A DNA stretch of 64,000 nt, taken from IMG/VR virus record IMGVR_UViG_3300028388_006015, positions 1 through 64,000 of that record; one strand, given 5' to 3'. The DNA comes from a virus. Made by a program: the position numbers and the translations under genes. The notes below the pieces were generated by a model that worked only from the letters and a program-made list of their open reading frames with translations, searched no databases and was not told the DNA's origin. Positions 1 through 64,000 of this stretch are shown here, piece by piece (the stretch's first letter is position 1; each line of letters opens with the position of its first letter).

Positions 1-530
1 TTCGCGGGGGGTGTGGTGCTGGATGGGAGCGGTGCCTCAATCGATACACCAAATAGAGTCCTGCCAAATGGGTTTACTGTAGGTTGTATAGTAAGCGTAG
101 AAGGGTTTTTTACGCAAAGTGCAGCGCAATTGTGGTATGAAACGTCAAATAATACTATATCTTTAGAAAATAGTAAATTATTTTTGAGGCTCGGAGGAGT
201 TAATTACAATTTTTCCCACACATTTGAAACAAACACACCTTATTTAATCGTATTAACTAGAGATGATGCTGACCTTGTATCACTATATGTTAATGGGAAT
301 TTTGTAAGCTCCCAGACCATTTCTGGGGATTTTGTTTACAATGTTTTTGGGGCGAGATTGACATTTATCACACTCACTGGTTCTGTAAGGGATTTGTTCG
401 ATGTCAACTTTGCCCTTTCCGCAGCAGAGATTACCGAGTTGCACACCAACGGCCTCCGCGCCTTCATCGCCGCGCATCCTGAGTACCAGTGGGGAAAACC
501 AGATTTGATTACTAATGGTGATTTCAGTGA
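1..530 (+). CDS. Partial LamG/concanavalin-like lectin domain protein, open at the window edge
   Basis: This is the only convincing plus-strand coding segment. The frame is open at base 1, so the true start lies outside the window. The protein has the alternating beta pattern of a LamG/concanavalin-A-like jelly roll: 'PYLIVLTRDD', 'VSLYVNGNFV', then 'NFALSAAEITELHTNG'. It ends in a linker of the 'PDLITNGDFSD' kind that normally precedes a second carbohydrate-binding domain in tail-fibre and adhesin proteins. After about base 530 the frame stays open to 888, but the residues are only the antisense of a minus-strand coiled-coil gene, so real coding probably stops at the junction. Bases 420-490 look richer in G+C than most of the window. 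The likely role is a tail-tip or surface glycan-binding protein. It may not belong to this genome at all. Confidence 0.6.
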
Positions 531-535
531 TTTCA
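518..535. other. Junction with a 9-bp direct repeat where two opposite-strand genes both break
   Basis: GTGATTTCA occurs twice back to back (518-526 and 527-535). Exactly here the plus-strand lectin frame and the minus-strand coiled-coil frame both lose recognisable sequence, and neither has a stop codon nearby. Facing genes fused at short homology are the usual mark of an inverted chimera from template switching in amplification, or of a recombination breakpoint. This is inference from the sequence alone. Confidence 0.5.
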
Positions 536-702
536 AGACCAACTGTCTTGAGTGCATCTACAAGCTCATCCATGCGATCGTACACTTCGCGTTCTTTGCG
601 ATCGAGTATGCGATTGTACTCTTGATGTGCTTTGATGATCTGTTCGCTGTGCGCCATTCTGATCTGACGCTTTTGAGAGAAGTACTGTCGTGCAAGTTTC
701 AT
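531..702 (-). CDS. Truncated coiled-coil protein of unknown function
   Basis: The gene starts at ATG 702 behind an A-rich leader; the nearest upstream in-frame stop is about 45 nt away and no other ATG lies between. The visible 57 or so residues are charged and helical ('MKLARQYFSQKRQIRM', then 'EYNRILDRKEREVYDRMDEL'), like a small coiled-coil or structural accessory protein. Past base 530 the open frame runs to 283 as the antisense of the lectin segment and is unlikely to be real, so the true C-terminus is missing. The sequence does not reveal a function. A short overlapping ORF (ATG at 734, 11 codons) ends just upstream and could couple translation. Confidence 0.45.
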
Positions 703-858
703 TTCTTCAAGTTTTTGTTGTGTGTTAATTGCATTATAAAGATCTCAACTTATTCTCCCATATGCAACTATTTTCAAAGATTTCTTTTAACGTTTTATGC
801 ATGCTTATACGTGGTATGCTTTGCAGGATACGAGGATTCTAGAAATAATACTGTTATG

Positions 859-1632
859 CTAATTAACAATATTGATCTCATTGCATAACTGTTTCCACGT
901 TAAACCATTTCTGTCTCGGAATACAGAGTATGGAAGACGTCCTTTATGATGAAGAAATTGTGGAACAAAATCTTTGACGTTACTCTTAGTGATCCATTTA
1001 AGTTCACACAACGTTTGTTGAAGTTCGTGACCTTTACTTGCATGATCATACCCTAACAACTCGGCCAACATCAAACAACTTAATTTCGGCCTGTTGTCGC
1101 TATTATACTTTTCAGCGATCTTTGCGTTCTGATTTTTGGAACCTTGTATTGAAGAAGCTTGAATGCCAATACGTTTTTGCAGTTTTTTTCGGCGATATTG
1201 GTGTTTCAAGCTTTTTCTTTGCGATGACAGATTCCTTCTCAATTCACAAAACGCAATCCTCGCTTCAAGATGGTTTATATATGCAAAATGAATCTTAAAG
1301 ATTAAAAACGAGCCTTTCCTCTTTGATAAACTATTCCATTTCAGATCGTAAAAAAAACAAGCAAATAACTTATCGTAGCTACATAGCTGATAATAAGATC
1401 CGTGATCTATTAACCAACCTAACTGTACAAGTTTGCTTATATATCTGCGAATAGACGAATTGCTATAACGAGTGATACTTCTCAACTGCGTAACAATTGT
1501 GCCCTTAACAAGACGGCCTTCAGTATTAACAGTCTTACAGCGGTACCAAAACATCAAAGGCTTTTCAACACCTTGAATGCGCGCCTTACGATAGATGCCT
1601 TGTGGAACCTTGAAGTATCGTTGTTTATTCAT
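859..1632 (-). CDS. Putative winged-helix DNA-binding protein
   Basis: 257 aa, very basic. Residues about 45-75 ('IVTQLRSITRYSNSSIRRY' followed by 'ISKLVQLGWL') have the helix-turn-helix plus wing spacing of a winged-helix domain. The middle is rich in Arg/Lys ('SLKHQYRRKKLQKR'), and the C-terminal part has a second helical unit ('LMLAELLGYDHASKGHEL'). It could be a replication initiator-like or regulatory protein, since Bacteroidota phages often place such a protein near the replication genes; that role is inference. It starts 6 nt after the stop of the neighbouring small gene, so it is probably co-transcribed with the recombination genes to its right. No catalytic motif is visible. Confidence 0.5.
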   Translation of the reverse strand: MNKQRYFKVPQGIYRKARIQGVEKPLMFWYRCKTVNTEGRLVKGTIVTQLRSITRYSNSSIRRYISKLVQLGWLIDHGSYYQLCSYDKLFACFFYDLKWNSLSKRKGSFLIFKIHFAYINHLEARIAFCELRRNLSSQRKSLKHQYRRKKLQKRIGIQASSIQGSKNQNAKIAEKYNSDNRPKLSCLMLAELLGYDHASKGHELQQTLCELKWITKSNVKDFVPQFLHHKGRLPYSVFRDRNGLTWKQLCNEINIVN

Positions 1633-1638
1633 GCAATA

Positions 1639-1992
1639 CTATCTACTTATATACGTCATCCATGAATAATCGCTACTGTAATATCGCGACAGTATCGGCA
1701 ATCTATCAATAGACTGAACAAATGCAGAATATCGCTGTGCATAGTTGCTTCCAATGATATCGTCTTGTGTTTGTACATTAGGAAGGGCCTGTATTTGCGT
1801 ATACAACAATTTTGTAATATCACGACCAATAACTTCAATGTATGGCGTGTTAGAGTCGTTGCAGTTGAACTCAGTATACGCAAATACGCAATTGTCTATA
1901 ACAACAACGTTATATCCCAACAATGTTAATAACAGACCTCCTCGATCGAGCTGATCTTTAGTTAATAAATTAAACGTATCGGACTTCTTCAT
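1639..1992 (-). CDS. Small protein of unknown function
   Basis: 117 aa, not recognised. The start ATG overlaps the stop of the upstream zinc-ribbon gene by 4 nt (ATGA), which supports the call and suggests translational coupling. The N-terminus has a hydrophobic, probably buried stretch ('GGLLLTLLGYNVVVID') that is too interrupted for a membrane helix. The C-terminus is rich in Tyr and Ser ('ILSRYYSSDYSWMTYI'). There are no Cys/His clusters and no nucleotide-binding loop. Confidence 0.55.
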   Translation of the reverse strand: MKKSDTFNLLTKDQLDRGGLLLTLLGYNVVVIDNCVFAYTEFNCNDSNTPYIEVIGRDITKLLYTQIQALPNVQTQDDIIGSNYAQRYSAFVQSIDRLPILSRYYSSDYSWMTYISR

Positions 1993-2333
1993 ACATCAAA
2001 CATGTTTTGTGCTTTACTTAAATGTCTTTTCTTCTCGTGAATAAATTTTTTCGCATGTTGTGCAGAGCGTTGACGAAGCATCGCTTCACGCTGCTGTGGT
2101 GATGCCATAGTAAATTTACCTAACGACAAAGAGTGAAGATCAACATCGCCATAGTTAACGAGCTCAAGGTTGTCACTACAGCACTCTGTACAAATAATAC
2201 GGTGCTTTTTATTAGGAAAACCTCGCTTGTAGTAATAAGCGATACGACCTTGTTGATCTGTCATAGATACATTGTCACAATAATCGTTAGGATGACCACA
2301 ATCACCACATTCGAAAAACTTACAGTTCGCCAT
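1989..2333 (-). CDS. Small zinc-ribbon-like protein
   Basis: 114 aa from ATG 2333, chosen because the upstream RuvC-like gene stops at 2336; a longer start at 2369 would overlap that gene by over 30 nt. The N-terminal 'CKFFECGDCGHPNDYC' and the later 'CTECC' form a four-cysteine (or more) zinc-ribbon pattern. The C-terminal third is basic and helical ('QREAMLRQRSAQHAKKFI'). It may bind nucleic acid or protein partners, by analogy with other small phage zinc ribbons. The exact function is unknown. Confidence 0.6.
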   Translation of the reverse strand: MANCKFFECGDCGHPNDYCDNVSMTDQQGRIAYYYKRGFPNKKHRIICTECCSDNLELVNYGDVDLHSLSLGKFTMASPQQREAMLRQRSAQHAKKFIHEKKRHLSKAQNMFDV

Positions 2334-2335
2334 AT

Positions 2336-2785
2336 TTATTGTTTTTGTTGTGCTAATTCTAGAATCCACAATGCATCTGCCTCATTATCGTCGTTACCAC
2401 AATAGTTGAATGTTTTAAATGCTGCATCAATCATACTCTGTTTATTCGCATTACCATTGCCTGTTGCAAATTTTTTAACTTCTTTGGCAGAGACCTGCTT
2501 GAACGTAATGTTGTGAAGTGCACAGAATCTTTGAATGCATGCAATAATTTTCGCATGATGAATAATTGCATTTTTATGACGTCCTGAAGGTCTTTCTGCA
2601 ACAATTATATCAAAAGTGCATAATTGATGCATATCGTATAGCCATCGTTCAACTTGTAGTAACTTTTTCCCCATTCGATGAGGATCTTTTGCATTGTGCT
2701 TTAACTTTAATACTCCATAATAATCCTCACTTACTGCCCATCCAAGTTTTGTAGCGGGATCTATTGCCAGAATGCAATTTGCCAT
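2336..2785 (-). CDS. ruvC: RuvC-like Holliday junction resolvase
   Basis: 149 aa from ATG 2785; an in-frame TTG five codons upstream is less likely. The protein has the RNase H-like fold signature of RuvC. The first acidic residue is Asp9 in 'ILAIDPATKLGWA', the second is Glu64 in 'IIVAERPSG', and the C-terminal acids lie in 'DDNEADALWI' (Asp133, Glu135, Asp137). Family knowledge predicts metal-dependent cleavage of four-way DNA junctions. In this phage it would resolve recombination or concatemer branches before packaging, working with the neighbouring RecA and SbcC/SbcD-like proteins. It ends 2 nt before the next start. A possible promoter lies about 25 nt upstream. Confidence 0.8.
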   Translation of the reverse strand: MANCILAIDPATKLGWAVSEDYYGVLKLKHNAKDPHRMGKKLLQVERWLYDMHQLCTFDIIVAERPSGRHKNAIIHHAKIIACIQRFCALHNITFKQVSAKEVKKFATGNGNANKQSMIDAAFKTFNYCGNDDNEADALWILELAQQKQ

Positions 2786-2808
2786 GTTTTTTTGTGACAA
2801 ACAATACT

Positions 2809-2815
2809 CAAAGTA
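2809..2815 (-). promoter_or_regulatory. Possible Bacteroidota-type -7 element upstream of ruvC
   Basis: On the minus strand the sequence TACTTTG sits about 24 nt before the ruvC start, inside an AT-rich leader (AAAAATACTTTGAGTATT), with a TTG 18 nt upstream. It resembles the Bacteroidota -7 consensus TAnnTTTG but is one base shorter. The same AAAATACTTTG string recurs before the histone-like gene near 13.68 kb. Confidence 0.3.
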
Positions 2816-2836
2816 TTTTTACAGAAAAACAGGCAA

Positions 2837-4669
2837 TTATTGAATAGTAGAGTAGTTATTATGCTTTTTCACTGTGACTATATTATTAAAAATATCTTGT
2901 GTACTTGCGTGAGTTACAACACAAATAGTGCGTTCAAGATTTTGCAAACTTTTTAACAACACAGTAACACCGAGCTCATCAAGTGAATTAATAACCTCAT
3001 CCATGAATAACAGATTAAGACCTCCATTATTCTCACACGACATATTGATAAGTTGTTGACGAGCAAGTAAGGCACAAATATTCATACGTACACGTTCCCC
3101 TTCACTAAATTTGCTATGTTTGCCTTTCTCCACTCCACTACGTAACACCTTGACACTTATCTTCTCACGAGTCTTTCCTGATTTCGTTTGTGAATATCCA
3201 TCAAGAGTAATGCGTAAATCCGTATCGAGCTGTTGTAAATAGCGATTGGTAAATGTCTCAAAAACTTTAAGACTCTTACGCACAAGATATGCCTGAAATT
3301 TCTTGAATAAAATTTCATATGCTTGATACTTACCAAGCACATCTTGTTTGCGATCTTCCTTATTAACAATGTCATCGAGATTACCTGTAAGTTCAGCAAT
3401 ACGCGCTTCGTATGGAGCTACATCGAATGCTTTATCAGAGGATTGAGCTTGTTGAAGTTGATGAATTGTGTTATTAAGCTTTTCTCTACGTTGTGTTAGT
3501 GATGTTTGCTGCTCACTTAATTGACGCATACGTTGATGTGCACGTTTAATTTTATCGGCAATGACATTATAGCGATCTTTACTGCTTTTATGCTTATCTT
3601 GTACCTTCTGAACACTTTTTTTGGCCCAATCAGCTTCTTGTTGTGCATCTCTCTTTAGTAATAGTGATTGTTCAAGTTGTTCTGTTAATTGATCAAGTGG
3701 TTTATCTGTAGATAGGCTAAATTTGTGATTACAACTGGGACATGTTGCGGTTGTTTTTAAAGAGGACTGTAATTGAGAGATTGACGCGTTGATCTTAACG
3801 AGCTCCTGTGAGCACGAATGTTGATATGTTCTTAATTCCTCTACTTTCTCAGACACCTTGTCTACGCTACTTTGCAACTCATCACGCTCTTTTGAATATT
3901 GATCAATTGTAGTGTTGCCAATTTTCAATCTATTGACCGTATCTTGAAGCTGTTCTGATAACTGCTGTATCTCTTGTGTATACTTGTCAATCTTCTGAGA
4001 TATCTCGTCCTTCTTATCATCCTGATTTTCGTTTCGTGCAATTATCTGCTTATTCTCATCAATACATCCTTGTATGTGTGATTTTTGTATACGTAATTGT
4101 GCAAGATCTTTCTCGATGTCTTTTTTTCTTTGAGATATCTCTTCGAAAAGTACATCAATAACATCTGCCTTAGAAAAACGCATTATAAGTTCACGCTTCG
4201 CACTTTCCGTTGTAGAAAAGAATGGTGTGTACTTAGATTTACTGACAAGAAAGCAATCAAAAAGGTCTTTACGGGAAATATTGAGTTGACGTTCGATTGT
4301 GTTTGCTGCTTCATTTGCACTAACAGGTTCATCGTTGATATATACAGATGCAGATTTACCTCTTGTAAGTTCTCTGCGAATCATCAATGCCTGTTCTGTA
4401 ACAGAATTGGCAAGAATCATTTCTACAGATGCAGTGTCATGCAATTCGTGAATGAGCTCTTCGTTATTGCAATCACGCACGTACGTTCCTGTTAACGCAA
4501 ATGCAATTGCATCAAGTAAGCCTGATTTACCTGATCCATTACTTTTCTGTCCTTGATCGTCTTCATTCTGACCAACAACAATTGCTGTTGTGTTATTATC
4601 GAATGTGAAGGTCTCTTCCTGTCCATACGATAGAAAATGACTTAGAGTTATAGAGATAGGGTACCACAT
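2837..4669 (-). CDS. SbcC/Rad50-like ATPase (T4 gp46 type)
   Basis: 610 aa. Domains in order: Walker A 'NGSGKS' at 44-49; two long coiled-coil arms around a zinc hook 'CPSC' at 310-313; ABC signature 'FSEGERVRMN' near 523; Walker B 'LLFMDEV' near 553. This is the layout of the ATPase subunit of SbcCD/Mre11-Rad50 and of T4 gp46, though the arms are shorter than in bacterial SbcC (about 1000 aa). With the metallophosphoesterase encoded two genes upstream it should resect DNA ends to make 3' single strands for RecA. It starts 8 nt after recA stops, so the three genes are co-expressed. It contains no SD-like sequence upstream, only an A-rich leader. Confidence 0.92.
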   Translation of the reverse strand: MWYPISITLSHFLSYGQEETFTFDNNTTAIVVGQNEDDQGQKSNGSGKSGLLDAIAFALTGTYVRDCNNEELIHELHDTASVEMILANSVTEQALMIRRELTRGKSASVYINDEPVSANEAANTIERQLNISRKDLFDCFLVSKSKYTPFFSTTESAKRELIMRFSKADVIDVLFEEISQRKKDIEKDLAQLRIQKSHIQGCIDENKQIIARNENQDDKKDEISQKIDKYTQEIQQLSEQLQDTVNRLKIGNTTIDQYSKERDELQSSVDKVSEKVEELRTYQHSCSQELVKINASISQLQSSLKTTATCPSCNHKFSLSTDKPLDQLTEQLEQSLLLKRDAQQEADWAKKSVQKVQDKHKSSKDRYNVIADKIKRAHQRMRQLSEQQTSLTQRREKLNNTIHQLQQAQSSDKAFDVAPYEARIAELTGNLDDIVNKEDRKQDVLGKYQAYEILFKKFQAYLVRKSLKVFETFTNRYLQQLDTDLRITLDGYSQTKSGKTREKISVKVLRSGVEKGKHSKFSEGERVRMNICALLARQQLINMSCENNGGLNLLFMDEVINSLDELGVTVLLKSLQNLERTICVVTHASTQDIFNNIVTVKKHNNYSTIQ

Positions 4670-4677
4670 ATTATTGT

Positions 4678-5655
4678 TTATTCTTCTTCAAAATAAAATG
4701 CAACAACTTGTTCGCGAATTAAATCAAAAAACTCCTCATTACTACGTAAAAACTCAGCCATATTTTCTTTGCCCTGTGCAAGTTTGCCGTCTTCATATGA
4801 ATACCACGAACCTGTTTTATGTAAAATACCACACTCTACTGCAAAATCGCGCATTTCTGCATACAGATCAATACCTTGTCCGTAACGAATTTCAAACAAT
4901 GCAATACGTCCAGGAGGAGCTACTTTATTCTTTTTGAACTTTACTTTGGTTGGAGTGGCTATTTCATTCTTCTCCTTATCTTTAATTGCACTTCCACCTC
5001 TTCGCACTTCAAGACGTTGAGATGCATAGAACTTGAGAGCATTGCCACCGGTAGTTGTTTCAGGATTTCCAAACATTACACCGATCTTTTCACGAATCTG
5101 ATTAATAAAGATCACTGTAACATTCTTATGCTTTATCTTGGCTGTTAGCTTACGCATTGCTTGGGACATGAGACGTGCCTGTAATCCCATTTTTGAATCA
5201 CCCATTTCACCAGATAATTCTGCCTGTGGCGTTAACGCAGCAACACTATCAACAACAACAATTCCTACATCACCAGAATCAACAAGCATTTCGACAATAT
5301 CAAGAGCCTCTTCGCCGCTACTGGGCTGAGATAATAAAAAGCGATCTTCAACAATACCCAACGCTTCAGCATATGTGCGATCGAATGCATTTTCAGCATC
5401 AACAAACCCAACATTCAATCCTGCTTTTTGTGCTTCAACACATACGTGAATTGCAATTGTTGTTTTGCCTGAAGATTCTGGACCGTAAATCTCAACAATA
5501 CGGCCACGAGGAACTCCTCCTACTCCTGATGCGATATCAAGAGCGAGTGATCCAAAAGAAATTACCTCTATGTTTTGTGGTGATGCGTCGAGTTTCATAA
5601 TAGCGCCTTTGCCATATTTCGATTCAACGTTTAAAATTAACTTATCTAGTGACAT
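4678..5655 (-). CDS. recA: RecA recombinase, bacterial type
   Basis: 325 aa. Walker A 'GPESSGKT' at 58-65, Walker B region '[12 protein letters not shown]', loop L1/L2 motifs '[13 protein letters not shown]' and '[17 protein letters not shown]'. It is closer to cellular RecA than to T4 UvsX. It forms ATP-dependent filaments on single-stranded DNA and drives strand exchange, used here for recombination-dependent replication and repair. It sits between the SbcD-like and SbcC-like genes and starts directly at the stop of the former, so the end-resection and strand-exchange functions form one translational unit. The acidic C-terminal tail typical of cellular RecA is short here. Confidence 0.95.
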
Positions 5656-6690
5656 CTACAGTTGTTTTAGTAGGTTTTTTAATAAATCATCGAATTCAAC
5701 ATCATACAGTTTACAAAACTCTGCAAATTCTGCTTTTATTTTAGATGCATCAAATGCAACCATTTGTTGACGCGCCTCTTCCTCAGGAATTATTTCTTCA
5801 TCATATGCGATTTTAAAACCATTGTCTTTCAATGATGAAGTGTCGACTTTGGCAAACTTATGGCGAGATCCAACAAAATGAAATTTGACGTAATCGTCAC
5901 TGTTATTATATTTATCCATAATGTGTTTGACCTCACTCTCATCCGTATCTTCGAGATTAATTGTTACGTTGAGGTATTGAGGAAAATTGCACGTCTCATA
6001 CTCAAACGTACCATCGTTATACAATACCACAATACCTTTATCTCCATCTTCGCCAAAATTATGAGGCATTGTACTGCCAAAATAGTGAATCTTACTACTG
6101 AGATCGTGCTTGTTATGATAATGTCCAACCAATACGCGATCAAACTGATTAAGATCGTCTTTACTTATACCGTTACTTACTTGAGAGCCGTCATTGTTAA
6201 CTGCACCATCAACAGCAATATGTGTTATAAGAACATTTTTATGATCACTACTAATGTTGTCAATCGCCTTAAATAATAGATCGTTATATAACGTACCTTC
6301 TAATATGAATGGCACAAAATGATAACGAGTATTACCAATAGTTAAAAAACCTGGCTCTCGATACAATAAAAAATTTGGCCAATACATAAATGGATCGAGA
6401 TACGAGTCAAGGCTGCTGTAATTGTATTTATCGTGATTGCCTGGAATGGCAACAAGCTTCAATTCGTAATTCAAGCACACATTAACCAAAATATCACGAA
6501 ACGCGCATAACAGCTCTTGTGTTTGAGACTTACGACTTTCAAAAATATCACCAGCATGAAAGAGATACTCAACATCATAACGTTGTGCAATTTCACATGC
6601 CTGTTGATATACAGACTTGTTAAGTTCAATGTTGTTAGGCTTTAAGTGAGTATCTGTAATAAGTACTGCAGTTGCCTGTCTTTTCTTCAT
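5656..6690 (-). CDS. SbcD/Mre11-like nuclease (T4 gp47 type)
   Basis: 344 aa from ATG 6690. A longer start at 6750 would lie inside the hairpin that follows the upstream gene and is rejected. Calcineurin-type metallophosphoesterase motifs are all present: 'TDTHL' (Asp13, His15), 'HAGDIFES' (Asp48), 'GNHDKYN' (Asn85, His86), 'LITHIAVDG', 'VGHYHNKH'. It is the nuclease partner of the SbcC/gp46-like ATPase, processing DNA ends and hairpins with Mn-type metal ions. The C-terminal part is helical and probably docks on the coiled coils. Its stop is immediately followed by recA. Confidence 0.9.
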   Translation of the reverse strand: MKKRQATAVLITDTHLKPNNIELNKSVYQQACEIAQRYDVEYLFHAGDIFESRKSQTQELLCAFRDILVNVCLNYELKLVAIPGNHDKYNYSSLDSYLDPFMYWPNFLLYREPGFLTIGNTRYHFVPFILEGTLYNDLLFKAIDNISSDHKNVLITHIAVDGAVNNDGSQVSNGISKDDLNQFDRVLVGHYHNKHDLSSKIHYFGSTMPHNFGEDGDKGIVVLYNDGTFEYETCNFPQYLNVTINLEDTDESEVKHIMDKYNNSDDYVKFHFVGSRHKFAKVDTSSLKDNGFKIAYDEEIIPEEEARQQMVAFDASKIKAEFAEFCKLYDVEFDDLLKNLLKQL

Positions 6691-6712
6691 GAAGATTGGA
6701 TTATAACTTATT

Positions 6713-6755
6713 GTTAGAAACGCAGGTGCGCAACAAAAAACATCACACACCTGCG
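6713..6755 (-). terminator. Hairpin terminator after the SSB-like gene
   Basis: Minus-strand RNA can form a 13-bp stem (three G-U pairs) between 6743-6755 and 6721-6733, core CGCAGGTG/CACCTGCG, with a U-rich loop, followed by UUUCUAAC. The same UUUCUAACnAUA string follows the hairpin near 12.74 kb. It lies between the SSB-like gene and the nuclease gene, so it may limit read-through or protect the 3' end of an abundant mRNA. Confidence 0.65.
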
Positions 6756-6768
6756 AAACACAGTTTGA

Positions 6769-8016
6769 TTAAATGTCAAGAGACGGACGCTTCTTGCCTC
6801 CAGATTTTTTAGGCTGTTCTTCAACCTCTTCTTCTTCCTCTTCGTCCTCGATTTCCTCTTCCTCCTCTATAGGCTGATCAATTTCTATTTCCTCCTCTTC
6901 CTCCTCCTCTTCGATATCGTCATCTTCGGCATTCATTTCTTCGCGAATGAGATTACGCAAATCGTCATCGCTATACTTCTTGAGTACGCGAATATTGAGA
7001 TTGTTGTGTTTGATGAACACTTTGAGTTCTGTGCGATTCATCTCATCGTACTTGTCACCAGTTTCCTCCTCTTCATCCATTTCCTCTTCTTCTTGATCGT
7101 CCGCAACAGGATACAGGTCACTAAGGAATGCGATCATTTCGAGAAAACCTTCATCTTCAAACACGCCATATCCGTGCTTTTCGTCAAAAAGGCGAAGGCC
7201 CTGTACTGCCATTTCAAAATCACTGGACGTATACTTATTAACGTAGATGTTTTCAAGGGGCTCAACACTATCCATCTCTTCAAGTTGCTTGTCGGGCAAT
7301 GGTAGTGGACGAGGGTAGTTTTTATTGCCAAGAATAGCGAACGAGCAACGATATCTATCTTTAGGCTGCACACCTTGACCGTTGTCGTATTTGATTGTAA
7401 TAGGTACTCCTTCGTCAATATCTGTAAATGGCTCAGTTCCAATAGCCCCCTCTCCACTTGCAAGAACATTCATATCATCCTTTACGGTCGTTTTCAGTTC
7501 GAGGCGGTCGAGACTGCCGAATTCAATGCCTTTGTCGGTTTCACGAATATCCCATGCATAAACAATCCATGTCGTATTGGGACGAATGCCACCAACAAAA
7601 CTATTGCTTGTGCGATATCCATAAATGTGCTTCAGATACGCGTAGCGCTCTTTTTTGTCAGAATACAATGATTGCGCGATCTTGTTGGCTACTTTGATAT
7701 ATTCATCAACAATGTCGTGACGATTGTGCTCTGAATGAATGCGCGCATCAAAAACTGGTTTGCGAATAATCTTTTTCTCGCCTTGCTTGTCACCGTCAAC
7801 TTCCATAGGAAGATAACTGCGACTGAATGGATACCAGAATGCAAGAGTGTCTGGATGTGCAGGAGCAATGCGGAAATGGTTCGCACCAGGTTTTACTGTA
7901 TGAAATCCGCCTCGGCGTGATTTCGAGCCACTAACTGCTTCAGTTTCTTGCTCTTGATTGGCAATAACTTCCACTTTAGTCGCTTTGTACTTTTGACGAT
8001 AATCGTCTCTGTTCAT
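6769..8016 (-). CDS. Putative single-stranded DNA-binding protein with acidic tail and HeH-like motif
   Basis: 415 aa. The N-terminal two thirds include 'GANHFRIAPAHPDT', 'TTWIVYAWDIRE' and other segments resembling gp32-like ssDNA-binding proteins of large phages; this assignment rests on pattern and context. Residues about 325-360 ('MNRTELKVFIKHNNLNIR' followed by 'LRNLIREEM') form a helix-extended-helix (SAP/Rho_N-like) unit. The last 70 residues are almost all Glu/Asp and end with a short basic tip ('KKSGGKKRPSLDI'). SSB proteins recruit replication partners through acidic tails. The position next to recA, sbcCD and dnaE fits. A strong hairpin after the stop suggests high expression. Confidence 0.65.
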   Translation of the reverse strand: MNRDDYRQKYKATKVEVIANQEQETEAVSGSKSRRGGFHTVKPGANHFRIAPAHPDTLAFWYPFSRSYLPMEVDGDKQGEKKIIRKPVFDARIHSEHNRHDIVDEYIKVANKIAQSLYSDKKERYAYLKHIYGYRTSNSFVGGIRPNTTWIVYAWDIRETDKGIEFGSLDRLELKTTVKDDMNVLASGEGAIGTEPFTDIDEGVPITIKYDNGQGVQPKDRYRCSFAILGNKNYPRPLPLPDKQLEEMDSVEPLENIYVNKYTSSDFEMAVQGLRLFDEKHGYGVFEDEGFLEMIAFLSDLYPVADDQEEEEMDEEEETGDKYDEMNRTELKVFIKHNNLNIRVLKKYSDDDLRNLIREEMNAEDDDIEEEEEEEEIEIDQPIEEEEEIEDEEEEEEVEEQPKKSGGKKRPSLDI

Positions 8017-8023
8017 AACGAAA

Positions 8024-8584
8024 TTATTTAATTAGTTTATCAGAAGATGTAATAAGCATTTGGTTTATAACGCCCTCAATAATTTGAGACTCCATCTCGA
8101 TAGGCGTTAATTTATCTGACATCTTGTTGAGCTTGTCATCTTTAGATTTAACAGCCCAAAAAATAGACTCAATAACGGCAAACTCGTACTGTTTACGCGT
8201 TAGTGTCTTTTCAGACAATATGATACCTTGATCTATACGAATCTCATCTGCAAGGTGTTTTTCAAGATATGTCGCTCTAACCCCTTCGCCCAAAGCCTTT
8301 GCTCGTAGTCTCTTACGAGTCTCAGCAATTAGAATATCGTGCTCAAGAGCAAAATCTTTAAGGTCTTTTTCTGCTTGGGCCTTGAGTATTCCAATGCGAT
8401 TAAGAAGTGTTGATATGGTAAGAATTTCACCAACAATATTTTCGTGATGAATTGTTGTAAGGTCATCAACATCAATATCAGTATCGAATTCGCTAATATT
8501 AATGCATATGACTTTATTGGGAAGAAAACTCAAATGAATCGTATCTTGATCTCCAACAGTTGAGACAGTCACATTTCTTGGCAT
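8024..8584 (-). CDS. Conserved replication-region protein of unknown function
   Basis: 186 aa. The N-terminus is beta-rich ('DTIHLSFLPNKVICINI'). The remainder is helical with a basic segment ('IAETRKRLRAKALGEGV') and a later 'FAVIESIFWAVKSKDD'. It ends 7 nt before the SSB-like gene, so the two are probably translated together; a loader, mediator or SSB partner is possible but not shown. No ATP-binding loop or metal site is visible. A possible promoter (TATTTTG) lies 30 nt upstream. Confidence 0.5.
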   Translation of the reverse strand: MPRNVTVSTVGDQDTIHLSFLPNKVICINISEFDTDIDVDDLTTIHHENIVGEILTISTLLNRIGILKAQAEKDLKDFALEHDILIAETRKRLRAKALGEGVRATYLEKHLADEIRIDQGIILSEKTLTRKQYEFAVIESIFWAVKSKDDKLNKMSDKLTPIEMESQIIEGVINQMLITSSDKLIK

Positions 8585-8613
8585 GATGTTTTATTTTTTG
8601 TGAATGTAAATAT

Positions 8614-8620
8614 CAAAATA
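8614..8620 (-). promoter_or_regulatory. Possible -7 promoter element
   Basis: Minus-strand TATTTTG followed by ATATT lies 30 nt before the 186-aa gene. It matches the TAYTTTG-AT-rich pattern seen before ruvC and the histone-like gene. The match is weak and short, so chance is a real alternative. Confidence 0.22.
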
Positions 8621-8629
8621 TCTTTTCAC

Positions 8630-11600
8630 TTAAACTACAACATAATTGCAATCTTCACCTATCGAGTGAATGCAATTACAATTATTATATGTGTCATACT
8701 GTACTTTACCAAATAAAAGTAGGATTCGTCCTTCATTGCCCTTAATAGCAGAACGAACATCATCCCAAACATCAGGCCATGCTAGTATCGTTAATATTTC
8801 GTCATTAACTTGTAATGTGATAATGCCAAATTTGTCAGATCTTTTTGTTTTGCGCTGTTTAAATTCAACAATAACACCACCAACAATAGTGTTTCTGCCT
8901 ACAGAATCTTTTGATTGCAATTCATTCCAATCCATCCATGTATGTGAGTAATCACTAACAAACGCACTACTCTTGATTAATTCAAGAAAATCAATATGTC
9001 CTAAGCCGCACAATTCGCGCTGTTTCAATATCCACCAATATGGATACTGACGTCCCTCATCCTCTTTAAGATTGAAAATTTCAGGTTCGTAGCCGTAATC
9101 CATATAATAACGATAAAGAACATCCATTCTCTTTTCTGGACTCGTTACATCACACACGTCATCAAATGCTCCACAGTAAATAAGATTTTCAACGACACGC
9201 TTATTGACTTTGCGCTTCTCAACACAATCCAAGAAATCTGACAATCCAAAAAACTGTCCTCCATTAGCCTTTCTCGCATCAATTATATGTTGAGATGCTA
9301 CAGCACCAACATGCTTTATCTTATCAAAAGACCAATAGATATTATTGTGATCGTTTGTAAGGTATGTTGATTGAGACTTATTGATATCAGGTGGAAGAAC
9401 ATCAAAGTCCATATTGAGATGATTGATCTCAGATAGGTAATTAGGGATATCGTGATCTTTGGCAAATTGAAAGGCTGTTATCCAAAACTCAAGAGGGTAG
9501 TTTACTTTAAACCACTGTGAAATATAACCAGTTATCGCATAAGCTGCAGCATGAGATCTATTAAACCCATATCCTGCAAACACTTCCAACTTATTCCAAA
9601 TTTCCTCAGCCTCTTTTGCAGAACAATCATTCTTGATAGCACCCTTTATAAACTTGTCTTTGTACTCGTCCATAAGGTGCTGAATCTTCTTACCCATCGC
9701 CTTACGTACAGCATCAGCCTCACTTGCAGAAAAACCACCAAGAACGCGACATGCGCTCATAACTTGCTCTTGATATATATATAGACCGTATGTTGATTGT
9801 GTTACGCTTTTAAGCTTAAAATCATATTCCGGTTGCTCTTCGCCAAATTTACGTTTAACGTATTTAATATGAGCTCCTGTACCAATTGCACCAGGTCGAT
9901 ATAACGCGATCATTGCAATGAGATCTTCTATGTTCTGAGGCTTAACTTCAACAGAATATGACTTTAATCCTGCACTGCCAAAGTGAAAGTTATCCTCATT
10001 ATACCCTTTACTATACAGCTCATACACACGATTATCGTCAAGGGGAATGTTTTCGATATCTATTCTTTTGCCATGATTACGCTCAATAAGCTCGATAATG
10101 TTTTGAAACTTGTCTAATTGCTCAATGCCAAGAATGTCTTCTTTTAGAAAACCAGTTTTTTCTGTAAACTCTCCTTCCCATTCACTAATAAGCATGTTGC
10201 CTTCTTTTCTTAAAGGTACATACGTATATAAATCACTATCAATGTTATTGTGGTCTTTCTTGGGAACAATCAGAGTTGCACATGCATGAACGCCAACACT
10301 TTTAGGTTGATGAAGTAGATCTATAATGTCGTTAATGTATATGGCATTACTTTGCACAAATTCATACAACTGAGGCTTAGATTTCGCATTTGCAAATAAC
10401 AAGGATATCTCATTAGTTGCGCGTGAATCTTCATCGAGCATTTTAGTAAGTAACGAGCGATGTCCTGCATTAATAGATCGAATACGACCAATTTCTTGAA
10501 TCGCTGATTTGATCTGTAACGTCTGAACAGTTCCAACACTACACACATAATCAAAACCATACTTTTGTTGCATGTATGCTTTAACCTCTTCTCTTCGAGT
10601 GCCAGGAAAATCAGTGTCGATATCAGGCATAGATTTCTTAATACGAGCTTCATTGAGAAATCGCTCAAACAACAAATTGTATTTTATCGGGTCAATTTTG
10701 GTTATATTTAATAAATATGAAACAAGACAACCACCTGCACTTCCTCTACCAATTCCCGTTATTATGCCATTTTGTTTACACCACATAACCAGATCCCACA
10801 GTATAAGAAAATAATCAACAAACCCTCCTTGCTTAATAATGCGCACTTCTTCTTTGAGACGAGCAATGTATTTCGGCCAATCATCTTGATCAACCTTTTG
10901 GTACAGGCCCTCTTCGAGAATACTCTTAAACAACGTATCACGATCGCCATACTGCTGTAATTGCTGCTCGTCTAACTCATACTGTGGAAGATGGAGATTT
11001 TTAGTATCGACTAAGAAATTACACGCATCAACAATCAATTGTGTATTGATGCACATTTGCTTAAATGCCTTTTGAAAAGCAATATCGTCTGTTGCTAATT
11101 CTTGTGCTTGAACGAATAAATCGTCACAGTTCTTAAAGTATTGATCGTATGACGTTTGACTAAATTTTCCGCTTATACGACTTAGTGTTTGGCGAACACC
11201 ACTATTATGATGATTGCAATAGTATATGTCGTCACACCATATAAATTCAATACGCTCTTTATGGGCGTGGTAATTCTTTGTTAATGTTGTTAGGCGTAAA
11301 CGATCATAATCGTTATTCATAAAGCGCGTCAATGTAAATTGACCATAAAACATATCAAAACTACCAACACCCTGCACTATTGTATCAAAACTATGTTCGC
11401 GATCACTCATATTGATAATACACGCCAATCCTTTGCTGTATTGAGTGCTAAGATCTTGCCAATTAATGCTACGCACCTCATCATCTGTAATGTTAAGTTT
11501 ATGGCTAATCTTGAGAAGGTTTTGCCAACCATCTTCGTTAAGAGCATATACTTTAACACCATCAACATATTCATCAAAATCAACATCAACACTCATGCCA

Positions 11601-12097
11601 ATTATTGGCTTTATGTTGTGTTTAAGACATTGTAATTGAAAATCAACAACACCACGCAAAGTATGATGTTCTGCAATGCCAAGTGCACTAATTCCTAAAA
11701 ATTTTGCTTTGCGACAATAATCAGAATACTCTCCACTACCACTCAAGATCTCATACTTGCCATGAATAGCGAGTGGACTGTAATCTAAAACAATGCCTTG
11801 ATCTGAAACACCGATATATAAGAAATCATTAAACTGGGGATGAATATCGTCGCACGAATTATAGTAAAATCGCCTACCAAAGTGATAAACAAAAAAATGT
11901 GGATCGAACTTACGAGCCAAAATGATCTCCGAAGCACTAAGTGAAAGTTGAAAGTCATCGTTGATGAGAAACGACTTATCCTCTAGTAACAGAAAAGTGT
12001 GATCGGTTCCTTCAACACCAAACACTCTGCCATCTGCTGCTATTGGATAAATGCTAATCTTATTGTTATAACACCATTGATCGAACGCCTCACTCAT
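8630..12097 (-). CDS. dnaE: DNA polymerase III alpha subunit (DnaE type)
   Basis: 1155 aa, C-family replicative polymerase. The PHP domain starts only at about residue 112 ('HGKYEILSGSG', 'ALGIAEHHTLRG', 'IKPIIGMSVDV'), so there is an extra N-terminal domain of about 110 residues. Key PHP metal ligands are altered, suggesting no proofreading activity there. The catalytic palm has 'GIGRGSAGG' (450-456) and 'PDIDTDF' (491-497, paired aspartates). The finger/HhH region contains 'GYGFNRSHAAAYAITGY', and a C-terminal OB-fold begins near 'NTIVGGVIVEFKQRKT'. Proofreading could be supplied by the DnaQ-like exonuclease encoded at 22.7 kb. No clamp or clamp loader was recognised, so host subunits may be used. 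Confidence 0.95.
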   Translation of the reverse strand: MSEAFDQWCYNNKISIYPIAADGRVFGVEGTDHTFLLLEDKSFLINDDFQLSLSASEIILARKFDPHFFVYHFGRRFYYNSCDDIHPQFNDFLYIGVSDQGIVLDYSPLAIHGKYEILSGSGEYSDYCRKAKFLGISALGIAEHHTLRGVVDFQLQCLKHNIKPIIGMSVDVDFDEYVDGVKVYALNEDGWQNLLKISHKLNITDDEVRSINWQDLSTQYSKGLACIINMSDREHSFDTIVQGVGSFDMFYGQFTLTRFMNNDYDRLRLTTLTKNYHAHKERIEFIWCDDIYYCNHHNSGVRQTLSRISGKFSQTSYDQYFKNCDDLFVQAQELATDDIAFQKAFKQMCINTQLIVDACNFLVDTKNLHLPQYELDEQQLQQYGDRDTLFKSILEEGLYQKVDQDDWPKYIARLKEEVRIIKQGGFVDYFLILWDLVMWCKQNGIITGIGRGSAGGCLVSYLLNITKIDPIKYNLLFERFLNEARIKKSMPDIDTDFPGTRREEVKAYMQQKYGFDYVCSVGTVQTLQIKSAIQEIGRIRSINAGHRSLLTKMLDEDSRATNEISLLFANAKSKPQLYEFVQSNAIYINDIIDLLHQPKSVGVHACATLIVPKKDHNNIDSDLYTYVPLRKEGNMLISEWEGEFTEKTGFLKEDILGIEQLDKFQNIIELIERNHGKRIDIENIPLDDNRVYELYSKGYNEDNFHFGSAGLKSYSVEVKPQNIEDLIAMIALYRPGAIGTGAHIKYVKRKFGEEQPEYDFKLKSVTQSTYGLYIYQEQVMSACRVLGGFSASEADAVRKAMGKKIQHLMDEYKDKFIKGAIKNDCSAKEAEEIWNKLEVFAGYGFNRSHAAAYAITGYISQWFKVNYPLEFWITAFQFAKDHDIPNYLSEINHLNMDFDVLPPDINKSQSTYLTNDHNNIYWSFDKIKHVGAVASQHIIDARKANGGQFFGLSDFLDCVEKRKVNKRVVENLIYCGAFDDVCDVTSPEKRMDVLYRYYMDYGYEPEIFNLKEDEGRQYPYWWILKQRELCGLGHIDFLELIKSSAFVSDYSHTWMDWNELQSKDSVGRNTIVGGVIVEFKQRKTKRSDKFGIITLQVNDEILTILAWPDVWDDVRSAIKGNEGRILLLFGKVQYDTYNNCNCIHSIGEDCNYVVV

Positions 12098-12722
12098 AAT
12101 ATGATATATTTTTGTTGTGAAACCAATTAAGTAGCAACTGGGCCTTATATAAAGTAATGTGCTTTATGTAAGTTCCATATCTATTATTCTTGCCAAACTT
12201 ATATTGTGTTTTCTCAAAGTAAGATGGAACATTCTCATATAGGAATTTTTGAGAACGGAATAGTGGAAAATACATGCCAAACTCAAAATAATCTTGTAAT
12301 GTTGGTCGAAAATGCTTTAATCTAAGAATTGGCCTCGCATCGTATGTAATGATAACGCTTTTTGCTCGAAATTGCCATCCTAAATCTTCTACATCGAAAG
12401 GTGGGTATAAAAAGAGGTTGTTTTTAAGTTTTTCTCTAATGCCTGGAAATTCTTTCACGTAAAATCTTCCACTATATTCAGCGTCAGAAGACATACGTTT
12501 CTTCTGAGAAACATTTGTCCATTTCGACAACCAATAGTAAAAGTCCAATTTCAATCGAATTCCCTCAAGAGGAGCCAATATTTCACAGTATTCAATAAGT
12601 TGACAATCTCTAGGATACAATACACCAACTTCATTTTCAACACGATCACGCATAAGTCTTCGCGCTTTTGTTGGCGTGTCAACCTCGTCCGTTTGACATA
12701 GTGCGTAAATAATTTCTATCAT
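12090..12722 (-). CDS. Protein of unknown function upstream of dnaE
   Basis: 210 aa, overlapping the dnaE start by 8 nt, which points to translational coupling with the polymerase. It is rich in aromatic residues ('KLDFYYWLSKW', 'YFEFGMYFPLFRSQKFLY') and basic residues. No signature loop, Cys/His cluster or acidic active site is apparent. The coupling makes a polymerase accessory role a reasonable guess, but nothing in the residues proves it. It starts about 20 nt after a strong terminator-like hairpin, so its own promoter may lie within or before that hairpin. Confidence 0.5.
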   Translation of the reverse strand: MIEIIYALCQTDEVDTPTKARRLMRDRVENEVGVLYPRDCQLIEYCEILAPLEGIRLKLDFYYWLSKWTNVSQKKRMSSDAEYSGRFYVKEFPGIREKLKNNLFLYPPFDVEDLGWQFRAKSVIITYDARPILRLKHFRPTLQDYFEFGMYFPLFRSQKFLYENVPSYFEKTQYKFGKNNRYGTYIKHITLYKAQLLLNWFHNKNISYYE

Positions 12723-12733
12723 TGTATAGTATA

Positions 12734-12769
12734 GTTAGAAAGGGGCAACTTACAATAATAAGTTGCCCC
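12734..12769 (-). terminator. Strong hairpin terminator after the histone-H1-like gene
   Basis: GGGGCAACTTA (12742-12752) and TAAGTTGCCCC (12759-12769) form a perfect 11-bp stem with a 6-nt loop. On the minus-strand RNA it is followed by UUUCUAAC. It is one of the clearest intrinsic-terminator-like structures in the window. It separates the lysine-rich DNA-binding protein gene from the dnaE unit. Confidence 0.8.
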
Positions 12770-12799
12770 ACAAAAACTGTCTGAAAACAAAAAAGAGAA

Positions 12800-13630
12800 C
12801 TACTTATCTGCATCTTCTTTCTCGGCTGTTTGACCAGATGCTTTTTTCGCCTCTATTACCAGCTGATACTTAGAGATTACAGAATACACGAAGCTGTAGT
12901 GAGAACCAACCATACGAGCAATTTGTGCTTTGGGATATCCCAAATCAAACAAACGCCGCATACGTTCGGACTTCTTGAGCTGAGGATCTTCAATGATGCG
13001 CTGAGCGTCTTTGGTCATTGGCTTTTCCACAACCTGACGGCCACGGGCCTTACTACCTTCACTGTCATCTTTCTTCTTGGAAGTTGTCTTCTTGACAGAA
13101 GCTTTTTTAGCTGCTTTGGTCGTAGACTCTTTTTTTGCAGGTGCCTTCTTTGTCGTTGATTTCTTGGCGGTAGGCGTCTTAGCTGCCGGTTTTTTCTTAG
13201 CAGTAGTCTTTTTTGCAGCGCCTTTTTTAGCGGGTGCTTTTTTTGCAGTGCCAATAATGTCGTCCAAAGCACTTTGTGCATCTGCTGCAGAAACAACACC
13301 TTCGTACTTATCAACGAGGTCGTCGTATTCTACTGTTTCGACAGTGCGCGAAAGATCGGTGCCTTCAGGAAGATTGTCAACGATTGTTTGCAGTTCGCCT
13401 TTAAAGCCGTCAAGTGTCAACGACTGTTCACTTTTTTGTTCGGAAGGTTGGTTGCTTTCAGGCTCTTGCTTAACGGGCTGTTCTTGTTCGGGTTGAGCGT
13501 CTTCTGAGAGCGATTCCATCAACAGAGTGCGCAACTCTTCGGCCTTTTGGCCGTTGAACTTAATTCCCACCTCTTTTGCCATCCTGATCAAGGCAGGGTA
13601 CTTTGCATTTTGAATTTCTGCTTTAGTCAT
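12800..13630 (-). CDS. Histone-H1-like lysine/alanine-rich protein with terminal DNA-binding motifs
   Basis: 276 aa with three parts. Residues 1-45 form a helix-extended-helix (SAP/Rho_N-like) motif ('YPALIRMAKEVGIKFN', 'AEELRTLLMESL'). After an acidic linker, residues about 128-200 are tandem AKKAPAKK/TTAKK repeats like eukaryotic or Bacteroidota H1-type tails. The C-terminal part ('MRRLFDLGYPKAQIARMVG', then 'YSFVYSVISKY') is a helix-turn-helix. This architecture suggests a DNA-compacting or genome-organising protein able to recognise sequence. It has its own possible promoter and a strong hairpin after it, consistent with high expression. Family identity is inferred from composition and motifs. 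Confidence 0.7.
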   Translation of the reverse strand: MTKAEIQNAKYPALIRMAKEVGIKFNGQKAEELRTLLMESLSEDAQPEQEQPVKQEPESNQPSEQKSEQSLTLDGFKGELQTIVDNLPEGTDLSRTVETVEYDDLVDKYEGVVSAADAQSALDDIIGTAKKAPAKKGAAKKTTAKKKPAAKTPTAKKSTTKKAPAKKESTTKAAKKASVKKTTSKKKDDSEGSKARGRQVVEKPMTKDAQRIIEDPQLKKSERMRRLFDLGYPKAQIARMVGSHYSFVYSVISKYQLVIEAKKASGQTAEKEDADK

Positions 13631-13677
13631 GCTATTTGCATTGTTTTTTTGTTAAAAAATATGATGAGCGAAAAATA

Positions 13678-13684
13678 CAAAGTA
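13678..13684 (-). promoter_or_regulatory. Possible -7 promoter element before the histone-like gene
   Basis: Minus-strand TACTTTG, in the same AAAATACTTTG-TATT context as upstream of ruvC, 48 nt before the ATG. It lies in the 88-bp gap after dpdA, the largest gap in this part of the genome. No well-spaced TTG -33 element is clear. Confidence 0.3.
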
Positions 13685-13718
13685 TTTTTTTGACTATCAA
13701 CTAAATACTTACAACTTT

Positions 13719-14561
13719 TTAATCCAGGGACGTGTTCTGGAGAATTTTTTGTATCCACTTGATATTCTTCTTAACGTTACTTTCAAAATGCAAGTCTGGT
13801 TGAGCTGCGTAAAAGTCGACCTCACGAGCAATTTTGCCATTAACTAAGCCTCTCGCACTGTTGTCAAATGTAATACCATTATATGCATGCCATATCGCAG
13901 TACTAGAGTCGTTGCTATATGCAAGGCGCAACTTTTTCATTAATAATAATTCTCTAGGGTCACCACATCCTAAAAAGTGATGACGTGCATTAACGACTGT
14001 AAGATGGTTTTGTTGAAGATGAATCGTAGCAAATGTGCGATTTAGTGAAATATCTTTAGTTCCAGTTAATGATTGAAATGCATTAGGAATACCAAGAATA
14101 CTCATCCCGACCCACCAAAGGCGAAAATCGTTAGTAGAGGCTGCCTGTTGATACAATATACTTTTGTAACACATAATCCATCCTCTCCAGTCCCCTATTT
14201 CAGATTGAGGTACGCCCATTAAAGCAACACTATCAGGAAGATTATGTTCTTTCCATACCAGCGCGTCAGAAAATGCTTCTGCTGTCTTCTGCCAATTATC
14301 TCCCGGATAGTCTGGAGCTACAATAACATTTGGTATGATCGCTGCTTTTTCAAGCTTAGCCCATATATGTTCAAGGCTCATTGGAGAACCATTTTCAAAA
14401 GCACCATTATCAACAATAATGAAATCACCTCTTTCACTCTTATCGCGATAAAAGTCGCAATATTTCTTATTGTCAAGAAGATGTGCGAGTAATAAGTGAA
14501 AATCACTGTTTTGAGGTACGTAATCTAATAATGGAATTGGAGCAATATATGCATGCTTCAT
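13719..14561 (-). CDS. dpdA: DpdA-like DNA 7-deazaguanine transglycosylase
   Basis: 280 aa, related to tRNA-guanine transglycosylases. Visible family marks: 'IVDNGAFENG' (Asp51 region), 'VIVAPDYPGD' (candidate catalytic Asp), 'HHFLGCGDPRELLL' (194-206, the TGT glycine loop) and 'AYNGITFDNSARG'. It lacks the zinc-binding C-terminal region of tRNA TGT and is short, like phage DpdA proteins. The family exchanges guanine in DNA for a 7-deazaguanine base made by the que genes, protecting phage DNA from restriction. It is the last gene of the queD-queE-folE run and overlaps the P-loop kinase gene by 4 nt. Confidence 0.8.
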   Translation of the reverse strand: MKHAYIAPIPLLDYVPQNSDFHLLLAHLLDNKKYCDFYRDKSERGDFIIVDNGAFENGSPMSLEHIWAKLEKAAIIPNVIVAPDYPGDNWQKTAEAFSDALVWKEHNLPDSVALMGVPQSEIGDWRGWIMCYKSILYQQAASTNDFRLWWVGMSILGIPNAFQSLTGTKDISLNRTFATIHLQQNHLTVVNARHHFLGCGDPRELLLMKKLRLAYSNDSSTAIWHAYNGITFDNSARGLVNGKIAREVDFYAAQPDLHFESNVKKNIKWIQKILQNTSLD

Positions 14562-15049
14562 TGTGATTGCATTTTATTGATAATGAATTGTTTTACTTTA
14601 GTCAAACCAAGCTCATTGTCTCTTTCGTTCGCCTTATCAAAATTCTCAATAGACGTCTGTCCGTTCTTATCACTCTGTTGACGAAATCGCTCATATCGCT
14701 CTTCATAAGGAGCCTCTATCCATATATATGTGCAATTTGGTAAGTCTTGAATCAAAGACAGTTGTCTTGGTCCAATAACTAATACAAGAATATTAATGTT
14801 AAGCGATATAGACTGATCGTAAAAATCTGCAACGCGATTGTGAATGGTTTGTTTAATCGCCTGTTCGAGATGAGCACTATCTTGAAGATCTGAACGCTTA
14901 TCGGAGTTCAGAAGATTTCTTACAATCATTGAAATCTCAATAATGCCAATGAAATCGTATACTCCGTTAAGGCTCTGTTCTGCTATTGTTGCGGCAAGTG
15001 TGCTTTTTCCACTACACAACTTACCGGCTATTACCATTGTTGCTATCAT
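14558..15049 (-). CDS. P-loop nucleoside/nucleotide kinase-like protein
   Basis: 163 aa from ATG 15049, which overlaps the stop of the preceding gene (TAATG). A longer frame to 15100 would overlap that gene more. Walker A is 'GKLCSGKST' (9-17), a probable Walker B/strand is 'INILVLVIGPRQLSLI', and an LID-like region is 'EAPYEERYERFRQQSD'. This matches the adenylate/thymidylate/deoxynucleoside monophosphate kinase superfamily. In most phages it would phosphorylate dNMPs. Its placement directly before dpdA, with coupled translation, raises a possible role in deazaguanine modification or in precursor supply. Confidence 0.7.
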   Translation of the reverse strand: MIATMVIAGKLCSGKSTLAATIAEQSLNGVYDFIGIIEISMIVRNLLNSDKRSDLQDSAHLEQAIKQTIHNRVADFYDQSISLNINILVLVIGPRQLSLIQDLPNCTYIWIEAPYEERYERFRQQSDKNGQTSIENFDKANERDNELGLTKVKQFIINKMQSQ

Positions 15050-15399
15050 TACTGTCTCATTACTTTTGCGCCATTTTCTCCGTCCTCGAGTACAGTGCAA
15101 GATTCTAAATTAAAATCCTTGACCAGCAAACGAGCAATCATCTCGCAACTCATATTGCCAAAGTCCAACATTGCATATGTTGGCGACATATATGTTATTT
15201 CAAGATAGTCACGCACTGCACGTTTAAATAGAATAATCTCGATGTCTCGATCGTCATGCGTCACGCTCTTTTCGCACGTAATGTGAAATATATGACGATG
15301 AGGGTATTCAAGAAACTGAACTGTGACATCAAACTGACCTGCGTCCGGCCAACAATGAATTCCTTCTACCTGAAGATTGATAATTATGTTAACTCTCAT
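15049..15399 (-). CDS. Conserved protein in the deazaguanine cluster, possible tunnelling-fold relative
   Basis: 116 aa, not firmly recognised. It has a strongly patterned core: 'FLEYPHRHIFHITCEKSV', 'HDDRDIEIILFKRAV', 'LDFGNMSCEMIARLL', 'VLEDGENGA'. The His-rich 'HRHIFHI' strand followed by a long helix and the C-terminal Glu-Asp-Gly-Glu-Asn are reminiscent of small T-fold (QueD/PTPS-like) enzymes, but this is only a resemblance. Genes overlap on both sides (TAATG with the kinase, ATGA with the dUTPase-family gene). Position inside queD-queE-folE-dpdA makes a role in base synthesis or tailoring plausible. Confidence 0.5.
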   Translation of the reverse strand: MRVNIIINLQVEGIHCWPDAGQFDVTVQFLEYPHRHIFHITCEKSVTHDDRDIEIILFKRAVRDYLEITYMSPTYAMLDFGNMSCEMIARLLVKDFNLESCTVLEDGENGAKVMRQ

Positions 15400-16061
15400 G
15401 CTTTGCGTTGTTTGTCGTTTTGATAGGAAGATCCCTTAGATTCGTTACCGTATAAGTCTCCATCCTGAACAGGATTAACTGAATGAGCGAGAATTTGACC
15501 GAGACGAGCATCTTTTTGAATGATCACACTTCCATTTAACACATGAAACACAGTGCCCATTTGTTCAGTCTCGAATCCTGGATCGAATACTGCAGAAACG
15601 AGAAGACATGAACCGCGCAACATCGTTGATCTATGACGAATTTCAAGCCATGTGTCTGCAGGAATCTGACAGCCTTCATTGAATGTAATGTGATAAGAAC
15701 CAGGTTTCAATCTCCAACAAATACCATACTCGTCATGCATAAAAGTAGCACATTCGCGAAGAGGACGAAGATACTTTTTCTCAAAGCCAACAACAAGTTC
15801 AATATCTTCTCCATCAGCGGCAGTAAAAACTTCCTGTTCTATTTTAGCAACAGTAAGATCAATACCAACTTGTTGAATTTGTTTGTCGAGACGAGAAACA
15901 ATATCAACAAAGTCTTTGCGGTCTTGATCGGTCATGTCTTCTTTGAGAAGAAGTTGAGGAAGGTTGGTAATGATGCCACTTTCGTATAGATCGCGACCAT
16001 TCATCGTTGTTAATGGATAGTTAACAGCGGAATACGGAAAAATATCTTGCAAATGAATCAT
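15396..16061 (-). CDS. dCTP deaminase / dUTPase family enzyme
   Basis: 221 aa. Trimeric dUTPase/dCTP-deaminase motifs appear in order: 'QVGIDLTV' (65-71), 'LKPGSYHITFNEGCQIPAD', 'IRHRSTMLRG' (the RSS-like motif, 141-150), 'AVFDPGFE' (the D-x-G-(W/F) motif) and 'ARLGQILAHS'; the C-terminus 'GNESKGSSYQ' resembles the flexible arm. The N-terminal 60 residues are an additional segment. It would lower dUTP or convert dCTP to dUTP/dUMP for dTTP synthesis. I cannot tell deaminase from pure dUTPase by eye because the diagnostic Glu is not obvious. It lies between folE and the kinase. Confidence 0.75.
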   Translation of the reverse strand: MIHLQDIFPYSAVNYPLTTMNGRDLYESGIITNLPQLLLKEDMTDQDRKDFVDIVSRLDKQIQQVGIDLTVAKIEQEVFTAADGEDIELVVGFEKKYLRPLRECATFMHDEYGICWRLKPGSYHITFNEGCQIPADTWLEIRHRSTMLRGSCLLVSAVFDPGFETEQMGTVFHVLNGSVIIQKDARLGQILAHSVNPVQDGDLYGNESKGSSYQNDKQRKA

Positions 16062-16093
16062 AAGATTGTGGTTTTTGCTAAAATTAATACTTT

Positions 16094-16738
16094 TTATAAT
16101 GATTTGCTAATCAAACTGAAGAATTCAACTCTCGTACCAACTTCGTTTGTGTGAAAGTACCCTGAAAGCTGTGACGTGCGCATCAAACTGTCGTGACGAA
16201 CACCTCTACAACCAACACATTGATGTTTGGCTTCAATAACTACAGCAACTCCTCTGTTGCCTGTACACTTTTTATTTACAAAATCGTGCACTTGTTTCGT
16301 TAACGATTCTTGAACATTGGGCCTACGAGCAAACCAATCAACGATGCGATTGAGTTTAGAGAGACCAACCATACGATCGTCCACATTTTTGCCAGGAATA
16401 TATGCTACATGAGCTACACCAATAAATGGCAAATTGTGATGAGCACACATACTGTGAACAGGAATATTGCATTGAATAATCTGACCAGTGTATCGCTCTT
16501 CGTTAGGGAATGCTGTAATTTTAGGCTCTTGTGAAAAACATCCCACTGCAAGATCATTAAACCACGCTTTTGCTACACGTAATGGTGTGTCTCGCATATG
16601 TGGATCGTATTGCCAATCAAAACCCAAAGCAGTTAAGAATTTACCATAGTGTTTTGCAGCCAAATGTGTGCGAGTTTCTATTTCAGCTTCAGTCAAAGGA
16701 TTGTTTTGATTGTGATAAATCTTTCTATCTAAGCTCAT
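16094..16738 (-). CDS. folE: GTP cyclohydrolase I (FolE type)
   Basis: 214 aa from ATG 16738; the longer frame to 16825 overlaps the preceding gene and is rejected. Zinc ligands are in 'HSMCAHHNLPFIG' (Cys98, His101) and 'HQCVGCRGV' (Cys174/Cys177). The active-site helix is 'GLSKLNRIVDWFARRP', and 'RHDSLMRTS' ends the core. It converts GTP to dihydroneopterin triphosphate, the first step towards 7-deazaguanines. With QueD and QueE in the same run it supplies the modified base for DpdA rather than folate. The length matches bacterial type IA enzymes (about 200-220 aa). Confidence 0.93.
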   Translation of the reverse strand: MSLDRKIYHNQNNPLTEAEIETRTHLAAKHYGKFLTALGFDWQYDPHMRDTPLRVAKAWFNDLAVGCFSQEPKITAFPNEERYTGQIIQCNIPVHSMCAHHNLPFIGVAHVAYIPGKNVDDRMVGLSKLNRIVDWFARRPNVQESLTKQVHDFVNKKCTGNRGVAVVIEAKHQCVGCRGVRHDSLMRTSQLSGYFHTNEVGTRVEFFSLISKSL

Positions 16739-16752
16739 AAGACTTTTTTTTG

Positions 16753-17016
16753 TTAATGATAAGGTTGACAGTAAGTTATTGTAATTTGTTCTCGATAATT
16801 CGCGTAATATTCTTTTATTGCACACAATTCGTGAATAATCTCCTGTTCAGAAGGCATTTGTGGAAAGAATAATTGCTCCTGATGCTCTCTAGGAAGAGGG
16901 AGCATATTGATTTGCAACTTGATTAAAAATTTGCAATTGTGATGGGTGTTACCTTCATCTTCCGGATTAATATCGGAATATCCCAAATGCCTTTTATAGA
17001 GTTCTTCTTTACTCAC
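16753..17016 (-). CDS. Small protein of unknown function between queE and folE
   Basis: 87 aa, overlapping the queE stop by 4 nt (ATGA), so probably translated by coupling. The N-terminus 'YKRHLGYSDINPEDEGN' is followed by 'HHNCKFLIKLQI' and a Pro/Gln-rich middle. The C-terminal 'CAIKEYYANYREQI' is helical. A single cysteine pair is too far apart for an obvious zinc site. Its only clue to function is its position inside the deazaguanine cluster. Confidence 0.5.
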   Translation of the reverse strand: MSKEELYKRHLGYSDINPEDEGNTHHNCKFLIKLQINMLPLPREHQEQLFFPQMPSEQEIIHELCAIKEYYANYREQITITYCQPYH

Positions 17017-17795
17017 ACCTCTCTTTTATTGCCGTGAATAATAATGTGCAAACGATCTGTGTAATTGTATCCACGCTCAATGCAGATCTGTTCAAGCCAT
17101 TGACGTGATTGTTCAAGTTTTTCATTCACATCACCTGCAGGCATAAGCCAACAATGATTTGCAGGTATATTAAGAACGACACGAATATGTTCAAACTCTT
17201 TAAGGGAGTCATCATCCTCAATAACCGGTTTAACTTGATAATCTTTACAACCACAACGAATCCATGATTTCATTGCGTCATAATTGCTACGCCATTTATT
17301 GTGACGATCTACGTCTTTCTGAGTTACCTTGCGACCAATCTCTGTAATAAAACTATCAACGACAGGTACAGAGTTGCTAAGCTTAGGCGAAAGAGAGAGT
17401 AAATCAATTCGATGAGATAAACGAGTGCCAAACCATTCGATCCATTCAGAACCTTCAGTTTCGAGTGTAATGTGACTGTCAGAAACACGCCACCGAATAA
17501 ACTCAACAACTTGTGGTAAAATTGTCTTTTGAAGTGTAGGACCTCCTCCAGTAATTATAAAGTGCTTGATATGCTGATTTTCACTAATTAAAGCAGCAAT
17601 GCGCTCGTACGTCCAAGATCCCTTTTCTGGTTTCCATGAAGAATACCAAGTATCACAAACACTATTTGCGAATTGACATCTCAATCGACAACCGACAAAA
17701 CGAATCATAATGCTTGGTGTTCCTATAAGTTTTCCTTCACCCTGCAAACAAGTGTACACCTCATTTATTGGCAGTGGTTTACTTTCTGTCATCAT
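17013..17795 (-). CDS. queE: 7-carboxy-7-deazaguanine synthase (QueE, radical SAM)
   Basis: 260 aa from the first ATG of an ATG-ATG pair at 17795; a farther start at 17822 would extend the overlap with queD to 44 nt. The iron-sulphur cysteines are in 'GCRLRCQFANSVCDTWYSSW' (Cys36, Cys40, Cys47), a CX3CX6C spacing rather than the simple CX3CX2C. The SAM motif is 'FIITGGGPTLQK', and the substrate-binding 'LQGEGKLIGTPS' is at the N-terminus. It rearranges carboxytetrahydropterin to 7-carboxy-7-deazaguanine (CDG). Without a QueC in the window, CDG may be the end product made by phage enzymes. Confidence 0.9.
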   Translation of the reverse strand: MMTESKPLPINEVYTCLQGEGKLIGTPSIMIRFVGCRLRCQFANSVCDTWYSSWKPEKGSWTYERIAALISENQHIKHFIITGGGPTLQKTILPQVVEFIRWRVSDSHITLETEGSEWIEWFGTRLSHRIDLLSLSPKLSNSVPVVDSFITEIGRKVTQKDVDRHNKWRSNYDAMKSWIRCGCKDYQVKPVIEDDDSLKEFEHIRVVLNIPANHCWLMPAGDVNEKLEQSRQWLEQICIERGYNYTDRLHIIIHGNKREV

Positions 17796-18360
17796 ATTCG
17801 ACAATTCCTTTTTCTTTGGCATATTCTAATATGTGTTTGCTGTTATATTCACGAAAATTCAATCGTTCCGCATGATCAATGTCATTGGTTCGCACTATTG
17901 TATAGCACTTAGGAGTTTCATACAAAGTTACGGCAGTTGGTATGAGTCCTTTATATTCAAGAAATAACAATTCCATGGCAAGTAAAATCTCCTTTGCTAT
18001 GTTCTCTACAGTTGGATTGCAATATTTCAATCCTGTTCGTGTAAAAGGCTGCTCGTTAGGATCTTGTCTGCCATTTAAACTCATAACCCATGCTTTAGAT
18101 CCGAGCTTTTTGCACATATCCAAGATCTCCTCGTCGTGCGGATTAGCAATAAATCCGTGATCTAGTAAATCGTCGATCCATTGCATACCAACGCGCTTAA
18201 TTTCTTTAAAATCAATCGCATAGCCGATCTCTGCCATTGACGAGAATGAGAAGTGGACGTGACAAATGTATGTATGTCCGTGGATGTTGAAACATTTCAT
18301 CTTTTCATTCATCACTCTATGTCCACTATCAAATGTGGTTATTCTAACAATCTCTTGCAT
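17779..18360 (-). CDS. queD: 6-carboxy-tetrahydropterin synthase (QueD)
   Basis: 193 aa. Zinc histidines lie in 'FDSGHRV' (His14) and 'CFNIHGHTY' (His27, His29), with the catalytic Cys23 four residues before the first of these. Other marks are 'AIDFKEIK', 'LLDHGFIANPHDEE', 'NPTVENIAKEI' and the C-terminal 'LYETPKCYT'. It converts dihydroneopterin triphosphate to carboxytetrahydropterin, the substrate of QueE. It is longer than typical QueD (about 120-140 aa) because of an insert around residues 85-115 and a C-terminal helix. It starts at the stop base of the primase gene, linking modification to replication expression. Confidence 0.92.
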   Translation of the reverse strand: MQEIVRITTFDSGHRVMNEKMKCFNIHGHTYICHVHFSFSSMAEIGYAIDFKEIKRVGMQWIDDLLDHGFIANPHDEEILDMCKKLGSKAWVMSLNGRQDPNEQPFTRTGLKYCNPTVENIAKEILLAMELLFLEYKGLIPTAVTLYETPKCYTIVRTNDIDHAERLNFREYNSKHILEYAKEKGIVEYDDRK

Positions 18361-19376
18361 TATGATGTAATTTTGTTTTCTAGGCTAAAATAGAATTGTC
18401 CCCAGGATGATCTATTGTTAAAACACTTGAAAAACTCGTTACGAGAAATTTCGTCAGGATCTCCCAAAGAAGAGTATGCAATCTCAACTTTTTCAAAACA
18501 AAAAGATAAGTCCATTGTAGATTTTTTTATATCTGCAATTGCCCCCGCATCAAAGAATACAATAAGATGCGCAACTTGCTTCTGCTTTAATAGCTCTATC
18601 TGATGTTGAGATATCTTTTTTCCAAACGTACAGCAGCACGACATGCCTGGTGTTGTGTTTAAACTCAAGTTGTTATCTATCGCCTTTTTGTCAAAAATCC
18701 CTTCACACAATATTACAATATCTCCCTGCTCTACATCGTCCAGTCCAAAAAGCATACTGCTAAAATCGTGACTTGAATTATCGTACCTCAGTATCTTAGG
18801 TAAATCTTTTTGTTTACGAGTCTCATTAATTCGATCAAGCTTTTCTTTACTGTATACGTGACGTGACTGGTATCCTGTTAATACGCCATGTGTATACACT
18901 AAAAAATACACATACTTCTTCATGCTTGGAAGAAGGTTGCATACTCCAACGTTATATGCATCATACTGCCAAGGTTCAAAACCTCTTTGTTCGCAATAAG
19001 GATGCTGATTAACGCGACGAAATCCTAATGGAGGCTTAGCTTGTGGGAGATCTTGTTTTTGCGGATGATCGTTAAAAGACAGTGTATTTTTAGTAAAATT
19101 GAATATATCTGCAGAAGGCTTAATAAAGATGAGATCGCTCTGTCCTATTCGATTAAGCAACTTTTTAACAAAACCATTTTCAGAGCAACGTTTACAGTCG
19201 AAAAAGAACGATGCATTGCGACCTGATCTTTTAAGACGTTTCGTTGTTTTCTTCTGCAGATATAAATGCGACTTCTTGCCACAGAAAGGACAATCACATA
19301 TCCAGTGCGAATTCTTGCCGTTTGGATATGGATTTAACTGAGCAATTGCTTTTTCGATAATATCATTTGAAAGCAT
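18360..19376 (-). CDS. DnaG-type primase
   Basis: 338 aa. The N-terminal zinc-binding domain is 'CDCPFCGKKSHL' plus 'CKRCSENGF'. The core carries 'LPPSMKKYVYF'-like strand segments and the TOPRIM acids 'VILCEGIFDKKA' and 'LIVFFDAGAIADI'. It makes RNA primers for lagging-strand synthesis at the fork formed by the helicase encoded two genes upstream. It is shorter than bacterial DnaG (about 580-650 aa) and lacks an evident C-terminal helicase-binding domain. The gene overlaps its upstream neighbour by 14 nt and is followed without a gap by queD. Confidence 0.87.
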   Translation of the reverse strand: MLSNDIIEKAIAQLNPYPNGKNSHWICDCPFCGKKSHLYLQKKTTKRLKRSGRNASFFFDCKRCSENGFVKKLLNRIGQSDLIFIKPSADIFNFTKNTLSFNDHPQKQDLPQAKPPLGFRRVNQHPYCEQRGFEPWQYDAYNVGVCNLLPSMKKYVYFLVYTHGVLTGYQSRHVYSKEKLDRINETRKQKDLPKILRYDNSSHDFSSMLFGLDDVEQGDIVILCEGIFDKKAIDNNLSLNTTPGMSCCCTFGKKISQHQIELLKQKQVAHLIVFFDAGAIADIKKSTMDLSFCFEKVEIAYSSLGDPDEISRNEFFKCFNNRSSWGQFYFSLENKITS

Positions 19377-19680
19377 CGACCATCTGAGTTAGTTCTTGAA
19401 GCGCATCAGCCAAAACTTTGTGAGAGTCGTAGTATAAAGCGATAAATGCTGCAAGATCTACACCTCCCTCTTGTTCAAGAGATAGATCAATGGCTTTGAG
19501 CTTAGCAATGTTTCGCAAAGCTCCAGGCAGGGTTGAAAAATGACCTTTCGCTGCTAATTTATGTCCGCTCGGAATACGTTTATGAACACTAAAATTTTCA
19601 CTATCTACACTAAGATAGTAAGGTTCAAGTATCTCGTGTGTAACTTCGACTGTTGTACTACTTCCTTTTTTACGTGCCAT
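19363..19680 (-). CDS. Small conserved protein between helicase and primase
   Basis: 105 aa. Core pattern: 'EPYYLSVDSENFSVHKR', 'GHFSTLPGALRNIAKLK', then a helical C-terminus. The 'G-F-S-T-L-x-x-A-L' turn-helix followed by Ala-rich helices is typical of small phage proteins linked to replication genes, but I cannot name the family. It overlaps the primase start by 14 nt and follows the helicase gene after 7 nt, suggesting a helicase- or primase-associated function. Confidence 0.55.
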   Translation of the reverse strand: MARKKGSSTTVEVTHEILEPYYLSVDSENFSVHKRIPSGHKLAAKGHFSTLPGALRNIAKLKAIDLSLEQEGGVDLAAFIALYYDSHKVLADALQELTQMVDAFK

Positions 19681-19687
19681 GTCTTTA

Positions 19688-21034
19688 TTATTTGTTGTTT
19701 TTCTGTAAGATAAACTTCAATGTTTTTTGACGATCATAAAACTGATCAGTGTCGTAGTTTTGCATTATTCTAAACACCTGACCTGCTTTATAATTACGAT
19801 ATTTGTCAATATATAGACGAGCGGTATTGTTTTCATACTCGTCATTCGTTTGATTATAAGTGATGTGATACGAAAACGGATTAACTATGGCCTTAAATTC
19901 ACTAATATTGTATCGCGTCATTACAAAATTAGGATTATTCAATTGTACAGGAGCAACAGTACTTGCTTGTGTTGCAGTAGCACCTGCTATATTAAATTCT
20001 ACACAAATATCTTTAAATTCATCTCCCAACTGTTCACGACGAGCACGTTCTTCACCAGGTTTCCAATTATAGTTGCCACTAGGAGCGAATTTTTCAAGAT
20101 AATCAAGTATCACAAGATCCACATCTCCATATTTACGCATAACACGATCTATCAAAATACGAACATCAGTCATTGTTGCTTTGCCAAATTCCTCATATGC
20201 CTCTACGTAAATCTCTCCACCGTGTATCTTGATATTGTTAAGGCGCTTTTTCAAATGCTTTTTCGTTTCATCATCAAGAGATTTGTGACGAATCGCGTTC
20301 ATTGTCATTGCTGTCCATGTAGCATCGTATCCCGATTCACACTCCTCTTTAGTTCCTTCTGCCTGAACATGTATTACTTTGAATCCTAATGCAGCAGCAT
20401 TAACACCAAGCCACCTCAAGAATTTAGTTTTACCTTTTCCTGACTGGGCTGTAAATAATAATGTGTCGCTTTTATCTATACCGCCATACAAACTACGATC
20501 CAACTGCTGAATGCCTGTTGGAATCTTTATCTTCGCCTCACCTTTAATTGTTCTTAATACTTCGCGCTCTTTGATCCGCTCTTCAAACTGACCAAATATT
20601 TGCGTATATGTATTAGACTTTAATGAAAAATCATATATGTCTTTTGCCTTACGCAACTTATCAATAGCCTTTTCTCGATCACCATCTTGCCAGAACTGAC
20701 CAATCTCATTGTAAAGCAGCATGAATTTACTTTGCTGAATGAATGAGGAGAATTGTTCAAGTAATACATCTTTGTGTGATGCGGCTTTTGACTTTATTTC
20801 TCCTAATAAAACGAGCACTTTAACTTCATGCTTAAACTGTTCACTAAGTATTCCAATACTAGGAACGTCGTTATTGAGCTTATAATGCGCTCTCATTGCT
20901 TTAAACAAAATCTTCCATTCTACAGAGGGAAGATATTCGAATTTCATATAATCATTAATCAGCTCGAAGAATCTTTTATTGCGAACCATTACGTGAAACA
21001 GCTCGTATAAAAAATCAATTGTTAACTTACTCAT
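19688..21034 (-). CDS. DnaB-like replicative helicase
   Basis: 448 aa, RecA-fold hexameric helicase. Walker A is 'TAQSGKGKTKFL' near residue 190, preceded by the usual 'GGIDKSDTLLF'. Walker B is 'VDLVILDYLEKF', then the 'R-E-Q-L-G-D-E-F' helix and 'GATATQAS' (motif with the sensor Gln). The N-terminal third is helical, as in DnaB. It unwinds the fork ahead of the DnaE-type polymerase and should cooperate with the primase two genes downstream. No separate helicase loader was recognised. Confidence 0.88.
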   Translation of the reverse strand: MSKLTIDFLYELFHVMVRNKRFFELINDYMKFEYLPSVEWKILFKAMRAHYKLNNDVPSIGILSEQFKHEVKVLVLLGEIKSKAASHKDVLLEQFSSFIQQSKFMLLYNEIGQFWQDGDREKAIDKLRKAKDIYDFSLKSNTYTQIFGQFEERIKEREVLRTIKGEAKIKIPTGIQQLDRSLYGGIDKSDTLLFTAQSGKGKTKFLRWLGVNAAALGFKVIHVQAEGTKEECESGYDATWTAMTMNAIRHKSLDDETKKHLKKRLNNIKIHGGEIYVEAYEEFGKATMTDVRILIDRVMRKYGDVDLVILDYLEKFAPSGNYNWKPGEERARREQLGDEFKDICVEFNIAGATATQASTVAPVQLNNPNFVMTRYNISEFKAIVNPFSYHITYNQTNDEYENNTARLYIDKYRNYKAGQVFRIMQNYDTDQFYDRQKTLKFILQKNNK

Positions 21035-21047
21035 TGTTTAGGGTTTT

Positions 21048-22733
21048 TTATATCCACGCAACAGAGAATCCTGCCCCTGTGTAATTTAATGCCTGAATAG
21101 CCTTCCAAATACTCAACACCGTATCATCGTGTGCACCTACTCCTTCCAAACCTTTTTCAGTCCATGCTATGCTGGTAAATTCACTAACAACTATATCGGT
21201 CATGTTGATACTATAACTGTCGCCTCGTGGAAAACGCATCTTGTCTTGTTCAAATAGCAAAACCATACCAGGAATTCCTCCTCGAAGATCGTATTTGTTT
21301 TTATTGGTCGTTAATCCAACAACAGGAAGGTTACTTTCTTTTCCACCATCAAGAAGAAATGTTTGCATTTGATTATCTTCAATCCCTATAATATCAGGAC
21401 GAAAATCTCGGTGTACTCTCTTTAATAATCCAAGTTGCTGATTGTATGTTAATCCCTTTTCTCTACCCATAGCTATTAACCAATATGTTCCTTGAGAATC
21501 AATACCCATAACAGTCCATACGAAAAAGTCGGCACCAACATTAGCGCTTCGAGCAATATCCACACCAACTGCTATTTTTCTAAAATTGACTGGAAAATTA
21601 CTACGATTTTTGACAAGTTTATACTTTTCCATACCAACAAACGCCCTCGATACCAACTTATATGGAAATATCGTAGACTCGCTCGTAACTGGTTTTACCA
21701 AAATCTCTCGAGAAAAAATTATTGATCCCTGAGTATCGAGCTTCTCTAATAGTGTATCAACATCATAACGACCTTCCCATAACAATCTACCATCAGGAAA
21801 TATTGCAGGATACTCGAACACTTTCCATCCAGGCTTTTGTTTGAGATCTGCATATAAATCAAGATCAGAAAATGGCGTTCCTACCACAACAACTTGGCCG
21901 CCTGGAACAATGGCGTTCATTATAACACTATGGAAGTAATTGATGTACTTTTCACGCTGATCTTGAGAGTACAAATTACTATCGTTCAGAAAATCATCAG
22001 GCACAACCCAACCTGGGTGAAACCCTCTCATTTTACTGCCGTATGATTTAACAGCTAATCGCGCTCCATTCTTACAAATAATCTCTTCTTTACCCCACCC
22101 ATCTTTACCTGTTGGCTTTAATGCTGCACGTAAAATATCATTATTTTCGATATTCTCCTTTAGTGTCTTCAAATGCTCTTTAGCAAGTGAATATTCGTTA
22201 GTTATAATAATGCCCTTTCCAAACGTCAATTCCTTAGGATATCTCTTGAATCGCGTGTTTTTGTGATATCTGTATAACTTCCATGCTGGATATGCACCTG
22301 CAGAAAAACTGAAGCTTTTCGAGTGGTCACGAGCAGCGATAAAACATACATATTTATGTATTTGCACTAAATTAAACCACTCAATATGATGCCAATTCAT
22401 TTCAAACTCAGGCATCACAGTTGCAACGAAATAGTTGAGATTGAGATATCTCAATGTTTCGTCAACACTTTCTGTTAGGCGATCTAAATAATCGAACGTA
22501 TTAGTCTTGATCTTGCTTGTTCTACTACCATAAAGCACCTCATACGTCTCTTGATATAGCGTTTCCATCATACTGTCGACATCATCACTATTGCCTGAAA
22601 ATAGCTCATTCAGTGCATACTCGTCAAGATTAGTTATGATGACATCAACATAATTGTAAATACTTTCAATTTGACCTAATGTGAGTGCTTCAGAATTATC
22701 ATTAAATGGTAGCCATATTTTACCGTTGGACAT
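21048..22733 (-). CDS. terL: Terminase large subunit
   Basis: 561 aa. ATPase: deviant Walker A 'ARDHSKS' (134-140), Walker B-like 'WVVPDDFL' (242-249) and motif III 'VVVVGTPFSD' (281-290). Nuclease: 'AVGVDIARSA' (Asp391), 'IIGIEDNQMQTF' (Glu452) and 'GAHDDTVLSIW' (Asp near 537). It packages genomic DNA into the prohead and cuts it. It stops far from the portal (53.1 kb), so the packaging and head genes are split. The gene overlaps the exonuclease gene by one base. No small terminase subunit was recognised among its neighbours. Confidence 0.93.
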   Translation of the reverse strand: MSNGKIWLPFNDNSEALTLGQIESIYNYVDVIITNLDEYALNELFSGNSDDVDSMMETLYQETYEVLYGSRTSKIKTNTFDYLDRLTESVDETLRYLNLNYFVATVMPEFEMNWHHIEWFNLVQIHKYVCFIAARDHSKSFSFSAGAYPAWKLYRYHKNTRFKRYPKELTFGKGIIITNEYSLAKEHLKTLKENIENNDILRAALKPTGKDGWGKEEIICKNGARLAVKSYGSKMRGFHPGWVVPDDFLNDSNLYSQDQREKYINYFHSVIMNAIVPGGQVVVVGTPFSDLDLYADLKQKPGWKVFEYPAIFPDGRLLWEGRYDVDTLLEKLDTQGSIIFSREILVKPVTSESTIFPYKLVSRAFVGMEKYKLVKNRSNFPVNFRKIAVGVDIARSANVGADFFVWTVMGIDSQGTYWLIAMGREKGLTYNQQLGLLKRVHRDFRPDIIGIEDNQMQTFLLDGGKESNLPVVGLTTNKNKYDLRGGIPGMVLLFEQDKMRFPRGDSYSINMTDIVVSEFTSIAWTEKGLEGVGAHDDTVLSIWKAIQALNYTGAGFSVAWI

Positions 22734-23368
22734 TAAAACTCAAATTTAAAACTCTCTCTAAAGGAAGGCGTATCGGCAGATCCAATCTTAATATCTGTAT
22801 CGTTGCGAAGTTGGGCTAAAAAATAGATGAACAGATCTTTAGTTGCACGAGCATCAGCTAATGCTGTATGAGCGTCATAAACAACAAGACCTGCTTTCTC
22901 AAGGCAATTAACCAATTTCACACTTCCAGTATCACCCCATATTTGCAATGCCATATATAGCGTATCTTGCATATATGAAGTGAAGTGATCGTACAGATCT
23001 TCATCGTGCATTGCAAAAAATGCCTGTAAGAAATTGCGTTCAAAAGCGCTATTATGTGCAACGATGATTGGATAACTTATGTCGTACTTACCTACTCGAT
23101 GCTTCTTGGCTAATTGCTTTATGTCTTTAATAACATCAGCAGCATTAGCACCATCACGCTCAAGTTTTTTCACAGTGTGACCTGTCAACTCAATCGCTTC
23201 TGGTAGAATCTCGAGATCTTCGTACGGCTTTATCAAGCTCTCATACTCTTCAATAACCTGTAGAGTATCGCCATCAACTACACAAATTCCTATCTCAGTA
23301 ATTGGATTGGCATACTGATCGCGACCGCCTGTCTCTAAATCGAGAACAAAAAATGTATTAGCTTTCAT
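22733..23368 (-). CDS. DnaQ-like 3'-5' exonuclease
   Basis: 211 aa. DEDDh exonuclease motifs: ExoI 'FVLDLETGG' (Asp10, Glu12), ExoII 'VAHNSAFERNFL', ExoIII 'AHTALADARATKDLF'. It could be the proofreading subunit for the DnaE-type polymerase, whose PHP domain looks inactive, or an RNase T-like nuclease. It is translated just before terL, with a one-base overlap, which is an unusual position for a polymerase partner. Confidence 0.85.
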   Translation of the reverse strand: MKANTFFVLDLETGGRDQYANPITEIGICVVDGDTLQVIEEYESLIKPYEDLEILPEAIELTGHTVKKLERDGANAADVIKDIKQLAKKHRVGKYDISYPIIVAHNSAFERNFLQAFFAMHDEDLYDHFTSYMQDTLYMALQIWGDTGSVKLVNCLEKAGLVVYDAHTALADARATKDLFIYFLAQLRNDTDIKIGSADTPSFRESFKFEF

Positions 23369-23375
23369 GTGTGAT

Positions 23376-23597
23376 TTATTTATGCAATCTTAAAATTTTA
23401 ATTCCTATCGTATCGTTTGAGATTATTGTTATTGAATTACCTCCATACGTATCAGGTAATCTACCTCTTAAGCTATATTGGTGGATGTCTCTAATATTAA
23501 ATTTCGTACCTGACTTCTTTAATGTGTACTTCTTATTCAAATACGCCACTAAAGCAGTTGGAGTAAAATCACGATTTTCTTGAAGTGTAATCCTCAT
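23376..23597 (-). CDS. Small basic protein of unknown function
   Basis: 73 aa, between the exonuclease gene and a 168-aa unknown gene, overlapping the latter's stop by one base. Residues 'TPTALVAYLNKKYTLKKSG' and 'IRDIHQYSLRGRLPDTYGG' suggest a short helical fold with an exposed loop, possibly a helix-turn-helix-like DNA binder. No firm identity. Confidence 0.5.
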   Translation of the reverse strand: MRITLQENRDFTPTALVAYLNKKYTLKKSGTKFNIRDIHQYSLRGRLPDTYGGNSITIISNDTIGIKILRLHK

Positions 23598-24103
23598 TAT
23601 TTAATAATTAATGCACTATCAAAGGCCTCAAGGTGTGTATAAATTTTCTCAAGAGCACCTTGACGTTCTAATTGAGACTCGAACGCAATTATAAGATTAC
23701 TGTATGCATTCTTGATTACCCCTTCAGATTTATTAATCCACAATGCATATATGCGTCTTCCTTGTTGAGTATATTCATACTTCTCTATTGATCTAAAGTG
23801 CTTTGTCAATAGAGTGTGGTCTCCAATAACAATCCATGGAATTTTCTTTTTCTTATTACCTTCCTCGTCTACCTCATCAACTGTATTATTATTCTTATGC
23901 CAATCAATCAACGAATCAAGAACGTCAGTGTCGGATGATTGTTTGTATTGTGTAAGAATTGTATGTAAGTCTGTTCTGCCTATCTTTCTAACAGCATCAA
24001 TGATCTCACTAAAAATAGCTGCATCTGTTTCAGAGATAGGATTGATGCCCCTAATTTCCTCTTGAAAGTATAATCGTGTAGTCTTTTTAAAGTGCTTTTT
24101 CAT
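23597..24103 (-). CDS. Protein of unknown function near terL
   Basis: 168 aa, mostly helical with an acidic then basic loop ('DEVDEEGNKKKKIPW'). The N-terminus ('MKKHFKKTTRLYFQEE') is basic, and the C-terminal 60 residues form helices ('NAYSNLIIAFESQLERQG'). It overlaps the HNH gene by 17 nt. A small-terminase role is conceivable from position, but I see no helix-turn-helix strong enough to support it. Confidence 0.5.
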   Translation of the reverse strand: MKKHFKKTTRLYFQEEIRGINPISETDAAIFSEIIDAVRKIGRTDLHTILTQYKQSSDTDVLDSLIDWHKNNNTVDEVDEEGNKKKKIPWIVIGDHTLLTKHFRSIEKYEYTQQGRRIYALWINKSEGVIKNAYSNLIIAFESQLERQGALEKIYTHLEAFDSALIIK

Positions 24104-24611
24104 AATGTTGATTAATTAAATATATCATACGACGATAAAGCTCAGGATCGTGCTCTTCAATATACTGCAGCCGATATTCTAAATTGTTAAAATATAGTAT
24201 ATGCTGCCAATTCAAGCTCTCCCACCACATATGACACTTTCTACAATCATATACAATATTTTTCTTATCGGTGATAAGGTGTGGTTTTGATATCTCCTTG
24301 CATCTACTACGAGCAATAATGTGAGAGTTGTCTAAATGCTGATTGTAACCACATGCACTACAAACATGTTCACGCTCATAAGCAATTTGTTGAATTACTT
24401 GCTTATATTCGTCATTAATCGCTTTTTGTACGCCCGTTACTCTCTTAACTGCACGTCTTTTTAATGGTTTGGTTGATCTACGTAACGGCTTAGGTTGTTT
24501 TCTTACCAGCCCTTGACCGTCAAGACGTATGCGATTACACTGATCACATAAGTAATGTGTTTTGTTAACAATAAAGCGAGATTCTCCACATTTTCTGCAA
24601 TCGTCAATCAT
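24087..24611 (-). CDS. HNH-type nuclease with N-terminal zinc ribbon
   Basis: 174 aa. Residues 5-27 hold a zinc ribbon ('CRKCGES', 'CDQCN'). A basic linker follows ('PKPLRRSTKPLKRRAVKR'). The HNH-like fold has 'CSACGYNQHLDNSHIIARS' and 'YDCRKCHMWWES', so two CxxC pairs with the His pair expected for a zinc-stabilised beta-beta-alpha metal finger. It resembles NinG/Rap-like recombination proteins of phages. It may cut branched DNA or act in packaging, as HNH proteins often neighbour terminases. It overlaps genes on both sides. Confidence 0.75.
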   Translation of the reverse strand: MIDDCRKCGESRFIVNKTHYLCDQCNRIRLDGQGLVRKQPKPLRRSTKPLKRRAVKRVTGVQKAINDEYKQVIQQIAYEREHVCSACGYNQHLDNSHIIARSRCKEISKPHLITDKKNIVYDCRKCHMWWESLNWQHILYFNNLEYRLQYIEEHDPELYRRMIYLINQHYEKAL

Positions 24612-25192
24612 TGTGCAATTAATCTTTGTTCGTACACTTCTCTATAATTCTCACTCAATACTTTTTTGCACGTCTTTTTACATACACACAAAAGGCATGG
24701 AATGCTTTTCCTATTGTATAGTGTTGTTGTCAACATGCATTTAGATAAACGCTGCTGATCATTGGTATACGATCTCTTTATATTCTCCTCATACGAATCT
24801 AATTGCGTTGTATCAAACTGTTCGCACAAATCAAAGTATAATGAGTGTTGCTGTTGAAATTCCTGCGTATAAAAAAGCCAAGTATCTTTATTTCGATTAT
24901 TCCATCGACTCAAAGCTTTCTCTCCAAATATCCAGGAAAAAACATTTTTCTTCACACGTTGTCCGATGAGTGCGTCGTAGAATGAAAATTGATAGCATAT
25001 GTAATTAAACAACCAATGCTTGTTTATATTAATTAAACCAATATCATCATCAATCGCCTCAATGAACTTTACTGCTCTCAATCTGTGATAATCTTTAACA
25101 TTAAGTGCGTAATCACTGCGCGTAATTTGACGATACGTATGCTCGAACATGTCGAAAATTTCCTCAAAAACTGTATTCCAATGATCATCCAC
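24608..25192 (-). CDS. Protein of unknown function with C-terminal cysteine cluster
   Basis: 194 aa; the stop overlaps the HNH gene start by 4 nt. The N-terminal half is helical and rich in aromatics ('HWLFNYICYQFSFYDAL'). Near the C-terminus 'CLLCVCKKTCKK' packs four cysteines in 11 residues, as in a compact metal-binding knuckle. Function unknown; linkage suggests it works with the HNH protein. It is the first gene after the terminator that closes the tail operon. Confidence 0.5.
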   Translation of the reverse strand: MDDHWNTVFEEIFDMFEHTYRQITRSDYALNVKDYHRLRAVKFIEAIDDDIGLININKHWLFNYICYQFSFYDALIGQRVKKNVFSWIFGEKALSRWNNRNKDTWLFYTQEFQQQHSLYFDLCEQFDTTQLDSYEENIKRSYTNDQQRLSKCMLTTTLYNRKSIPCLLCVCKKTCKKVLSENYREVYEQRLIAQ

Positions 25193-25219
25193 TTTGTTGA
25201 TGAATTTTATATAGTTCTA

Positions 25220-25246
25220 AAAAAAAGAAAAAGGGAAACTAGTCCC
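25220..25246 (-). terminator. Intrinsic terminator closing the tail gene operon
   Basis: On the minus strand GGGACTAGTTTCCC forms a short stem (GGGA/TCCC, 6-nt loop) overlapping the stop codon of the 179-aa gene, and is followed by the T-rich tract TTTTTCTTTTTTTT. The U-rich tail is the strongest in the window. It separates tail genes from the terL/HNH block. Confidence 0.72.
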
Positions 25247-25778
25247 AAGAAAATGATAAGCTCATTGTTTCGTTTTCAGGGAGAGCTTCTTCAGCCTGAT
25301 ACTTAATATACAGAGCATCACAGTTATTAAAATCGTTTGCAGTTTCACTATTCAGTGTGCGGCGAATCCACAACCCATAATACGACTCAGCATCCATCGA
25401 CCCAATCTCTAAAGCATTATCTTCTCCGTCAACACTAGCAAAAACACCCAAATAGGGTGTTGCATTTTCATTTTGAATACGCTCCATATAAAAGCCACAA
25501 TCATCCTCTGCAAGTGCAACAATTGCAACTTCATAGTGTCCAACATTATCTTCAGGAAGATCAATCCACAGCTTTAAGCCAGTGAGGGGACTCGTAGATT
25601 CATTGTAGAATGCTATCCCCCTCACGACGGTTTTTGGCTCAATTGTATCTATAGACGAAAATAAGTTACCACTAACATTATTAGGTATTTGAGAAGAGCT
25701 AACATAACCTCCCAAAGATTGAACTGGATTTTGTTGCTCTTCGCCTTGTTTAAAGGCGCCTGTATAAAATAACTGCAT
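25239..25778 (-). CDS. Putative tail-associated structural protein
   Basis: 179 aa, beta-rich. The start 'MQLFYTGAFKQGEEQQNP' then 'SLGGYVSSSQIPNNVSGN' resembles structural proteins of Bacteroidota phages that sit after baseplate genes. Middle strands are 'VVRGIAFYNES' and 'GLKLWIDLPED'. It is the last gene before the terminator at 25.22 kb, 7 nt downstream of a 143-aa neighbour. No enzymatic motif. Confidence 0.5.
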   Translation of the reverse strand: MQLFYTGAFKQGEEQQNPVQSLGGYVSSSQIPNNVSGNLFSSIDTIEPKTVVRGIAFYNESTSPLTGLKLWIDLPEDNVGHYEVAIVALAEDDCGFYMERIQNENATPYLGVFASVDGEDNALEIGSMDAESYYGLWIRRTLNSETANDFNNCDALYIKYQAEEALPENETMSLSFSWD

Positions 25779-25784
25779 TGCTAT

Positions 25785-26216
25785 TTATTTATTCGCCAAA
25801 AGTAAAACAAATAATCCAGTTTTTTCACTTCCCGGATCTTGAAAATTGGAAAAAACAATGTCGTCAGTGAACGAATCGCAATTATGCAAACACAATTGAG
25901 ACATTATTCCTATAGTGTTTCCTCCTACAGAAACCTGAAAAGTGAGCGGAATCATTTTTTCATAACTGTCAACTAATGGACGCTCAATATAAAATGCTGA
26001 AAGAAAAGCAAGTTCATTAGAACCTGCAAATGATATTGTTTTGCTAAATGTCGCTATATCAGCGGTCACTAGTTGAATCTCTTCCTGCTGAAGATCATCT
26101 ATAACAAATGATGCCGTAACATCTCCTTCTGCCAAAAATGTACTGCGGACAGGAGATTGAGTTAGTGCAGGATGATATGTCTTTTTTGTATGTGATACAA
26201 CAATTTCAACGTTCAT
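25785..26216 (-). CDS. Small beta-rich protein of unknown function in the tail operon
   Basis: 143 aa, beta-strand alternation through most of its length ('ASFVIDDLQQEEIQLV', 'IPLTFQVSVGGNTIGI'). It lies 2 nt from the collar-domain gene, so it may be a fibre accessory or baseplate decoration protein. No signal peptide or membrane segment. Not recognised. Confidence 0.5.
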   Translation of the reverse strand: MNVEIVVSHTKKTYHPALTQSPVRSTFLAEGDVTASFVIDDLQQEEIQLVTADIATFSKTISFAGSNELAFLSAFYIERPLVDSYEKMIPLTFQVSVGGNTIGIMSQLCLHNCDSFTDDIVFSNFQDPGSEKTGLFVLLLANK

Positions 26217-26218
26217 AA

Positions 26219-28618
26219 TTATGATTTTGGTATGCGCTGTACCATTACAACAACATAGTAATTAGGATAATATGTTACTGGATCGCCACTCAAACCGTCA
26301 TTGCTTCCATCTTCAGTAGTTCCAACGATCAAGTGACTATGTGAATGTTCGTTGGTGTTTTTACCATCCAATGGATCAGCAAGTTCTCGACCGCCACCTC
26401 GATTAAAACCTGCATCACGGTGCGAACCTACTGCAGTACCGCTGTTTCTCGTATATATACGATGCGTGTGAGTGTCTGTGTTTGTGGTTAACGAGCCTGC
26501 TTCATGTGTATGAGGAGGAAGATTTTGCTTGCTAAGTGCAAAAGAATTAGATCCACCAACAGCTCCGATGTTTTCTAGACCATTTTCTGATGCATTGCGA
26601 TTGACGATGAAGCGACCTCTAAGATCAGGTGTATTGTTTTGACCGTTACAAAGAGCCCATCCGTAATACTCAGGAATTTGTCCTAGTCCACTTCCATCAA
26701 ATGCATTAACGGGAATATTGGATAGTGTACGAATCTCATACAACCAATGCTTGTCTTTTTCGACAGGAAAAGCGATCCATTGAGTTCCCGTGTAATAACA
26801 TTCAACTACAACTTTTTGATCTCCCCATTTTTGATAATCAATGTCAACAGCACTTAGTGCGTAGATAGGAGAGTCGCCTGGACCACTATAATTGCCGTAA
26901 ATCTCTATAGCATTACCGTTAGGTATGATATTTGCTTGAAAAATCAATACGAATTTATTACCTGCTCTTAAATCAGAGCCAGTGCAATTAAACAATAAAG
27001 GATTGCTTAAAGTAATATTTCCGGTAATGTATTGAATTTGAGCTGCAGTTCCTACAACAAGATCTATTTGAGAAGAGCTAAATGTTATTTCATACTCATC
27101 AACTCCAAGATTATCGCCAAGATCAATATTAAACGAAAATGTGCCATAATGGCGAGGATGAGCATTTAATGTTATAAATGGCGTGCCGAGAATATTACTA
27201 GAATACGATACTTGTGTGCGATCTGCAGGATTGGTTTTAAGATCACCATCCTCTTCAAACGACTCTTCATCATAATACCCAACATCATCACTCTGAAATA
27301 CTCGCCACTCAGTTAATACTCCATTAACTTTATAGCGATACCAGAATGCATAAGAGTATGCCGTTCTACTTGCTACTGTTAACGGAACCCAAGCATTATA
27401 GCTATTTATTGGATAAATTTGGCGAAAATCGTTTTGAGCGTTCAGATCTTCAGGAATACACCAAAGCTCAATATCATCAACATCAGGCGTTATTACGACA
27501 CGATATGCTGTGAAATAATCGTCCTGATCAAGTGTTGGAACGATAAGATTGATTTGACTGCCACTTTTTGTAGATTGCTCGATAATTTTATACGATCCAT
27601 CGTATGAATACAAGCGCCACCCGTCAAAGTCGCCATCACTAAAATCATCTGTTGATTTAAAACGTCCACCCTGACCTCCATTGATTGTAAATGTTCTACT
27701 TGCAGTATCTATCGTCCAATTTTGTGTATAAAACGCCCAACTAACATAACACACGTTCTTGTATCTCGGAGTGTTTGGCGCATCGTATTTAATAGCTTCT
27801 ACTCCAATAACAGGATTTTGTTGATCGCGCATTGCTTGTGGAATCGTCTGACTACGAAACTCACTACGCAACATCCAAAAATCACTACGTTTGTCTTGAA
27901 TAAACACAGTAGATCCCACATAACGAACCCTTGCAATATAAAACTCTTTACCACTAGTTAAAGGCGGTGGGGTATTTGAGATAGTTTCGAGAACAAATTC
28001 AAGATTGCAACTATCATACTGGTATATGTTTTTTTGATTTGATGTTGGAATGTGATCGAACGAAAATGTTCCGACAATAGCATACTGAAGATCGGATTCT
28101 GCTGCGAATACGCCATTTAATACAGCATTCGTATCATCCACAACATCGACAACGTCATATTCAAGAGTATTTCCTGCAGATCCAATAAAACGAATGCGAG
28201 TGGGGACTTTACTGGTACGTAATACCTCAGTAAATTTTGTATTAACACCAATAAGATTTCCTTGAGTGTCGATACTAACTGTTCCTTCTTCGATAGAAGA
28301 ATATTGATGGCTAATTTTTAACCAATACCAATTATTCTCTGCAGGAATAGCGATATTGTCTTGAGCAGGAAAGTCAAGAACAAGACCATCACTATCAATA
28401 GCATACGATCGAGTGTCGATTTTTATCGTTGGTGTGTTCGTTCCTTTCTCTACCTTGAAATTGTTCAAACCCACATCATCTACTGTACGAATGATGCCAT
28501 AACTGTAGGTTTGATCAATTATGAGTTTACGATAACCGTCTGTATCAAGAAAATCAATCAGACGCTGCAATTCAGGTTGCCCAATTTTAAGATTAGGTGA
28601 TATATTTAACTGACTCAT
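26219..28618 (-). CDS. Short tail fibre-like protein with phage tail collar domain
   Basis: 799 aa from ATG 28618, which overlaps the preceding stop by 4 nt (ATGA). The long N-terminal part is beta-rich, with an attachment segment ('NLKIGQPELQRLIDFL') and several repeat-like strands. The C-terminus is a collar domain as in T4 gp12 and MdpB-type proteins: 'PEYYGWALCNGQNNTPDLRG', 'SKQNLPPHTHEAG' and 'EHSHSHLIVG'. The repeated His-x-His pairs would bind a metal in the trimer. It likely binds a secondary receptor and locks the baseplate to the cell. Its place next to the baseplate proteins fits. Confidence 0.82.
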   Translation of the reverse strand: MSQLNISPNLKIGQPELQRLIDFLDTDGYRKLIIDQTYSYGIIRTVDDVGLNNFKVEKGTNTPTIKIDTRSYAIDSDGLVLDFPAQDNIAIPAENNWYWLKISHQYSSIEEGTVSIDTQGNLIGVNTKFTEVLRTSKVPTRIRFIGSAGNTLEYDVVDVVDDTNAVLNGVFAAESDLQYAIVGTFSFDHIPTSNQKNIYQYDSCNLEFVLETISNTPPPLTSGKEFYIARVRYVGSTVFIQDKRSDFWMLRSEFRSQTIPQAMRDQQNPVIGVEAIKYDAPNTPRYKNVCYVSWAFYTQNWTIDTASRTFTINGGQGGRFKSTDDFSDGDFDGWRLYSYDGSYKIIEQSTKSGSQINLIVPTLDQDDYFTAYRVVITPDVDDIELWCIPEDLNAQNDFRQIYPINSYNAWVPLTVASRTAYSYAFWYRYKVNGVLTEWRVFQSDDVGYYDEESFEEDGDLKTNPADRTQVSYSSNILGTPFITLNAHPRHYGTFSFNIDLGDNLGVDEYEITFSSSQIDLVVGTAAQIQYITGNITLSNPLLFNCTGSDLRAGNKFVLIFQANIIPNGNAIEIYGNYSGPGDSPIYALSAVDIDYQKWGDQKVVVECYYTGTQWIAFPVEKDKHWLYEIRTLSNIPVNAFDGSGLGQIPEYYGWALCNGQNNTPDLRGRFIVNRNASENGLENIGAVGGSNSFALSKQNLPPHTHEAGSLTTNTDTHTHRIYTRNSGTAVGSHRDAGFNRGGGRELADPLDGKNTNEHSHSHLIVGTTEDGSNDGLSGDPVTYYPNYYVVVMVQRIPKS

Positions 28619-30192
28619 TGCAAAAATTCTACGTTTAGTCCCCAATTATATGGGGTAAAATATTGTCTAAATATACTAATAATTTGTCGCTGAGAATACC
28701 GACCGTTGTTATTTCTTATAAAGAATTCCAACATGCCGTGACTATCAAGAAATCCAAAATCATAAGGTGTTGTTGCGAGTGAAAATTTAAAATCGTGCAA
28801 TGTTACAGTTCCAGTGTCATTATCTGTGCAAATAATAAAAGGAAGCACCTTACATACATCTTTTGTCATTCTCTTATGGTATCCAACACCAACACTTAAT
28901 ATAGCATCAACTTCTTCTCTAGGAGTTGCAGTGGAGCTTAATAGCGCAAAGCGTAATGGATATACCGTATCTGCCTGATTAACACTTATGTTTTGCACAT
29001 AATACCTACTAAAATCTCCGGTATAAATATTTTGCGGCTCAGTTTCTGCATCTTCACTCGTTAAACACAAAATCCCTACTGTAATATTTTCTGACGTATT
29101 GTCGTCAATCTCAAGATCAATTGTCAACATATAATTAAGCAAGTGATTGACGTTAATGAGCTTATCAGCATCAACATCCAATAAAACGTCTGTACCTAAT
29201 CCACTATCTGGTGGCAGTGTTAACGCTGCATTGCTTATAGTTTCTCCTGTATTGTATGTTTGATAGTTCGATATGTCAGAAAAGCCGTAAAACTGCTCGT
29301 ATCCTTTATAGAATGCATTGTAGTAGTATACATCACGAAACTCAGGAGATGCACGATCTAATACCCATCCGGCATCAAAAAAACCTCTGTACGCGCGAAT
29401 AAATTCATTGCATCCTTCATAACACAACAATCTTAAAATCTCCCCATTTATATTTTGCTGCTCAATTATACTGTTTTGCGTTAAGCGATCACGAAATTGT
29501 ATGTGAATATTATTTGCTATGTATTGAAGTTGTTCAAGAGTCTCACTTCCACACAAATATACATTGCGCTGCTCTAAATAACGCCTTAATAGTATTTCGC
29601 GATTGTAGAAATCCTCAAATACACGCGCATAATTAACAAACATTGAAAAGAAACACGCTACTGTCCTCCAAAACTGGAGATAGTGAATATCATCCAAGTA
29701 ATTGTCAGTATCTCCACGATTAATATAATTAGGAACAATGCCCTGCTCATATAGCTTTTCAAGTACATTAACGCACCACGGAAAAATTTCAGCACTACAA
29801 CAGCATGTGAAAAAATTAACAAACGGACTATCATTAAATGCGTCACCACACTCAATATCAATGTATGTTGCATTAATTTGAATGCTATTAAACGACAATA
29901 CACCAGTGTCGTCCGATCCAACTCGGCGATATTGAAACTGAAGAAACAAAGGGTCTTGTGGCGTAAATTCGCTATTGATACCAGCAAGGTTGGTATTACT
30001 CAATGGAATCCAATCACTCCACAGAAATCCAACAACAGACCAACGAAAATACTTTTCAAACAAACGCGTTCCCGTAACACCATCTACGTCGTCGGAATAA
30101 CTAACGAGCTCGTCAACTCCAACAAACGGATTAGTTGGATGTATTAGTAAAATGTCGCCTATCTGTGTTAAGTGATTATTTACTATTGCCAT
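28615..30192 (-). CDS. Baseplate wedge-like structural protein
   Basis: 525 aa, mostly beta-strands at the N-terminus then helical segments rich in Tyr/Phe ('FVNYARVFEDFYNRE', 'YYYNAFYKGYEQFYG'). A Cys run ('FFTCCCSAEIFPWCVN') could hold a disulphide or metal. Position between the J-like/Ig-like genes and the collar fibre, and the length, are typical of a wedge component that carries fibres. I cannot match it to a named family, so the role is inferred from synteny. Confidence 0.55.
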   Translation of the reverse strand: MAIVNNHLTQIGDILLIHPTNPFVGVDELVSYSDDVDGVTGTRLFEKYFRWSVVGFLWSDWIPLSNTNLAGINSEFTPQDPLFLQFQYRRVGSDDTGVLSFNSIQINATYIDIECGDAFNDSPFVNFFTCCCSAEIFPWCVNVLEKLYEQGIVPNYINRGDTDNYLDDIHYLQFWRTVACFFSMFVNYARVFEDFYNREILLRRYLEQRNVYLCGSETLEQLQYIANNIHIQFRDRLTQNSIIEQQNINGEILRLLCYEGCNEFIRAYRGFFDAGWVLDRASPEFRDVYYYNAFYKGYEQFYGFSDISNYQTYNTGETISNAALTLPPDSGLGTDVLLDVDADKLINVNHLLNYMLTIDLEIDDNTSENITVGILCLTSEDAETEPQNIYTGDFSRYYVQNISVNQADTVYPLRFALLSSTATPREEVDAILSVGVGYHKRMTKDVCKVLPFIICTDNDTGTVTLHDFKFSLATTPYDFGFLDSHGMLEFFIRNNNGRYSQRQIISIFRQYFTPYNWGLNVEFLQ

Positions 30193-30203
30193 ATACTATT
30201 GAT

Positions 30204-30575
30204 TTACCAAAACCAACACTCCTCCTCGTCATCTGCATTTTTTGCCAACCAGGGGCCGTCTGAACTATTCCATACCCAATATACAGTAACTGTCAAAACT
30301 GCATCAGGGTCTGTATAGATGTCTCCAATTGCAATTGCTCGAAATAAATAAATGCCGGGATCGTAAAATTCTATTTGAGGATTATATCCTGCATTCAATG
30401 GATCGTCGGGAAAATATTGACCAACAACACCATTAACGCGAAATGTGGCTTCTGTATAACTGAGTGAAGAGGAGTTTAACAAAAACCCCTCAAACACCCA
30501 GTAAATATCCGTAGGAATAACATTGCTGCTATTCTCAGGTGCATTTTGCAGTTGATTATATAATCGAATGCTCAT
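30204..30575 (-). CDS. Small Ig/PKD-like beta protein
   Basis: 123 aa. 'TEATFRVNGVVGQYFPDD', 'PQIEFYDPGIYLFRAIAIG' and 'AVLTVTVYWVWNSS' give the seven-strand pattern of an immunoglobulin/PKD-like fold. Ends with an acidic-aromatic tail ('DDEEECWFW'). It follows the 194-aa Ig-like gene after one base, and may be a decoration or cell-adhesion module on the baseplate. Confidence 0.5.
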   Translation of the reverse strand: MSIRLYNQLQNAPENSSNVIPTDIYWVFEGFLLNSSSLSYTEATFRVNGVVGQYFPDDPLNAGYNPQIEFYDPGIYLFRAIAIGDIYTDPDAVLTVTVYWVWNSSDGPWLAKNADDEEECWFW

Positions 30576-31160
30576 TTATGTAATAGATTCTCCTGGAAAA
30601 GAAATAACAGGCTCAGTAGCGCACACTTCAATAGCTGCATCGCTACCAACATTTCCACCAAGATATACTGTAATCGTCAAAACAGAAGTAACTGTACAAC
30701 ACTCACAGTCGCCGTCTGTACCAGGCTTTACAACTTCATATGTAAACGCATATACCGTACCACTCTCACTACCATCACCTGCTGCAGGATCATACGTACC
30801 TGCATTACCATCAAACGTTCCATTAGGTATTGGCGGATCAACAGTCCACGTACCTCCAACATCTGGAGTTCCATCGAGTTGATCTATTAACGTTATCACA
30901 GAAGCTCCCTCGGTTGTAGATATGGCTGTATTACTTCCGGCATCAGGACGTCCACCTACAGTAACTGTAACAGACGCAGGAGAATCAATCTCGTTAAACC
31001 AATATTCAAACACATAATCTCCATGAGCAACAGCACACATATCGAGACTACCAAGATAACCTCCAGTAATTGGTACGGTTTGAGGACCTGATACTTGCTC
31101 CCATTCACCTCCTGGATCGGGAGTTCCACCTAATTTAGCAAAAAGATTAAACGTGCACAT
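30576..31160 (-). CDS. Ig-like repeat protein, Bacteroidota adhesin type
   Basis: 194 aa with at least two Ig-like/PKD-type units of the sort common in Bacteroidota surface proteins: 'LGGTPDPGGEWEQVSG', 'LDGTPDVGGTWTVDPP', 'PNGTFDGNAGTYDPAAGDGS' and 'DGDCECCTVTSVLTITVY'. The C-terminal segment ('VGSDAAIEVCATE') has a shortened paralogue in the small ORF just upstream. Such modules are often exposed and aid host binding. Function in the virion is inferred from location between baseplate genes. Confidence 0.6.
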   Translation of the reverse strand: MCTFNLFAKLGGTPDPGGEWEQVSGPQTVPITGGYLGSLDMCAVAHGDYVFEYWFNEIDSPASVTVTVGGRPDAGSNTAISTTEGASVITLIDQLDGTPDVGGTWTVDPPIPNGTFDGNAGTYDPAAGDGSESGTVYAFTYEVVKPGTDGDCECCTVTSVLTITVYLGGNVGSDAAIEVCATEPVISFPGESIT

Positions 31161-31172
31161 GATTGTATATTT

Positions 31173-31307
31173 TTAACTTGGCGTACTACAAACTTCAATT
31201 GAGTTATCGGAACCTACGTTACTACCTACATACTCAACAAGAATTGTTAAATTGGGATCAATTCTCGTAACTGTGGTTTGTGTTGGTGTTAATATTGCTT
31301 CGTTCAT
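31173..31307 (-). CDS. Small ORF resembling the end of the neighbouring Ig-like protein
   Basis: 44 aa from ATG 31307. 'LTILVEYVGSNVGSD' followed by 'NSIEVCSTPS' parallels 'LTITVYLGGNVGSD' followed by 'AAIEVCATEP' at the C-terminus of the 194-aa protein downstream. It fills an otherwise empty 148-bp gap and ends 12 nt before the next start. It may be a real short protein or the remnant of a partial Ig-module duplication. The frame and the matching residues are what support it. Confidence 0.5.
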   Translation of the reverse strand: MNEAILTPTQTTVTRIDPNLTILVEYVGSNVGSDNSIEVCSTPS

Positions 31308-31308
31308 A

Positions 31309-32505
31309 TTAATTGGTGGTTAGTGTTTGTTGAAACGAAAAGTCAGGATTTAATGGATAATATACAGGAACAAGATTGCCTTGAATATCACTAATGATAG
31401 CACCATCTCCATCCAACATCAAGAATCCTCTAATTCTCGGAAGTTTGTTAATATCGACCGGAACATCAATATTTGGTGTGAAATATGTATCTGAGATATA
31501 CTTTACACCCTTTTGCGATTTCGCTATTGTTAATAAATCGTCCCATTCTACTGTTTGACCAGGCAACCACGTTACCGGATCAAGATATTTGCTCATTGCT
31601 GTTTGAGTATTGATGCGAACATCGTCTGCATTAGCATCAGCCTCTAATACAACTCTAAAGCTAATATCAATTGCCTGATACTCAATATTCTCCATAACAA
31701 TGCCAATATTAGCATTGCCAGGACTTGCTAATTCACTTAAAGACAAGTACGAGCTGATGCTTTGTGTTAGTGTTTGAAGTTCACTGCTCGATAACAACAC
31801 ACCATTTTGCGTAATTACTTTAAGTATGCTTTGTCCTTGATCGTTAGATCCGTGATATCGAATATCTAAAACATTTTCGTTAATCGAATGACACACTTGA
31901 ACAAGATATGCTAATGTCCCTCTATTGTTAATGTTCCACGAATTTTTAATACGTGCCTTGAAATTATCATCACTCTCATTATCTCTACCGCCAATGGCTT
32001 GATATTCATTAACAACGTATCGGTGTCCAGATGGAGCACTGTTAATGATCGTTATGCTTAGTGGATCTACATTCGTTGCACTACCTAAATCAGTACTGCG
32101 AACCCTTGCGTATGTGTATCCACTCGATGGAATAGCAACGTTTTTTGTCAATTCAAACGTAATACCGTGATTCCCCGTAAATGTATGAACTCCTTGCTGA
32201 TACACAGTACCTGCAGTACCAACAAGTCTTATAAATGTACTACTTCCCGCTGCTCCGAATCGTGGAGGAATGCCATAAAACTGAGCAATATTGTCAAGAT
32301 ATTGTCCTGACGCAAAATCAGGAAATAAATGAGTTTCCACAAGGGCAACGTCCTTAGCAGCTTTTTGACCTGCTTTACCCATACCCCATGCCATGCCTGA
32401 CAAAACACTATTAGGAGAAACCTTGGTTACATCAGCAGTGTTATTAATGATCATTTCAATAAACAACCGATGATAAAACTCACTATCTTGAACTCGTGTA
32501 AACAT
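31309..32505 (-). CDS. Baseplate J-like protein
   Basis: 398 aa with the P2 gpJ / Mu gp47-type pattern: an N-terminal helix ('HRLFIEMIINNTADV'), 'LDNIAQFYGIPPRFGAAG', 'FIRLVGTAGTVYQQG', the loop 'GGRDNESDDNFKARIKN', and the C-terminal 'PRIRGFLMLDGDGAI'. This protein forms the wedge core that links hub and tail fibres in simple contractile baseplates. It stops 2 nt before the Ig-like small ORF starts. Confidence 0.82.
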   Translation of the reverse strand: MFTRVQDSEFYHRLFIEMIINNTADVTKVSPNSVLSGMAWGMGKAGQKAAKDVALVETHLFPDFASGQYLDNIAQFYGIPPRFGAAGSSTFIRLVGTAGTVYQQGVHTFTGNHGITFELTKNVAIPSSGYTYARVRSTDLGSATNVDPLSITIINSAPSGHRYVVNEYQAIGGRDNESDDNFKARIKNSWNINNRGTLAYLVQVCHSINENVLDIRYHGSNDQGQSILKVITQNGVLLSSSELQTLTQSISSYLSLSELASPGNANIGIVMENIEYQAIDISFRVVLEADANADDVRINTQTAMSKYLDPVTWLPGQTVEWDDLLTIAKSQKGVKYISDTYFTPNIDVPVDINKLPRIRGFLMLDGDGAIISDIQGNLVPVYYPLNPDFSFQQTLTTN

Positions 32506-32507
32506 TA

Positions 32508-33434
32508 TTAATATGTTGTACTGTTTGTAATTATTTCTCTGCGACGACTCTCAACGACATATTCGTACTCAATACGATCTTGAATGGTCGTTATGTTTTT
32601 AATTGAAAAACTGCGTAAACTATCGTCAGTAAGAAACACTCGACTTACTTGCCTAAATACAATAGGAAATAAATTGGCATTAACGTTGCGATTTCCACCA
32701 ACATCAGACTGAACGCCTAAATCTGGAAATCTTGGATTGTCGCCTCTACGTAATCCGGCCAATATTGAAACAGATTGAGTTAGTGTTTCTTTATTATCCA
32801 ACACCACGATATCGTTATCAGCAAAAGCAAAATTACGATCAATGTCTTTGCCGTAAATACTCTCGTTTTCAATAGCTCCCACCGCACTCGTTATTGTACT
32901 AACGTTTTGCTGATTGATTAATGACATTTGCAATATCTGTCCTCCCTGACCGTCATATTGCTCTTCCGTCAGATCATTACTAACGGCAACGTCAACCCAA
33001 TCATTGTTTCGATCGTCAGAATTTGCTACGTTAGAAACAGCCCCTTCAAGATTTTGACCTCTTTTGAGTGTATGTGTTACATTGATCTGTCCAGATAAAT
33101 CAAAATTACGCCTACTTGTTCTATACCATCTTAAATTTGATAACGATCGAAACTTAACAAGCAGATCGTCAACAACATCAAGAAGCTCCCAATAAATAAT
33201 GTCGTAAAAATTATATGACTGAACAGTAAATGTTTGAGCAACATTTGCTAATGCGTCGCGAATACGCAACATCTCATCAATTGCCTCACTATTAATGCTC
33301 GTAGTTGTTCCCGAAAAGAATTGCACGATATTCTGCGACTGTTCGTCATAAAACACAACAGCGTCCTCAAGTAATTGATCGAGATCAAAACCTGTTTTAT
33401 CGTGAAAATTTTCTATAGCCTGTTCAACTGTCAT
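32508..33434 (-). CDS. Baseplate protein, possibly gp25/W-like at the C-terminus
   Basis: 308 aa from ATG 33434; a longer start at 33461 would overlap the upstream gene by 26 nt. The N-terminal 130 residues are helical ('EMLRIRDALANVAQTFT', 'WELLDVVDDLLVKFRSL'). The C-terminal part has 'SILAGLRRGDNPRFPDLG' and ends 'YEYVVESRRREI', the type of strand order seen in gp25-like wedge proteins. Assignment is by position between the 245-aa protein and J, and by the C-terminal pattern; confidence in the exact family is low. Confidence 0.55.
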   Translation of the reverse strand: MTVEQAIENFHDKTGFDLDQLLEDAVVFYDEQSQNIVQFFSGTTTSINSEAIDEMLRIRDALANVAQTFTVQSYNFYDIIYWELLDVVDDLLVKFRSLSNLRWYRTSRRNFDLSGQINVTHTLKRGQNLEGAVSNVANSDDRNNDWVDVAVSNDLTEEQYDGQGGQILQMSLINQQNVSTITSAVGAIENESIYGKDIDRNFAFADNDIVVLDNKETLTQSVSILAGLRRGDNPRFPDLGVQSDVGGNRNVNANLFPIVFRQVSRVFLTDDSLRSFSIKNITTIQDRIEYEYVVESRRREIITNSTTY

Positions 33435-33435
33435 A

Positions 33436-34173
33436 TTATATAATTGCTCGAACTCTATCAATTACAGTATTCAGTCCTCTCTGAATGAGATCTACTGAGA
33501 GATTTTCAATTCGATCTCGAAAAGTATCCATTTCCAATGGCGCTACTGCTACAAAATTAATAGCATACTGCCATATCATATTCATATCTTTGTTCTGATA
33601 AAACTTAGAATCGCGAATCTTTATCAGATAATTTTCGTTAAAAGTTGGATTATAAAAGTACAATTTCAATGGCTTACCATTTTCATCTAACGCGCTGCTC
33701 TTATCAATCATTGCCTGTAATACCTTTGTGCAGCCATAACCAGACTTCACTGCAACATTAAACACAGATGTTGACGGACTTGGAGTAGAATCGTCCATTT
33801 GATATTTATGGAAAACGCCTCTCTGAGTGCTGAATTTAAGAGCATTAAAATCCAAGACATTCTTATTAACTATGGTCTTAAGCGTTCTACCAAAATTACC
33901 TTGAATGGAAAAATCAATAGGGATAAAATTGTTAGTATCTAACGCCACCACTCCACCTGCTGTTTTTTTAATATTAACTACAGTAACACTATTACGCGTA
34001 ATACTGTCAGGCATAATTGGGAAAACAAGATAATCAATCATTCGGTCTTGACTATCAACCAATTCCAATCCAACGAGGTAATACTCAAAATCGTTAGGAA
34101 ATACTGCATTCAGTCCCGCTCTTCCTAAAAGAGAGAGTAGTCTACGATATTCCGATTGAACTTGAGTTGCCAT
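33436..34173 (-). CDS. Baseplate/tail-hub associated protein
   Basis: 245 aa, beta-rich, with an Ile/Val-rich core ('IDYLVFPIMPDSI', 'VTVVNIKKTAGGVVAL'). The pattern 'YYLVGLELVDSQDR-x-IDYLVFPIMPDSI' followed by 'VFHKYQ' resembles baseplate hub-proximal proteins of Bacteroidota phages, but I cannot name the family with certainty. Ends with a helix ('DLIQRGLNTVIDRVRAII') that probably packs in the ring. Flanked by spike and wedge genes. Confidence 0.55.
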   Translation of the reverse strand: MATQVQSEYRRLLSLLGRAGLNAVFPNDFEYYLVGLELVDSQDRMIDYLVFPIMPDSITRNSVTVVNIKKTAGGVVALDTNNFIPIDFSIQGNFGRTLKTIVNKNVLDFNALKFSTQRGVFHKYQMDDSTPSPSTSVFNVAVKSGYGCTKVLQAMIDKSSALDENGKPLKLYFYNPTFNENYLIKIRDSKFYQNKDMNMIWQYAINFVAVAPLEMDTFRDRIENLSVDLIQRGLNTVIDRVRAII

Positions 34174-34207
34174 ATATTAATGCTCTTGAAATGTGAAATT
34201 CTCCAAA

Positions 34208-35173
34208 TTATTGAGAAGAAACAACGTTCGATAAAATTGTTGAGAATGTTTGAGGCGTATTTCCGGAAGCTATTGCTGCTACAAGCTGCGCTTTAAATTG
34301 CAAACCACCGTCTCCTGGAAGTGGTACTGCAGCATTAATGGCTGTGTATAATAATTGAATACGATTATTTAATGTAACGAGCTCTTGAAGTAAAGCGTTA
34401 CCTAATACAATAGGCTGTCCTCCTTCACCTCCTAACGAAACAATGTTTGCTTCAAGAGTTATATCATTTTCAGCACTCACAGTTTGACTTGATGCTGATG
34501 ACTGTATAGCTCCGTCCTTCATCACAAATGTATTGCCAAATTCATCTGTGATTGTTAATCCTGTACCTGCTACATACTTGATTGTTGCACTAACATCACT
34601 ATCAACATCCTCAATAACAAGTTCAATAGCTTCACCTGCATCAATCTTAACAGTCTTACTTGCTTGAATTTCAATGTTGCCATCAACACTCATTGTTAAT
34701 AGCCCTTGATCTTCACTGTTAGATAATAAAACTTGAATATGTCCTCCTTTGCGTCGTAAACTATCAACATTTAACGACAATATGTTGTTACGCGCATCAC
34801 CAACAATCTCTACAGTGCCGAGATCACTAGTCTTACGCACATGAAATTGATCTTCTATTAGCCAATCAGATTCATCATTTTTATTGAGAATTCCAATTAT
34901 CACAGGCTTATTGTGATTAGCAATGTTGCCCATTATTACTTGACTTCCTAGATTACCTGCCTGATCAGGAAACTGTATTGCGTTAACCAGATTATTAGAA
35001 ATACGCACATTCCATACAACCTCTCCATTCTCACCATACACACCTAACATATGTGTTCGTAAACAACGTGCAATATACACGTCACGAGCTATATTGTTAG
35101 GTAATATTACATATCCAGTTGTAATTGGATATCTTTTATTCGGCACCCCTGTTGTTGATATACCTTTATTCAT
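34208..35173 (-). CDS. Baseplate spike protein (gp5/gpV-like)
   Basis: 321 aa from ATG 35173, overlapping the hub gene stop by 8 nt. The N-terminal OB-fold is suggested by 'GYVILPNNIARDVYIARCL' and 'VWNVRISNNLVNAIQFPD'. The middle has regular short strands typical of a spike beta-helix ('KTVKIDAGEAIELVIED', 'ENDITLEANIVSLGGEGG'). The C-terminus is 'PLPGDGGLQFKAQLVAAI'. It would form the trimeric needle that pierces the outer membrane. No lysozyme domain is visible, unlike T4 gp5. Confidence 0.68.
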   Translation of the reverse strand: MNKGISTTGVPNKRYPITTGYVILPNNIARDVYIARCLRTHMLGVYGENGEVVWNVRISNNLVNAIQFPDQAGNLGSQVIMGNIANHNKPVIIGILNKNDESDWLIEDQFHVRKTSDLGTVEIVGDARNNILSLNVDSLRRKGGHIQVLLSNSEDQGLLTMSVDGNIEIQASKTVKIDAGEAIELVIEDVDSDVSATIKYVAGTGLTITDEFGNTFVMKDGAIQSSASSQTVSAENDITLEANIVSLGGEGGQPIVLGNALLQELVTLNNRIQLLYTAINAAVPLPGDGGLQFKAQLVAAIASGNTPQTFSTILSNVVSSQ

Positions 35174-37709
35174 TCTGCAAACGATTAACAAAAAAGTCAA
35201 AAACCTCCTGATTTACAGCAAAATTGCGCTTAATTTCAAGTTGCGCTTCATTACTGCCTCCGGTTAAGCTACTAACAATATATTGACGAATAAGCTCTGT
35301 ATCCACAATGTTAAAATACGAATATGTGGGATGGTCAATATATTTTTCAAACATACCTCTTTCAACCTGTAATGTTGTTGTGCGATCAATTATTTGGTTA
35401 GAGATCGAGTACGAATGAGATACAGAAGAGACGTAAAACAATTCACCAGTAGCAACATGTCTAATCCACGTACCTCTTTTAATTCTGCGATCTCCATTCA
35501 ATGTAATGCTTCCTCTGCGTGTAAATGGTAAATATGCGTTAATATCTATAACAAATTTAAGATCAATCGCTGTTTGCTCAACAACAAAATTTCTATCTTT
35601 TTTCTGATTACTACCAGTAAGACCGCTATATGGTAAATAATTAGAAACCACACTCAATCTACGACTTCCCCATATATCTGCATATTGAGGAAAATAAATG
35701 ATGGGGATGTATGCTAAAGATACAGAACTACCGGCTCCTAAAAACAACCCTTGAGGTTGAATTTCGTAAAACGAATAGATCTCACTGTCTTGATATTGCA
35801 CTTCAAAAGAAAGAACATCTGCAGGGTCAATATCGAGAATTAGTGTAGATCGCTCACCAGGCACCTGAAATGTTTCCTCTTCATTATCTGTATGATATTG
35901 AGCATTTATATATCCTTTAATACCTGCTTTATCAAACGGAGGTCGACGAGCAATAAAATAAAAAGAGTCGCCATAAGTATCTGTTATGAATTCAACAAAA
36001 GGCTTTTGGCAAACCTTCCATACTTGATTAATTAAAGAACCATCAGGTTGACTTATACTAGAATCTGCAATACGACGATCGGCAACATTTTCATCAACGA
36101 GCAACTTGATAATTTGCCAAATTCCTCGTGCAGGTCTTGATTCGATATCGCGATTATATGTTGTTTGTTGCAAACGATAATGCTCATATGCATATAAAAA
36201 TATAGTACTCGGCTCTACGCCAATTGTAGCACTACTATCGTTAGATAACGCAGACACCTGCTTAAATAAAAATACATCTTGACCTGCAATGGCTGTAGGT
36301 GTTGTATTAGCTGCTACTATTTGTCCTTGAAATGTGAAAGAATCATACCCAATAAGAGATACTCCATTAACAACAAGAGCGTCTTGTGCAACTGCTGCTT
36401 GTATTAAGTTGACTATATTGTCAAAAATACTGGCTGCATTACCGTCAGAATATTGCTCAATTTCACGTATCGCATTGTTCTTGATTATGCTTAATTGATA
36501 TTGGATTTCGTTTGTATTCTGCTGCTCAAGACGAAAAACTTCACTACGACGATCTCCATATGCAGAAAACAATGAATCTGTAGTTACTGCAATATTGGAT
36601 AGATGATTCATAATAAATTGCAGTGCAAAACGAATAGAACGAAATGTAAATGCACTTTGCAGAATGAATTGACCGTCTACAGCCAATCTCTTTATCAGCT
36701 TATCATTTTCATTAGGATTGATAAATACTCCCTGAGCAAATTGTAATGGGTAGAAATAACTACCATCATCAATAAGTACCTTTGCTAAATCTTTGCCTGT
36801 AATGTTAACTGTTACATCATTGCCCTCAGCACTATATGATAGTAAATTAGAATCAACAAGTCCAATCATATCGTATAACTTCAGATCGCCCTCACTCGAA
36901 GGAATTCGCGTTTTGTCTATAAAAAACGACCGGTTGCGAGATGATTCGATCTTCAATGGTTCAAACCTAATAAACACCACATCGTTAGGACTAACAATTG
37001 TATTCATTAAAAAATTACTCTGCTTGTATTGACCACCTGCTTTACGATTTGTTTGATTGAAGCTAATCAATTCATTTTTTGCAAAGAAGTCACTAACACT
37101 AGTATTGTGAATTATCCATTGATTTTGCTCGTTAAGACTGCATGTAATTGGAGCAAAGCTTAACTGAAAATTGCCACCATTTTCATCAACATTCGTTGTG
37201 CACGAAATAAGAAATGGAGTTACGTCAAGAAGTCTATCTCCACCAATTGCTTTACTCCATAGCCATACACTTATTCTCGGATGGCTTATTTTGGTTTTAT
37301 TTATTGTATCACCTGTGTAATATGATGTTTGAACATAAGAAGAGCTTTTAAGTAGTTGAGCATGAAATTGCGAAAGAAAAGCTGAAAATTTCTTAACATC
37401 TACTACTTGATTCGATCCAGTTATAGATAATGTTTCGCGAAACAACTTATCCTTAGGAAGGGCAAGTACAGTACCTACTTTAAGATCAACAAGTGTACCA
37501 TTATCGTACAATAATTGTGCAGCTTTTTTCTCTCGACGATTATACTTGAGCCATACACGATCGAGATTACTCAATCCATTCTGATCTGTATACTGCAGCA
37601 ACTCATCAGGTGTTAATTGTTTTGCAATAGATAGTCCGAATTGATCTAAAAACTCATCAATCGTTGTTATCTCGGGATCGTGATGTGTGTATAAAATATA
37701 TGGCTGCAT
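35166..37709 (-). CDS. Baseplate hub protein (gp27/gpD-like) with LysM-like N-terminus
   Basis: 847 aa. An N-terminal LysM-like stretch ('LSNLDRVWLKYNRREKKAA', 'DLKVGTVLALPK') may contact peptidoglycan or be a structural remnant. The rest is beta-rich, with 'NVTVNITGKDLAKVLIDD' and 'PADVLSFEVQYQ', as in hub proteins that form the tube-like ring at the tail tip. Length and position (tape measure, hub, spike) are as expected for the hub. It overlaps the tape measure gene by one base. Confidence 0.7.
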   Translation of the reverse strand: MQPYILYTHHDPEITTIDEFLDQFGLSIAKQLTPDELLQYTDQNGLSNLDRVWLKYNRREKKAAQLLYDNGTLVDLKVGTVLALPKDKLFRETLSITGSNQVVDVKKFSAFLSQFHAQLLKSSSYVQTSYYTGDTINKTKISHPRISVWLWSKAIGGDRLLDVTPFLISCTTNVDENGGNFQLSFAPITCSLNEQNQWIIHNTSVSDFFAKNELISFNQTNRKAGGQYKQSNFLMNTIVSPNDVVFIRFEPLKIESSRNRSFFIDKTRIPSSEGDLKLYDMIGLVDSNLLSYSAEGNDVTVNITGKDLAKVLIDDGSYFYPLQFAQGVFINPNENDKLIKRLAVDGQFILQSAFTFRSIRFALQFIMNHLSNIAVTTDSLFSAYGDRRSEVFRLEQQNTNEIQYQLSIIKNNAIREIEQYSDGNAASIFDNIVNLIQAAVAQDALVVNGVSLIGYDSFTFQGQIVAANTTPTAIAGQDVFLFKQVSALSNDSSATIGVEPSTIFLYAYEHYRLQQTTYNRDIESRPARGIWQIIKLLVDENVADRRIADSSISQPDGSLINQVWKVCQKPFVEFITDTYGDSFYFIARRPPFDKAGIKGYINAQYHTDNEEETFQVPGERSTLILDIDPADVLSFEVQYQDSEIYSFYEIQPQGLFLGAGSSVSLAYIPIIYFPQYADIWGSRRLSVVSNYLPYSGLTGSNQKKDRNFVVEQTAIDLKFVIDINAYLPFTRRGSITLNGDRRIKRGTWIRHVATGELFYVSSVSHSYSISNQIIDRTTTLQVERGMFEKYIDHPTYSYFNIVDTELIRQYIVSSLTGGSNEAQLEIKRNFAVNQEVFDFFVNRLQNE

Positions 37710-39568
37710 TAATCAATTGTTATTGGCTTGTTAGATAAGATACGTGCTTGTGGCACCTTACCTCCATTAAAGAATCCTATCGCTGTATTGATTGCTTCTG
37801 TCAAGTTTATTCCTGCATCCATCAATCCTCCAATTGCGCCCTCTATTCCTCCCATATTATTAACGAGAGAACCTATTTGACGAGATAATTCGTCACCTTT
37901 TTCAGCCAATAAATTATCTATCTGAGTAGTTTCACGCTGCAAGTATCCTGTTGTAAGACCTGCTCTTCCTAATAATGCCTGTCTTAATTGATCTCCCTGA
38001 TCTTCAACAACGGGCTGTTGTCGCATCTGTTCTTGAGTAGCAATATCACCTGTTACATATTGACGATTAACCTGATCATCAAATTCCTGCTGAGCTGGTA
38101 AATCAAGCTCTCCACTCATGTATTCGGTAGACAATCTATTTGCCTGAGCAAAGCTTAATCCCGGGAACATTGCCTTGACTTGCTCGGTCATAAACTCTAC
38201 ATTATCTCCGGACATTGTGGCAAATTGCGAAAGTAAACCTTCAAGCAATCCTGGTTGTGCTATGCCTTGTTCTTGCATTTGCATCAACTCAACTCTTGAA
38301 GCACCTGGATTCAGTCGCGATAATGTAGCAAATTGTAATGCTTGTGCGTATTCACTTTGCGGGTTCTGTAAAGACTGATCTATCGTTGATACAATTTGAC
38401 GTAGTACTTGTGGATCCGAAAACGAGCCACCTATACTTCCCAAAGCAGCAATCACAGATGTATTGAATGATGTATTAATCTGATCAAGACGCACATTCTG
38501 CTGACTTGCTAATTCATTTGCTATTTGCAAATACTCTTCAACCAAAGTGAAGTCATTCTCATTAACAAGGCCTTTTTGCATTAACGATTCAAATAGAGTA
38601 CCTACGGTCGACATTATATCTTGTGATGCTGCATCATTACGACTAGAACGCATCAATTGCAATAATGTACTACGATTCAATCCAAACCCTCTCTCAAGAG
38701 CAACAATATCCATACCCTGCTGCTCAACACCTTCAATACTTCCTTGAGCTCGTGCAGTTTCAATGGCGTATTGAGACATGAACGTAGCCATGCTAATGCC
38801 AAAATTCTCTGCCTGACGCCCCATATTTCCAACATAATCACCAGACAACGCTTGTAATTGACCACGTGATTGTTGTAGTTGTTCAGCACCACCAAAAGAC
38901 TTTTGTACAAGAGAGCTTAAAGCATTACCAACAAGGGGTAACGCCGTTAACAATCCTGCTAATGCGTACACTTCGTTGCGCGAAACAATCGCTCGTGAAG
39001 CCTGTGCAACTGCAAGTCCTGTCATATCGCCACCCTGACGCTGTTGCTGCTGCTCTTCAGGATCGTCAGGAACATTTTTAATCTGATCTTGAGCAAACTT
39101 AGCACGTAAATAATCAAATTCGTCAATGTCCTCTTTTAATCCTTCACTTGTTATTGCACTAAGCACTCTTTGATTCTCGACACTGTCATCTCGTGCTTCT
39201 TCTCGCGCTGTATCCTTAACTGTCTCGATCAACTCACGCAATAAGCGTGTTTGCATCGTATCTTCTTCCGCTCTACCAGCAATTTCAGCCTTACGCTCTT
39301 TATAATCCTCATCAGAAATATCTCCACGCTCTTTTTGACGATTGAGCACAAATTCATCGGATTGACGATCAAGTTTTGATCTTCTTTCAATAGCAGAAAT
39401 CTGCTCTTCGATGATACGCACCATTTCTTTGCCGCCCTCTACTTGTTCGGCAACATCACGTATCATTTCGCGCCCTAATGTTGATGCGCTATTCTTTAAG
39501 CGGCCAATAAGAGTTTCAACACCATTATCTTGAGCACTAATTGTTATACGCCTATTAATATCTGCCAT
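37709..39568 (-). CDS. Tape measure protein
   Basis: 619 aa, mostly alpha-helical. The N-terminal 170 residues are strongly charged coiled coil; a hydrophobic segment follows ('YALAGLLTALPLVGNALSS'), then repeated helices rich in Gln/Met ('LMQMQEQGIAQPGLL', 'MFPGLSFAQANRL'). The C-terminal part again has Ala/Gly-rich hydrophobics ('INTAIGFFNGGKVP'). By the rough family rule of about 0.15 nm per residue, this would set a tail of about 90 nm. It follows the chaperone pair and precedes the hub, the conserved order in contractile tails. Confidence 0.83.
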   Translation of the reverse strand: MADINRRITISAQDNGVETLIGRLKNSASTLGREMIRDVAEQVEGGKEMVRIIEEQISAIERRSKLDRQSDEFVLNRQKERGDISDEDYKERKAEIAGRAEEDTMQTRLLRELIETVKDTAREEARDDSVENQRVLSAITSEGLKEDIDEFDYLRAKFAQDQIKNVPDDPEEQQQQRQGGDMTGLAVAQASRAIVSRNEVYALAGLLTALPLVGNALSSLVQKSFGGAEQLQQSRGQLQALSGDYVGNMGRQAENFGISMATFMSQYAIETARAQGSIEGVEQQGMDIVALERGFGLNRSTLLQLMRSSRNDAASQDIMSTVGTLFESLMQKGLVNENDFTLVEEYLQIANELASQQNVRLDQINTSFNTSVIAALGSIGGSFSDPQVLRQIVSTIDQSLQNPQSEYAQALQFATLSRLNPGASRVELMQMQEQGIAQPGLLEGLLSQFATMSGDNVEFMTEQVKAMFPGLSFAQANRLSTEYMSGELDLPAQQEFDDQVNRQYVTGDIATQEQMRQQPVVEDQGDQLRQALLGRAGLTTGYLQRETTQIDNLLAEKGDELSRQIGSLVNNMGGIEGAIGGLMDAGINLTEAINTAIGFFNGGKVPQARILSNKPITID

Positions 39569-39571
39569 TGT

Positions 39572-39913
39572 CTATATTATTATATTGCCCTCATCATCAA
39601 ACTTGATATCGTGGAGGCTTGTAATATCGTCTATGTTAACGTCATCTTGACGCATACGCATGTTTGCTGAAGGATTAAGCCAATGAACGTCAGTGCCATT
39701 TGCTTTATACAGTGGTATGTTATTGTCGTCGCTTTGATCTTCAGAGATCTGCTTGAACAACTCGTCCTCTATATATTCAAATAAAATGTCGTATTGAGAT
39801 ATCGCGAGATGTTGTTCACTACCAAATGCGATATTGTGTTTCGTACGCCACCATTTATCAAGAGGAAACTTGTTGTTCCAATCAATAATATGCTGACGTA
39901 CGTTATTTATCAT
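39572..39913 (-). CDS. Tail assembly chaperone-like protein, downstream frame
   Basis: 113 aa from ATG 39913. It lies directly upstream of the tape measure gene and overlaps the 126-aa gene by 11 nt in another frame. This is the position of the gpG/gpT chaperone pair, in which the second frame is often made by frameshifting. Its frame stays open back to about 39946, through a T5 run. The protein is short and acidic at the C-terminus ('DDITSLHDIKFDDEG'). Family membership is inferred from order alone. Confidence 0.5.
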   Translation of the reverse strand: MINNVRQHIIDWNNKFPLDKWWRTKHNIAFGSEQHLAISQYDILFEYIEDELFKQISEDQSDDNNIPLYKANGTDVHWLNPSANMRMRQDDVNIDDITSLHDIKFDDEGNIII

Positions 39914-40283
39914 CTTTCGCCTGAACTTCAGGATTCGCAAAAACAGTCATCCAGTTCTGGATCCAAGGGAAAATTGTTTTACGATAAAGATTAACCAACT
40001 CTCGACTATCTGCTACACTAATATCGAGCAGACTCTTATTTTTCATATTGAGATCATTGATCAATTGAGGGCAGCAAACTGTCAGCCATGCAATACAGTC
40101 AACAAGATCAAGAGCAATTACAGACGACACTGTTGTTGTAGTCATCATATTATTGTATTGATTGCCTGTTAGACGTGCCTTCATTTTTTCAATTTCAATG
40201 TATTGACCGTTGGTTGGAATTGTGATGAAGTATTCCTTGTCAATAGTGCTTACTGTGAACTTAACCATTCTTTGAATCTCCAT
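39903..40283 (-). CDS. Tail assembly chaperone-like protein, upstream frame
   Basis: 126 aa from ATG 40283 (an alternative TTG at 40289 adds two residues). The hydrophobic 'VIALDLVDCIAWLTVCC' stretch and mainly helical rest resemble gpG-type chaperones that coat the tape measure. It follows the tail tube gene and a terminator-like hairpin, and overlaps the next gene by 11 nt. A frameshift from it into the 113-aa frame is possible but not shown. Confidence 0.55.
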   Translation of the reverse strand: MEIQRMVKFTVSTIDKEYFITIPTNGQYIEIEKMKARLTGNQYNNMMTTTTVSSVIALDLVDCIAWLTVCCPQLINDLNMKNKSLLDISVADSRELVNLYRKTIFPWIQNWMTVFANPEVQAKDDK

Positions 40284-40302
40284 GGACAAACTATATTTTT
40301 TC

Positions 40303-40333
40303 GATTAAAGAAAACCGACGTTAAAACATCGGT
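40303..40333 (-). terminator. Intrinsic terminator after the tail tube gene
   Basis: On the minus strand ACCGATG-TTTTAA-CGTCGGT forms a 7-bp stem with one mismatch (40327-40333 with 40314-40320), followed by TTTTCTTT. It lies between the tube gene and the chaperone genes, so tube mRNA probably ends here in part while some transcription continues. This would help give an excess of tube and sheath over chaperone proteins. Confidence 0.68.
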
Positions 40334-40367
40334 CCTCTTCCAAAAAGATGATAAATAAACCACAATC

Positions 40368-40844
40368 TTACGTAAACTGCACGATAGGATTGAGATAAGC
40401 GAATGACTGATTTCTCCCAGCAATCTGGCCTTCGTTAATATCAAATGCATCTTGTTCGATAAAGGCACCTCGTACAGTGATGTACTCTTCTAAACGAGAG
40501 CTTATAAGTTGAGTTGTGGGATCGAATACATCTGCCACTTTTTTGTAGCAAACAATATCAACACCATCTTCTTGAAGAAGAACAGTATCAATCCAAGCCC
40601 TTACTGTAGGAACGGAGCGAATAAGTGCATTTGGAATGCCTGTTTTTGACAGGTCAATGCTATAAAACGAACAAGTCAATCTGCCTGTCCATTCTAAAGC
40701 AGGAAGTTCTCTCGCAATCAAGGCGCCCAATCCTGAAACTTTGCCACGACGAAGATCTTCTGTCGCACGAATGTCTTTCATAAATCCTACAGATTCTCCC
40801 TGTACTTTAATGATTGCTAATGGGGCGGTCATTACTTCTGCCAT
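40368..40844 (-). CDS. Tail tube protein
   Basis: 158 aa, immediately after the sheath gene, as in most contractile-tail phages. The fold pattern is a beta-sandwich with a long insertion ('RGKVSGLGALIARELPAL', 'WTGRLTCSFYSIDLSKTG', 'ISSRLEEYITVRGAFIEQD'). It assembles into hexameric rings that form the inner tube through which DNA passes. A terminator-like hairpin follows, which fits a very abundant product. The name rests on synteny plus size. Confidence 0.72.
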   Translation of the reverse strand: MAEVMTAPLAIIKVQGESVGFMKDIRATEDLRRGKVSGLGALIARELPALEWTGRLTCSFYSIDLSKTGIPNALIRSVPTVRAWIDTVLLQEDGVDIVCYKKVADVFDPTTQLISSRLEEYITVRGAFIEQDAFDINEGQIAGRNQSFAYLNPIVQFT

Positions 40845-40874
40845 CGGTCCTATATTTTAATAGATCTTTTTTGA

Positions 40875-42488
40875 TTAAATAGATGTATCAAGAATGAATG
40901 CTGTAAAGAACAGCTTATTCACCTCAAAGTTTGGCTCATATCCAAATGTGATAAAGTATGCATCGCCATCAATGGAGATGTTAATATCTTGGAATGACAA
41001 AATCAAATTATCATCCTGATCTGTTGCTGTTCTGCGATTCAGATATCCTGCCAACCAAACTTCAACATCCTCTGGTGAAGGAATATTGCGATTTGGACCT
41101 GATTGTTGGTTGCCGAGAAGATCGAGTTTTGCATTTGCAATGATTTCTCTAGTAAGCTGTGCATTGATGCGCTCAACCTGAATCAAGTGACTCGTTCCAT
41201 CGCTATTAACAACAAATTCGTTAAGTTGTAGTGTGTTGATGCCTTGAATAACAATATGTGTGCCCAGATCAATATCGAACTTTGTCATCAGAACACCTGC
41301 TTCAAGACCTTGAGTACGCTCTTTCTTTTTCAGCGTATGTCTTTCGCCGTCGTAGTTTAGTGCTTTAAATGTAATTGGTGTTTGAGGTTCGAGACCCGCA
41401 ATTCGGCCGACAACATAAGCTGCTTTATATAAAGCGGAAAATTCACGAAAAGCGCCGTTAAGTGCACTTGATGCATTGAGAATGCCTCCATGTACTACAA
41501 TTGCTCGTGAACTATCGTATGTTTGTGCTGCTGCTATGGATTGACTAACAAATTCGTCTGATGTGGCGCCGCCACCAACAACAAGAAACTTAACATACTT
41601 GGCCTCTTCAACCAAATGAGCGAGCACTTTAAGATTAGCTGCACTTGATGCGTCACTACCTTCATCATCTGTTAAAACAAACGTATAGTCAAGTTCTGCA
41701 ACCTCTTCAAGAAGATCGTCGACATCTGTTGCATTATACGTCTCAGAACCACCTGTTGCCAATTGATTGCCAGAAATTGATACTAGATCTCCCGCAATAA
41801 TCGTTCCTGTTGGAGTGCCAACGATAGAAAAATATTGCTTAAATAACGCAGAAGAATTAGCCCATGCGACCAATTCATCTATTGTTGCAACTTCGTCAGA
41901 CTGAACGATTAATCTCGGTGAAGTACTTGCTTCAGGAAGATCGAAGTCACTACCATCACTATGTGCTCCACGATATGTGCCTTCCCAAAACTTAACAATA
42001 AATTTGTTTGTATCGAGAACTCCCGCATGGAGTGTAGCGGCAAAACCTTTTGTCAATACACTACTAGACTCAACACCATCTGCACCTACTCCTTCACGCT
42101 TTGTTTTTACAACAAAATCGTCTGCAGCAAAAGCTAAGGTGATCGTTGCAGCGGTCGTTTCACGAGCATGTGCGAAGTATAACGTTGAAACACCAATACT
42201 ACCAATACCGTTAGGACGGAATAGTGCCTCAGCAAGTGACCACATTACACCACCTCGTGTAAATTGCTGAAACTCTTGAGCGGTATTAAATTCGTAAATC
42301 GCATTGCCTCCATTCGACAATTCGCCATTCACACCTGCTCCTCCATACCCTGCTCCTTGCCCAAGGTCAATAAGCAAAACTTTACCGTAATCGAGGTCTC
42401 TCGGCGGATTTTGAATACCGGATTTTGTTTGTACGTAAACACCCGGTTCTGTAATTTTGCGACCTCCAAAAATATGTGACGTTGCCAT
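40875..42488 (-). CDS. Tail sheath protein
   Basis: 537 aa. The N-terminus 'ITEPGVYVQTKSGIQNPP' and the following 'KVLLIDLGQGAGYGG' match the start of sheath proteins. Later features are 'DFVVKTKREGVGADGVE' and the C-terminal 'YLNRRTATDQDDNLILS' then 'YFITFGYEPNFEVNKLFF', which carry the strands that swap between subunits. It forms the contractile outer cylinder, proving a myovirus tail. A TAACTTTG motif lies 60 nt upstream of the start, but a -33 element is not evident. The tube gene follows after 30 nt. Confidence 0.9.
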   Translation of the reverse strand: MATSHIFGGRKITEPGVYVQTKSGIQNPPRDLDYGKVLLIDLGQGAGYGGAGVNGELSNGGNAIYEFNTAQEFQQFTRGGVMWSLAEALFRPNGIGSIGVSTLYFAHARETTAATITLAFAADDFVVKTKREGVGADGVESSSVLTKGFAATLHAGVLDTNKFIVKFWEGTYRGAHSDGSDFDLPEASTSPRLIVQSDEVATIDELVAWANSSALFKQYFSIVGTPTGTIIAGDLVSISGNQLATGGSETYNATDVDDLLEEVAELDYTFVLTDDEGSDASSAANLKVLAHLVEEAKYVKFLVVGGGATSDEFVSQSIAAAQTYDSSRAIVVHGGILNASSALNGAFREFSALYKAAYVVGRIAGLEPQTPITFKALNYDGERHTLKKKERTQGLEAGVLMTKFDIDLGTHIVIQGINTLQLNEFVVNSDGTSHLIQVERINAQLTREIIANAKLDLLGNQQSGPNRNIPSPEDVEVWLAGYLNRRTATDQDDNLILSFQDINISIDGDAYFITFGYEPNFEVNKLFFTAFILDTSI

Positions 42489-42544
42489 TGTTTATCAGAT
42501 TTTCAGATAAAAATACATTTTTTAAAACAATAATGCTATGGGCA

Positions 42545-42793
42545 CTACAAAGTTATTCTTTGTTTTATTGAATCACTTTCGTCGTGAACCTTATCATCTA
42601 CCATAATAGAATACCACTCTTGTAGCGTGAATTCTTCTTGCTTATCATACTTTCTCTCTACCACAAAAACCCATGATGATGGAAAAGCAGCAATTCTTGC
42701 ATATTCCAAAGCACTATACATTTTCGGTGCCACTTTCTTCTTAGGTATGGATTTTTTTGGGAGATTGTCTTTAATATCTTTCTCGTCACTCAT
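42545..42793 (-). CDS. Small basic protein of unknown function upstream of the sheath
   Basis: 82 aa. The N-terminus is rich in Lys ('DNLPKKSIPKKKVAPKM'), followed by a short fold ('AALEYARI'-like helix, 'SSWVFVVERKY'). It overlaps the 217-aa gene's stop by 4 nt (ATGA) and lies between connector and sheath genes. It could be a tail-completion accessory. Not recognised. Confidence 0.5.
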   Translation of the reverse strand: MSDEKDIKDNLPKKSIPKKKVAPKMYSALEYARIAAFPSSWVFVVERKYDKQEEFTLQEWYSIMVDDKVHDESDSIKQRITL

Positions 42794-43443
42794 ATTGATG
42801 GAGTTATTTGTTGAATAAAAAGATTTCCAATAACAGGCATTACGTCAGTACTTTTAATTGACAAACAATAAATGCCGCGAAACGTCATGGACTTCATAAA
42901 GATACCAGGTGGAATCAATTCGCTATTTAACATAAGATCCCGTGCTGATAAAGATACGTTTTGAAATCCTTGATGTGAAAGATGGGGTAGTAATGGCAAC
43001 ATCATTGCCTTTATCGCCTCATGTATGATAGTAACTTCGGTAGTATTATTTGATGTTATCACTACGTCAATTGAGGAATCGAATATTCGCGCATACTCAT
43101 TACTATATTCGCCATTTTGAACTGTTGCTCCTTGATAGTTTTCGTTAACTCCCAAATTCATAGAATGTTCACTTTCATTAGATGACATAACATGAATTGT
43201 TGGAAGGTTTGCTCGATCTTCATCAAACGACAATGATACTTCAAGCTCTCTAGGATCTCCCTGTTCACGACTAAAAATACCAATAGCCTGTTCTGCAAAA
43301 TTAATATGATCAATATTAATACCACTAAATAATCGCCACATCACAGTATCTTGTTGTGATGGAGCTAATGATATGTCTCTCTTAATCTGACGAGCAATCT
43401 GATTAATTATATTGAATACTAATATTTGAGGTGATATAACCAT
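42790..43443 (-). CDS. Putative head-tail connector / tail terminator protein
   Basis: 217 aa, N-terminal helix ('VFNIINQIARQIKRDI') followed by a beta-rich region ('ELEVSLSFDED', 'SSIDVVITSNNTTEVTII') and a C-terminal strand set ('FRGIYCLSIKS'). Its location just upstream of the sheath, after other connector genes, suggests a neck or tail-terminator role. The fold cannot be matched with certainty. Confidence 0.5.
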   Translation of the reverse strand: MVISPQILVFNIINQIARQIKRDISLAPSQQDTVMWRLFSGINIDHINFAEQAIGIFSREQGDPRELEVSLSFDEDRANLPTIHVMSSNESEHSMNLGVNENYQGATVQNGEYSNEYARIFDSSIDVVITSNNTTEVTIIHEAIKAMMLPLLPHLSHQGFQNVSLSARDLMLNSELIPPGIFMKSMTFRGIYCLSIKSTDVMPVIGNLFIQQITPSI

Positions 43444-43444
43444 T

Positions 43445-44257
43445 TTAAAACCCTTGAGCTGCTAAGTAATCATCAACACTCTTATCGACAATGTATTCAA
43501 TATTAGTGTCATTCAATCCTTGCTGAGCAAAATTTTTAGCCATGAGTCCTCTATGAATCCACGAAAGAGGGCTACTATTCTTACTTACGCGACGAAAACT
43601 TGTATACTGTCCTTGCGTTGCTTTTTCGTACGTTTTCTGTGATCGCACGATGCCTTGATATAGCGAAGTCTTGTGCCTATATTTTGCAAATGTTGTTTTT
43701 GTCTTGAGATCACTAAATGCTGCACGAGACTTTGGAGCTCGATGTTGTGCAGGTATTTCGTTAAATTGCAATCCTGTTCCTCTTGAAGAGATTCCCTGAA
43801 TAGATGTTCGCGCGGCTGTTGATGTTTTACGTATTGCTTTGTATACACTTACAGGCAATACGCCACTAAAAGCACTATTTTCTCCTAACGCACTTGGAGT
43901 AGCCCATCTAAAGGGAATCGTTAAATACCATTCGCCCTTTTTATTATACTTGACTTTATTACTTTGACTAAAGCCAATTTTCATATCCCACGCACTTGCT
44001 CCTCCTTCAATCATATTTGGCAACTGTCCTGTCAACATGACATAACCCACGAAAGGACCTTCGTCACCTACCACTAATGAGCGGCGGTAAAGATCGCGAG
44101 TGCTGTTAAGACCTTGACGAGCTACATTGTCCCAATTACGTGCAACTTCGGCAGTAACTTCATGAACAACATATTCATTTAGATCGCGAAACTGCTGAGA
44201 AGTTAGTTGAAACTCCTCTGCAAGTGCGCCAAGGTTAATTTCAACAGGAGGAAGCAT
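43445..44257 (-). CDS. Putative head completion/neck protein
   Basis: 270 aa. N-terminal helix 'FRDLNEYVVHEVTAEVARN', then a basic stretch, 'GEWYLTIPFRWATPSALG', and a Lys/Arg-rich C-terminal half ('TKTTFAKYRHKTSLYQG'). Neck proteins that close the portal often show this mix. It overlaps the next upstream gene's stop by 17 nt. Order is portal-side connectors, then neck, then tail. No enzymatic motif. Confidence 0.5.
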   Translation of the reverse strand: MLPPVEINLGALAEEFQLTSQQFRDLNEYVVHEVTAEVARNWDNVARQGLNSTRDLYRRSLVVGDEGPFVGYVMLTGQLPNMIEGGASAWDMKIGFSQSNKVKYNKKGEWYLTIPFRWATPSALGENSAFSGVLPVSVYKAIRKTSTAARTSIQGISSRGTGLQFNEIPAQHRAPKSRAAFSDLKTKTTFAKYRHKTSLYQGIVRSQKTYEKATQGQYTSFRRVSKNSSPLSWIHRGLMAKNFAQQGLNDTNIEYIVDKSVDDYLAAQGF

Positions 44258-45044
44258 CTGTGTATGAGTTATCTATTAATTGTGTTTGATTATCATTGTT
44301 GCGATAAACATGAAAAGAGTCGAAAATATAATGTGCACGACGAGCAACACTTGACACAGGCATATTTTGTGTTTCGGTAATACCTGTTCTCTTATCTTGC
44401 CTATCAGTAATCATCACTTCACGCGTCACATCAATAACGTGAAAAGCAGGATTATGAACGTATCTTAAAGACATTCCTTTCGGTCCATACTGATCGTAAA
44501 TGTCACGACTCAGCTCAATAATATTAGAGCTTATAGTAATGTCAGTGCCTAATTCAAGCTTAACGAGAGGAAGAGCTTCGTCGAGAAATAAAAATGCCTC
44601 TTCAAGAGACACAATCTCATATACGGTCTTGGCAATAAATTTGCCTTTAGACTGTATAGGATACACAACTTCACTAAATCGAGATAATGCTTTTTGCACC
44701 GTAATGCGATCCATATACGCAATACCGTCCTTAGCTAAGGACGTTACAGTAACATTACCAACTGTCTCTTCACTCCAATCCTTATATTGAGTGCGCAAAT
44801 TCATAGACTGAACAACCATTTTGGTTTCAGTCTTTTGAATAAACAACCATCCACTTCCAAGGCAATTCAAGCAATTCGTACTATTTTCGCCACCACGAGC
44901 TTTACATGGACACCTTAGTGCCTTTTCGTGATAAACATCAACGCCCTTAAACCACACCTGCGCATCGAAGTCTTCTTTTTGAAGATCAACACGAGCCTGT
45001 CCTTGCAAGTTTGGAGACGTTTGTGTAATGATTGCTTCTGCCAT
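44241..45044 (-). CDS. Neck protein with zinc-binding cysteines
   Basis: 267 aa. 'CPCKARGGENSTNCLNCLG' supplies four cysteines in a C-x-C...C-x-x-C arrangement, likely a small zinc site. This is an uncommon but recurring mark of Bacteroidota-phage neck proteins, as far as I recall. The rest is beta-rich ('GNVTVTSLAKDGIAYMD', 'GMSLRYVHNPAFHVIDV'). It overlaps the adaptor gene by one base and the neck gene by 17. It probably joins the head-tail interface. Confidence 0.6.
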   Translation of the reverse strand: MAEAIITQTSPNLQGQARVDLQKEDFDAQVWFKGVDVYHEKALRCPCKARGGENSTNCLNCLGSGWLFIQKTETKMVVQSMNLRTQYKDWSEETVGNVTVTSLAKDGIAYMDRITVQKALSRFSEVVYPIQSKGKFIAKTVYEIVSLEEAFLFLDEALPLVKLELGTDITISSNIIELSRDIYDQYGPKGMSLRYVHNPAFHVIDVTREVMITDRQDKRTGITETQNMPVSSVARRAHYIFDSFHVYRNNDNQTQLIDNSYTDASSC

Positions 45045-45829
45045 TATAAATTAACGATTGAATATCCTTTATACTTTGCTTTAAGACGAGGTAAAGCTTG
45101 TTTAAGATCTGCTAAATACCCCTGAATTCTCGATCCATAACCAGCATTAGTTGCTGATGATGTTGTGGATATACTTTGAGAAAGGCCGTCAATACCAATT
45201 GATTGTGATGCGATACCTGCACCAAGAATAAGGTCTCCTAATAAATGGAAAATGTTGATACTGGCCAATTTACCAATAATATTGACAATGTCGTTAGGTG
45301 TTTTGTCGAATCCTGTACAATATACAATATGCCAATAATTGGGAATGTTATCGTAATACGCAAAACCTAAATGTGGAGTGAGCCCTGTATGAACTACAGC
45401 ATTATTTTGAAATGCAACATCTGACCCATTAGGTACAACATGAAGTTGACGGTAATACAAGCCATCACTACCTTGCTTAGCTGACAACCATTCACTAGGA
45501 TACGTTATTTGAAGAACGCTGTTGTAGAATCCTTTTAATTCTAGTGCTTTATTGACAGGGTATTTTGTTTGAACAAAGCCCCATTGCTGCCAAAGGTTGC
45601 GATTAAAGTCTTGAGTTTCAAAAACAACCTGTTTACGAAGCTTGATCGACAAGAACTCTTCAATCTCCTCCTGGGCAGACTTAATATAAAAGCTCAACAC
45701 TTCATCACTAAGGCGTTGTCCTTTTGTAACTATTTGCTCAATACCAAAGAAGTATACGTTCAACAGCTTAGCGGGGCTAATTGCTAAGCTGTTGATCTCA
45801 TAAGGTGCCTGAAGTGTAATAGTTGGCAT
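45044..45829 (-). CDS. Head-tail adaptor protein
   Basis: 261 aa. The first half is helical, as in gp6-type adaptors ('SDEVLSFYIKSAQEEIEEFL', then 'LRKQVVFETQD'), followed by beta-rich loops ('AVVHTGLTPHLGFAYYDN'). The C-terminus is Gly/Ser-rich and ends with a short helix. It lies between the capsid-side genes and the neck genes, the position of the first connector ring bound to the portal. Confidence 0.6.
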   Translation of the reverse strand: MPTITLQAPYEINSLAISPAKLLNVYFFGIEQIVTKGQRLSDEVLSFYIKSAQEEIEEFLSIKLRKQVVFETQDFNRNLWQQWGFVQTKYPVNKALELKGFYNSVLQITYPSEWLSAKQGSDGLYYRQLHVVPNGSDVAFQNNAVVHTGLTPHLGFAYYDNIPNYWHIVYCTGFDKTPNDIVNIIGKLASINIFHLLGDLILGAGIASQSIGIDGLSQSISTTSSATNAGYGSRIQGYLADLKQALPRLKAKYKGYSIVNL

Positions 45830-45838
45830 TATGTTGCT

Positions 45839-46186
45839 TTAGTCTTCAAGATTCTCAATAATCAGCTCAATAAGTTCGCTTTTCTTGAGATTAGCATATC
45901 CCTCAAGATCGGCCTCTTCTGCCATTGCGCGCAATTCTGCAAGTTTGAGTGCTTTAAGATCATTTCTAAACTGTTCAACGTTATTATCTTTAGACTGATC
46001 TTCATTAGACTCTTGACCTTCATCATCAATAAGCTCAAGACCATACTGATCACTAACCTCAATTACACGTGCAGGTACTTTTGCTCTTGGAATATCACAA
46101 ACCCCATCTTCGTCAAAATCGAATGGCACGTTGCAGATTCGCACTGTAGAGCCTTTGCGATTGATTTTATCTGTTTTAAAGCGCAT
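45839..46186 (-). CDS. Small acidic protein with C-terminal helix-extended-helix motif
   Basis: 115 aa. A beta-rich N-terminus ('STVRICNVPFDFDEDGVC') is followed by an acidic middle ('DDEGQESNEDQSKDNNVE'). The C-terminal 35 residues ('KALKLAELRAMAEEADLEG', 'LKKSELIELIIENLED') form a SAP/Rho_N-like helix-extended-helix unit. The same kind of unit occurs in the SSB-like and histone-like proteins. It follows the capsid gene and precedes the adaptor. It could be a head decoration or DNA-facing head protein. Confidence 0.6.
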   Translation of the reverse strand: MRFKTDKINRKGSTVRICNVPFDFDEDGVCDIPRAKVPARVIEVSDQYGLELIDDEGQESNEDQSKDNNVEQFRNDLKALKLAELRAMAEEADLEGYANLKKSELIELIIENLED

Positions 46187-46209
46187 ATAAAGTATAGTTT
46201 TGAAAGTTG

Positions 46210-46241
46210 ATCAAAGGCCACACTTTCATGCAGCCTTTGAT
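46210..46241 (-). terminator. Very stable hairpin after the major capsid gene
   Basis: ATCAAAGGC (46210-46218) and GCCTTTGAT (46233-46241) pair perfectly. On the minus-strand RNA the stem continues through G-U pairs to a GAAA tetraloop, giving about 14 bp. A weak U tract (ACUUUC) follows. It is either a partial terminator or a 3'-end stabiliser for the capsid transcript. Confidence 0.55.
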
Positions 46242-46268
46242 TGTTAACTTGAGTTTAAGCTATGTCGA

Positions 46269-47824
46269 TTAAGCCGGTGCTGTACGACCAATATTTATGA
46301 ACCGTACCATCTTGCCAGGTGCATACAATTGGAGAGTGCCATAAAGCAGCACCATAAAGCGCGTTGCAGGGCTCAACACTGCGAGATTCATTTTCATCAA
46401 GGGTGCAAGTTGCTTGAACTCGTACACATCGGTAGAATCTTCGAACAACATCGCTTCTTGAGTATCAGGCAACCAACGATTACGATCACCAACTTTCGTA
46501 GCAGCAGCTCCATCGTATCCTGCAGCAACCTGTGCTGTACTGACGGTAAACAGTGGATAAAACTTAACATCAGCAATGCTATTTGCATCATCCACTGCAG
46601 AACGATAAATCTGGTAAGCTGTGGCCGGGTAAGCACCACCACCGTCAACAAACTGAAGATCTACACGATCACTTGCGGCAACTGTATCAGCACCACCACC
46701 GTTAAGAATCAACAGAGAAGATTCACCATAACGGTTGATTGCACTAACAGCGTAATAGTAGTCTCCTGCATCACCAGCAGCAAAAAGAGATGCGCCGTCA
46801 GCATTGACAACAGCTGTTGGAGCTCCACCGGCCGTTGGTGCATTGGGCGCCTTTTGAGAAGTGGCTGCGGTAGCTTGTTTTTTGAATCCAGGCTTTTTCA
46901 GGAACTTGTCGTAACGGAAATTAACCTGACCAAACTGAGTTTGAACAGCATTAACCCGTTGCCCCATAATGCCTTGAGTGATCTGCTGACTGTTGGGGAA
47001 AATTTGCTTGTAGCTCAAGAAGTTTTTAGCAAAATCGCTAAGAACGACCGGAGGAGCAAGTAGGGTATCGGGATAGGCATGATTATTGATGAGGATTTCG
47101 GAAGCCTCTTCAATCACGGTTTCTGTCAAACGTTCGCCGCGAAGGTCAACAACAACATCGGATCCCATATAGTCAGTCAGGCTGGAATAGGCGTTGCGAT
47201 GCTGAGCATACATGCCGTTAGGCTGGAATAGGCGTTGCGATGCTGAGCATACATGCCGTTGAATTCTTGAGGAACGAGACTGGCATCTCCATAGGCAAGT
47301 GCGCGGTCAACTTTGCGGAGAATCCACATCGTACCACTTTTTACCTCACTGTTGATCGCTCCACCAACACTGGGCTGAATACGAACCAACTGCATCGGGT
47401 GACTAACAGAACGAGTTGTTCCGAGGAACTTTACATGTTCTGCCATCCGACGGTAAACGGTATCTTCTTCTTCCGGAAGTTCACCTTCATTATTAAAGCC
47501 TCCGCGATCTTGACCGTAGCTCACGAGCTGATTGAACTCTTCTACAGTATTATAGGCGGGAGATTTGTTAACCATTCGCCAAAAGACAATATCGCTTTCA
47601 CGAAACGTCAAGTGTTTGAGTGTGGACTCGAGAGACTCAACTTTCAAGGGGGCACCACTGGCTGTTGTAGAGCCTGTGACATCACGGCCGGTAACCTGAC
47701 CTGCCTCCAATGCTTTGCTCAGGGCAGCGAGGTCTTGCGGGGTGGTCAACGCCTCCCCGAAAGCCCCATCTCCATTTTGCAACGAAGCGTAGTCCTCAAG
47801 GTTTACTCCTAAATTATGTACCAT
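46269..47824 (-). CDS. Major capsid protein, frame broken by a tandem duplication
   Basis: As written, the gene reads 203 native residues from ATG 47824, then 12 aberrant residues to a stop at 47177. A second open part starts in the duplicated copy and runs to 46269. Removing one 41-bp copy restores a single frame of 504 aa, the right size for an HK97-fold major capsid protein (about 500 aa in gp23-type phages). N-terminal helices ('LESTLKHLTFRESDIVFWR') suit the fold. An inserted Ig/fibronectin-like domain ('DAGDYYYAVSAINRYGESS') lies in the second half. 'LYGTLQLYAPGKMVRFIN' ends the core. It follows the protease-scaffold gene, the standard order. Confidence 0.82.
47179..47260. repeat. Perfect 41-bp tandem duplication inside the capsid gene
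   Basis: Two identical 41-bp copies lie back to back (47179-47219 and 47220-47260), starting aggctggaataggcgttg. The length is not a multiple of three, so the capsid frame breaks. Base 47178 differs from 47219 and base 47261 differs from 47220, so the duplication is exactly 41 bp. An essential gene cannot tolerate this, so it is either a sequencing or assembly error or a rare variant. Confidence 0.95.
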
Positions 47825-47869
47825 TTTGCGTTGATTTAGTTATGGTGTTAAAAAGATTAATTACGTATT

Positions 47870-49462
47870 TTACTGAATGATATGGACGTCGTGCTTTGTC
47901 TTGAGATCTTCAACGAGCTGTTGTACCGACAAAACCTTATCTCCATAAGCTTTTTCCAGATCAGGGTTGTTATCAAACGCCTTTTTCAGTGCTGTCATGT
48001 TGTGTGCACTACGACGACCAACTGGAGTGCTTTCTACCGTTTCTAGACGATCTGTGAGTTCTTGGATTTGATTCTGAAAGCCCTTTACAATAGTGCCAAA
48101 GTTTTCTTTCAATTCATCCTGTGAAGCAGAAAAGTCGTCAAATTTTGACGAGAGAACATCTTCAATACCTTTGATGATATTATCAGACGGATTGGTTTGA
48201 TGTGAAAAATCTTCCAGAGGTGCATTATTTTCACCTTTCGACATTGTCTGCGAACTAGATTGTCCACCGTTATCTTCTTCATTAACGCCCTCCATTGTCT
48301 TATTGGGAGCGCTCATTCCTTGAATGGCCTTAACGAGAGTAGCAATGGCCTTTTCCATCCTGTCAACCTTTTCCATGGCCTTGTTGAAGTTTTCCATTTC
48401 AACAAATTTAGCACCATGGGTGACGTTATTGTCGGTTTTGTTGCTCATCTCGACACTTTTTGCGTCAGGACCAGATGATACATCTGAGGGCATAGCTTTT
48501 ACAATGTTGCCTTCAACGGAAAAACCGAGATCTGTCAATGCTTTCGTTAGATCTTCGTGAGTAAGTGTATTGTTGGTCGATTGTTGCATCGCTGAACGAA
48601 TTTTTGCAAAATTATAAATCTTAGAAAATTCAGTGAACGGAATATTATGCCTTAGCAATAAATTATAAACGTCACCTTTTGTTAAAACTGATTGCCTAAA
48701 ATTACTATCTGTAGATTTATTAGACAACGGGGCGTATTTCTTTTCTTTATCGACACTTTCAAGAATTATTGGCTGATGGCTTTCAATTGTAGCTGCTTTT
48801 GCTACTTTGATATTAAAGCTGCGATCTATAGTGATTCGATACCCTTGATCATTGGTTACGTCAACAATATACTCTTGACCTCCATCAGCAGGATTCTCTC
48901 GAGTGTCAAAAGCCATTTCAGTATCGTCATATTCGCCTTTTATTAGCGATAGTAACGTATTGCTATTTTTTGGAGTTGGTGTTATTGCACAACCAGTAAT
49001 CTTGGCTTTCTTTACTTTTCGTGGGTCAAACACGTCGCGTTCTACCACTTTTCCTTCTATACTAAAGCCCAGTCGACGATTGGATGAAGATTTTTCTAAT
49101 GTTTGTGCAAGTGCGTAAACTTTACGTGCTTTTTCGGAATGAGGATATAAAAAGCCCTCAACGTGCAATTTTTTACCTTTTACAAATGCCTTTGTTGGTT
49201 CGCCCACAATAGATGACGGATCGACACTACCTCTATGGTTGTAGTTGAAATATCCATGATTGAGAAAAAATGACAGGTCAAAACCAGTAGGGTCGAGCAT
49301 TTCATCATCCGCATCAAGATCGGGAGTAGACGCTATACCTGCAATCATCATTTTACCCTGCTCACTACCATCATCTGCTTTTTGTATCTCAATAGGTACA
49401 AAAAACTTAAACTTGTCAGGTACTCCGTTTGTTTTAGAGCGATAATGTGTATTGTGTAGCAT
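47870..49462 (-). CDS. Prohead protease fused to a scaffold-like C-terminus
   Basis: 530 aa. The N-terminal 175 residues carry the prohead-protease pattern: 'MMIAGIASTPDLDADDE', His in 'FLNHGYFNYNHRG' (His69/His76) and catalytic Ser134 in 'RLGFSIEGKVV', then 'ITGCAITPTPKN'. The middle is a variable linker. The C-terminal 200 residues are charged coiled coil ('NFNKAMEKVDRMEKAIATL'; 'QNQIQELTDRLETVE'), typical of scaffolding. So one protein probably both scaffolds the prohead and cleaves it. It precedes the capsid gene. Confidence 0.8.
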   Translation of the reverse strand: MLHNTHYRSKTNGVPDKFKFFVPIEIQKADDGSEQGKMMIAGIASTPDLDADDEMLDPTGFDLSFFLNHGYFNYNHRGSVDPSSIVGEPTKAFVKGKKLHVEGFLYPHSEKARKVYALAQTLEKSSSNRRLGFSIEGKVVERDVFDPRKVKKAKITGCAITPTPKNSNTLLSLIKGEYDDTEMAFDTRENPADGGQEYIVDVTNDQGYRITIDRSFNIKVAKAATIESHQPIILESVDKEKKYAPLSNKSTDSNFRQSVLTKGDVYNLLLRHNIPFTEFSKIYNFAKIRSAMQQSTNNTLTHEDLTKALTDLGFSVEGNIVKAMPSDVSSGPDAKSVEMSNKTDNNVTHGAKFVEMENFNKAMEKVDRMEKAIATLVKAIQGMSAPNKTMEGVNEEDNGGQSSSQTMSKGENNAPLEDFSHQTNPSDNIIKGIEDVLSSKFDDFSASQDELKENFGTIVKGFQNQIQELTDRLETVESTPVGRRSAHNMTALKKAFDNNPDLEKAYGDKVLSVQQLVEDLKTKHDVHIIQ

Positions 49463-50757
49463 TACTGACTGTTTTTTCGCGTAATAAGATTTACACGTAA
49501 TTGCTGAAAGTGTAAACTGTCTAACCCAAGCATTCCTGATTGATAAGCATTTTGTACGACCTCCATGGATTTACTAATTTCTTCCACACTAGGCCATTCA
49601 CTCATCGTTCCAATAAAATTGTATAAGCGCTCAAGATAATCAAAATGCTCAAGAATTTCAACGGGATGATCTAATTGTTTTATTTCTTCAGGCTCCAACC
49701 AAGCAAATTCTTCATGCTCGTAATTTAACTTGACCTGAGGATCGTCCATCTGTGCAAAAAAACAAAAAACATTCCAATCTGCCTCTTCGCGAACACCAAT
49801 TAATTGAATTTCACTTGGCAGTGTAATGTTTGTCTCTTCCAGTATCTCTCTGCGTACAAGATCGTACGGAGATTCGTTTTTATCATCACTAGTGCCACCT
49901 GGCAAAAACCATTTATTAGGCTCCCAGGGCGCTTCTGGACCTCTCAGCAATGTTAATATTTTACCACGACTATTACGTATAATGCATACAGCACCATAAT
50001 TATCGGCCTCAATTGCCTTCTTTAACTTATCATCAACATCTTTATTGTGCGTTTCCTTTTTAAGATTTAGTCGCTTTAATAGGTCGCTAATATTAAGATC
50101 GACAACATAGCACTTTACTCTAAAATTATCATCAACCTCTAACAAAGATGCCCAATAATGATTGTTATCTGTAAGAAATTTATCATTACTTATAACAAAC
50201 TCTCGTGGAGAAATCTGCTCAAGATCAGCTATGCAGCCAAGAATCTTTTCGTTATTAAATTCGCTTTGAATGGGCTTTAATTCTTTAACTGGAATAAACT
50301 GTACCTTAACCTTAATATCTTGATTGATAAAATGCTGCACAATATCTTCAACATCGTCTTGATTAATCTGAGGCATTCGATCACGAGTACGCTTAGGATC
50401 GGTATATTTAAGGTATTTGTGGTATTTAAGATTAGAGAACTCTAAATCTCCCAATATGCCCTGAATTCCTTTTTGTAGCTCATTCTGCTGCAATGTTAAT
50501 TCATCACACAACAAAGTTAATCGAGAAAGTGCACCGTCTCTTTTATTATCATAATACTGCTGCACTTGATGTTTTCCAGAACCTGTTTGTACTTGATTGA
50601 ATGCATTACTTCGACTCTTCTCTAAATCAACCATCTCATTTTTAAGAGCTTCAATTTGCCTCTTATATGATATGATATTGGTTAGTGAACGAGCACACGC
50701 ACTATTTTTTGGCTCAGAAGAGAATAAATTGTCGATTAATTGTGAAAAATAGCTCAT
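49462..50757 (-). CDS. Coiled-coil / ParB-like / Nudix protein in the head operon
   Basis: 431 aa with three parts. Residues 28-100 are coiled coil. Residues 148-226 resemble the ParB/Srx nuclease-type fold ('FIPVKELKPIQSE', 'PREFVISNDKFLTDNNHYW', 'VKCYVVDLNISDLL'). Residues 254-370 are a Nudix hydrolase domain whose box reads 'GGTSDDKNESPYDLV' then 'RREILEETNI' (Glu304/Glu307/Glu308); the first Gly-to-Glu gap is one residue longer than consensus. Nudix enzymes cleave nucleoside diphosphate-X compounds. It sits between the MuF-like and protease genes, overlapping both. Enzymatic virion protein or host-directed factor are both possible. Confidence 0.72.
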   Translation of the reverse strand: MSYFSQLIDNLFSSEPKNSACARSLTNIISYKRQIEALKNEMVDLEKSRSNAFNQVQTGSGKHQVQQYYDNKRDGALSRLTLLCDELTLQQNELQKGIQGILGDLEFSNLKYHKYLKYTDPKRTRDRMPQINQDDVEDIVQHFINQDIKVKVQFIPVKELKPIQSEFNNEKILGCIADLEQISPREFVISNDKFLTDNNHYWASLLEVDDNFRVKCYVVDLNISDLLKRLNLKKETHNKDVDDKLKKAIEADNYGAVCIIRNSRGKILTLLRGPEAPWEPNKWFLPGGTSDDKNESPYDLVRREILEETNITLPSEIQLIGVREEADWNVFCFFAQMDDPQVKLNYEHEEFAWLEPEEIKQLDHPVEILEHFDYLERLYNFIGTMSEWPSVEEISKSMEVVQNAYQSGMLGLDSLHFQQLRVNLITRKNSQ

Positions 50758-51671
50758 ACTTTTGTGGTTTTGTCACCCACCTTGATTTCAATCTTTGAAC
50801 GACGCTTAACTTTACGTTGAAATGTCTTTGGTGGCTGAAAAGTTTGTGTTTTATCATCCCAAATATAATCGTTAGGAACCTGTTCTAGAGTACAGCGACA
50901 CCAAGGGTGTGTTGGTCCTATTACAGCTTTCCATTGATCGCTTTTTCTGCCAATATTAGTTCCATTCTGTAGTAGTGTATTGAGTTTAAATACAATCGGA
51001 CGCGATCCAAGACCTTTTGTTAAGTATAAACGAATGCAATGACGACATGCTCCTGGATAAACACTCTTCCATACTCGAACATCATCGCCATATTTTCTCT
51101 TAAAGCCATATGCTCTTCCGTGATCGAACCCATAATGCATAATGTAATCACTTATGCGTCCAAAATCTCTCGACCAATCTCCTGTACGATGTCCAAGCTT
51201 TGATACTAATTGTTTAACATCTTCACGCTTAATGAATGATTTTTCAGCCTCCTCTTTAATTGCTTGTTCGTACTTTACTCTTTGAACTTGATCTTGCTCG
51301 ATTAAAATTGTGTGAAATTGGCTTTTAATCTTATTTCCAAGACCTTTAATGTCATTATATGCAAAATTCTTAATCGCTTTTAAAGCGAATTTTTCTTGAC
51401 TGTTAAGAGGAACCCATTCACCTGTCTTAATCTTGGTCTTTAATTGAGCAAATGTTAATTTATTAGCCTCCTTGTCGCTCATTAGTGTTGACATAATGCC
51501 AAACATAAAGTTGAGGTCGATGATATTAACGTCATCAGCCTCAACTAATTGTTTTACTCTATCTTGCTCCTGAGCTGTAAGAACTTCCATGCCAACACTT
51601 GAAGCAATAAAAATCAAATGCTGCAGTTCGATAAGTTCAAGAAGCTCATGTATTTGATCGTTGGATAGCAT
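50754..51671 (-). CDS. MuF-like minor head protein
   Basis: 305 aa. The N-terminus is helical and charged. The C-terminal half carries the Mu-F/SPP1 gp7 pattern: 'FGRISDYIMHYGFDHGRA', 'VYPGACRHCIRLYLTKGLG' and 'IGPTHPWCRCTLEQVPND', with paired cysteines and His-Pro-Trp-Cys-Arg-Cys. Such proteins attach to the portal side of the head and can be injected with DNA. It overlaps the ParB-Nudix gene by 4 nt. The portal gene lies three genes upstream. Confidence 0.83.
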   Translation of the reverse strand: MLSNDQIHELLELIELQHLIFIASSVGMEVLTAQEQDRVKQLVEADDVNIIDLNFMFGIMSTLMSDKEANKLTFAQLKTKIKTGEWVPLNSQEKFALKAIKNFAYNDIKGLGNKIKSQFHTILIEQDQVQRVKYEQAIKEEAEKSFIKREDVKQLVSKLGHRTGDWSRDFGRISDYIMHYGFDHGRAYGFKRKYGDDVRVWKSVYPGACRHCIRLYLTKGLGSRPIVFKLNTLLQNGTNIGRKSDQWKAVIGPTHPWCRCTLEQVPNDYIWDDKTQTFQPPKTFQRKVKRRSKIEIKVGDKTTKV

Positions 51672-51798
51672 TTAATTTTTTTACAATTTTTGCACTCATC
51701 TTCCCTAATACTGCTTGATATTTTTTCAGAAACTCTTTCTCGTATTGAGTAGTAACGGAATACTTAGGAAGATCTCTGTACTTGCTCTTTTTAGCCAT
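51646..51798 (-). CDS. Small basic protein overlapping the MuF-like gene
   Basis: 50 aa from ATG 51798: 'MAKKSKYRDLPKYSVTTQ' then 'YEKEFLKKYQAVLGKMSAK'. It fills the 127-bp gap between the spanin-like gene and the MuF-like gene and overlaps the latter's start by 26 nt. The leader is A-rich like other genes here (start TTTAAATGGCT). Lys-rich and helical; might bind DNA or the head interior. Function unknown. Confidence 0.55.
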   Translation of the reverse strand: MAKKSKYRDLPKYSVTTQYEKEFLKKYQAVLGKMSAKIVKKLNAIQRSNT

Positions 51799-52533
51799 TT
51801 AAAAACGAATTGGTGTCCAATTTAATCCAATCCCGACATAAGGTGCGGGACTTACCGCATTATTATTTAATGTGAATCCGTATCCAACCGAAACCCCAAT
51901 GCCAAACTTATTGGTAAGTCTGTCGATGATAATAGCTTCACCATCTACAATATCAATATATGGATTGTCGGTTGTAATATCAACAACTGAAGAACGCTTC
52001 TTAAAAAAGCCGCCCTTACGCTCAGTAATTTGAGAGGTGAGAGTTGCATATGTTTTGAATGCAAGGTCGATCGAATCTTGAGTAGCAACAACGCTCCAAT
52101 CTGCATACGCGTCTTGATTTTCACCATAATATGCATACTCAGGACAGTCGTTAGTGATTGTATTGTTTACGGGCACAGGAATTTCAACATATTCAGTATC
52201 TATTACCTCACGCGTTAATGTTGGAACGCTACCTTTATATTTGAGCTCAGCAACTAAGCGCGTATAATTGCGAATCAGACGATCTTGCTTCCGCACCTCT
52301 TTAAGAGCTTGATTGAGAAGAGAGTCTTTTTCTGAATACGCCCCTTCAATCTCATTACGATCAAGAACTAATGCTTCAATGCGAGTATGCGTTTGGTTGA
52401 GACTGTCTTTGTACGTATTAATAACGTCGGTGTGATAACTTTCAAGTTCGCGATGAATTCTTTGTTCCCTCGCACAAAATGATACCGATAACACGATACC
52501 GATTGCAAGTATGATGAATAGCCACTTTGTCAT
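51799..52533 (-). CDS. Membrane-anchored coiled-coil protein with OM-strand-like end, spanin candidate
   Basis: 244 aa. N-terminal membrane segment 'WLFIILAIGIVLSVSF' (residues 4-19) and then coiled coil ('ESYHTDVINTYKDSLNQTH', 'LNQALKEVRKQDRLIRNYT'), a Pro/Thr-rich linker and a C-terminal 'GIGVSVGYGFTLNNN' and 'PYVGIGLNWTPIRF', the latter ending in Phe like outer-membrane strands. This layout suits a lysis spanin that bridges the two membranes, as in Rz-like proteins of Bacteroidota phages. A lipobox is not clear ('VSFC' has Phe before Cys). It lies next to the PAS membrane protein rather than with a holin. Confidence 0.5.
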   Translation of the reverse strand: MTKWLFIILAIGIVLSVSFCAREQRIHRELESYHTDVINTYKDSLNQTHTRIEALVLDRNEIEGAYSEKDSLLNQALKEVRKQDRLIRNYTRLVAELKYKGSVPTLTREVIDTEYVEIPVPVNNTITNDCPEYAYYGENQDAYADWSVVATQDSIDLAFKTYATLTSQITERKGGFFKKRSSVVDITTDNPYIDIVDGEAIIIDRLTNKFGIGVSVGYGFTLNNNAVSPAPYVGIGLNWTPIRF

Positions 52534-52537
52534 AATA

Positions 52538-53140
52538 TTAATATTGTTTGATTACGTTTTTGATTACGTCCAAGTCAAGACACATTCCCGCCACTCCAAT
52601 AACTTCATTATTGCGAAATCGCGGATATTTTTGAACAACTAAAAGTGTAGTTTCGCCTTCAGGGTTTACAAACTTTTCTACACCAATCCAACTCATTTTA
52701 TTTTCGACAACCCACTTATTGTTCTCCATATAACGCTCAGCAAATTTTTGATCATTATATAGATCACTTATCTTTTTGCCAATGCAATCCTTTGCACTCA
52801 AATTATAATCATTGAGAAATGTTCGCTCATACTCTTTATTGACATATAGCATTACACCATCTATGGATGTAAGCCAATGAGCGTTAACGTGATCATAAGT
52901 TGCCGATTCAAAGAACACTATTTGAGATTGTAAGATATATACCTGTTTTTGCAATTCTCCAATCAACAAGTCATTTCTCTCAACCTCTTGTTTTAATGCC
53001 AATCTCTCAGCCTTGTATTCACTAATGATTAATACAAGCTCGTCCATATTTGTTTTTCGTCGCGTTGCCAAGTATGTTAAAAAACCACTAATGACAGTGG
53101 ACGAGAATATAGCTATAACTAGCTGTAATACATTGTCCAT
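52538..53140 (-). CDS. Membrane-anchored coiled-coil PAS-domain protein
   Basis: 200 aa. A single transmembrane helix (residues 5-25, 'LQLVIAIFSSTVISGFLTYL') is followed by coiled coil (35-76) and a full PAS fold (85-195): 'LTSIDGVMLYVNKEYERTFL', 'SAKDCIGKKISDLYND', 'NKMSWIGVEKFVNPEGETTL', 'EVIGVAGMCLDLDVI'. PAS domains sense redox, light, oxygen or small ligands through bound cofactors. No kinase, cyclase or receiver domain is attached. It lies 6 nt after the portal gene and 4 nt before the spanin-like gene, so it is expressed late with lysis-related and head genes. Confidence 0.8.
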   Translation of the reverse strand: MDNVLQLVIAIFSSTVISGFLTYLATRRKTNMDELVLIISEYKAERLALKQEVERNDLLIGELQKQVYILQSQIVFFESATYDHVNAHWLTSIDGVMLYVNKEYERTFLNDYNLSAKDCIGKKISDLYNDQKFAERYMENNKWVVENKMSWIGVEKFVNPEGETTLLVVQKYPRFRNNEVIGVAGMCLDLDVIKNVIKQY

Positions 53141-53146
53141 GGGAAT

Positions 53147-54742
53147 TTAATTAAAAGCACCACTCTTTAGCTCGTCCTCAAAGGCTTTATAAACGGGGTT
53201 TGCATTAAAATCATAAAACTCGCCCTGATCTCCTTCTTCGTTATACTCATCAATGGCCTCGTTACTTTCTTGTCCACCCATAGCTTGTTGTGAGAGCCAT
53301 TGAATATATTGAGGATTAAGAACAATATCATCGTCTTCAAGATCACGAGGAAGACCTGCTTTTTCACGAGCTTCTTTGAGTCCCATAATAGAGCCGACTC
53401 TTTTAGCATCAAGTTCTACTTCATCTTTTTCGTTTTCAGAATCAAGACCAACAAACTCCAAAACAAATTCGTCAGTTAATGGCTCAATAAGCCACCTATT
53501 AAGCTTTCTTTGAATAAAACGCATTAATGGTCTCAATCCTTTATCACGACTATATTTCAATCGCGCTTCATTATTTCCTTCAAAAAGAGACTGGCTTCCT
53601 GAACTTCCACTAAGATGAAAACCAATCTCACTAGGGTCAATACGATATACACTACATGCAATCTTCAACAAGTATTCTTGCCACTTAGAGAATTCCATGT
53701 CTCGATTAGACTTTTGCATATCTATCCATTCAAAATCATCAGCCTGGATCAATGGAGTCTTCCAGCTATTTTGAACACCCGAAACCATTGACCACCATTC
53801 TTGACGAAATTCGCTAAGTCGCGTTTCGTTTACAACACCTGCAGCCTTCCAAACTCCCTTTGGAGCACTTCCTTGAGAAAAGAAGTTACCATTATGCTGA
53901 TCACCCCACAACATCCATGTTACAATCTTAATAAGTACCTCCAATTCACTCATTCCATACCCATTGCTCGTTAAAGTGTTTTGAGGATTTCTGATACCTA
54001 AACACATTTCCCAAGGATAGAAATAAGAGATGATCGTATCCTCATAAAGCTGAACATATTCAGGAGCATATCCATTAACCTTTTGAATATCAGCACTATC
54101 ATACGTATGATCGACCTTACGAATAGTTGAGCTGTCGCATGTTACAAATTCAGTCGGTCTAAAACGACGATCTTGTACGACCTCGAATGCAGCATGATCA
54201 AGAACAAGACTGTCAGAAAGCCACTTTCGAATAAAATCCTCAATATTATCACCAACCCACTTCTTATCTTCCACGCTACAATTGAGAATGAATTTTTCCA
54301 ACTCCCTTACCTTCTTGTTGTTGTACAACTTTTCATTGCCATCTCTCTTATTGCGTTCTCTACGTACAAAGCGAAATCCAACCTCATATTTTTCCCATGC
54401 AGGTTGAAGAAATTCGCACACTTGATCTATTCTCGTTCCAATAACTGCAGCAATTACAGGCGTTTTGGCAATTTTGCGCAACATTTTTTCAGAAACACCA
54501 GCAAAACGTTGTTGGTATCCACGAGTATTGTTGTTGCTATAGGGATCTGAAATTATTGTTGATCGCTTACTTGTATTGGCTTGTTGTTTCGCACTTTGTT
54601 GTAATTGTGCAGATACAGAATATGCCTTCATTATTGAATGAGGGTCGTTGGATAGCATGGCCTTGTGCAGCACTTCTTGTTGACGTGCTTGTAGGTCTTG
54701 TATCTGCTTAGATATCTGTTGTAATTCTGTTAATTCTGACAT
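53147..54742 (-). CDS. Portal protein
   Basis: 531 aa. It begins with a coiled coil ('ELQQISKQIQDLQARQQEV'), then the portal core: 'AGVSEKMLRKIAKTPVIAA', 'AAFEVVQDRRFRPTEFVTC', 'LYEDTIISYFYPWEMCLGI', 'YRIDPSEIGFHLSGSSG' and 'FIQRKLNRWLIEPL'. The C-terminus is acidic. It forms the dodecameric ring at the vertex through which terminase packages DNA. It follows a hairpin terminator that ends the holin-side operon. The next genes are unusual (PAS, spanin-like) before the MuF protein. Confidence 0.82.
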   Translation of the reverse strand: MSELTELQQISKQIQDLQARQQEVLHKAMLSNDPHSIMKAYSVSAQLQQSAKQQANTSKRSTIISDPYSNNNTRGYQQRFAGVSEKMLRKIAKTPVIAAVIGTRIDQVCEFLQPAWEKYEVGFRFVRRERNKRDGNEKLYNNKKVRELEKFILNCSVEDKKWVGDNIEDFIRKWLSDSLVLDHAAFEVVQDRRFRPTEFVTCDSSTIRKVDHTYDSADIQKVNGYAPEYVQLYEDTIISYFYPWEMCLGIRNPQNTLTSNGYGMSELEVLIKIVTWMLWGDQHNGNFFSQGSAPKGVWKAAGVVNETRLSEFRQEWWSMVSGVQNSWKTPLIQADDFEWIDMQKSNRDMEFSKWQEYLLKIACSVYRIDPSEIGFHLSGSSGSQSLFEGNNEARLKYSRDKGLRPLMRFIQRKLNRWLIEPLTDEFVLEFVGLDSENEKDEVELDAKRVGSIMGLKEAREKAGLPRDLEDDDIVLNPQYIQWLSQQAMGGQESNEAIDEYNEEGDQGEFYDFNANPVYKAFEDELKSGAFN

Positions 54743-54753
54743 TCGCGCAACTT

Positions 54754-54796
54754 TAAAACGTTGGAAATATACGTTAAAAAAGTATGCATTCCAACG
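54754..54796 (-). terminator. Hairpin terminator between the holin-like and portal genes
   Basis: Minus-strand CGTTGGAA (from 54796) pairs with TTCCAACG (to 54759). An inner ATAC/GTAT stem extends it, with a TTTTTTAAC loop, followed by TTTTAAAG. It divides the fibre/lysis side from the head operon. The portal start is only 12 nt further, so read-through or an internal promoter is needed. Confidence 0.6.
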
Positions 54797-54814
54797 ACCC
54801 TCATTTAATAAAAA

Positions 54815-55312
54815 TTAAACGCCCTCGGCAGATGTATTATTAATCAACTCCTGTTCTTCACCACCATTATCATTATCAAAGAAGAAGTGGTATAGCGGAT
54901 TGATTATATTTATTACCAATGCAATCGCAAAAGCCTCAAATTGACCGTTTCCTGATATCCAAGCAAACAGTGTCTCTATTAATTGAGCTGCTGCTCCATC
55001 AGGAAACGCAATACCTAAACCTACAGGAATCATAAGAAGAACAGTCAAGGATTGAATCCTAAAATTCATAGATTTTAGAAAATCCCACGACCATTGTTGA
55101 GTTTTTGTTAGCAACTTTAATACCGGGTTAAGAAAGTTTGTAATAAGCAACGCCACAATGGCTCCGATGTTGCCTCCATTAAAAACTTCAAACACCTCTC
55201 CTCCTGATACTCCAATATCAAAACCGTTAAGGTTAAATACGAGCAAAACGAGCGATATCAAAGATACAAAAAAGTTGCGACTATCAAAAGTTGCATTAAT
55301 CTTGGTTTGCAT
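54815..55312 (-). CDS. Multi-span membrane protein, holin candidate
   Basis: 165 aa from ATG 55312; the longer frame to 55333 overlaps the upstream gene. Hydrophobic segments: 'FFVSLISLVLLVFNL', 'IGAIVALLITNFLNPVL', 'LTVLLMIPVGLGIAFP' and 'AFAIALVINIINPLYHFFF', so three or four spans. The tail is short and acidic ('NDNGGEEQEL'). The size is larger than classical holins, but it is the only obvious small membrane protein near the end of the late region. An alternative is superinfection exclusion. Confidence in the lysis role is modest. Confidence 0.5.
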   Translation of the reverse strand: MQTKINATFDSRNFFVSLISLVLLVFNLNGFDIGVSGGEVFEVFNGGNIGAIVALLITNFLNPVLKLLTKTQQWSWDFLKSMNFRIQSLTVLLMIPVGLGIAFPDGAAAQLIETLFAWISGNGQFEAFAIALVINIINPLYHFFFDNDNGGEEQELINNTSAEGV

Positions 55313-55317
55313 GACTA

Positions 55318-55893
55318 CTAAAGTTTTTTGCAATGAAAAGTAAGTTGAATTTTAATGTCTGTTGGAGCGACTCCTCCAGTTCCATCTTTGTTGTTATCAG
55401 CACCTCCATGCCATGGAAGAATATAGGCGGCTTTGCGAAAATCTTTATCCCATAAATATTGCGCCTCTATTGCTTTTTCGTCAGTGAAAATCTTGATCTT
55501 TACAAGACTGTCGTGAATAAATCTAATTTCACCACTAACATCTTGTCCTCGTTTAACACTTATTTCATTAGGTCTGACGAACTTGCCTTTATCATAGTTA
55601 AAATACGGAGCAATATCCCAAGTACCTTTTTCAGGGTTTGATTGGAACGTTACAATAGCAGCATCATAATTTGAAGGATTATTCTTGTTAAGATTAACGC
55701 CAAATAATTTGCTACTATCTAGTTGATCAGGATCTGGACGTATATCGTATGGATCGCTTAATATGCGAAATGAAAACTGAATACTATGCGTTTTTCGAAC
55801 ATTAATGCTCTTGAGAAAACGATAGTAAAAACGAGCAACTAAAGCTTTTACGCTTCTATCTATGTGGTGGCCTTTTTTAATTGTATAGATCAT
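55318..55893 (-). CDS. Protein of unknown function in the late region
   Basis: 191 aa; basic N-terminus ('MIYTIKKGHHIDRSVKAL') followed by beta-rich segments ('THSIQFSFRILSDPYDI', 'NPEKGTWDIAPYFN', 'KAAYILPWHGGADNN') and an ending 'IKIQLTFHCKKL'. No signal peptide or membrane helix. It overlaps the 198-aa exported gene by 4 nt, and could be a receptor-binding or cell-wall-interacting protein. Not recognised. Confidence 0.5.
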   Translation of the reverse strand: MIYTIKKGHHIDRSVKALVARFYYRFLKSINVRKTHSIQFSFRILSDPYDIRPDPDQLDSSKLFGVNLNKNNPSNYDAAIVTFQSNPEKGTWDIAPYFNYDKGKFVRPNEISVKRGQDVSGEIRFIHDSLVKIKIFTDEKAIEAQYLWDKDFRKAAYILPWHGGADNNKDGTGGVAPTDIKIQLTFHCKKL

Positions 55894-56486
55894 TGCTTAT
55901 ATAGAATTAATGATTGGTCTAAACTTCTATACTCTACTCTACCAGCATTGTAGAGTCGATATAGCTCGTTATCTCCATTATAACCTAAGATCTTTAACCA
56001 ACTACTTCCTAAAAATCTCAGACTAAACGATTGTGGCCCAACTGTCATTGTTGGAGTGGGTTCAAAAGATATCAATGCATTAAAATAATTCTCCCCTCCA
56101 TCTTCTGAAATTTGCCAATTGCCAGTATAAGATTCAGCTACTGCATCTGCAGATATATCAAATATACTCACTCCAAACAAATTAAACAAAGAAGTATTTG
56201 CATCAACAACGACAGTAATAACCTCAGAGCGATCCCATATATCATTAACTTTCAAAGCTAAATCTTCAACTTGATTGTTTACTCTTCGAGATAGCAAATC
56301 CATAACTACAGAAGTGTCTTGAGTTTCGTATTGTGTAGTCGTAATTATTACACCTTTCTTAAAAGATTGTCCTACATAATAATATCCATTAAGCTCATAA
56401 GCAAAGATGCTGTCAGGTGTAGTTTGAGCTTGACCTACTGTGAAAGCGGACAGAAATAGAAACAAAAAAACGATAATGATTTTCAT
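55890..56486 (-). CDS. Exported protein of unknown function
   Basis: 198 aa from ATG 56486; an upstream frame to 56570 would hide the signal peptide. A classical Sec signal sits at the N-terminus ('MKIIIVFLFLFLSAFTVGQA', cleavage after AQA expected). The mature part is beta-rich ('GYYYVGQSFKKGVIITTTQ', 'AGRVEYRSLDQSLILYKQ'). It follows the lectin-like exported protein and the fibre gene. A phage-encoded exported protein is unusual and could act in the periplasm or at the outer membrane of the infected cell. Confidence 0.6.
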   Translation of the reverse strand: MKIIIVFLFLFLSAFTVGQAQTTPDSIFAYELNGYYYVGQSFKKGVIITTTQYETQDTSVVMDLLSRRVNNQVEDLALKVNDIWDRSEVITVVVDANTSLFNLFGVSIFDISADAVAESYTGNWQISEDGGENYFNALISFEPTPTMTVGPQSFSLRFLGSSWLKILGYNGDNELYRLYNAGRVEYRSLDQSLILYKQ

Positions 56487-56499
56487 AATTATTTGTTTT

Positions 56500-57306
56500 T
56501 TAAAAGTTGTATCTTGCATAAATCCAATCTCGCACTGACGCAATTTCTGTATTATTATGCTCATCGTCATAAATTAACAACTCAGCTATATATCCATCCC
56601 AAAAGCCTGAAGCCCCATCTCTACTAGAACCTATACAGCTACCATTAACCAAAAACTCACCCCAAGATTCAGACAATGAGTTAAAAGCTATACTTGTTCC
56701 TGGAGATACTACTGTCTTAAATTGACTACCAGAGTCGTCAATCATTACAACATACAATCTAGCAGTATTAATACTAGAACTGGATACTTTTGAAAATGCT
56801 TGAGTTTGACCCCTTACTAAAAACTCCTGAAACGATGCTGTTGATGCGTCAGATCTAATTATAAGACCTCCACTATTAGCTCCATTAAAACTAAATATTC
56901 GTTTATCGACAACATTAGCATCTGCTTTTCCTACAACATAGACAGTAATATGAGCGTTATTTGGCAAGAAGTCTCCGGTAGTTAACTCAAATCTATCATT
57001 AGCTCCATCAAAAACATAAGATGCTTGATTATTCATCACACCTACTATTGGAGCAAAAGTAGGTCTAAATGATGATATTGTTTGCTCATAAACAACGGTA
57101 GGATCTGCCCAATTAATTGGAGAGCTTACTGATTGACCGTTAGTATAAGTATCTATTTCAGCAGAGGCCTGAATGTGCACTTTTAAATTTGCAGTAACAG
57201 GAGGAGCTTCATATAAACCACCCCCATGCTGTCCCAACCACATTCCTTGCTGAGAAATCCCAACAAGAGGTAATAGCCATAATATGATTAATACTAGTCT
57301 ATTCAT
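56500..57306 (-). CDS. Exported LamG/lectin-like protein
   Basis: 268 aa from ATG 57306, which overlaps the fibre stop by one base. Signal peptide 'MNRLVLIILWLLPLVGISQQ'. The mature part is a concanavalin-like jelly roll: 'ASYVFDGANDRFELTTGD', 'ITVYVVGKADANVVDKRIF', 'GEFLVNGSCIGSSRDG' and a final 'GYIAELLIYDDEHNNTEI', as in LamG-type domains. It is similar in fold to the plus-strand fragment at the window start. Likely glycan-binding, either on the virion or displayed on the infected cell. Confidence 0.68.
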   Translation of the reverse strand: MNRLVLIILWLLPLVGISQQGMWLGQHGGGLYEAPPVTANLKVHIQASAEIDTYTNGQSVSSPINWADPTVVYEQTISSFRPTFAPIVGVMNNQASYVFDGANDRFELTTGDFLPNNAHITVYVVGKADANVVDKRIFSFNGANSGGLIIRSDASTASFQEFLVRGQTQAFSKVSSSSINTARLYVVMIDDSGSQFKTVVSPGTSIAFNSLSESWGEFLVNGSCIGSSRDGASGFWDGYIAELLIYDDEHNNTEIASVRDWIYARYNF

Positions 57307-60300
57307 TATTCTATTGTTGTTAAGCATTTATATACGCCTGAGTTTCCGTAACAAGTCACCATCGCTTCTGTAGCTATTGTTATAGTACCTAAATCGGTAC
57401 CGTCTAATGAATTGAATTCTGATGGAAAAGTAATATCCGTATCGGCACTCATACCGGAAAAGTGGAAGTTATATACAGGAGCTGTACCTGCCAATGTAAC
57501 TTCATTGTTAATAGTTAGAGTACAGTCGTTATTACCTGTATTAGTTATATAGTAACTAGCGTTATAATAGCCCTCCATATCTAATGTAATAGTCGATCCT
57601 GTAATATTCCCAGTCAACAATTTATTTGTTAATTTCTCAAGGTAGTCGTATACCGCATTTTGGCTAGGCGCATTTGCCGTATCGCCATCCCATCCAGATC
57701 CGTAAGCATCATCCTCAACTCCTCCTACATCACCTTTAGACGCCATTAAATCCCAATCACTGGCCAAAGGACCAGGTTCTTCAGTTGTTGATGCTGCCGT
57801 GCATACCCAAGCACTTCCATCATTTTCAACTGCTTGATTTATCAAATACGTTCCTGCAGACCAAGCACCTTCCCAAGTAATATCACCATCGGCACCTGGA
57901 GATCCTGCAGGTCCGGCAGGTCCTTGCTCTCCCTGAAGTGCTTCAATTTTCATAATATTTATATACGTTGCTGTATCGGAAACATTAAATACTCCACTAT
58001 CTTCTATGGAAATAGCGTATAATTTAAGTTTATCCCCGCCATTAAATGTTTGAGTGTAAGTCAACGTAACAGCGCCATCATCTTGATTGCCATCTCTAGT
58101 AACATAGTCATTTGTACTAATGATAGAGCTATATCCTGACCCTTCATCTAAATGAAGACTTGCTGTAAGTTCGTTTCTACTAATAGCTCCGTTACCTGCT
58201 ACTTGAAAAGATATTTGATATAAAGCAGTGTCTAATAATGTAATCTCTTCACCACTTACCGTATACACTGAATCATCAGTTTCGTAGGGAGTATCCCACG
58301 ATAAAAATGTACCACTACTTGCAATATTACTAGTAGTTGTAGTAAATGCTCCCATAAACGAGAATGAACTAGGAATTGTTGTTTCAGGCGTTATCCATTT
58401 AAGACTATCTAAACCATCATTGATTCCTAAATAAGCACCTGCAACAGCAGATCCGGCAATTGGGTGTCTTTCCATATCATCGTCACTCGATCTAAAGCCT
58501 AACAATGACTCAGGAACACCATCATTAAACGTTTCGTACTTATCTAATTCCACTCGCCCGTCTGATTGTAGTGTCATAACATTCTGAGTGGTCAATCCAT
58601 TAGTAGTCCAAAAATTAAGATCTGATGAGCGACTCGATCCATTCCAATTACCAACTGCACTAGATTCAATAAACGACATTGGATAAAATGTACTAGACTC
58701 GTAACCTCCAAACAAAATTGCTCCTAATTTTTCACGATCAAAAATACTTGCATCTGAAGATCCAATAGTTAAGTGATTACTTCCTGATATAAAAGATGAT
58801 CCGCCGGTACTACTAGGTGCTTCTAAGAATAAAGAGCTGTATGATAAAGTACTATCTCCATCCTCCCACTTAAATCTTGTAAGGTTCGATCCGGCATCTG
58901 GATGTATTGCAAAATCACCATCTACAAAAAACTGATAACTACTATCCGCAGTACCAATTGATGCTCTTCCTAATCTATAAACTGCACTCAAATACGTACT
59001 ATCTCCCTCAAATCTCCAATCATCATCTCCTCCCCCTGAATCGCTTTGTAGATCTTCAATTGGAACGGCTAAATTAGATTCTCCATCCACCAATCTTAAA
59101 GAATCTCCATCTACCTCAAAACTAATATTATATCCTGATGTATCAGGAGATCCTCCTCCTGTTGGAGTGTCGTAGAAAATAAACGTCACGTCACTATCAG
59201 TGCTATCTGGTACCCATGCACCACGAACATAAACGGTCTTTGCTGTTGTTGCTGATACTTCAGGAACACTACCATCATTAAATAAGTGTGCATCTAAAAG
59301 CGTATATGTTCCACCTGCTGGATCTAATATTTGCAATACTGGTTTGGATCCAACTGTTGTAAATTCGCCAATTAACGTAACGTCGTTTAGACGAGATGAA
59401 ATTAACGTTGCTTCATCAACACTACGAAAAACACCTCTCAGCTCAAAAGTAGCGCCTGTAGGTGGCGTAAAGCTTCGAGGAGCAAATAATGGATCGTCAA
59501 TTGCACCAGTATAATCAAGATTGTATGTGAATTCGCCCTCATAACGAATAAATAGATTCTCACAATATGCATTAGGAAAATATCCTGTTTGCATAAGAGG
59601 ACTGTTGCCAAAATATTGATCTATATTTACTTCAATTGCACTATTGCGCAATGTATCTGCTCCTGTTCCCCAGTCAAAAGCAAACAATCCATATTCATTA
59701 ACATGACTGTCAAATCCGCCATTAGTTGTCAGGTTACTGACACGATCACTAATCATATTACCGACATTCCATCTAAGAGATGTGTTTTCCCATCTATGCG
59801 ATCCGGTAACCTGAAAAATACTGAAATCTTGATCAATTATATTCCAATATCCAATATTGATTTCGTGAGATTGATTGATGCATGTGTCAGTAAGAAAATA
59901 AAAGCCTCCCTGACGATATTGATTAAGTCTTTGAATGTTAAATTGCGTGTTTTCAAAACCTGTAGTACCGTCCCACTGACAAACAAAATTGTCTGTTGAT
60001 ATTTTATCAATCGTAATATTTGCAATCACTCCCTGTTCAAGCTCAAATAATGGAACTGATGTAGTGTTTGTCAAAAACGTATCAACAATCTCCTTAGCTT
60101 CAAATATTAAACTTTTGCCTGTTGTTGAATTCATATAGGCAATTTCTCCATCATTTCTTATTGTAATTTTTCCCCGACCAAGTACCGTAATGCCATATCC
60201 ATTATTATCATACCATAATGGAGAAGTTGATGCGTTAATGATCTCAGCGCCCTCAAATAAATAATATTGAAGATCGGGAGCTGTAATTAAATTATTAGAA

Positions 60301-63300
60301 GTTGCTGAATTCTTGATAATATCGTAATCAGGATACTCTCCCGTATACGTCAATGTTGTAGCGATATATCTTCCCGGTAATACTTGAATTTGATCTGAAC
60401 TATCTGCAGCCGCAGCAGCAGCCCAAGGATCTTTCCATGGACGAAGATAGTTTCCCTTTTCTGCAGTTGCGTTATTACCGTTTTCCGCAACAAATAGAAT
60501 ATCTCCATAATTTTCTTCTCCCACAAACGTACTTAACGTATCATTGCCATCTACAAGATATAACGTATCATTATCTACATACATATCAATGTTATATCCT
60601 GATGTGTCCGTATTGTCAAGATACGATGCAAGATCGGCTTCAAGAGTTCCGTCCTGATCAGTAATTTTTAAAGTATCGTTTTCGATTATAAGATTGTAGT
60701 TCGATCCAGAAGTATCTAAACCTATTCCATCTTGAAGTGATGCGAGATCTTCAGTTAATGTGCCATCTTGATCAGTCAGTTCGAGTACTGTTCCGTTAAG
60801 TACTAAGCTATAATTACTTCCAGACGTATCGAGTCCAATTCCATCTTGCAGATCTGGAATGTAAATGGCAAGATTAGTGCTTCCATCAATAATTCTCAAA
60901 GAATCTCCATCAATTTCAAAAGATATGTTATATCCGGAAGTGTCTGTATTTTCTATAGGAAATACTTGCCATGCCGTTCCGTCCCAATAATTAAACAAGT
61001 CAAGATCTGTATTCCAAAAAAAAGCACCATCATATACAACAGACGGAAGTGTAGGCCATAAATCTCGAGCTACTGTACTTGCATTAGTAGGTACGATAAC
61101 ACCTTCCGATGTGACTTTAACAGTCTCTAATTGAATTTCATGTCCACTATCTACATCTAATCTTAAATCACCACTGATTTCATCTATTACTACTCCACCA
61201 TCAAAATTATATATCGCAAAACTATCTAGAGGTGAATGACCTTCGAGATAATAGTTAACAGCATCATCTGAGCTATATGGTGTAACTACCCTTATAGCTC
61301 TTTCGGACAATCCTGCGTCCGTATTCAGATCAAACTGAAGCCAATAATCTTCAGGAACATTAACGTTCATTACAGCAGGTAAACTATTACCATCATTGCG
61401 AATGTCAAAAATACCGTTACTGTCTGCTACAATTACAAATAACTCACCTAACTGATCTGTTAATTTAAGAGTATCGTTTTCAAGAACGAAACTATAATTT
61501 GAACCACTTGTATCTGTGCCTACTAATGATAATAAATCAACTATTATAGTTCCATCTTGATCTGTAACTTCTAGGTCTGTACCGTTCAATACAATTGAAT
61601 AATTAGATCCTGATGTATCAACACCTACCCCATCCTGTAGGGATGCGAGATCTTGTATTAGTGTACCATTTTGATCGGTTAATTCTAATTGAGTTCCATT
61701 AAGCGTTAATGTATAATTACTACCTGACGTATCTACTCCTATACCGTCTTGAAGATCAGGAATGTATACAGCTAAATTCGTACTACCATCAACAACTCTC
61801 AAACTATCGCCGTCAATCTCAAACGATATATTATAGCCCGAAGTGTCTGTATTGTCAAGAAGATCTGACAGGTCTACATCAGTGCCATTTTCTATATCTA
61901 AATCACCCAATCCATTATACGTTAAACCTTGATCGTCTGTATTGTCTAAATACGCAGATAGATCAACAACCAATAGTCCACTTTGATCAACAATCTTTAA
62001 CGAATCATTCTCTATAACTAATGAGTAATTTGAACCTGAAGTGTCAGTACCAACTAAGGATGCTAAATCTTGTATTAACGTTCCTCCTCCATCCACTAAC
62101 TCAAGATCTGTCCCGTTAAGAGTTAAAGATGTGTTATATTCGTTTGTTGGGTCTGCATCAGCATCATCAACAGAATCTTCAAATTGAACTTGACCACCAT
62201 CTACTAACGATATGATAATTGTAGTTCCAGTAGAGTCAATAGACAAATCTTGAGTGTCAGTGTTATCGAGATATGGCGACAAAATCACAGCAAAGCTTCC
62301 ATTCTGATCTTGAATATATAAGCTGTCATTCGATATATAAAAATTATAATTTGAGCCTGATGTATCAGTACCTATTCCATCTTGAAGTGACGCCAAATCA
62401 GCAGTAAGAGTACCGTTCTGATCAAGCAATTCTAGATCTGTACCGTTAAGTATTAATGAATAATTTGAACCTGACGTATCCGTTCCAATCCCATCCTGAA
62501 GATCAGGGATATAAACGGCGAAGTTAGTATTTCCGTCTGTCAATCTCAAACTGTCTCCATCTATTACAAATGAAGTATTATATCCAGAAGTATCGGTATT
62601 GTCGAGATACGCAGACAAGTCAACTATTAGCGTACCGTTTTGATCTGCTAATTTCAAAGAATCATTTTGTATGATTAAAGAGTAATTACTGCCCGAACTA
62701 TCTGTACCGACCAAAGAAGACATGTCTGTAATTATAGTACCATTTTGATCTGTAGTTTCAAGATCAGTGCCATTTAATAGTATTGAATAGTTCGAGCCTG
62801 AAGTATCCGTTCCAACACCATCTTGAAGGTCTGGAATATAAACAGCCAAACTCGTTTGACCATCAGTTATTCGTAGACTGTCACCATCAATAACGAATGA
62901 GACATTATATCCTGAGGTGTCGGTATTATCAATATAAATATCGTTCAGTGTTGCTGTGTCTGCTACTAAAGGATCGCCTAATGTTCCATCACCAGAAATA
63001 CCGTATCCTGTTTCAGCAACTTGGTTTCCCCAATCATCTCCATCCACTGTAGCTGCAGATAACGGCTTAAACATACCATCGCCAAACAACACCATAGTAT
63101 CTTGTCCTATCTGTGGTTGAGGAACAAGTCCTCTTTGACCTGCAGTAGATGAAGTCGCGCCCACCATTACATTGACAGTATCACCTACTCCATTAGTTAT
63201 TGACATTAATCCTGTAGCTGCATCGTATGATAAATCTTGCTCATCTACTCCTAAATCTGGAATATAAACAGCAAAATTTGTTTGACCGTCGATTATACGT

Positions 63301-64000
63301 AAACTATCTCCGTCAATTTCAAAACTGTAATTATAACCACTACTATCAATTCCTCCACCACCTGCAAATACTCTCCATGCTTGATCAATAAACATACCAA
63401 TAGTATCTTGTGCGGCTGTTATAAAGAAATCTTGCTCTCTTGGTGCAAGTGTATTGGTATCAACAACCTCATCAAGAATAAAAAAGTCATTATCGCACAC
63501 ATTGTAGTATCTGCCACTGCTAATTATATACAATCGCAATTCTGCAGTTGATGAACGAATTGTGTCAGGACCGGCTAATGTAAAAAAACTACATCCTTGA
63601 CGTAAAATGTCTGTACTGTCTGGTGATGTGATTCTAAATGGCGTTCCTAATTCTGTACTTGAACCTCGCACGTAAATAATTTTGCCATCATAACTTGTAT
63701 CGGGAAGTGTTGGAAAGATAATATCAACAGGAGAGCCTGTAAATGCACCGCCATATATAGATATGATGTCGCTCGTGTCAAGAACCTCAATTGGCAATGT
63801 GTAAGAGTCGCCAAACGTTAGTCTTTTATGGAACACACGATTATCTCTAATGTATGGAATCAAAGAAGCAAAAAGGATACCGCCTTGATCTTCAAGATAC
63901 AAAGTGTCATTTTGCACATACATATCGTAGTTCGTTCCAGATGTATCCGTTCCAATGCCATCTTGAATATCAGGTATGTAAATAGCTAAATTCGTCTGAC
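57306..64000 (-). CDS. Giant tail fibre / adhesin, truncated by the window edge
   Basis: At least 2231 codons; the frame runs past base 64000. From the window edge: many DTSG repeat modules, more of them around 60.6-61.5 kb, a beta-helix-like segment with 'GDILFVAENGNNATAE' and Ala-rich linkers near 60.4 kb, a short chaperone-like part with 'FFVDGDFAIHPDAGSNL', a collagen-like 'GPAGPAGSPGADGD' near 57.9 kb, then a carbohydrate-binding-like 'WEGAWSAGTYLINQAV' and a beta-rich C-terminus. This is the kind of modular, trimeric host-recognition protein found in Bacteroidota phages. It is followed by exported lectin-like genes. Internal ATG at 63923 is only a frame internal to a repeat. Confidence 0.85.
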   Translation of the reverse strand, partial: QTNLAIYIPDIQDGIGTDTSGTNYDMYVQNDTLYLEDQGGILFASLIPYIRDNRVFHKRLTFGDSYTLPIEVLDTSDIISIYGGAFTGSPVDIIFPTLPDTSYDGKIIYVRGSSTELGTPFRITSPDSTDILRQGCSFFTLAGPDTIRSSTAELRLYIISSGRYYNVCDNDFFILDEVVDTNTLAPREQDFFITAAQDTIGMFIDQAWRVFAGGGGIDSSGYNYSFEIDGDSLRIIDGQTNFAVYIPDLGVDEQDLSYDAATGLMSITNGVGDTVNVMVGATSSTAGQRGLVPQPQIGQDTMVLFGDGMFKPLSAATVDGDDWGNQVAETGYGISGDGTLGDPLVADTATLNDIYIDNTDTSGYNVSFVIDGDSLRITDGQTSLAVYIPDLQDGVGTDTSGSNYSILLNGTDLETTDQNGTIITDMSSLVGTDSSGSNYSLIIQNDSLKLADQNGTLIVDLSAYLDNTDTSGYNTSFVIDGDSLRLTDGNTNFAVYIPDLQDGIGTDTSGSNYSLILNGTDLELLDQNGTLTADLASLQDGIGTDTSGSNYNFYISNDSLYIQDQNGSFAVILSPYLDNTDTQDLSIDSTGTTIIISLVDGGQVQFEDSVDDADADPTNEYNTSLTLNGTDLELVDGGGTLIQDLASLVGTDTSGSNYSLVIENDSLKIVDQSGLLVVDLSAYLDNTDDQGLTYNGLGDLDIENGTDVDLSDLLDNTDTSGYNISFEIDGDSLRVVDGSTNLAVYIPDLQDGIGVDTSGSNYTLTLNGTQLELTDQNGTLIQDLASLQDGVGVDTSGSNYSIVLNGTDLEVTDQDGTIIVDLLSLVGTDTSGSNYSFVLENDTLKLTDQLGELFVIVADSNGIFDIRNDGNSLPAVMNVNVPEDYWLQFDLNTDAGLSERAIRVVTPYSSDDAVNYYLEGHSPLDSFAIYNFDGGVVIDEISGDLRLDVDSGHEIQLETVKVTSEGVIVPTNASTVARDLWPTLPSVVYDGAFFWNTDLDLFNYWDGTAWQVFPIENTDTSGYNISFEIDGDSLRIIDGSTNLAIYIPDLQDGIGLDTSGSNYSLVLNGTVLELTDQDGTLTEDLASLQDGIGLDTSGSNYNLIIENDTLKITDQDGTLEADLASYLDNTDTSGYNIDMYVDNDTLYLVDGNDTLSTFVGEENYGDILFVAENGNNATAEKGNYLRPWKDPWAAAAAADSSDQIQVLPGRYIATTLTYTGEYPDYDIIKNSATSNNLITAPDLQYYLFEGAEIINASTSPLWYDNNGYGITVLGRGKITIRNDGEIAYMNSTTGKSLIFEAKEIVDTFLTNTTSVPLFELEQGVIANITIDKISTDNFVCQWDGTTGFENTQFNIQRLNQYRQGGFYFLTDTCINQSHEINIGYWNIIDQDFSIFQVTGSHRWENTSLRWNVGNMISDRVSNLTTNGGFDSHVNEYGLFAFDWGTGADTLRNSAIEVNIDQYFGNSPLMQTGYFPNAYCENLFIRYEGEFTYNLDYTGAIDDPLFAPRSFTPPTGATFELRGVFRSVDEATLISSRLNDVTLIGEFTTVGSKPVLQILDPAGGTYTLLDAHLFNDGSVPEVSATTAKTVYVRGAWVPDSTDSDVTFIFYDTPTGGGSPDTSGYNISFEVDGDSLRLVDGESNLAVPIEDLQSDSGGGDDDWRFEGDSTYLSAVYRLGRASIGTADSSYQFFVDGDFAIHPDAGSNLTRFKWEDGDSTLSYSSLFLEAPSSTGGSSFISGSNHLTIGSSDASIFDREKLGAILFGGYESSTFYPMSFIESSAVGNWNGSSRSSDLNFWTTNGLTTQNVMTLQSDGRVELDKYETFNDGVPESLLGFRSSDDDMERHPIAGSAVAGAYLGINDGLDSLKWITPETTIPSSFSFMGAFTTTTSNIASSGTFLSWDTPYETDDSVYTVSGEEITLLDTALYQISFQVAGNGAISRNELTASLHLDEGSGYSSIISTNDYVTRDGNQDDGAVTLTYTQTFNGGDKLKLYAISIEDSGVFNVSDTATYINIMKIEALQGEQGPAGPAGSPGADGDITWEGAWSAGTYLINQAVENDGSAWVCTAASTTEEPGPLASDWDLMASKGDVGGVEDDAYGSGWDGDTANAPSQNAVYDYLEKLTNKLLTGNITGSTITLDMEGYYNASYYITNTGNNDCTLTINNEVTLAGTAPVYNFHFSGMSADTDITFPSEFNSLDGTDLGTITIATEAMVTCYGNSGVYKCLTTIE
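60580..64000 (-). repeat. DTSG-type protein repeats within the giant fibre
   Basis: Roughly 18 units of 30-40 residues by my count, including one in the partial end and one outlying unit near 59.1 kb, share D-T/S-S-G-x-N at the start (for example 'GTDTSGSNYSLVLNGTDLEL' and 'NTDTSGYNISFEIDGDSLRI'). DNA copies diverge at synonymous positions, so amplification is old. A related but distinct 'NTDTQDLSIDSTGTTIIISL' unit lies near 62.2 kb. Likely forms a long beta-solenoid shaft. Confidence 0.8.

Follow-up and report, generated by a model that had tools for sequence, protein, structure and literature searches.

A phage operon that probably supplies a CDG-derived 7-deazaguanine for DNA, with a QueD-fold protein in the place of QueC

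Organization of the operon

The window analysed here is the whole stretch of 64,000 nucleotides at positions 1 to 64,000 of the IMG/VR virus record IMGVR_UViG_3300028388_006015. One minus-strand operon in it contains the genes for QueD, QueE and FolE together with that for a DpdA-like guanine transglycosylase, with the family matches given in Table 1, in agreement with the first-pass annotation. The operon is also placed within replication genes, with a primase/helicase on one side and a DnaE-type polymerase on the other, the latter downstream of the cassette in the same orientation. FolE, QueD and QueE are thus all present, as in phage 7-deazaguanine DNA modification systems. The overlapping starts and stops described earlier were confirmed: one, at 18360, involves the upstream primase, and the others lie at 17779-17822, 17013-17016, 15396-15399, 15051-15047 (TAATG) and 14561-14558 (ATGA). 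The four named genes had been called contiguous, which is not strictly the case. An 87-aa ORF and the genes for a DCD-fold protein, p116 and a P-loop kinase intervene, and it is these four overlooked genes that proved informative. QueE shows 38-40% identity to QueE of phages phiST and immuto, and no counterpart of the 87-aa ORF was seen in related loci. A DNA-level search against known phages gave no near match.

Table 1. Genes of the cassette and the adjoining polymerase gene in the window.
Feature	Position	Strand	Basis of assignment
QueD (6-carboxytetrahydropterin synthase)	17779..18360	(-)	PTPS PF01242 E 2e-26; phrog_2389 1e-26; CxxxHGH motif in translation
QueE (CDG synthase, radical SAM)	17013..17822	(-)	phrog_2076 4e-41, full length
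87-aa ORF	16753..17016	(-)	without convincing family match
FolE (GTP cyclohydrolase I)	16094..16825	(-)	PF01227 2e-45; phrog_2197 6e-56
DCD/dUTPase-fold protein, putative dGTP/other dNTP pyrophosphatase	15396..16061	(-)	PF22769 7e-9
p116, QueD-fold protein (116 aa), putative CDG-processing enzyme	15049..15399	(-)	phrog_17812 1e-24
P-loop nucleotide-kinase-like protein, putative (d)NMP kinase	about 14558..15049	(-)	AAA_18 4e-6, just short of the curated Pfam cut-off; phrog_1815 guanylate kinase 4e-5
DpdA-like guanine transglycosylase, phiST/immuto type	13719..14561	(-)	predicted TGT fold
DnaE-type DNA polymerase (context gene outside the cassette)	8630..12097	(-)	ORF; similar to phiST DNA polymerase III alpha genes

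The phage record and nearly all related cassettes lack QueC

A PF06508 search detected no QueC in the window, as had been noted before, and none in the whole 75,147-base record, so that a hidden QueC elsewhere in the phage is ruled out for this record. The record is classed as linear and may therefore be incomplete. Of 14 control genomes, the same search detected QueC in 12, and it likewise recovered the gene in the QueC phages. Complete relatives, among them phiST, MA9V-3 and RHph_I1_18, have no QueC either, and it was lacking in 29 of the 30 related cassette records tested. Since QueC is absent despite these positive controls, the cassette was not classed with the classical preQ0/G+ type.

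The DpdA-like protein belongs to the phiST/immuto subfamily

A sequence search of the PDB with the DpdA-like protein gave no match, and the fold search alone succeeded. The AF2 model (pLDDT 94.8) is a TIM barrel of the TGT type that matches TGT with a Foldseek E of 3e-8. Residues D51, D84, Q119, G152 and D218 are invariant in 39 sequences, and H195 is invariant as well; by motif, we take the first five to be the catalytic Asp pair and the base-recognition residues of TGT. The protein was assigned to the phiST/immuto subfamily by a tblastn match to phiST and by hhalign to the immuto DpdA (99.7%), and it falls outside the phi38:2-type subfamily (hhalign probability 18%). Both immuto and L107 have long branches in the tree, and their being placed together is not reliable. 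DpdAs of the phiST/immuto type are acidic (median pI 5.4 versus 9.0), which counts in favour of a precursor route. The phi38:2 DpdA is acidic likewise, which weakens charge as proof of a substrate other than DNA.

p116 very likely handles CDG in place of QueC

The AF2 model of p116 (pLDDT 97.3) matches E. coli QueD at a Foldseek value of 7e-5, and in alignment with PTPS the zinc-binding histidines and the ring-binding Glu are kept. The catalytic Asp-His motif of QueD was found nowhere in the 45-sequence p116 alignment; p116 is for this reason not considered to be a QueD. When 23 phage records were compared, p116 occurred without full-length QueC in 13 and QueC without p116 in 10. In D479, p116 and a partial QueC-like protein are found together, which counts against the proposal. 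The mutual exclusion with QueC, along with the QueD-like fold, indicates that p116 very likely acts on CDG in QueC's stead. The reaction could perhaps be decarboxylation of CDG to 7-deazaguanine, of which we are less sure. In phages with other DpdAs p116 adjoins glycosyltransferases, for which plain 7-deazaguanine would be no obvious acceptor; this observation counts against decarboxylation.

The first-pass annotation had suggested that CDG or a derivative of it, rather than preQ0, might be delivered to DpdA. The conserved absence of QueC and the presence of p116 where QueC is missing lend support to this suggestion.

A putative pyrophosphatase and, in some loci, kinases accompany the phiST/immuto-type DpdA

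The DCD-fold protein retains the catalytic Asp of motif 3. The Glu in LTLELF of 4xjc, the catalytic residue of the deaminase, aligns with Thr/Val in the profile, and the deaminase Glu is thus absent. From these residues and from its linkage to this DpdA type, we propose that the protein is a dGTP or other dNTP pyrophosphatase and not a deaminase. The closest PDB entry to the DpdA-linked DCD is 9w59, an archaeal-type dUTPase; four genomes encode a canonical dUTPase besides the DpdA-linked DCD. The base-recognition hairpin of the DCD is short (16 residues compared with 18-19 in canonical dUTPases), but it was dropped as evidence of purine specificity because the archaeal-type dUTPase 9w59 and the deaminase 9ln0 share it. 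No MazG (PF03819) or PRA-PH (PF01503) pyrophosphatase was found elsewhere in the phage. In the phiST and immuto clusters MazG occupies the slot of the DCD gene.

The adjoining kinase-like protein has the P-loop GKLCSGKST, and its ATG start is coupled to the p116 stop. The occurrence of T4-gp1-type dNMP kinases next to DpdA speaks for a precursor route. A phosphoribosyltransferase is absent from the phage; as a marker of a nucleotide route this gene was rejected, since it is found with both DpdA classes.

The association of these genes with DpdA was determined in 46 loci of at least 10 kb carrying the phiST/immuto-type DpdA, with 27 p116 loci that carry other DpdAs for comparison. An NTP pyrophosphatase was linked to the phiST/immuto-type DpdA in 46/46 loci (45 DCD, 1 MazG), as against 0/27. 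For nucleotide kinases the corresponding values were 15/46 and 0/27. At L157 a phiST/immuto-type DpdA is present and a recognised pyrophosphatase was not found, which counts against the proposal; its 80-aa ORF was rejected as MazG-like, having no support from any family.

Comparison with known systems

The closest arrangement is that of Cellulophaga phage phiST gp036-gp042 (also phi13:1 and phi19:2), with the order QueD, QueE, FolE, pyrophosphatase, p116, AAA_18 kinase, DpdA, DnaE and without QueC. It differs from the window in that MazG replaces the DCD-fold gene and DpdA is only 26% identical; the genes are labelled hypothetical in the phiST record. In locus L104 the gene order matches that of the window operon. 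Flavobacterium phage immuto has a homologous DpdA together with FolE, QueD, QueE, a MazG-like pyrophosphatase and a kinase, but unlike the window phage it carries a phosphoribosyltransferase, QueC, QueF and a formyltransferase, and lacks p116. The classical preQ0/G+ clusters (9g/CAjan type, phi38:2, nt-1, Dp-1) share FolE, QueD, QueE and a TGT-fold DpdA with the window, whereas they possess QueC and DpdAs of other subfamilies. Two that were inspected had no linked pyrophosphatase or kinase.

In the work of Cui et al. (2023), DpdA3 reportedly allows complete guanine replacement and DpdL is said to be a CDG decarboxylase; CDG-type bases (dCDG) were reportedly found in phage DNA, and insertion is said to have been called post-replicative. 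DpdA3 and DpdL are the probable equivalents of the window DpdA and p116.

Works-like analogies to the proposed precursor route are found in pathways that change the base before replication. In the hmC pathway of T4 (gp56, gp42, gp1), a dNTP pyrophosphatase, a base change on the dNMP, a kinase and the polymerase act. The Z-cluster of S-2L (PurZ, MazZ, DatZ) is analogous in the same four elements, and its MazZ, which converts (d)GTP to (d)GMP, provides a precedent for a precursor route (PMC8342488). Both pathways differ from the window in base and chemistry, and their central enzyme is not homologous.

Proposed pathway and alternatives

The operon probably serves to put a 7-deazaguanine derived from CDG in the place of guanine in DNA, with p116 standing in for QueC. 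By the known chemistry of their families, FolE, QueD and QueE would convert GTP to H2NTP, CPH4 and CDG. p116 would then carry out the CDG-consuming step, as the comparisons suggest, and may yield 7-deazaguanine by decarboxylation, a step held with less assurance. DpdA would exchange guanine for the 7-deazaguanine. This exchange could take place on dGMP before replication: the DCD-fold pyrophosphatase, or MazG where relatives carry that instead, might convert dGTP to dGMP, and the kinase might rephosphorylate the exchanged product to a dNTP for the phage DnaE-type polymerase, the odds of this route being about even. Alternatively, DpdA may act in finished DNA. Exchange at the precursor level is our main new hypothesis, and we consider it about equally likely as exchange on DNA, which is the published view. 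In its full form, the proposal would make the phiST/immuto-type DpdA a mononucleotide guanine transglycosylase acting on dGMP, served by a dedicated DCD/MazG-type dGTP pyrophosphatase and a returning kinase, with total guanine replacement before replication and p116 as the CDG decarboxylase replacing QueC. This combination is offered tentatively, its chances being appreciably below even.

Post-replicative exchange, which competes with the precursor part only, comes close to an even prospect. The DCD and kinase would then be ordinary genes of the dNTP pool, and the phosphoribosyltransferase of some relatives would salvage freed guanine. It is the established mode of DpdA, whose insertion is placed after replication in published work (PMC6884629, PMC12707154), and it is consistent with an archaeal-type dUTPase as the closest solved relative of the DCD, with the acidic DpdA of phi38:2 and with a recognised kinase in just a third of loci. 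Against it, the pyrophosphatase and kinases follow the phiST/immuto-type DpdA and not the other p116-linked DpdAs, and the set resembles a precursor pathway of the T4 or S-2L kind. The interchange of DCD and MazG in one slot, the additional canonical dUTPase in four genomes, and the ChristophMerian and phi38:2 clusters, in which pyrophosphatase and kinase genes are lacking, also argue against this reading.

The remaining alternatives concern the base itself. DpdA might insert CDG as such, giving dCDG in DNA, while p116 binds, delivers or otherwise alters CDG without decarboxylating it. QueE yields CDG and QueC is missing, dCDG has reportedly been found in phage DNA (Cui et al. 2023), and the glycosyltransferases near p116 in other phages suggest that a functional group is left on the base; yet p116 is conserved, has the T-fold with a zinc site and takes the place of QueC, which suggests catalysis on CDG, and we regard plain CDG insertion as unlikely. 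It is more improbable still that host QueC turns phage-made CDG into preQ0 for DpdA. Many hosts encode QueC, and host supply of 7-deazaguanine precursors is discussed by Hutinet et al. (PMC6884629). Such supply, the other outcome envisaged in the first-pass annotation, is nevertheless disfavoured by the replacement of QueC by p116: the QueC-less state is kept across divergent phages and hosts and is coupled to p116, while immuto, with a related DpdA and no p116, has its own QueC. A role in tRNA queuosine or folate metabolism and not in DNA, to which FolE, QueD and QueE are common, can hardly be entertained for an operon that includes replication genes and a transglycosylase of the DpdA type rather than the tRNA type, in a window with no tRNA genes.

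If p116 does replace QueC, the many phages whose preQ0 pathway seems incomplete in fact possess a full pathway of another kind, and it becomes possible to predict which base their DNA carries. If exchange occurs on nucleotides, complete guanine replacement would be explained by a relative of tRNA-TGT driving it before replication. This would add a further dNTP-level base-replacement route next to those for hmC/hmU and 2-aminoadenine, and the view that 7-deazaguanine always enters DNA after replication would be overturned. The enzymes could serve for in vitro production of 7-deaza-dGTP or of fully G-substituted DNA.

Operon structure and the transglycosylase

ORF reading and family profiles confirmed that the QueD, QueE, FolE and DpdA-like genes are real and belong to one minus-strand operon. 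The first-pass annotation had described them as directly adjoining; the single operon stands, but four further genes intervene. For the kinase-like gene among these, the preferable start is the ATG within TAATG, where it is coupled to the stop codon of p116.

Features of the operon, the remaining record and compared loci
Feature	Position	Match or context
DpdA-like transglycosylase	13719..14561 (-)	
p116, 116 aa, between named genes	15049..15399 (-)	phrog_17812, 1e-24
DCD/dUTPase-fold protein, between named genes	15396..16061 (-)	PF22769, 7e-9
87-aa ORF, between named genes		
P-loop kinase-like protein, between named genes		AAA_18, 4e-6 (just under curated cut-off); guanylate-kinase PHROG, 4e-5
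HC2-like protein	12800-13630	
ORF sharing its C-terminal stretch	L145:6569-7075	
801-aa ORF	L145:4043-6448 (record 68043-70448)	outside window
PAPS-reductase-family gene, Xanthomonas phage X1	L154:1837-2370	adjoins FolE
p116 homologue locus, Paenibacillus polymyxa ISL-58 chromosome	L174:66-12360	no evident phage context

The DpdA-like protein matched no Pfam family and no PDB sequence. Relatives were found in nine phage records by tblastn, and a scan of viral contigs gave 340. The AlphaFold2 model, for which 39 related sequences served as input, had a mean pLDDT of 94.8 and matched tRNA-guanine transglycosylases in Foldseek (E 3e-8). Residues D51, D84, Q119, G152, H195 and D218 are invariant in this set; we take them, by motif, to be the TGT active-site positions. 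The window protein is homologous to the enzyme annotated as a DNA guanine transglycosylase in Flavobacterium phage immuto (hhalign 99.7%), but barely resembles the DpdA of phi38:2 (18%).

Mutual exclusion of p116 and QueC

QueC (PF06508) is missing from bases 1-64000, as noted earlier, and from the full 75,147-base record; positive controls matched. Twenty-three records were tallied, namely this one and phage isolates reached via p116, DpdA or QueE. Thirteen carry p116 (this phage, phiST, D479, Bakedbeans, RHph_I1_18, Ahp1, ACP17, Paride, BUCT-ZZ01, MA9V-3, Roos, Phosso, X1) and exactly the remaining 10 a full-length QueC (phi38:2, immuto, ChristophMerian, Dp-1, nt-1, Holeinone, CP20, HCTV-16, BSTP5, HD01). 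Since the p116-positive records were mostly picked for having p116, the informative points are their lack of QueC and its presence in all p116-less QueE phages. The split has two blemishes: a partial QueC-like protein in D479 (33 bits; 268 aa, near 153872 of OZ195776.1, locus L002, in addition to p116) and a sub-threshold QueC hit in X1. The D479 protein and the X1 PAPS-reductase-family gene are possible second ways to handle CDG.

Because of this distribution, p116 is most simply read as an alternative consumer of CDG in place of QueC. The earlier proposal that CDG or a derivative, not preQ0, is the delivered base is supported by the lack of QueC in the record and the presence of p116 in its place in 13 of the 23 records; the suggestion that host QueC supplies the missing step is disfavoured.

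The p116 model (pLDDT 97.3) matches E. coli QueD (E 7e-5), and its 45-member profile found the PTPS 2dj6 (E 0.0013). The zinc-ligand histidines and the Glu that binds the ring line up in that alignment; the Asp-His catalytic motif of QueD is missing. Decarboxylation of CDG to 7-deazaguanine by p116 would fit the modelled fold, but p116 adjoins glycosyltransferases in phages with other DpdAs, which needs explaining. These DpdAs are of the phrog_10773 or 294-aa queuine-transferase-like type (loci L134, L135, L136, L153, L173 and most of L086-L133, with the large phages Paride, ACP17 and Phosso among them), and the combination suggests a glycosylated 7-deazaguanine.

The Paenibacillus homologue is surrounded by FolE, NDK-domain, radical SAM-SPASM, carbamoyltransferase, NTP transferase and PLP decarboxylase genes, in what looks like a natural-product cluster. 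Archaea-binned contigs with p116 (L156, L159, L161, L169, L171, L172, L175; Nitrosopelagicus, Heimdallarchaeota, Nitrosotalea, Methanosarcinales, others) probably come from archaeal viruses or are phage contigs that were binned wrongly.

Nucleotide genes linked to DpdA

The cassette around phiST/immuto-type DpdA is strongly conserved. Among loci of at least 10 kb, a DCD-fold protein or MazG accompanies it in 46/46 (45 DCD, 1 MazG), p116 in 43 and FolE or FolE2 in 41; 15 of the loci have a recognised kinase. In 27 p116 loci of this size with another DpdA, neither pyrophosphatase nor kinase occurs. These counts overstate independence, because the loci are related and at least 6 changes on the tree are required to explain the kinase labels. 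L157, a locus found later, has no recognised pyrophosphatase. Gene order in phiST is that of the window, except that MazG occupies the DCD slot; immuto encodes an AAA_28 kinase along with a MazG-like protein. T4-gp1-type deoxynucleotide monophosphate kinases lie beside DpdA or one gene off in D479, Ahp1 and locus L050, and kinase-p116 and FolE-kinase fusions occur (loci L104, L012). In loci of a marine group, DpdA is followed by, or fused with, a protein of the DUF3310 family, which has relatives among the domains of phage nucleotide kinases. Four genomes encode a canonical dUTPase in addition, so there the DpdA-linked DCD is not simply the dUTPase. In alignment, DCD keeps the pyrophosphatase Asp and lacks the deaminase Glu.

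Level of base exchange

In the T4 hydroxymethyl-dCMP pathway the base is replaced at the precursor level. In S-2L, MazZ converts (d)GTP to (d)GMP, feeding PurZ (PMC8342488). The gene set here resembles that scheme: pyrophosphatase, base-changing enzyme, kinase, polymerase. Because the gene set matches, phiST/immuto-type DpdA may act on dGMP, a tentative proposal somewhat short of probable. The pyrophosphatase would supply dGMP, DpdA would swap its base, and kinase and polymerase would follow. The published mode of DpdA is instead guanine exchange in DNA, after replication (PMC6884629; PMC12707154), which is about as likely here. Median pI is 5.4 (acidic) for phiST/immuto-type DpdA versus 9.0 (basic) for the other p116-linked DpdA.

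The cluster is related to that of phiST. DpdL of Cui et al. 2023 is reportedly a CDG decarboxylase. Should that study equate p116 with DpdL and phiST DpdA with DpdA3, the cluster adds a member to a known type and novelty rests on the precursor-level hypothesis; otherwise the p116/QueC exclusion and the association of pyrophosphatase and kinase with DpdA are perhaps new.

Other observations

Many QueD-like ORFs of the related loci (L001, L052, L091, L004, L064 and others) have CxxLHGY for CxxxHGH, losing one expected zinc ligand, unlike the window QueD, which retains HGH. The HC2-like protein, named for its additional histone HC2-like basic region, shares with an L145 ORF (L145 covers the record beyond the window) a C-terminal helix-turn-helix-like stretch, SKSxxMRxLxDxGxxxxxIARxxGxHYSFVxSxI. 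The 801-aa ORF is, by eye, seemingly an ATPase split by an intein, part of which resembles a homing endonuclease. The motif GTI(S/R)THGGKKVxKTxxGWK recurs near the N-termini of L145 ORFs at 1944, 3233, 7280 and 9089.
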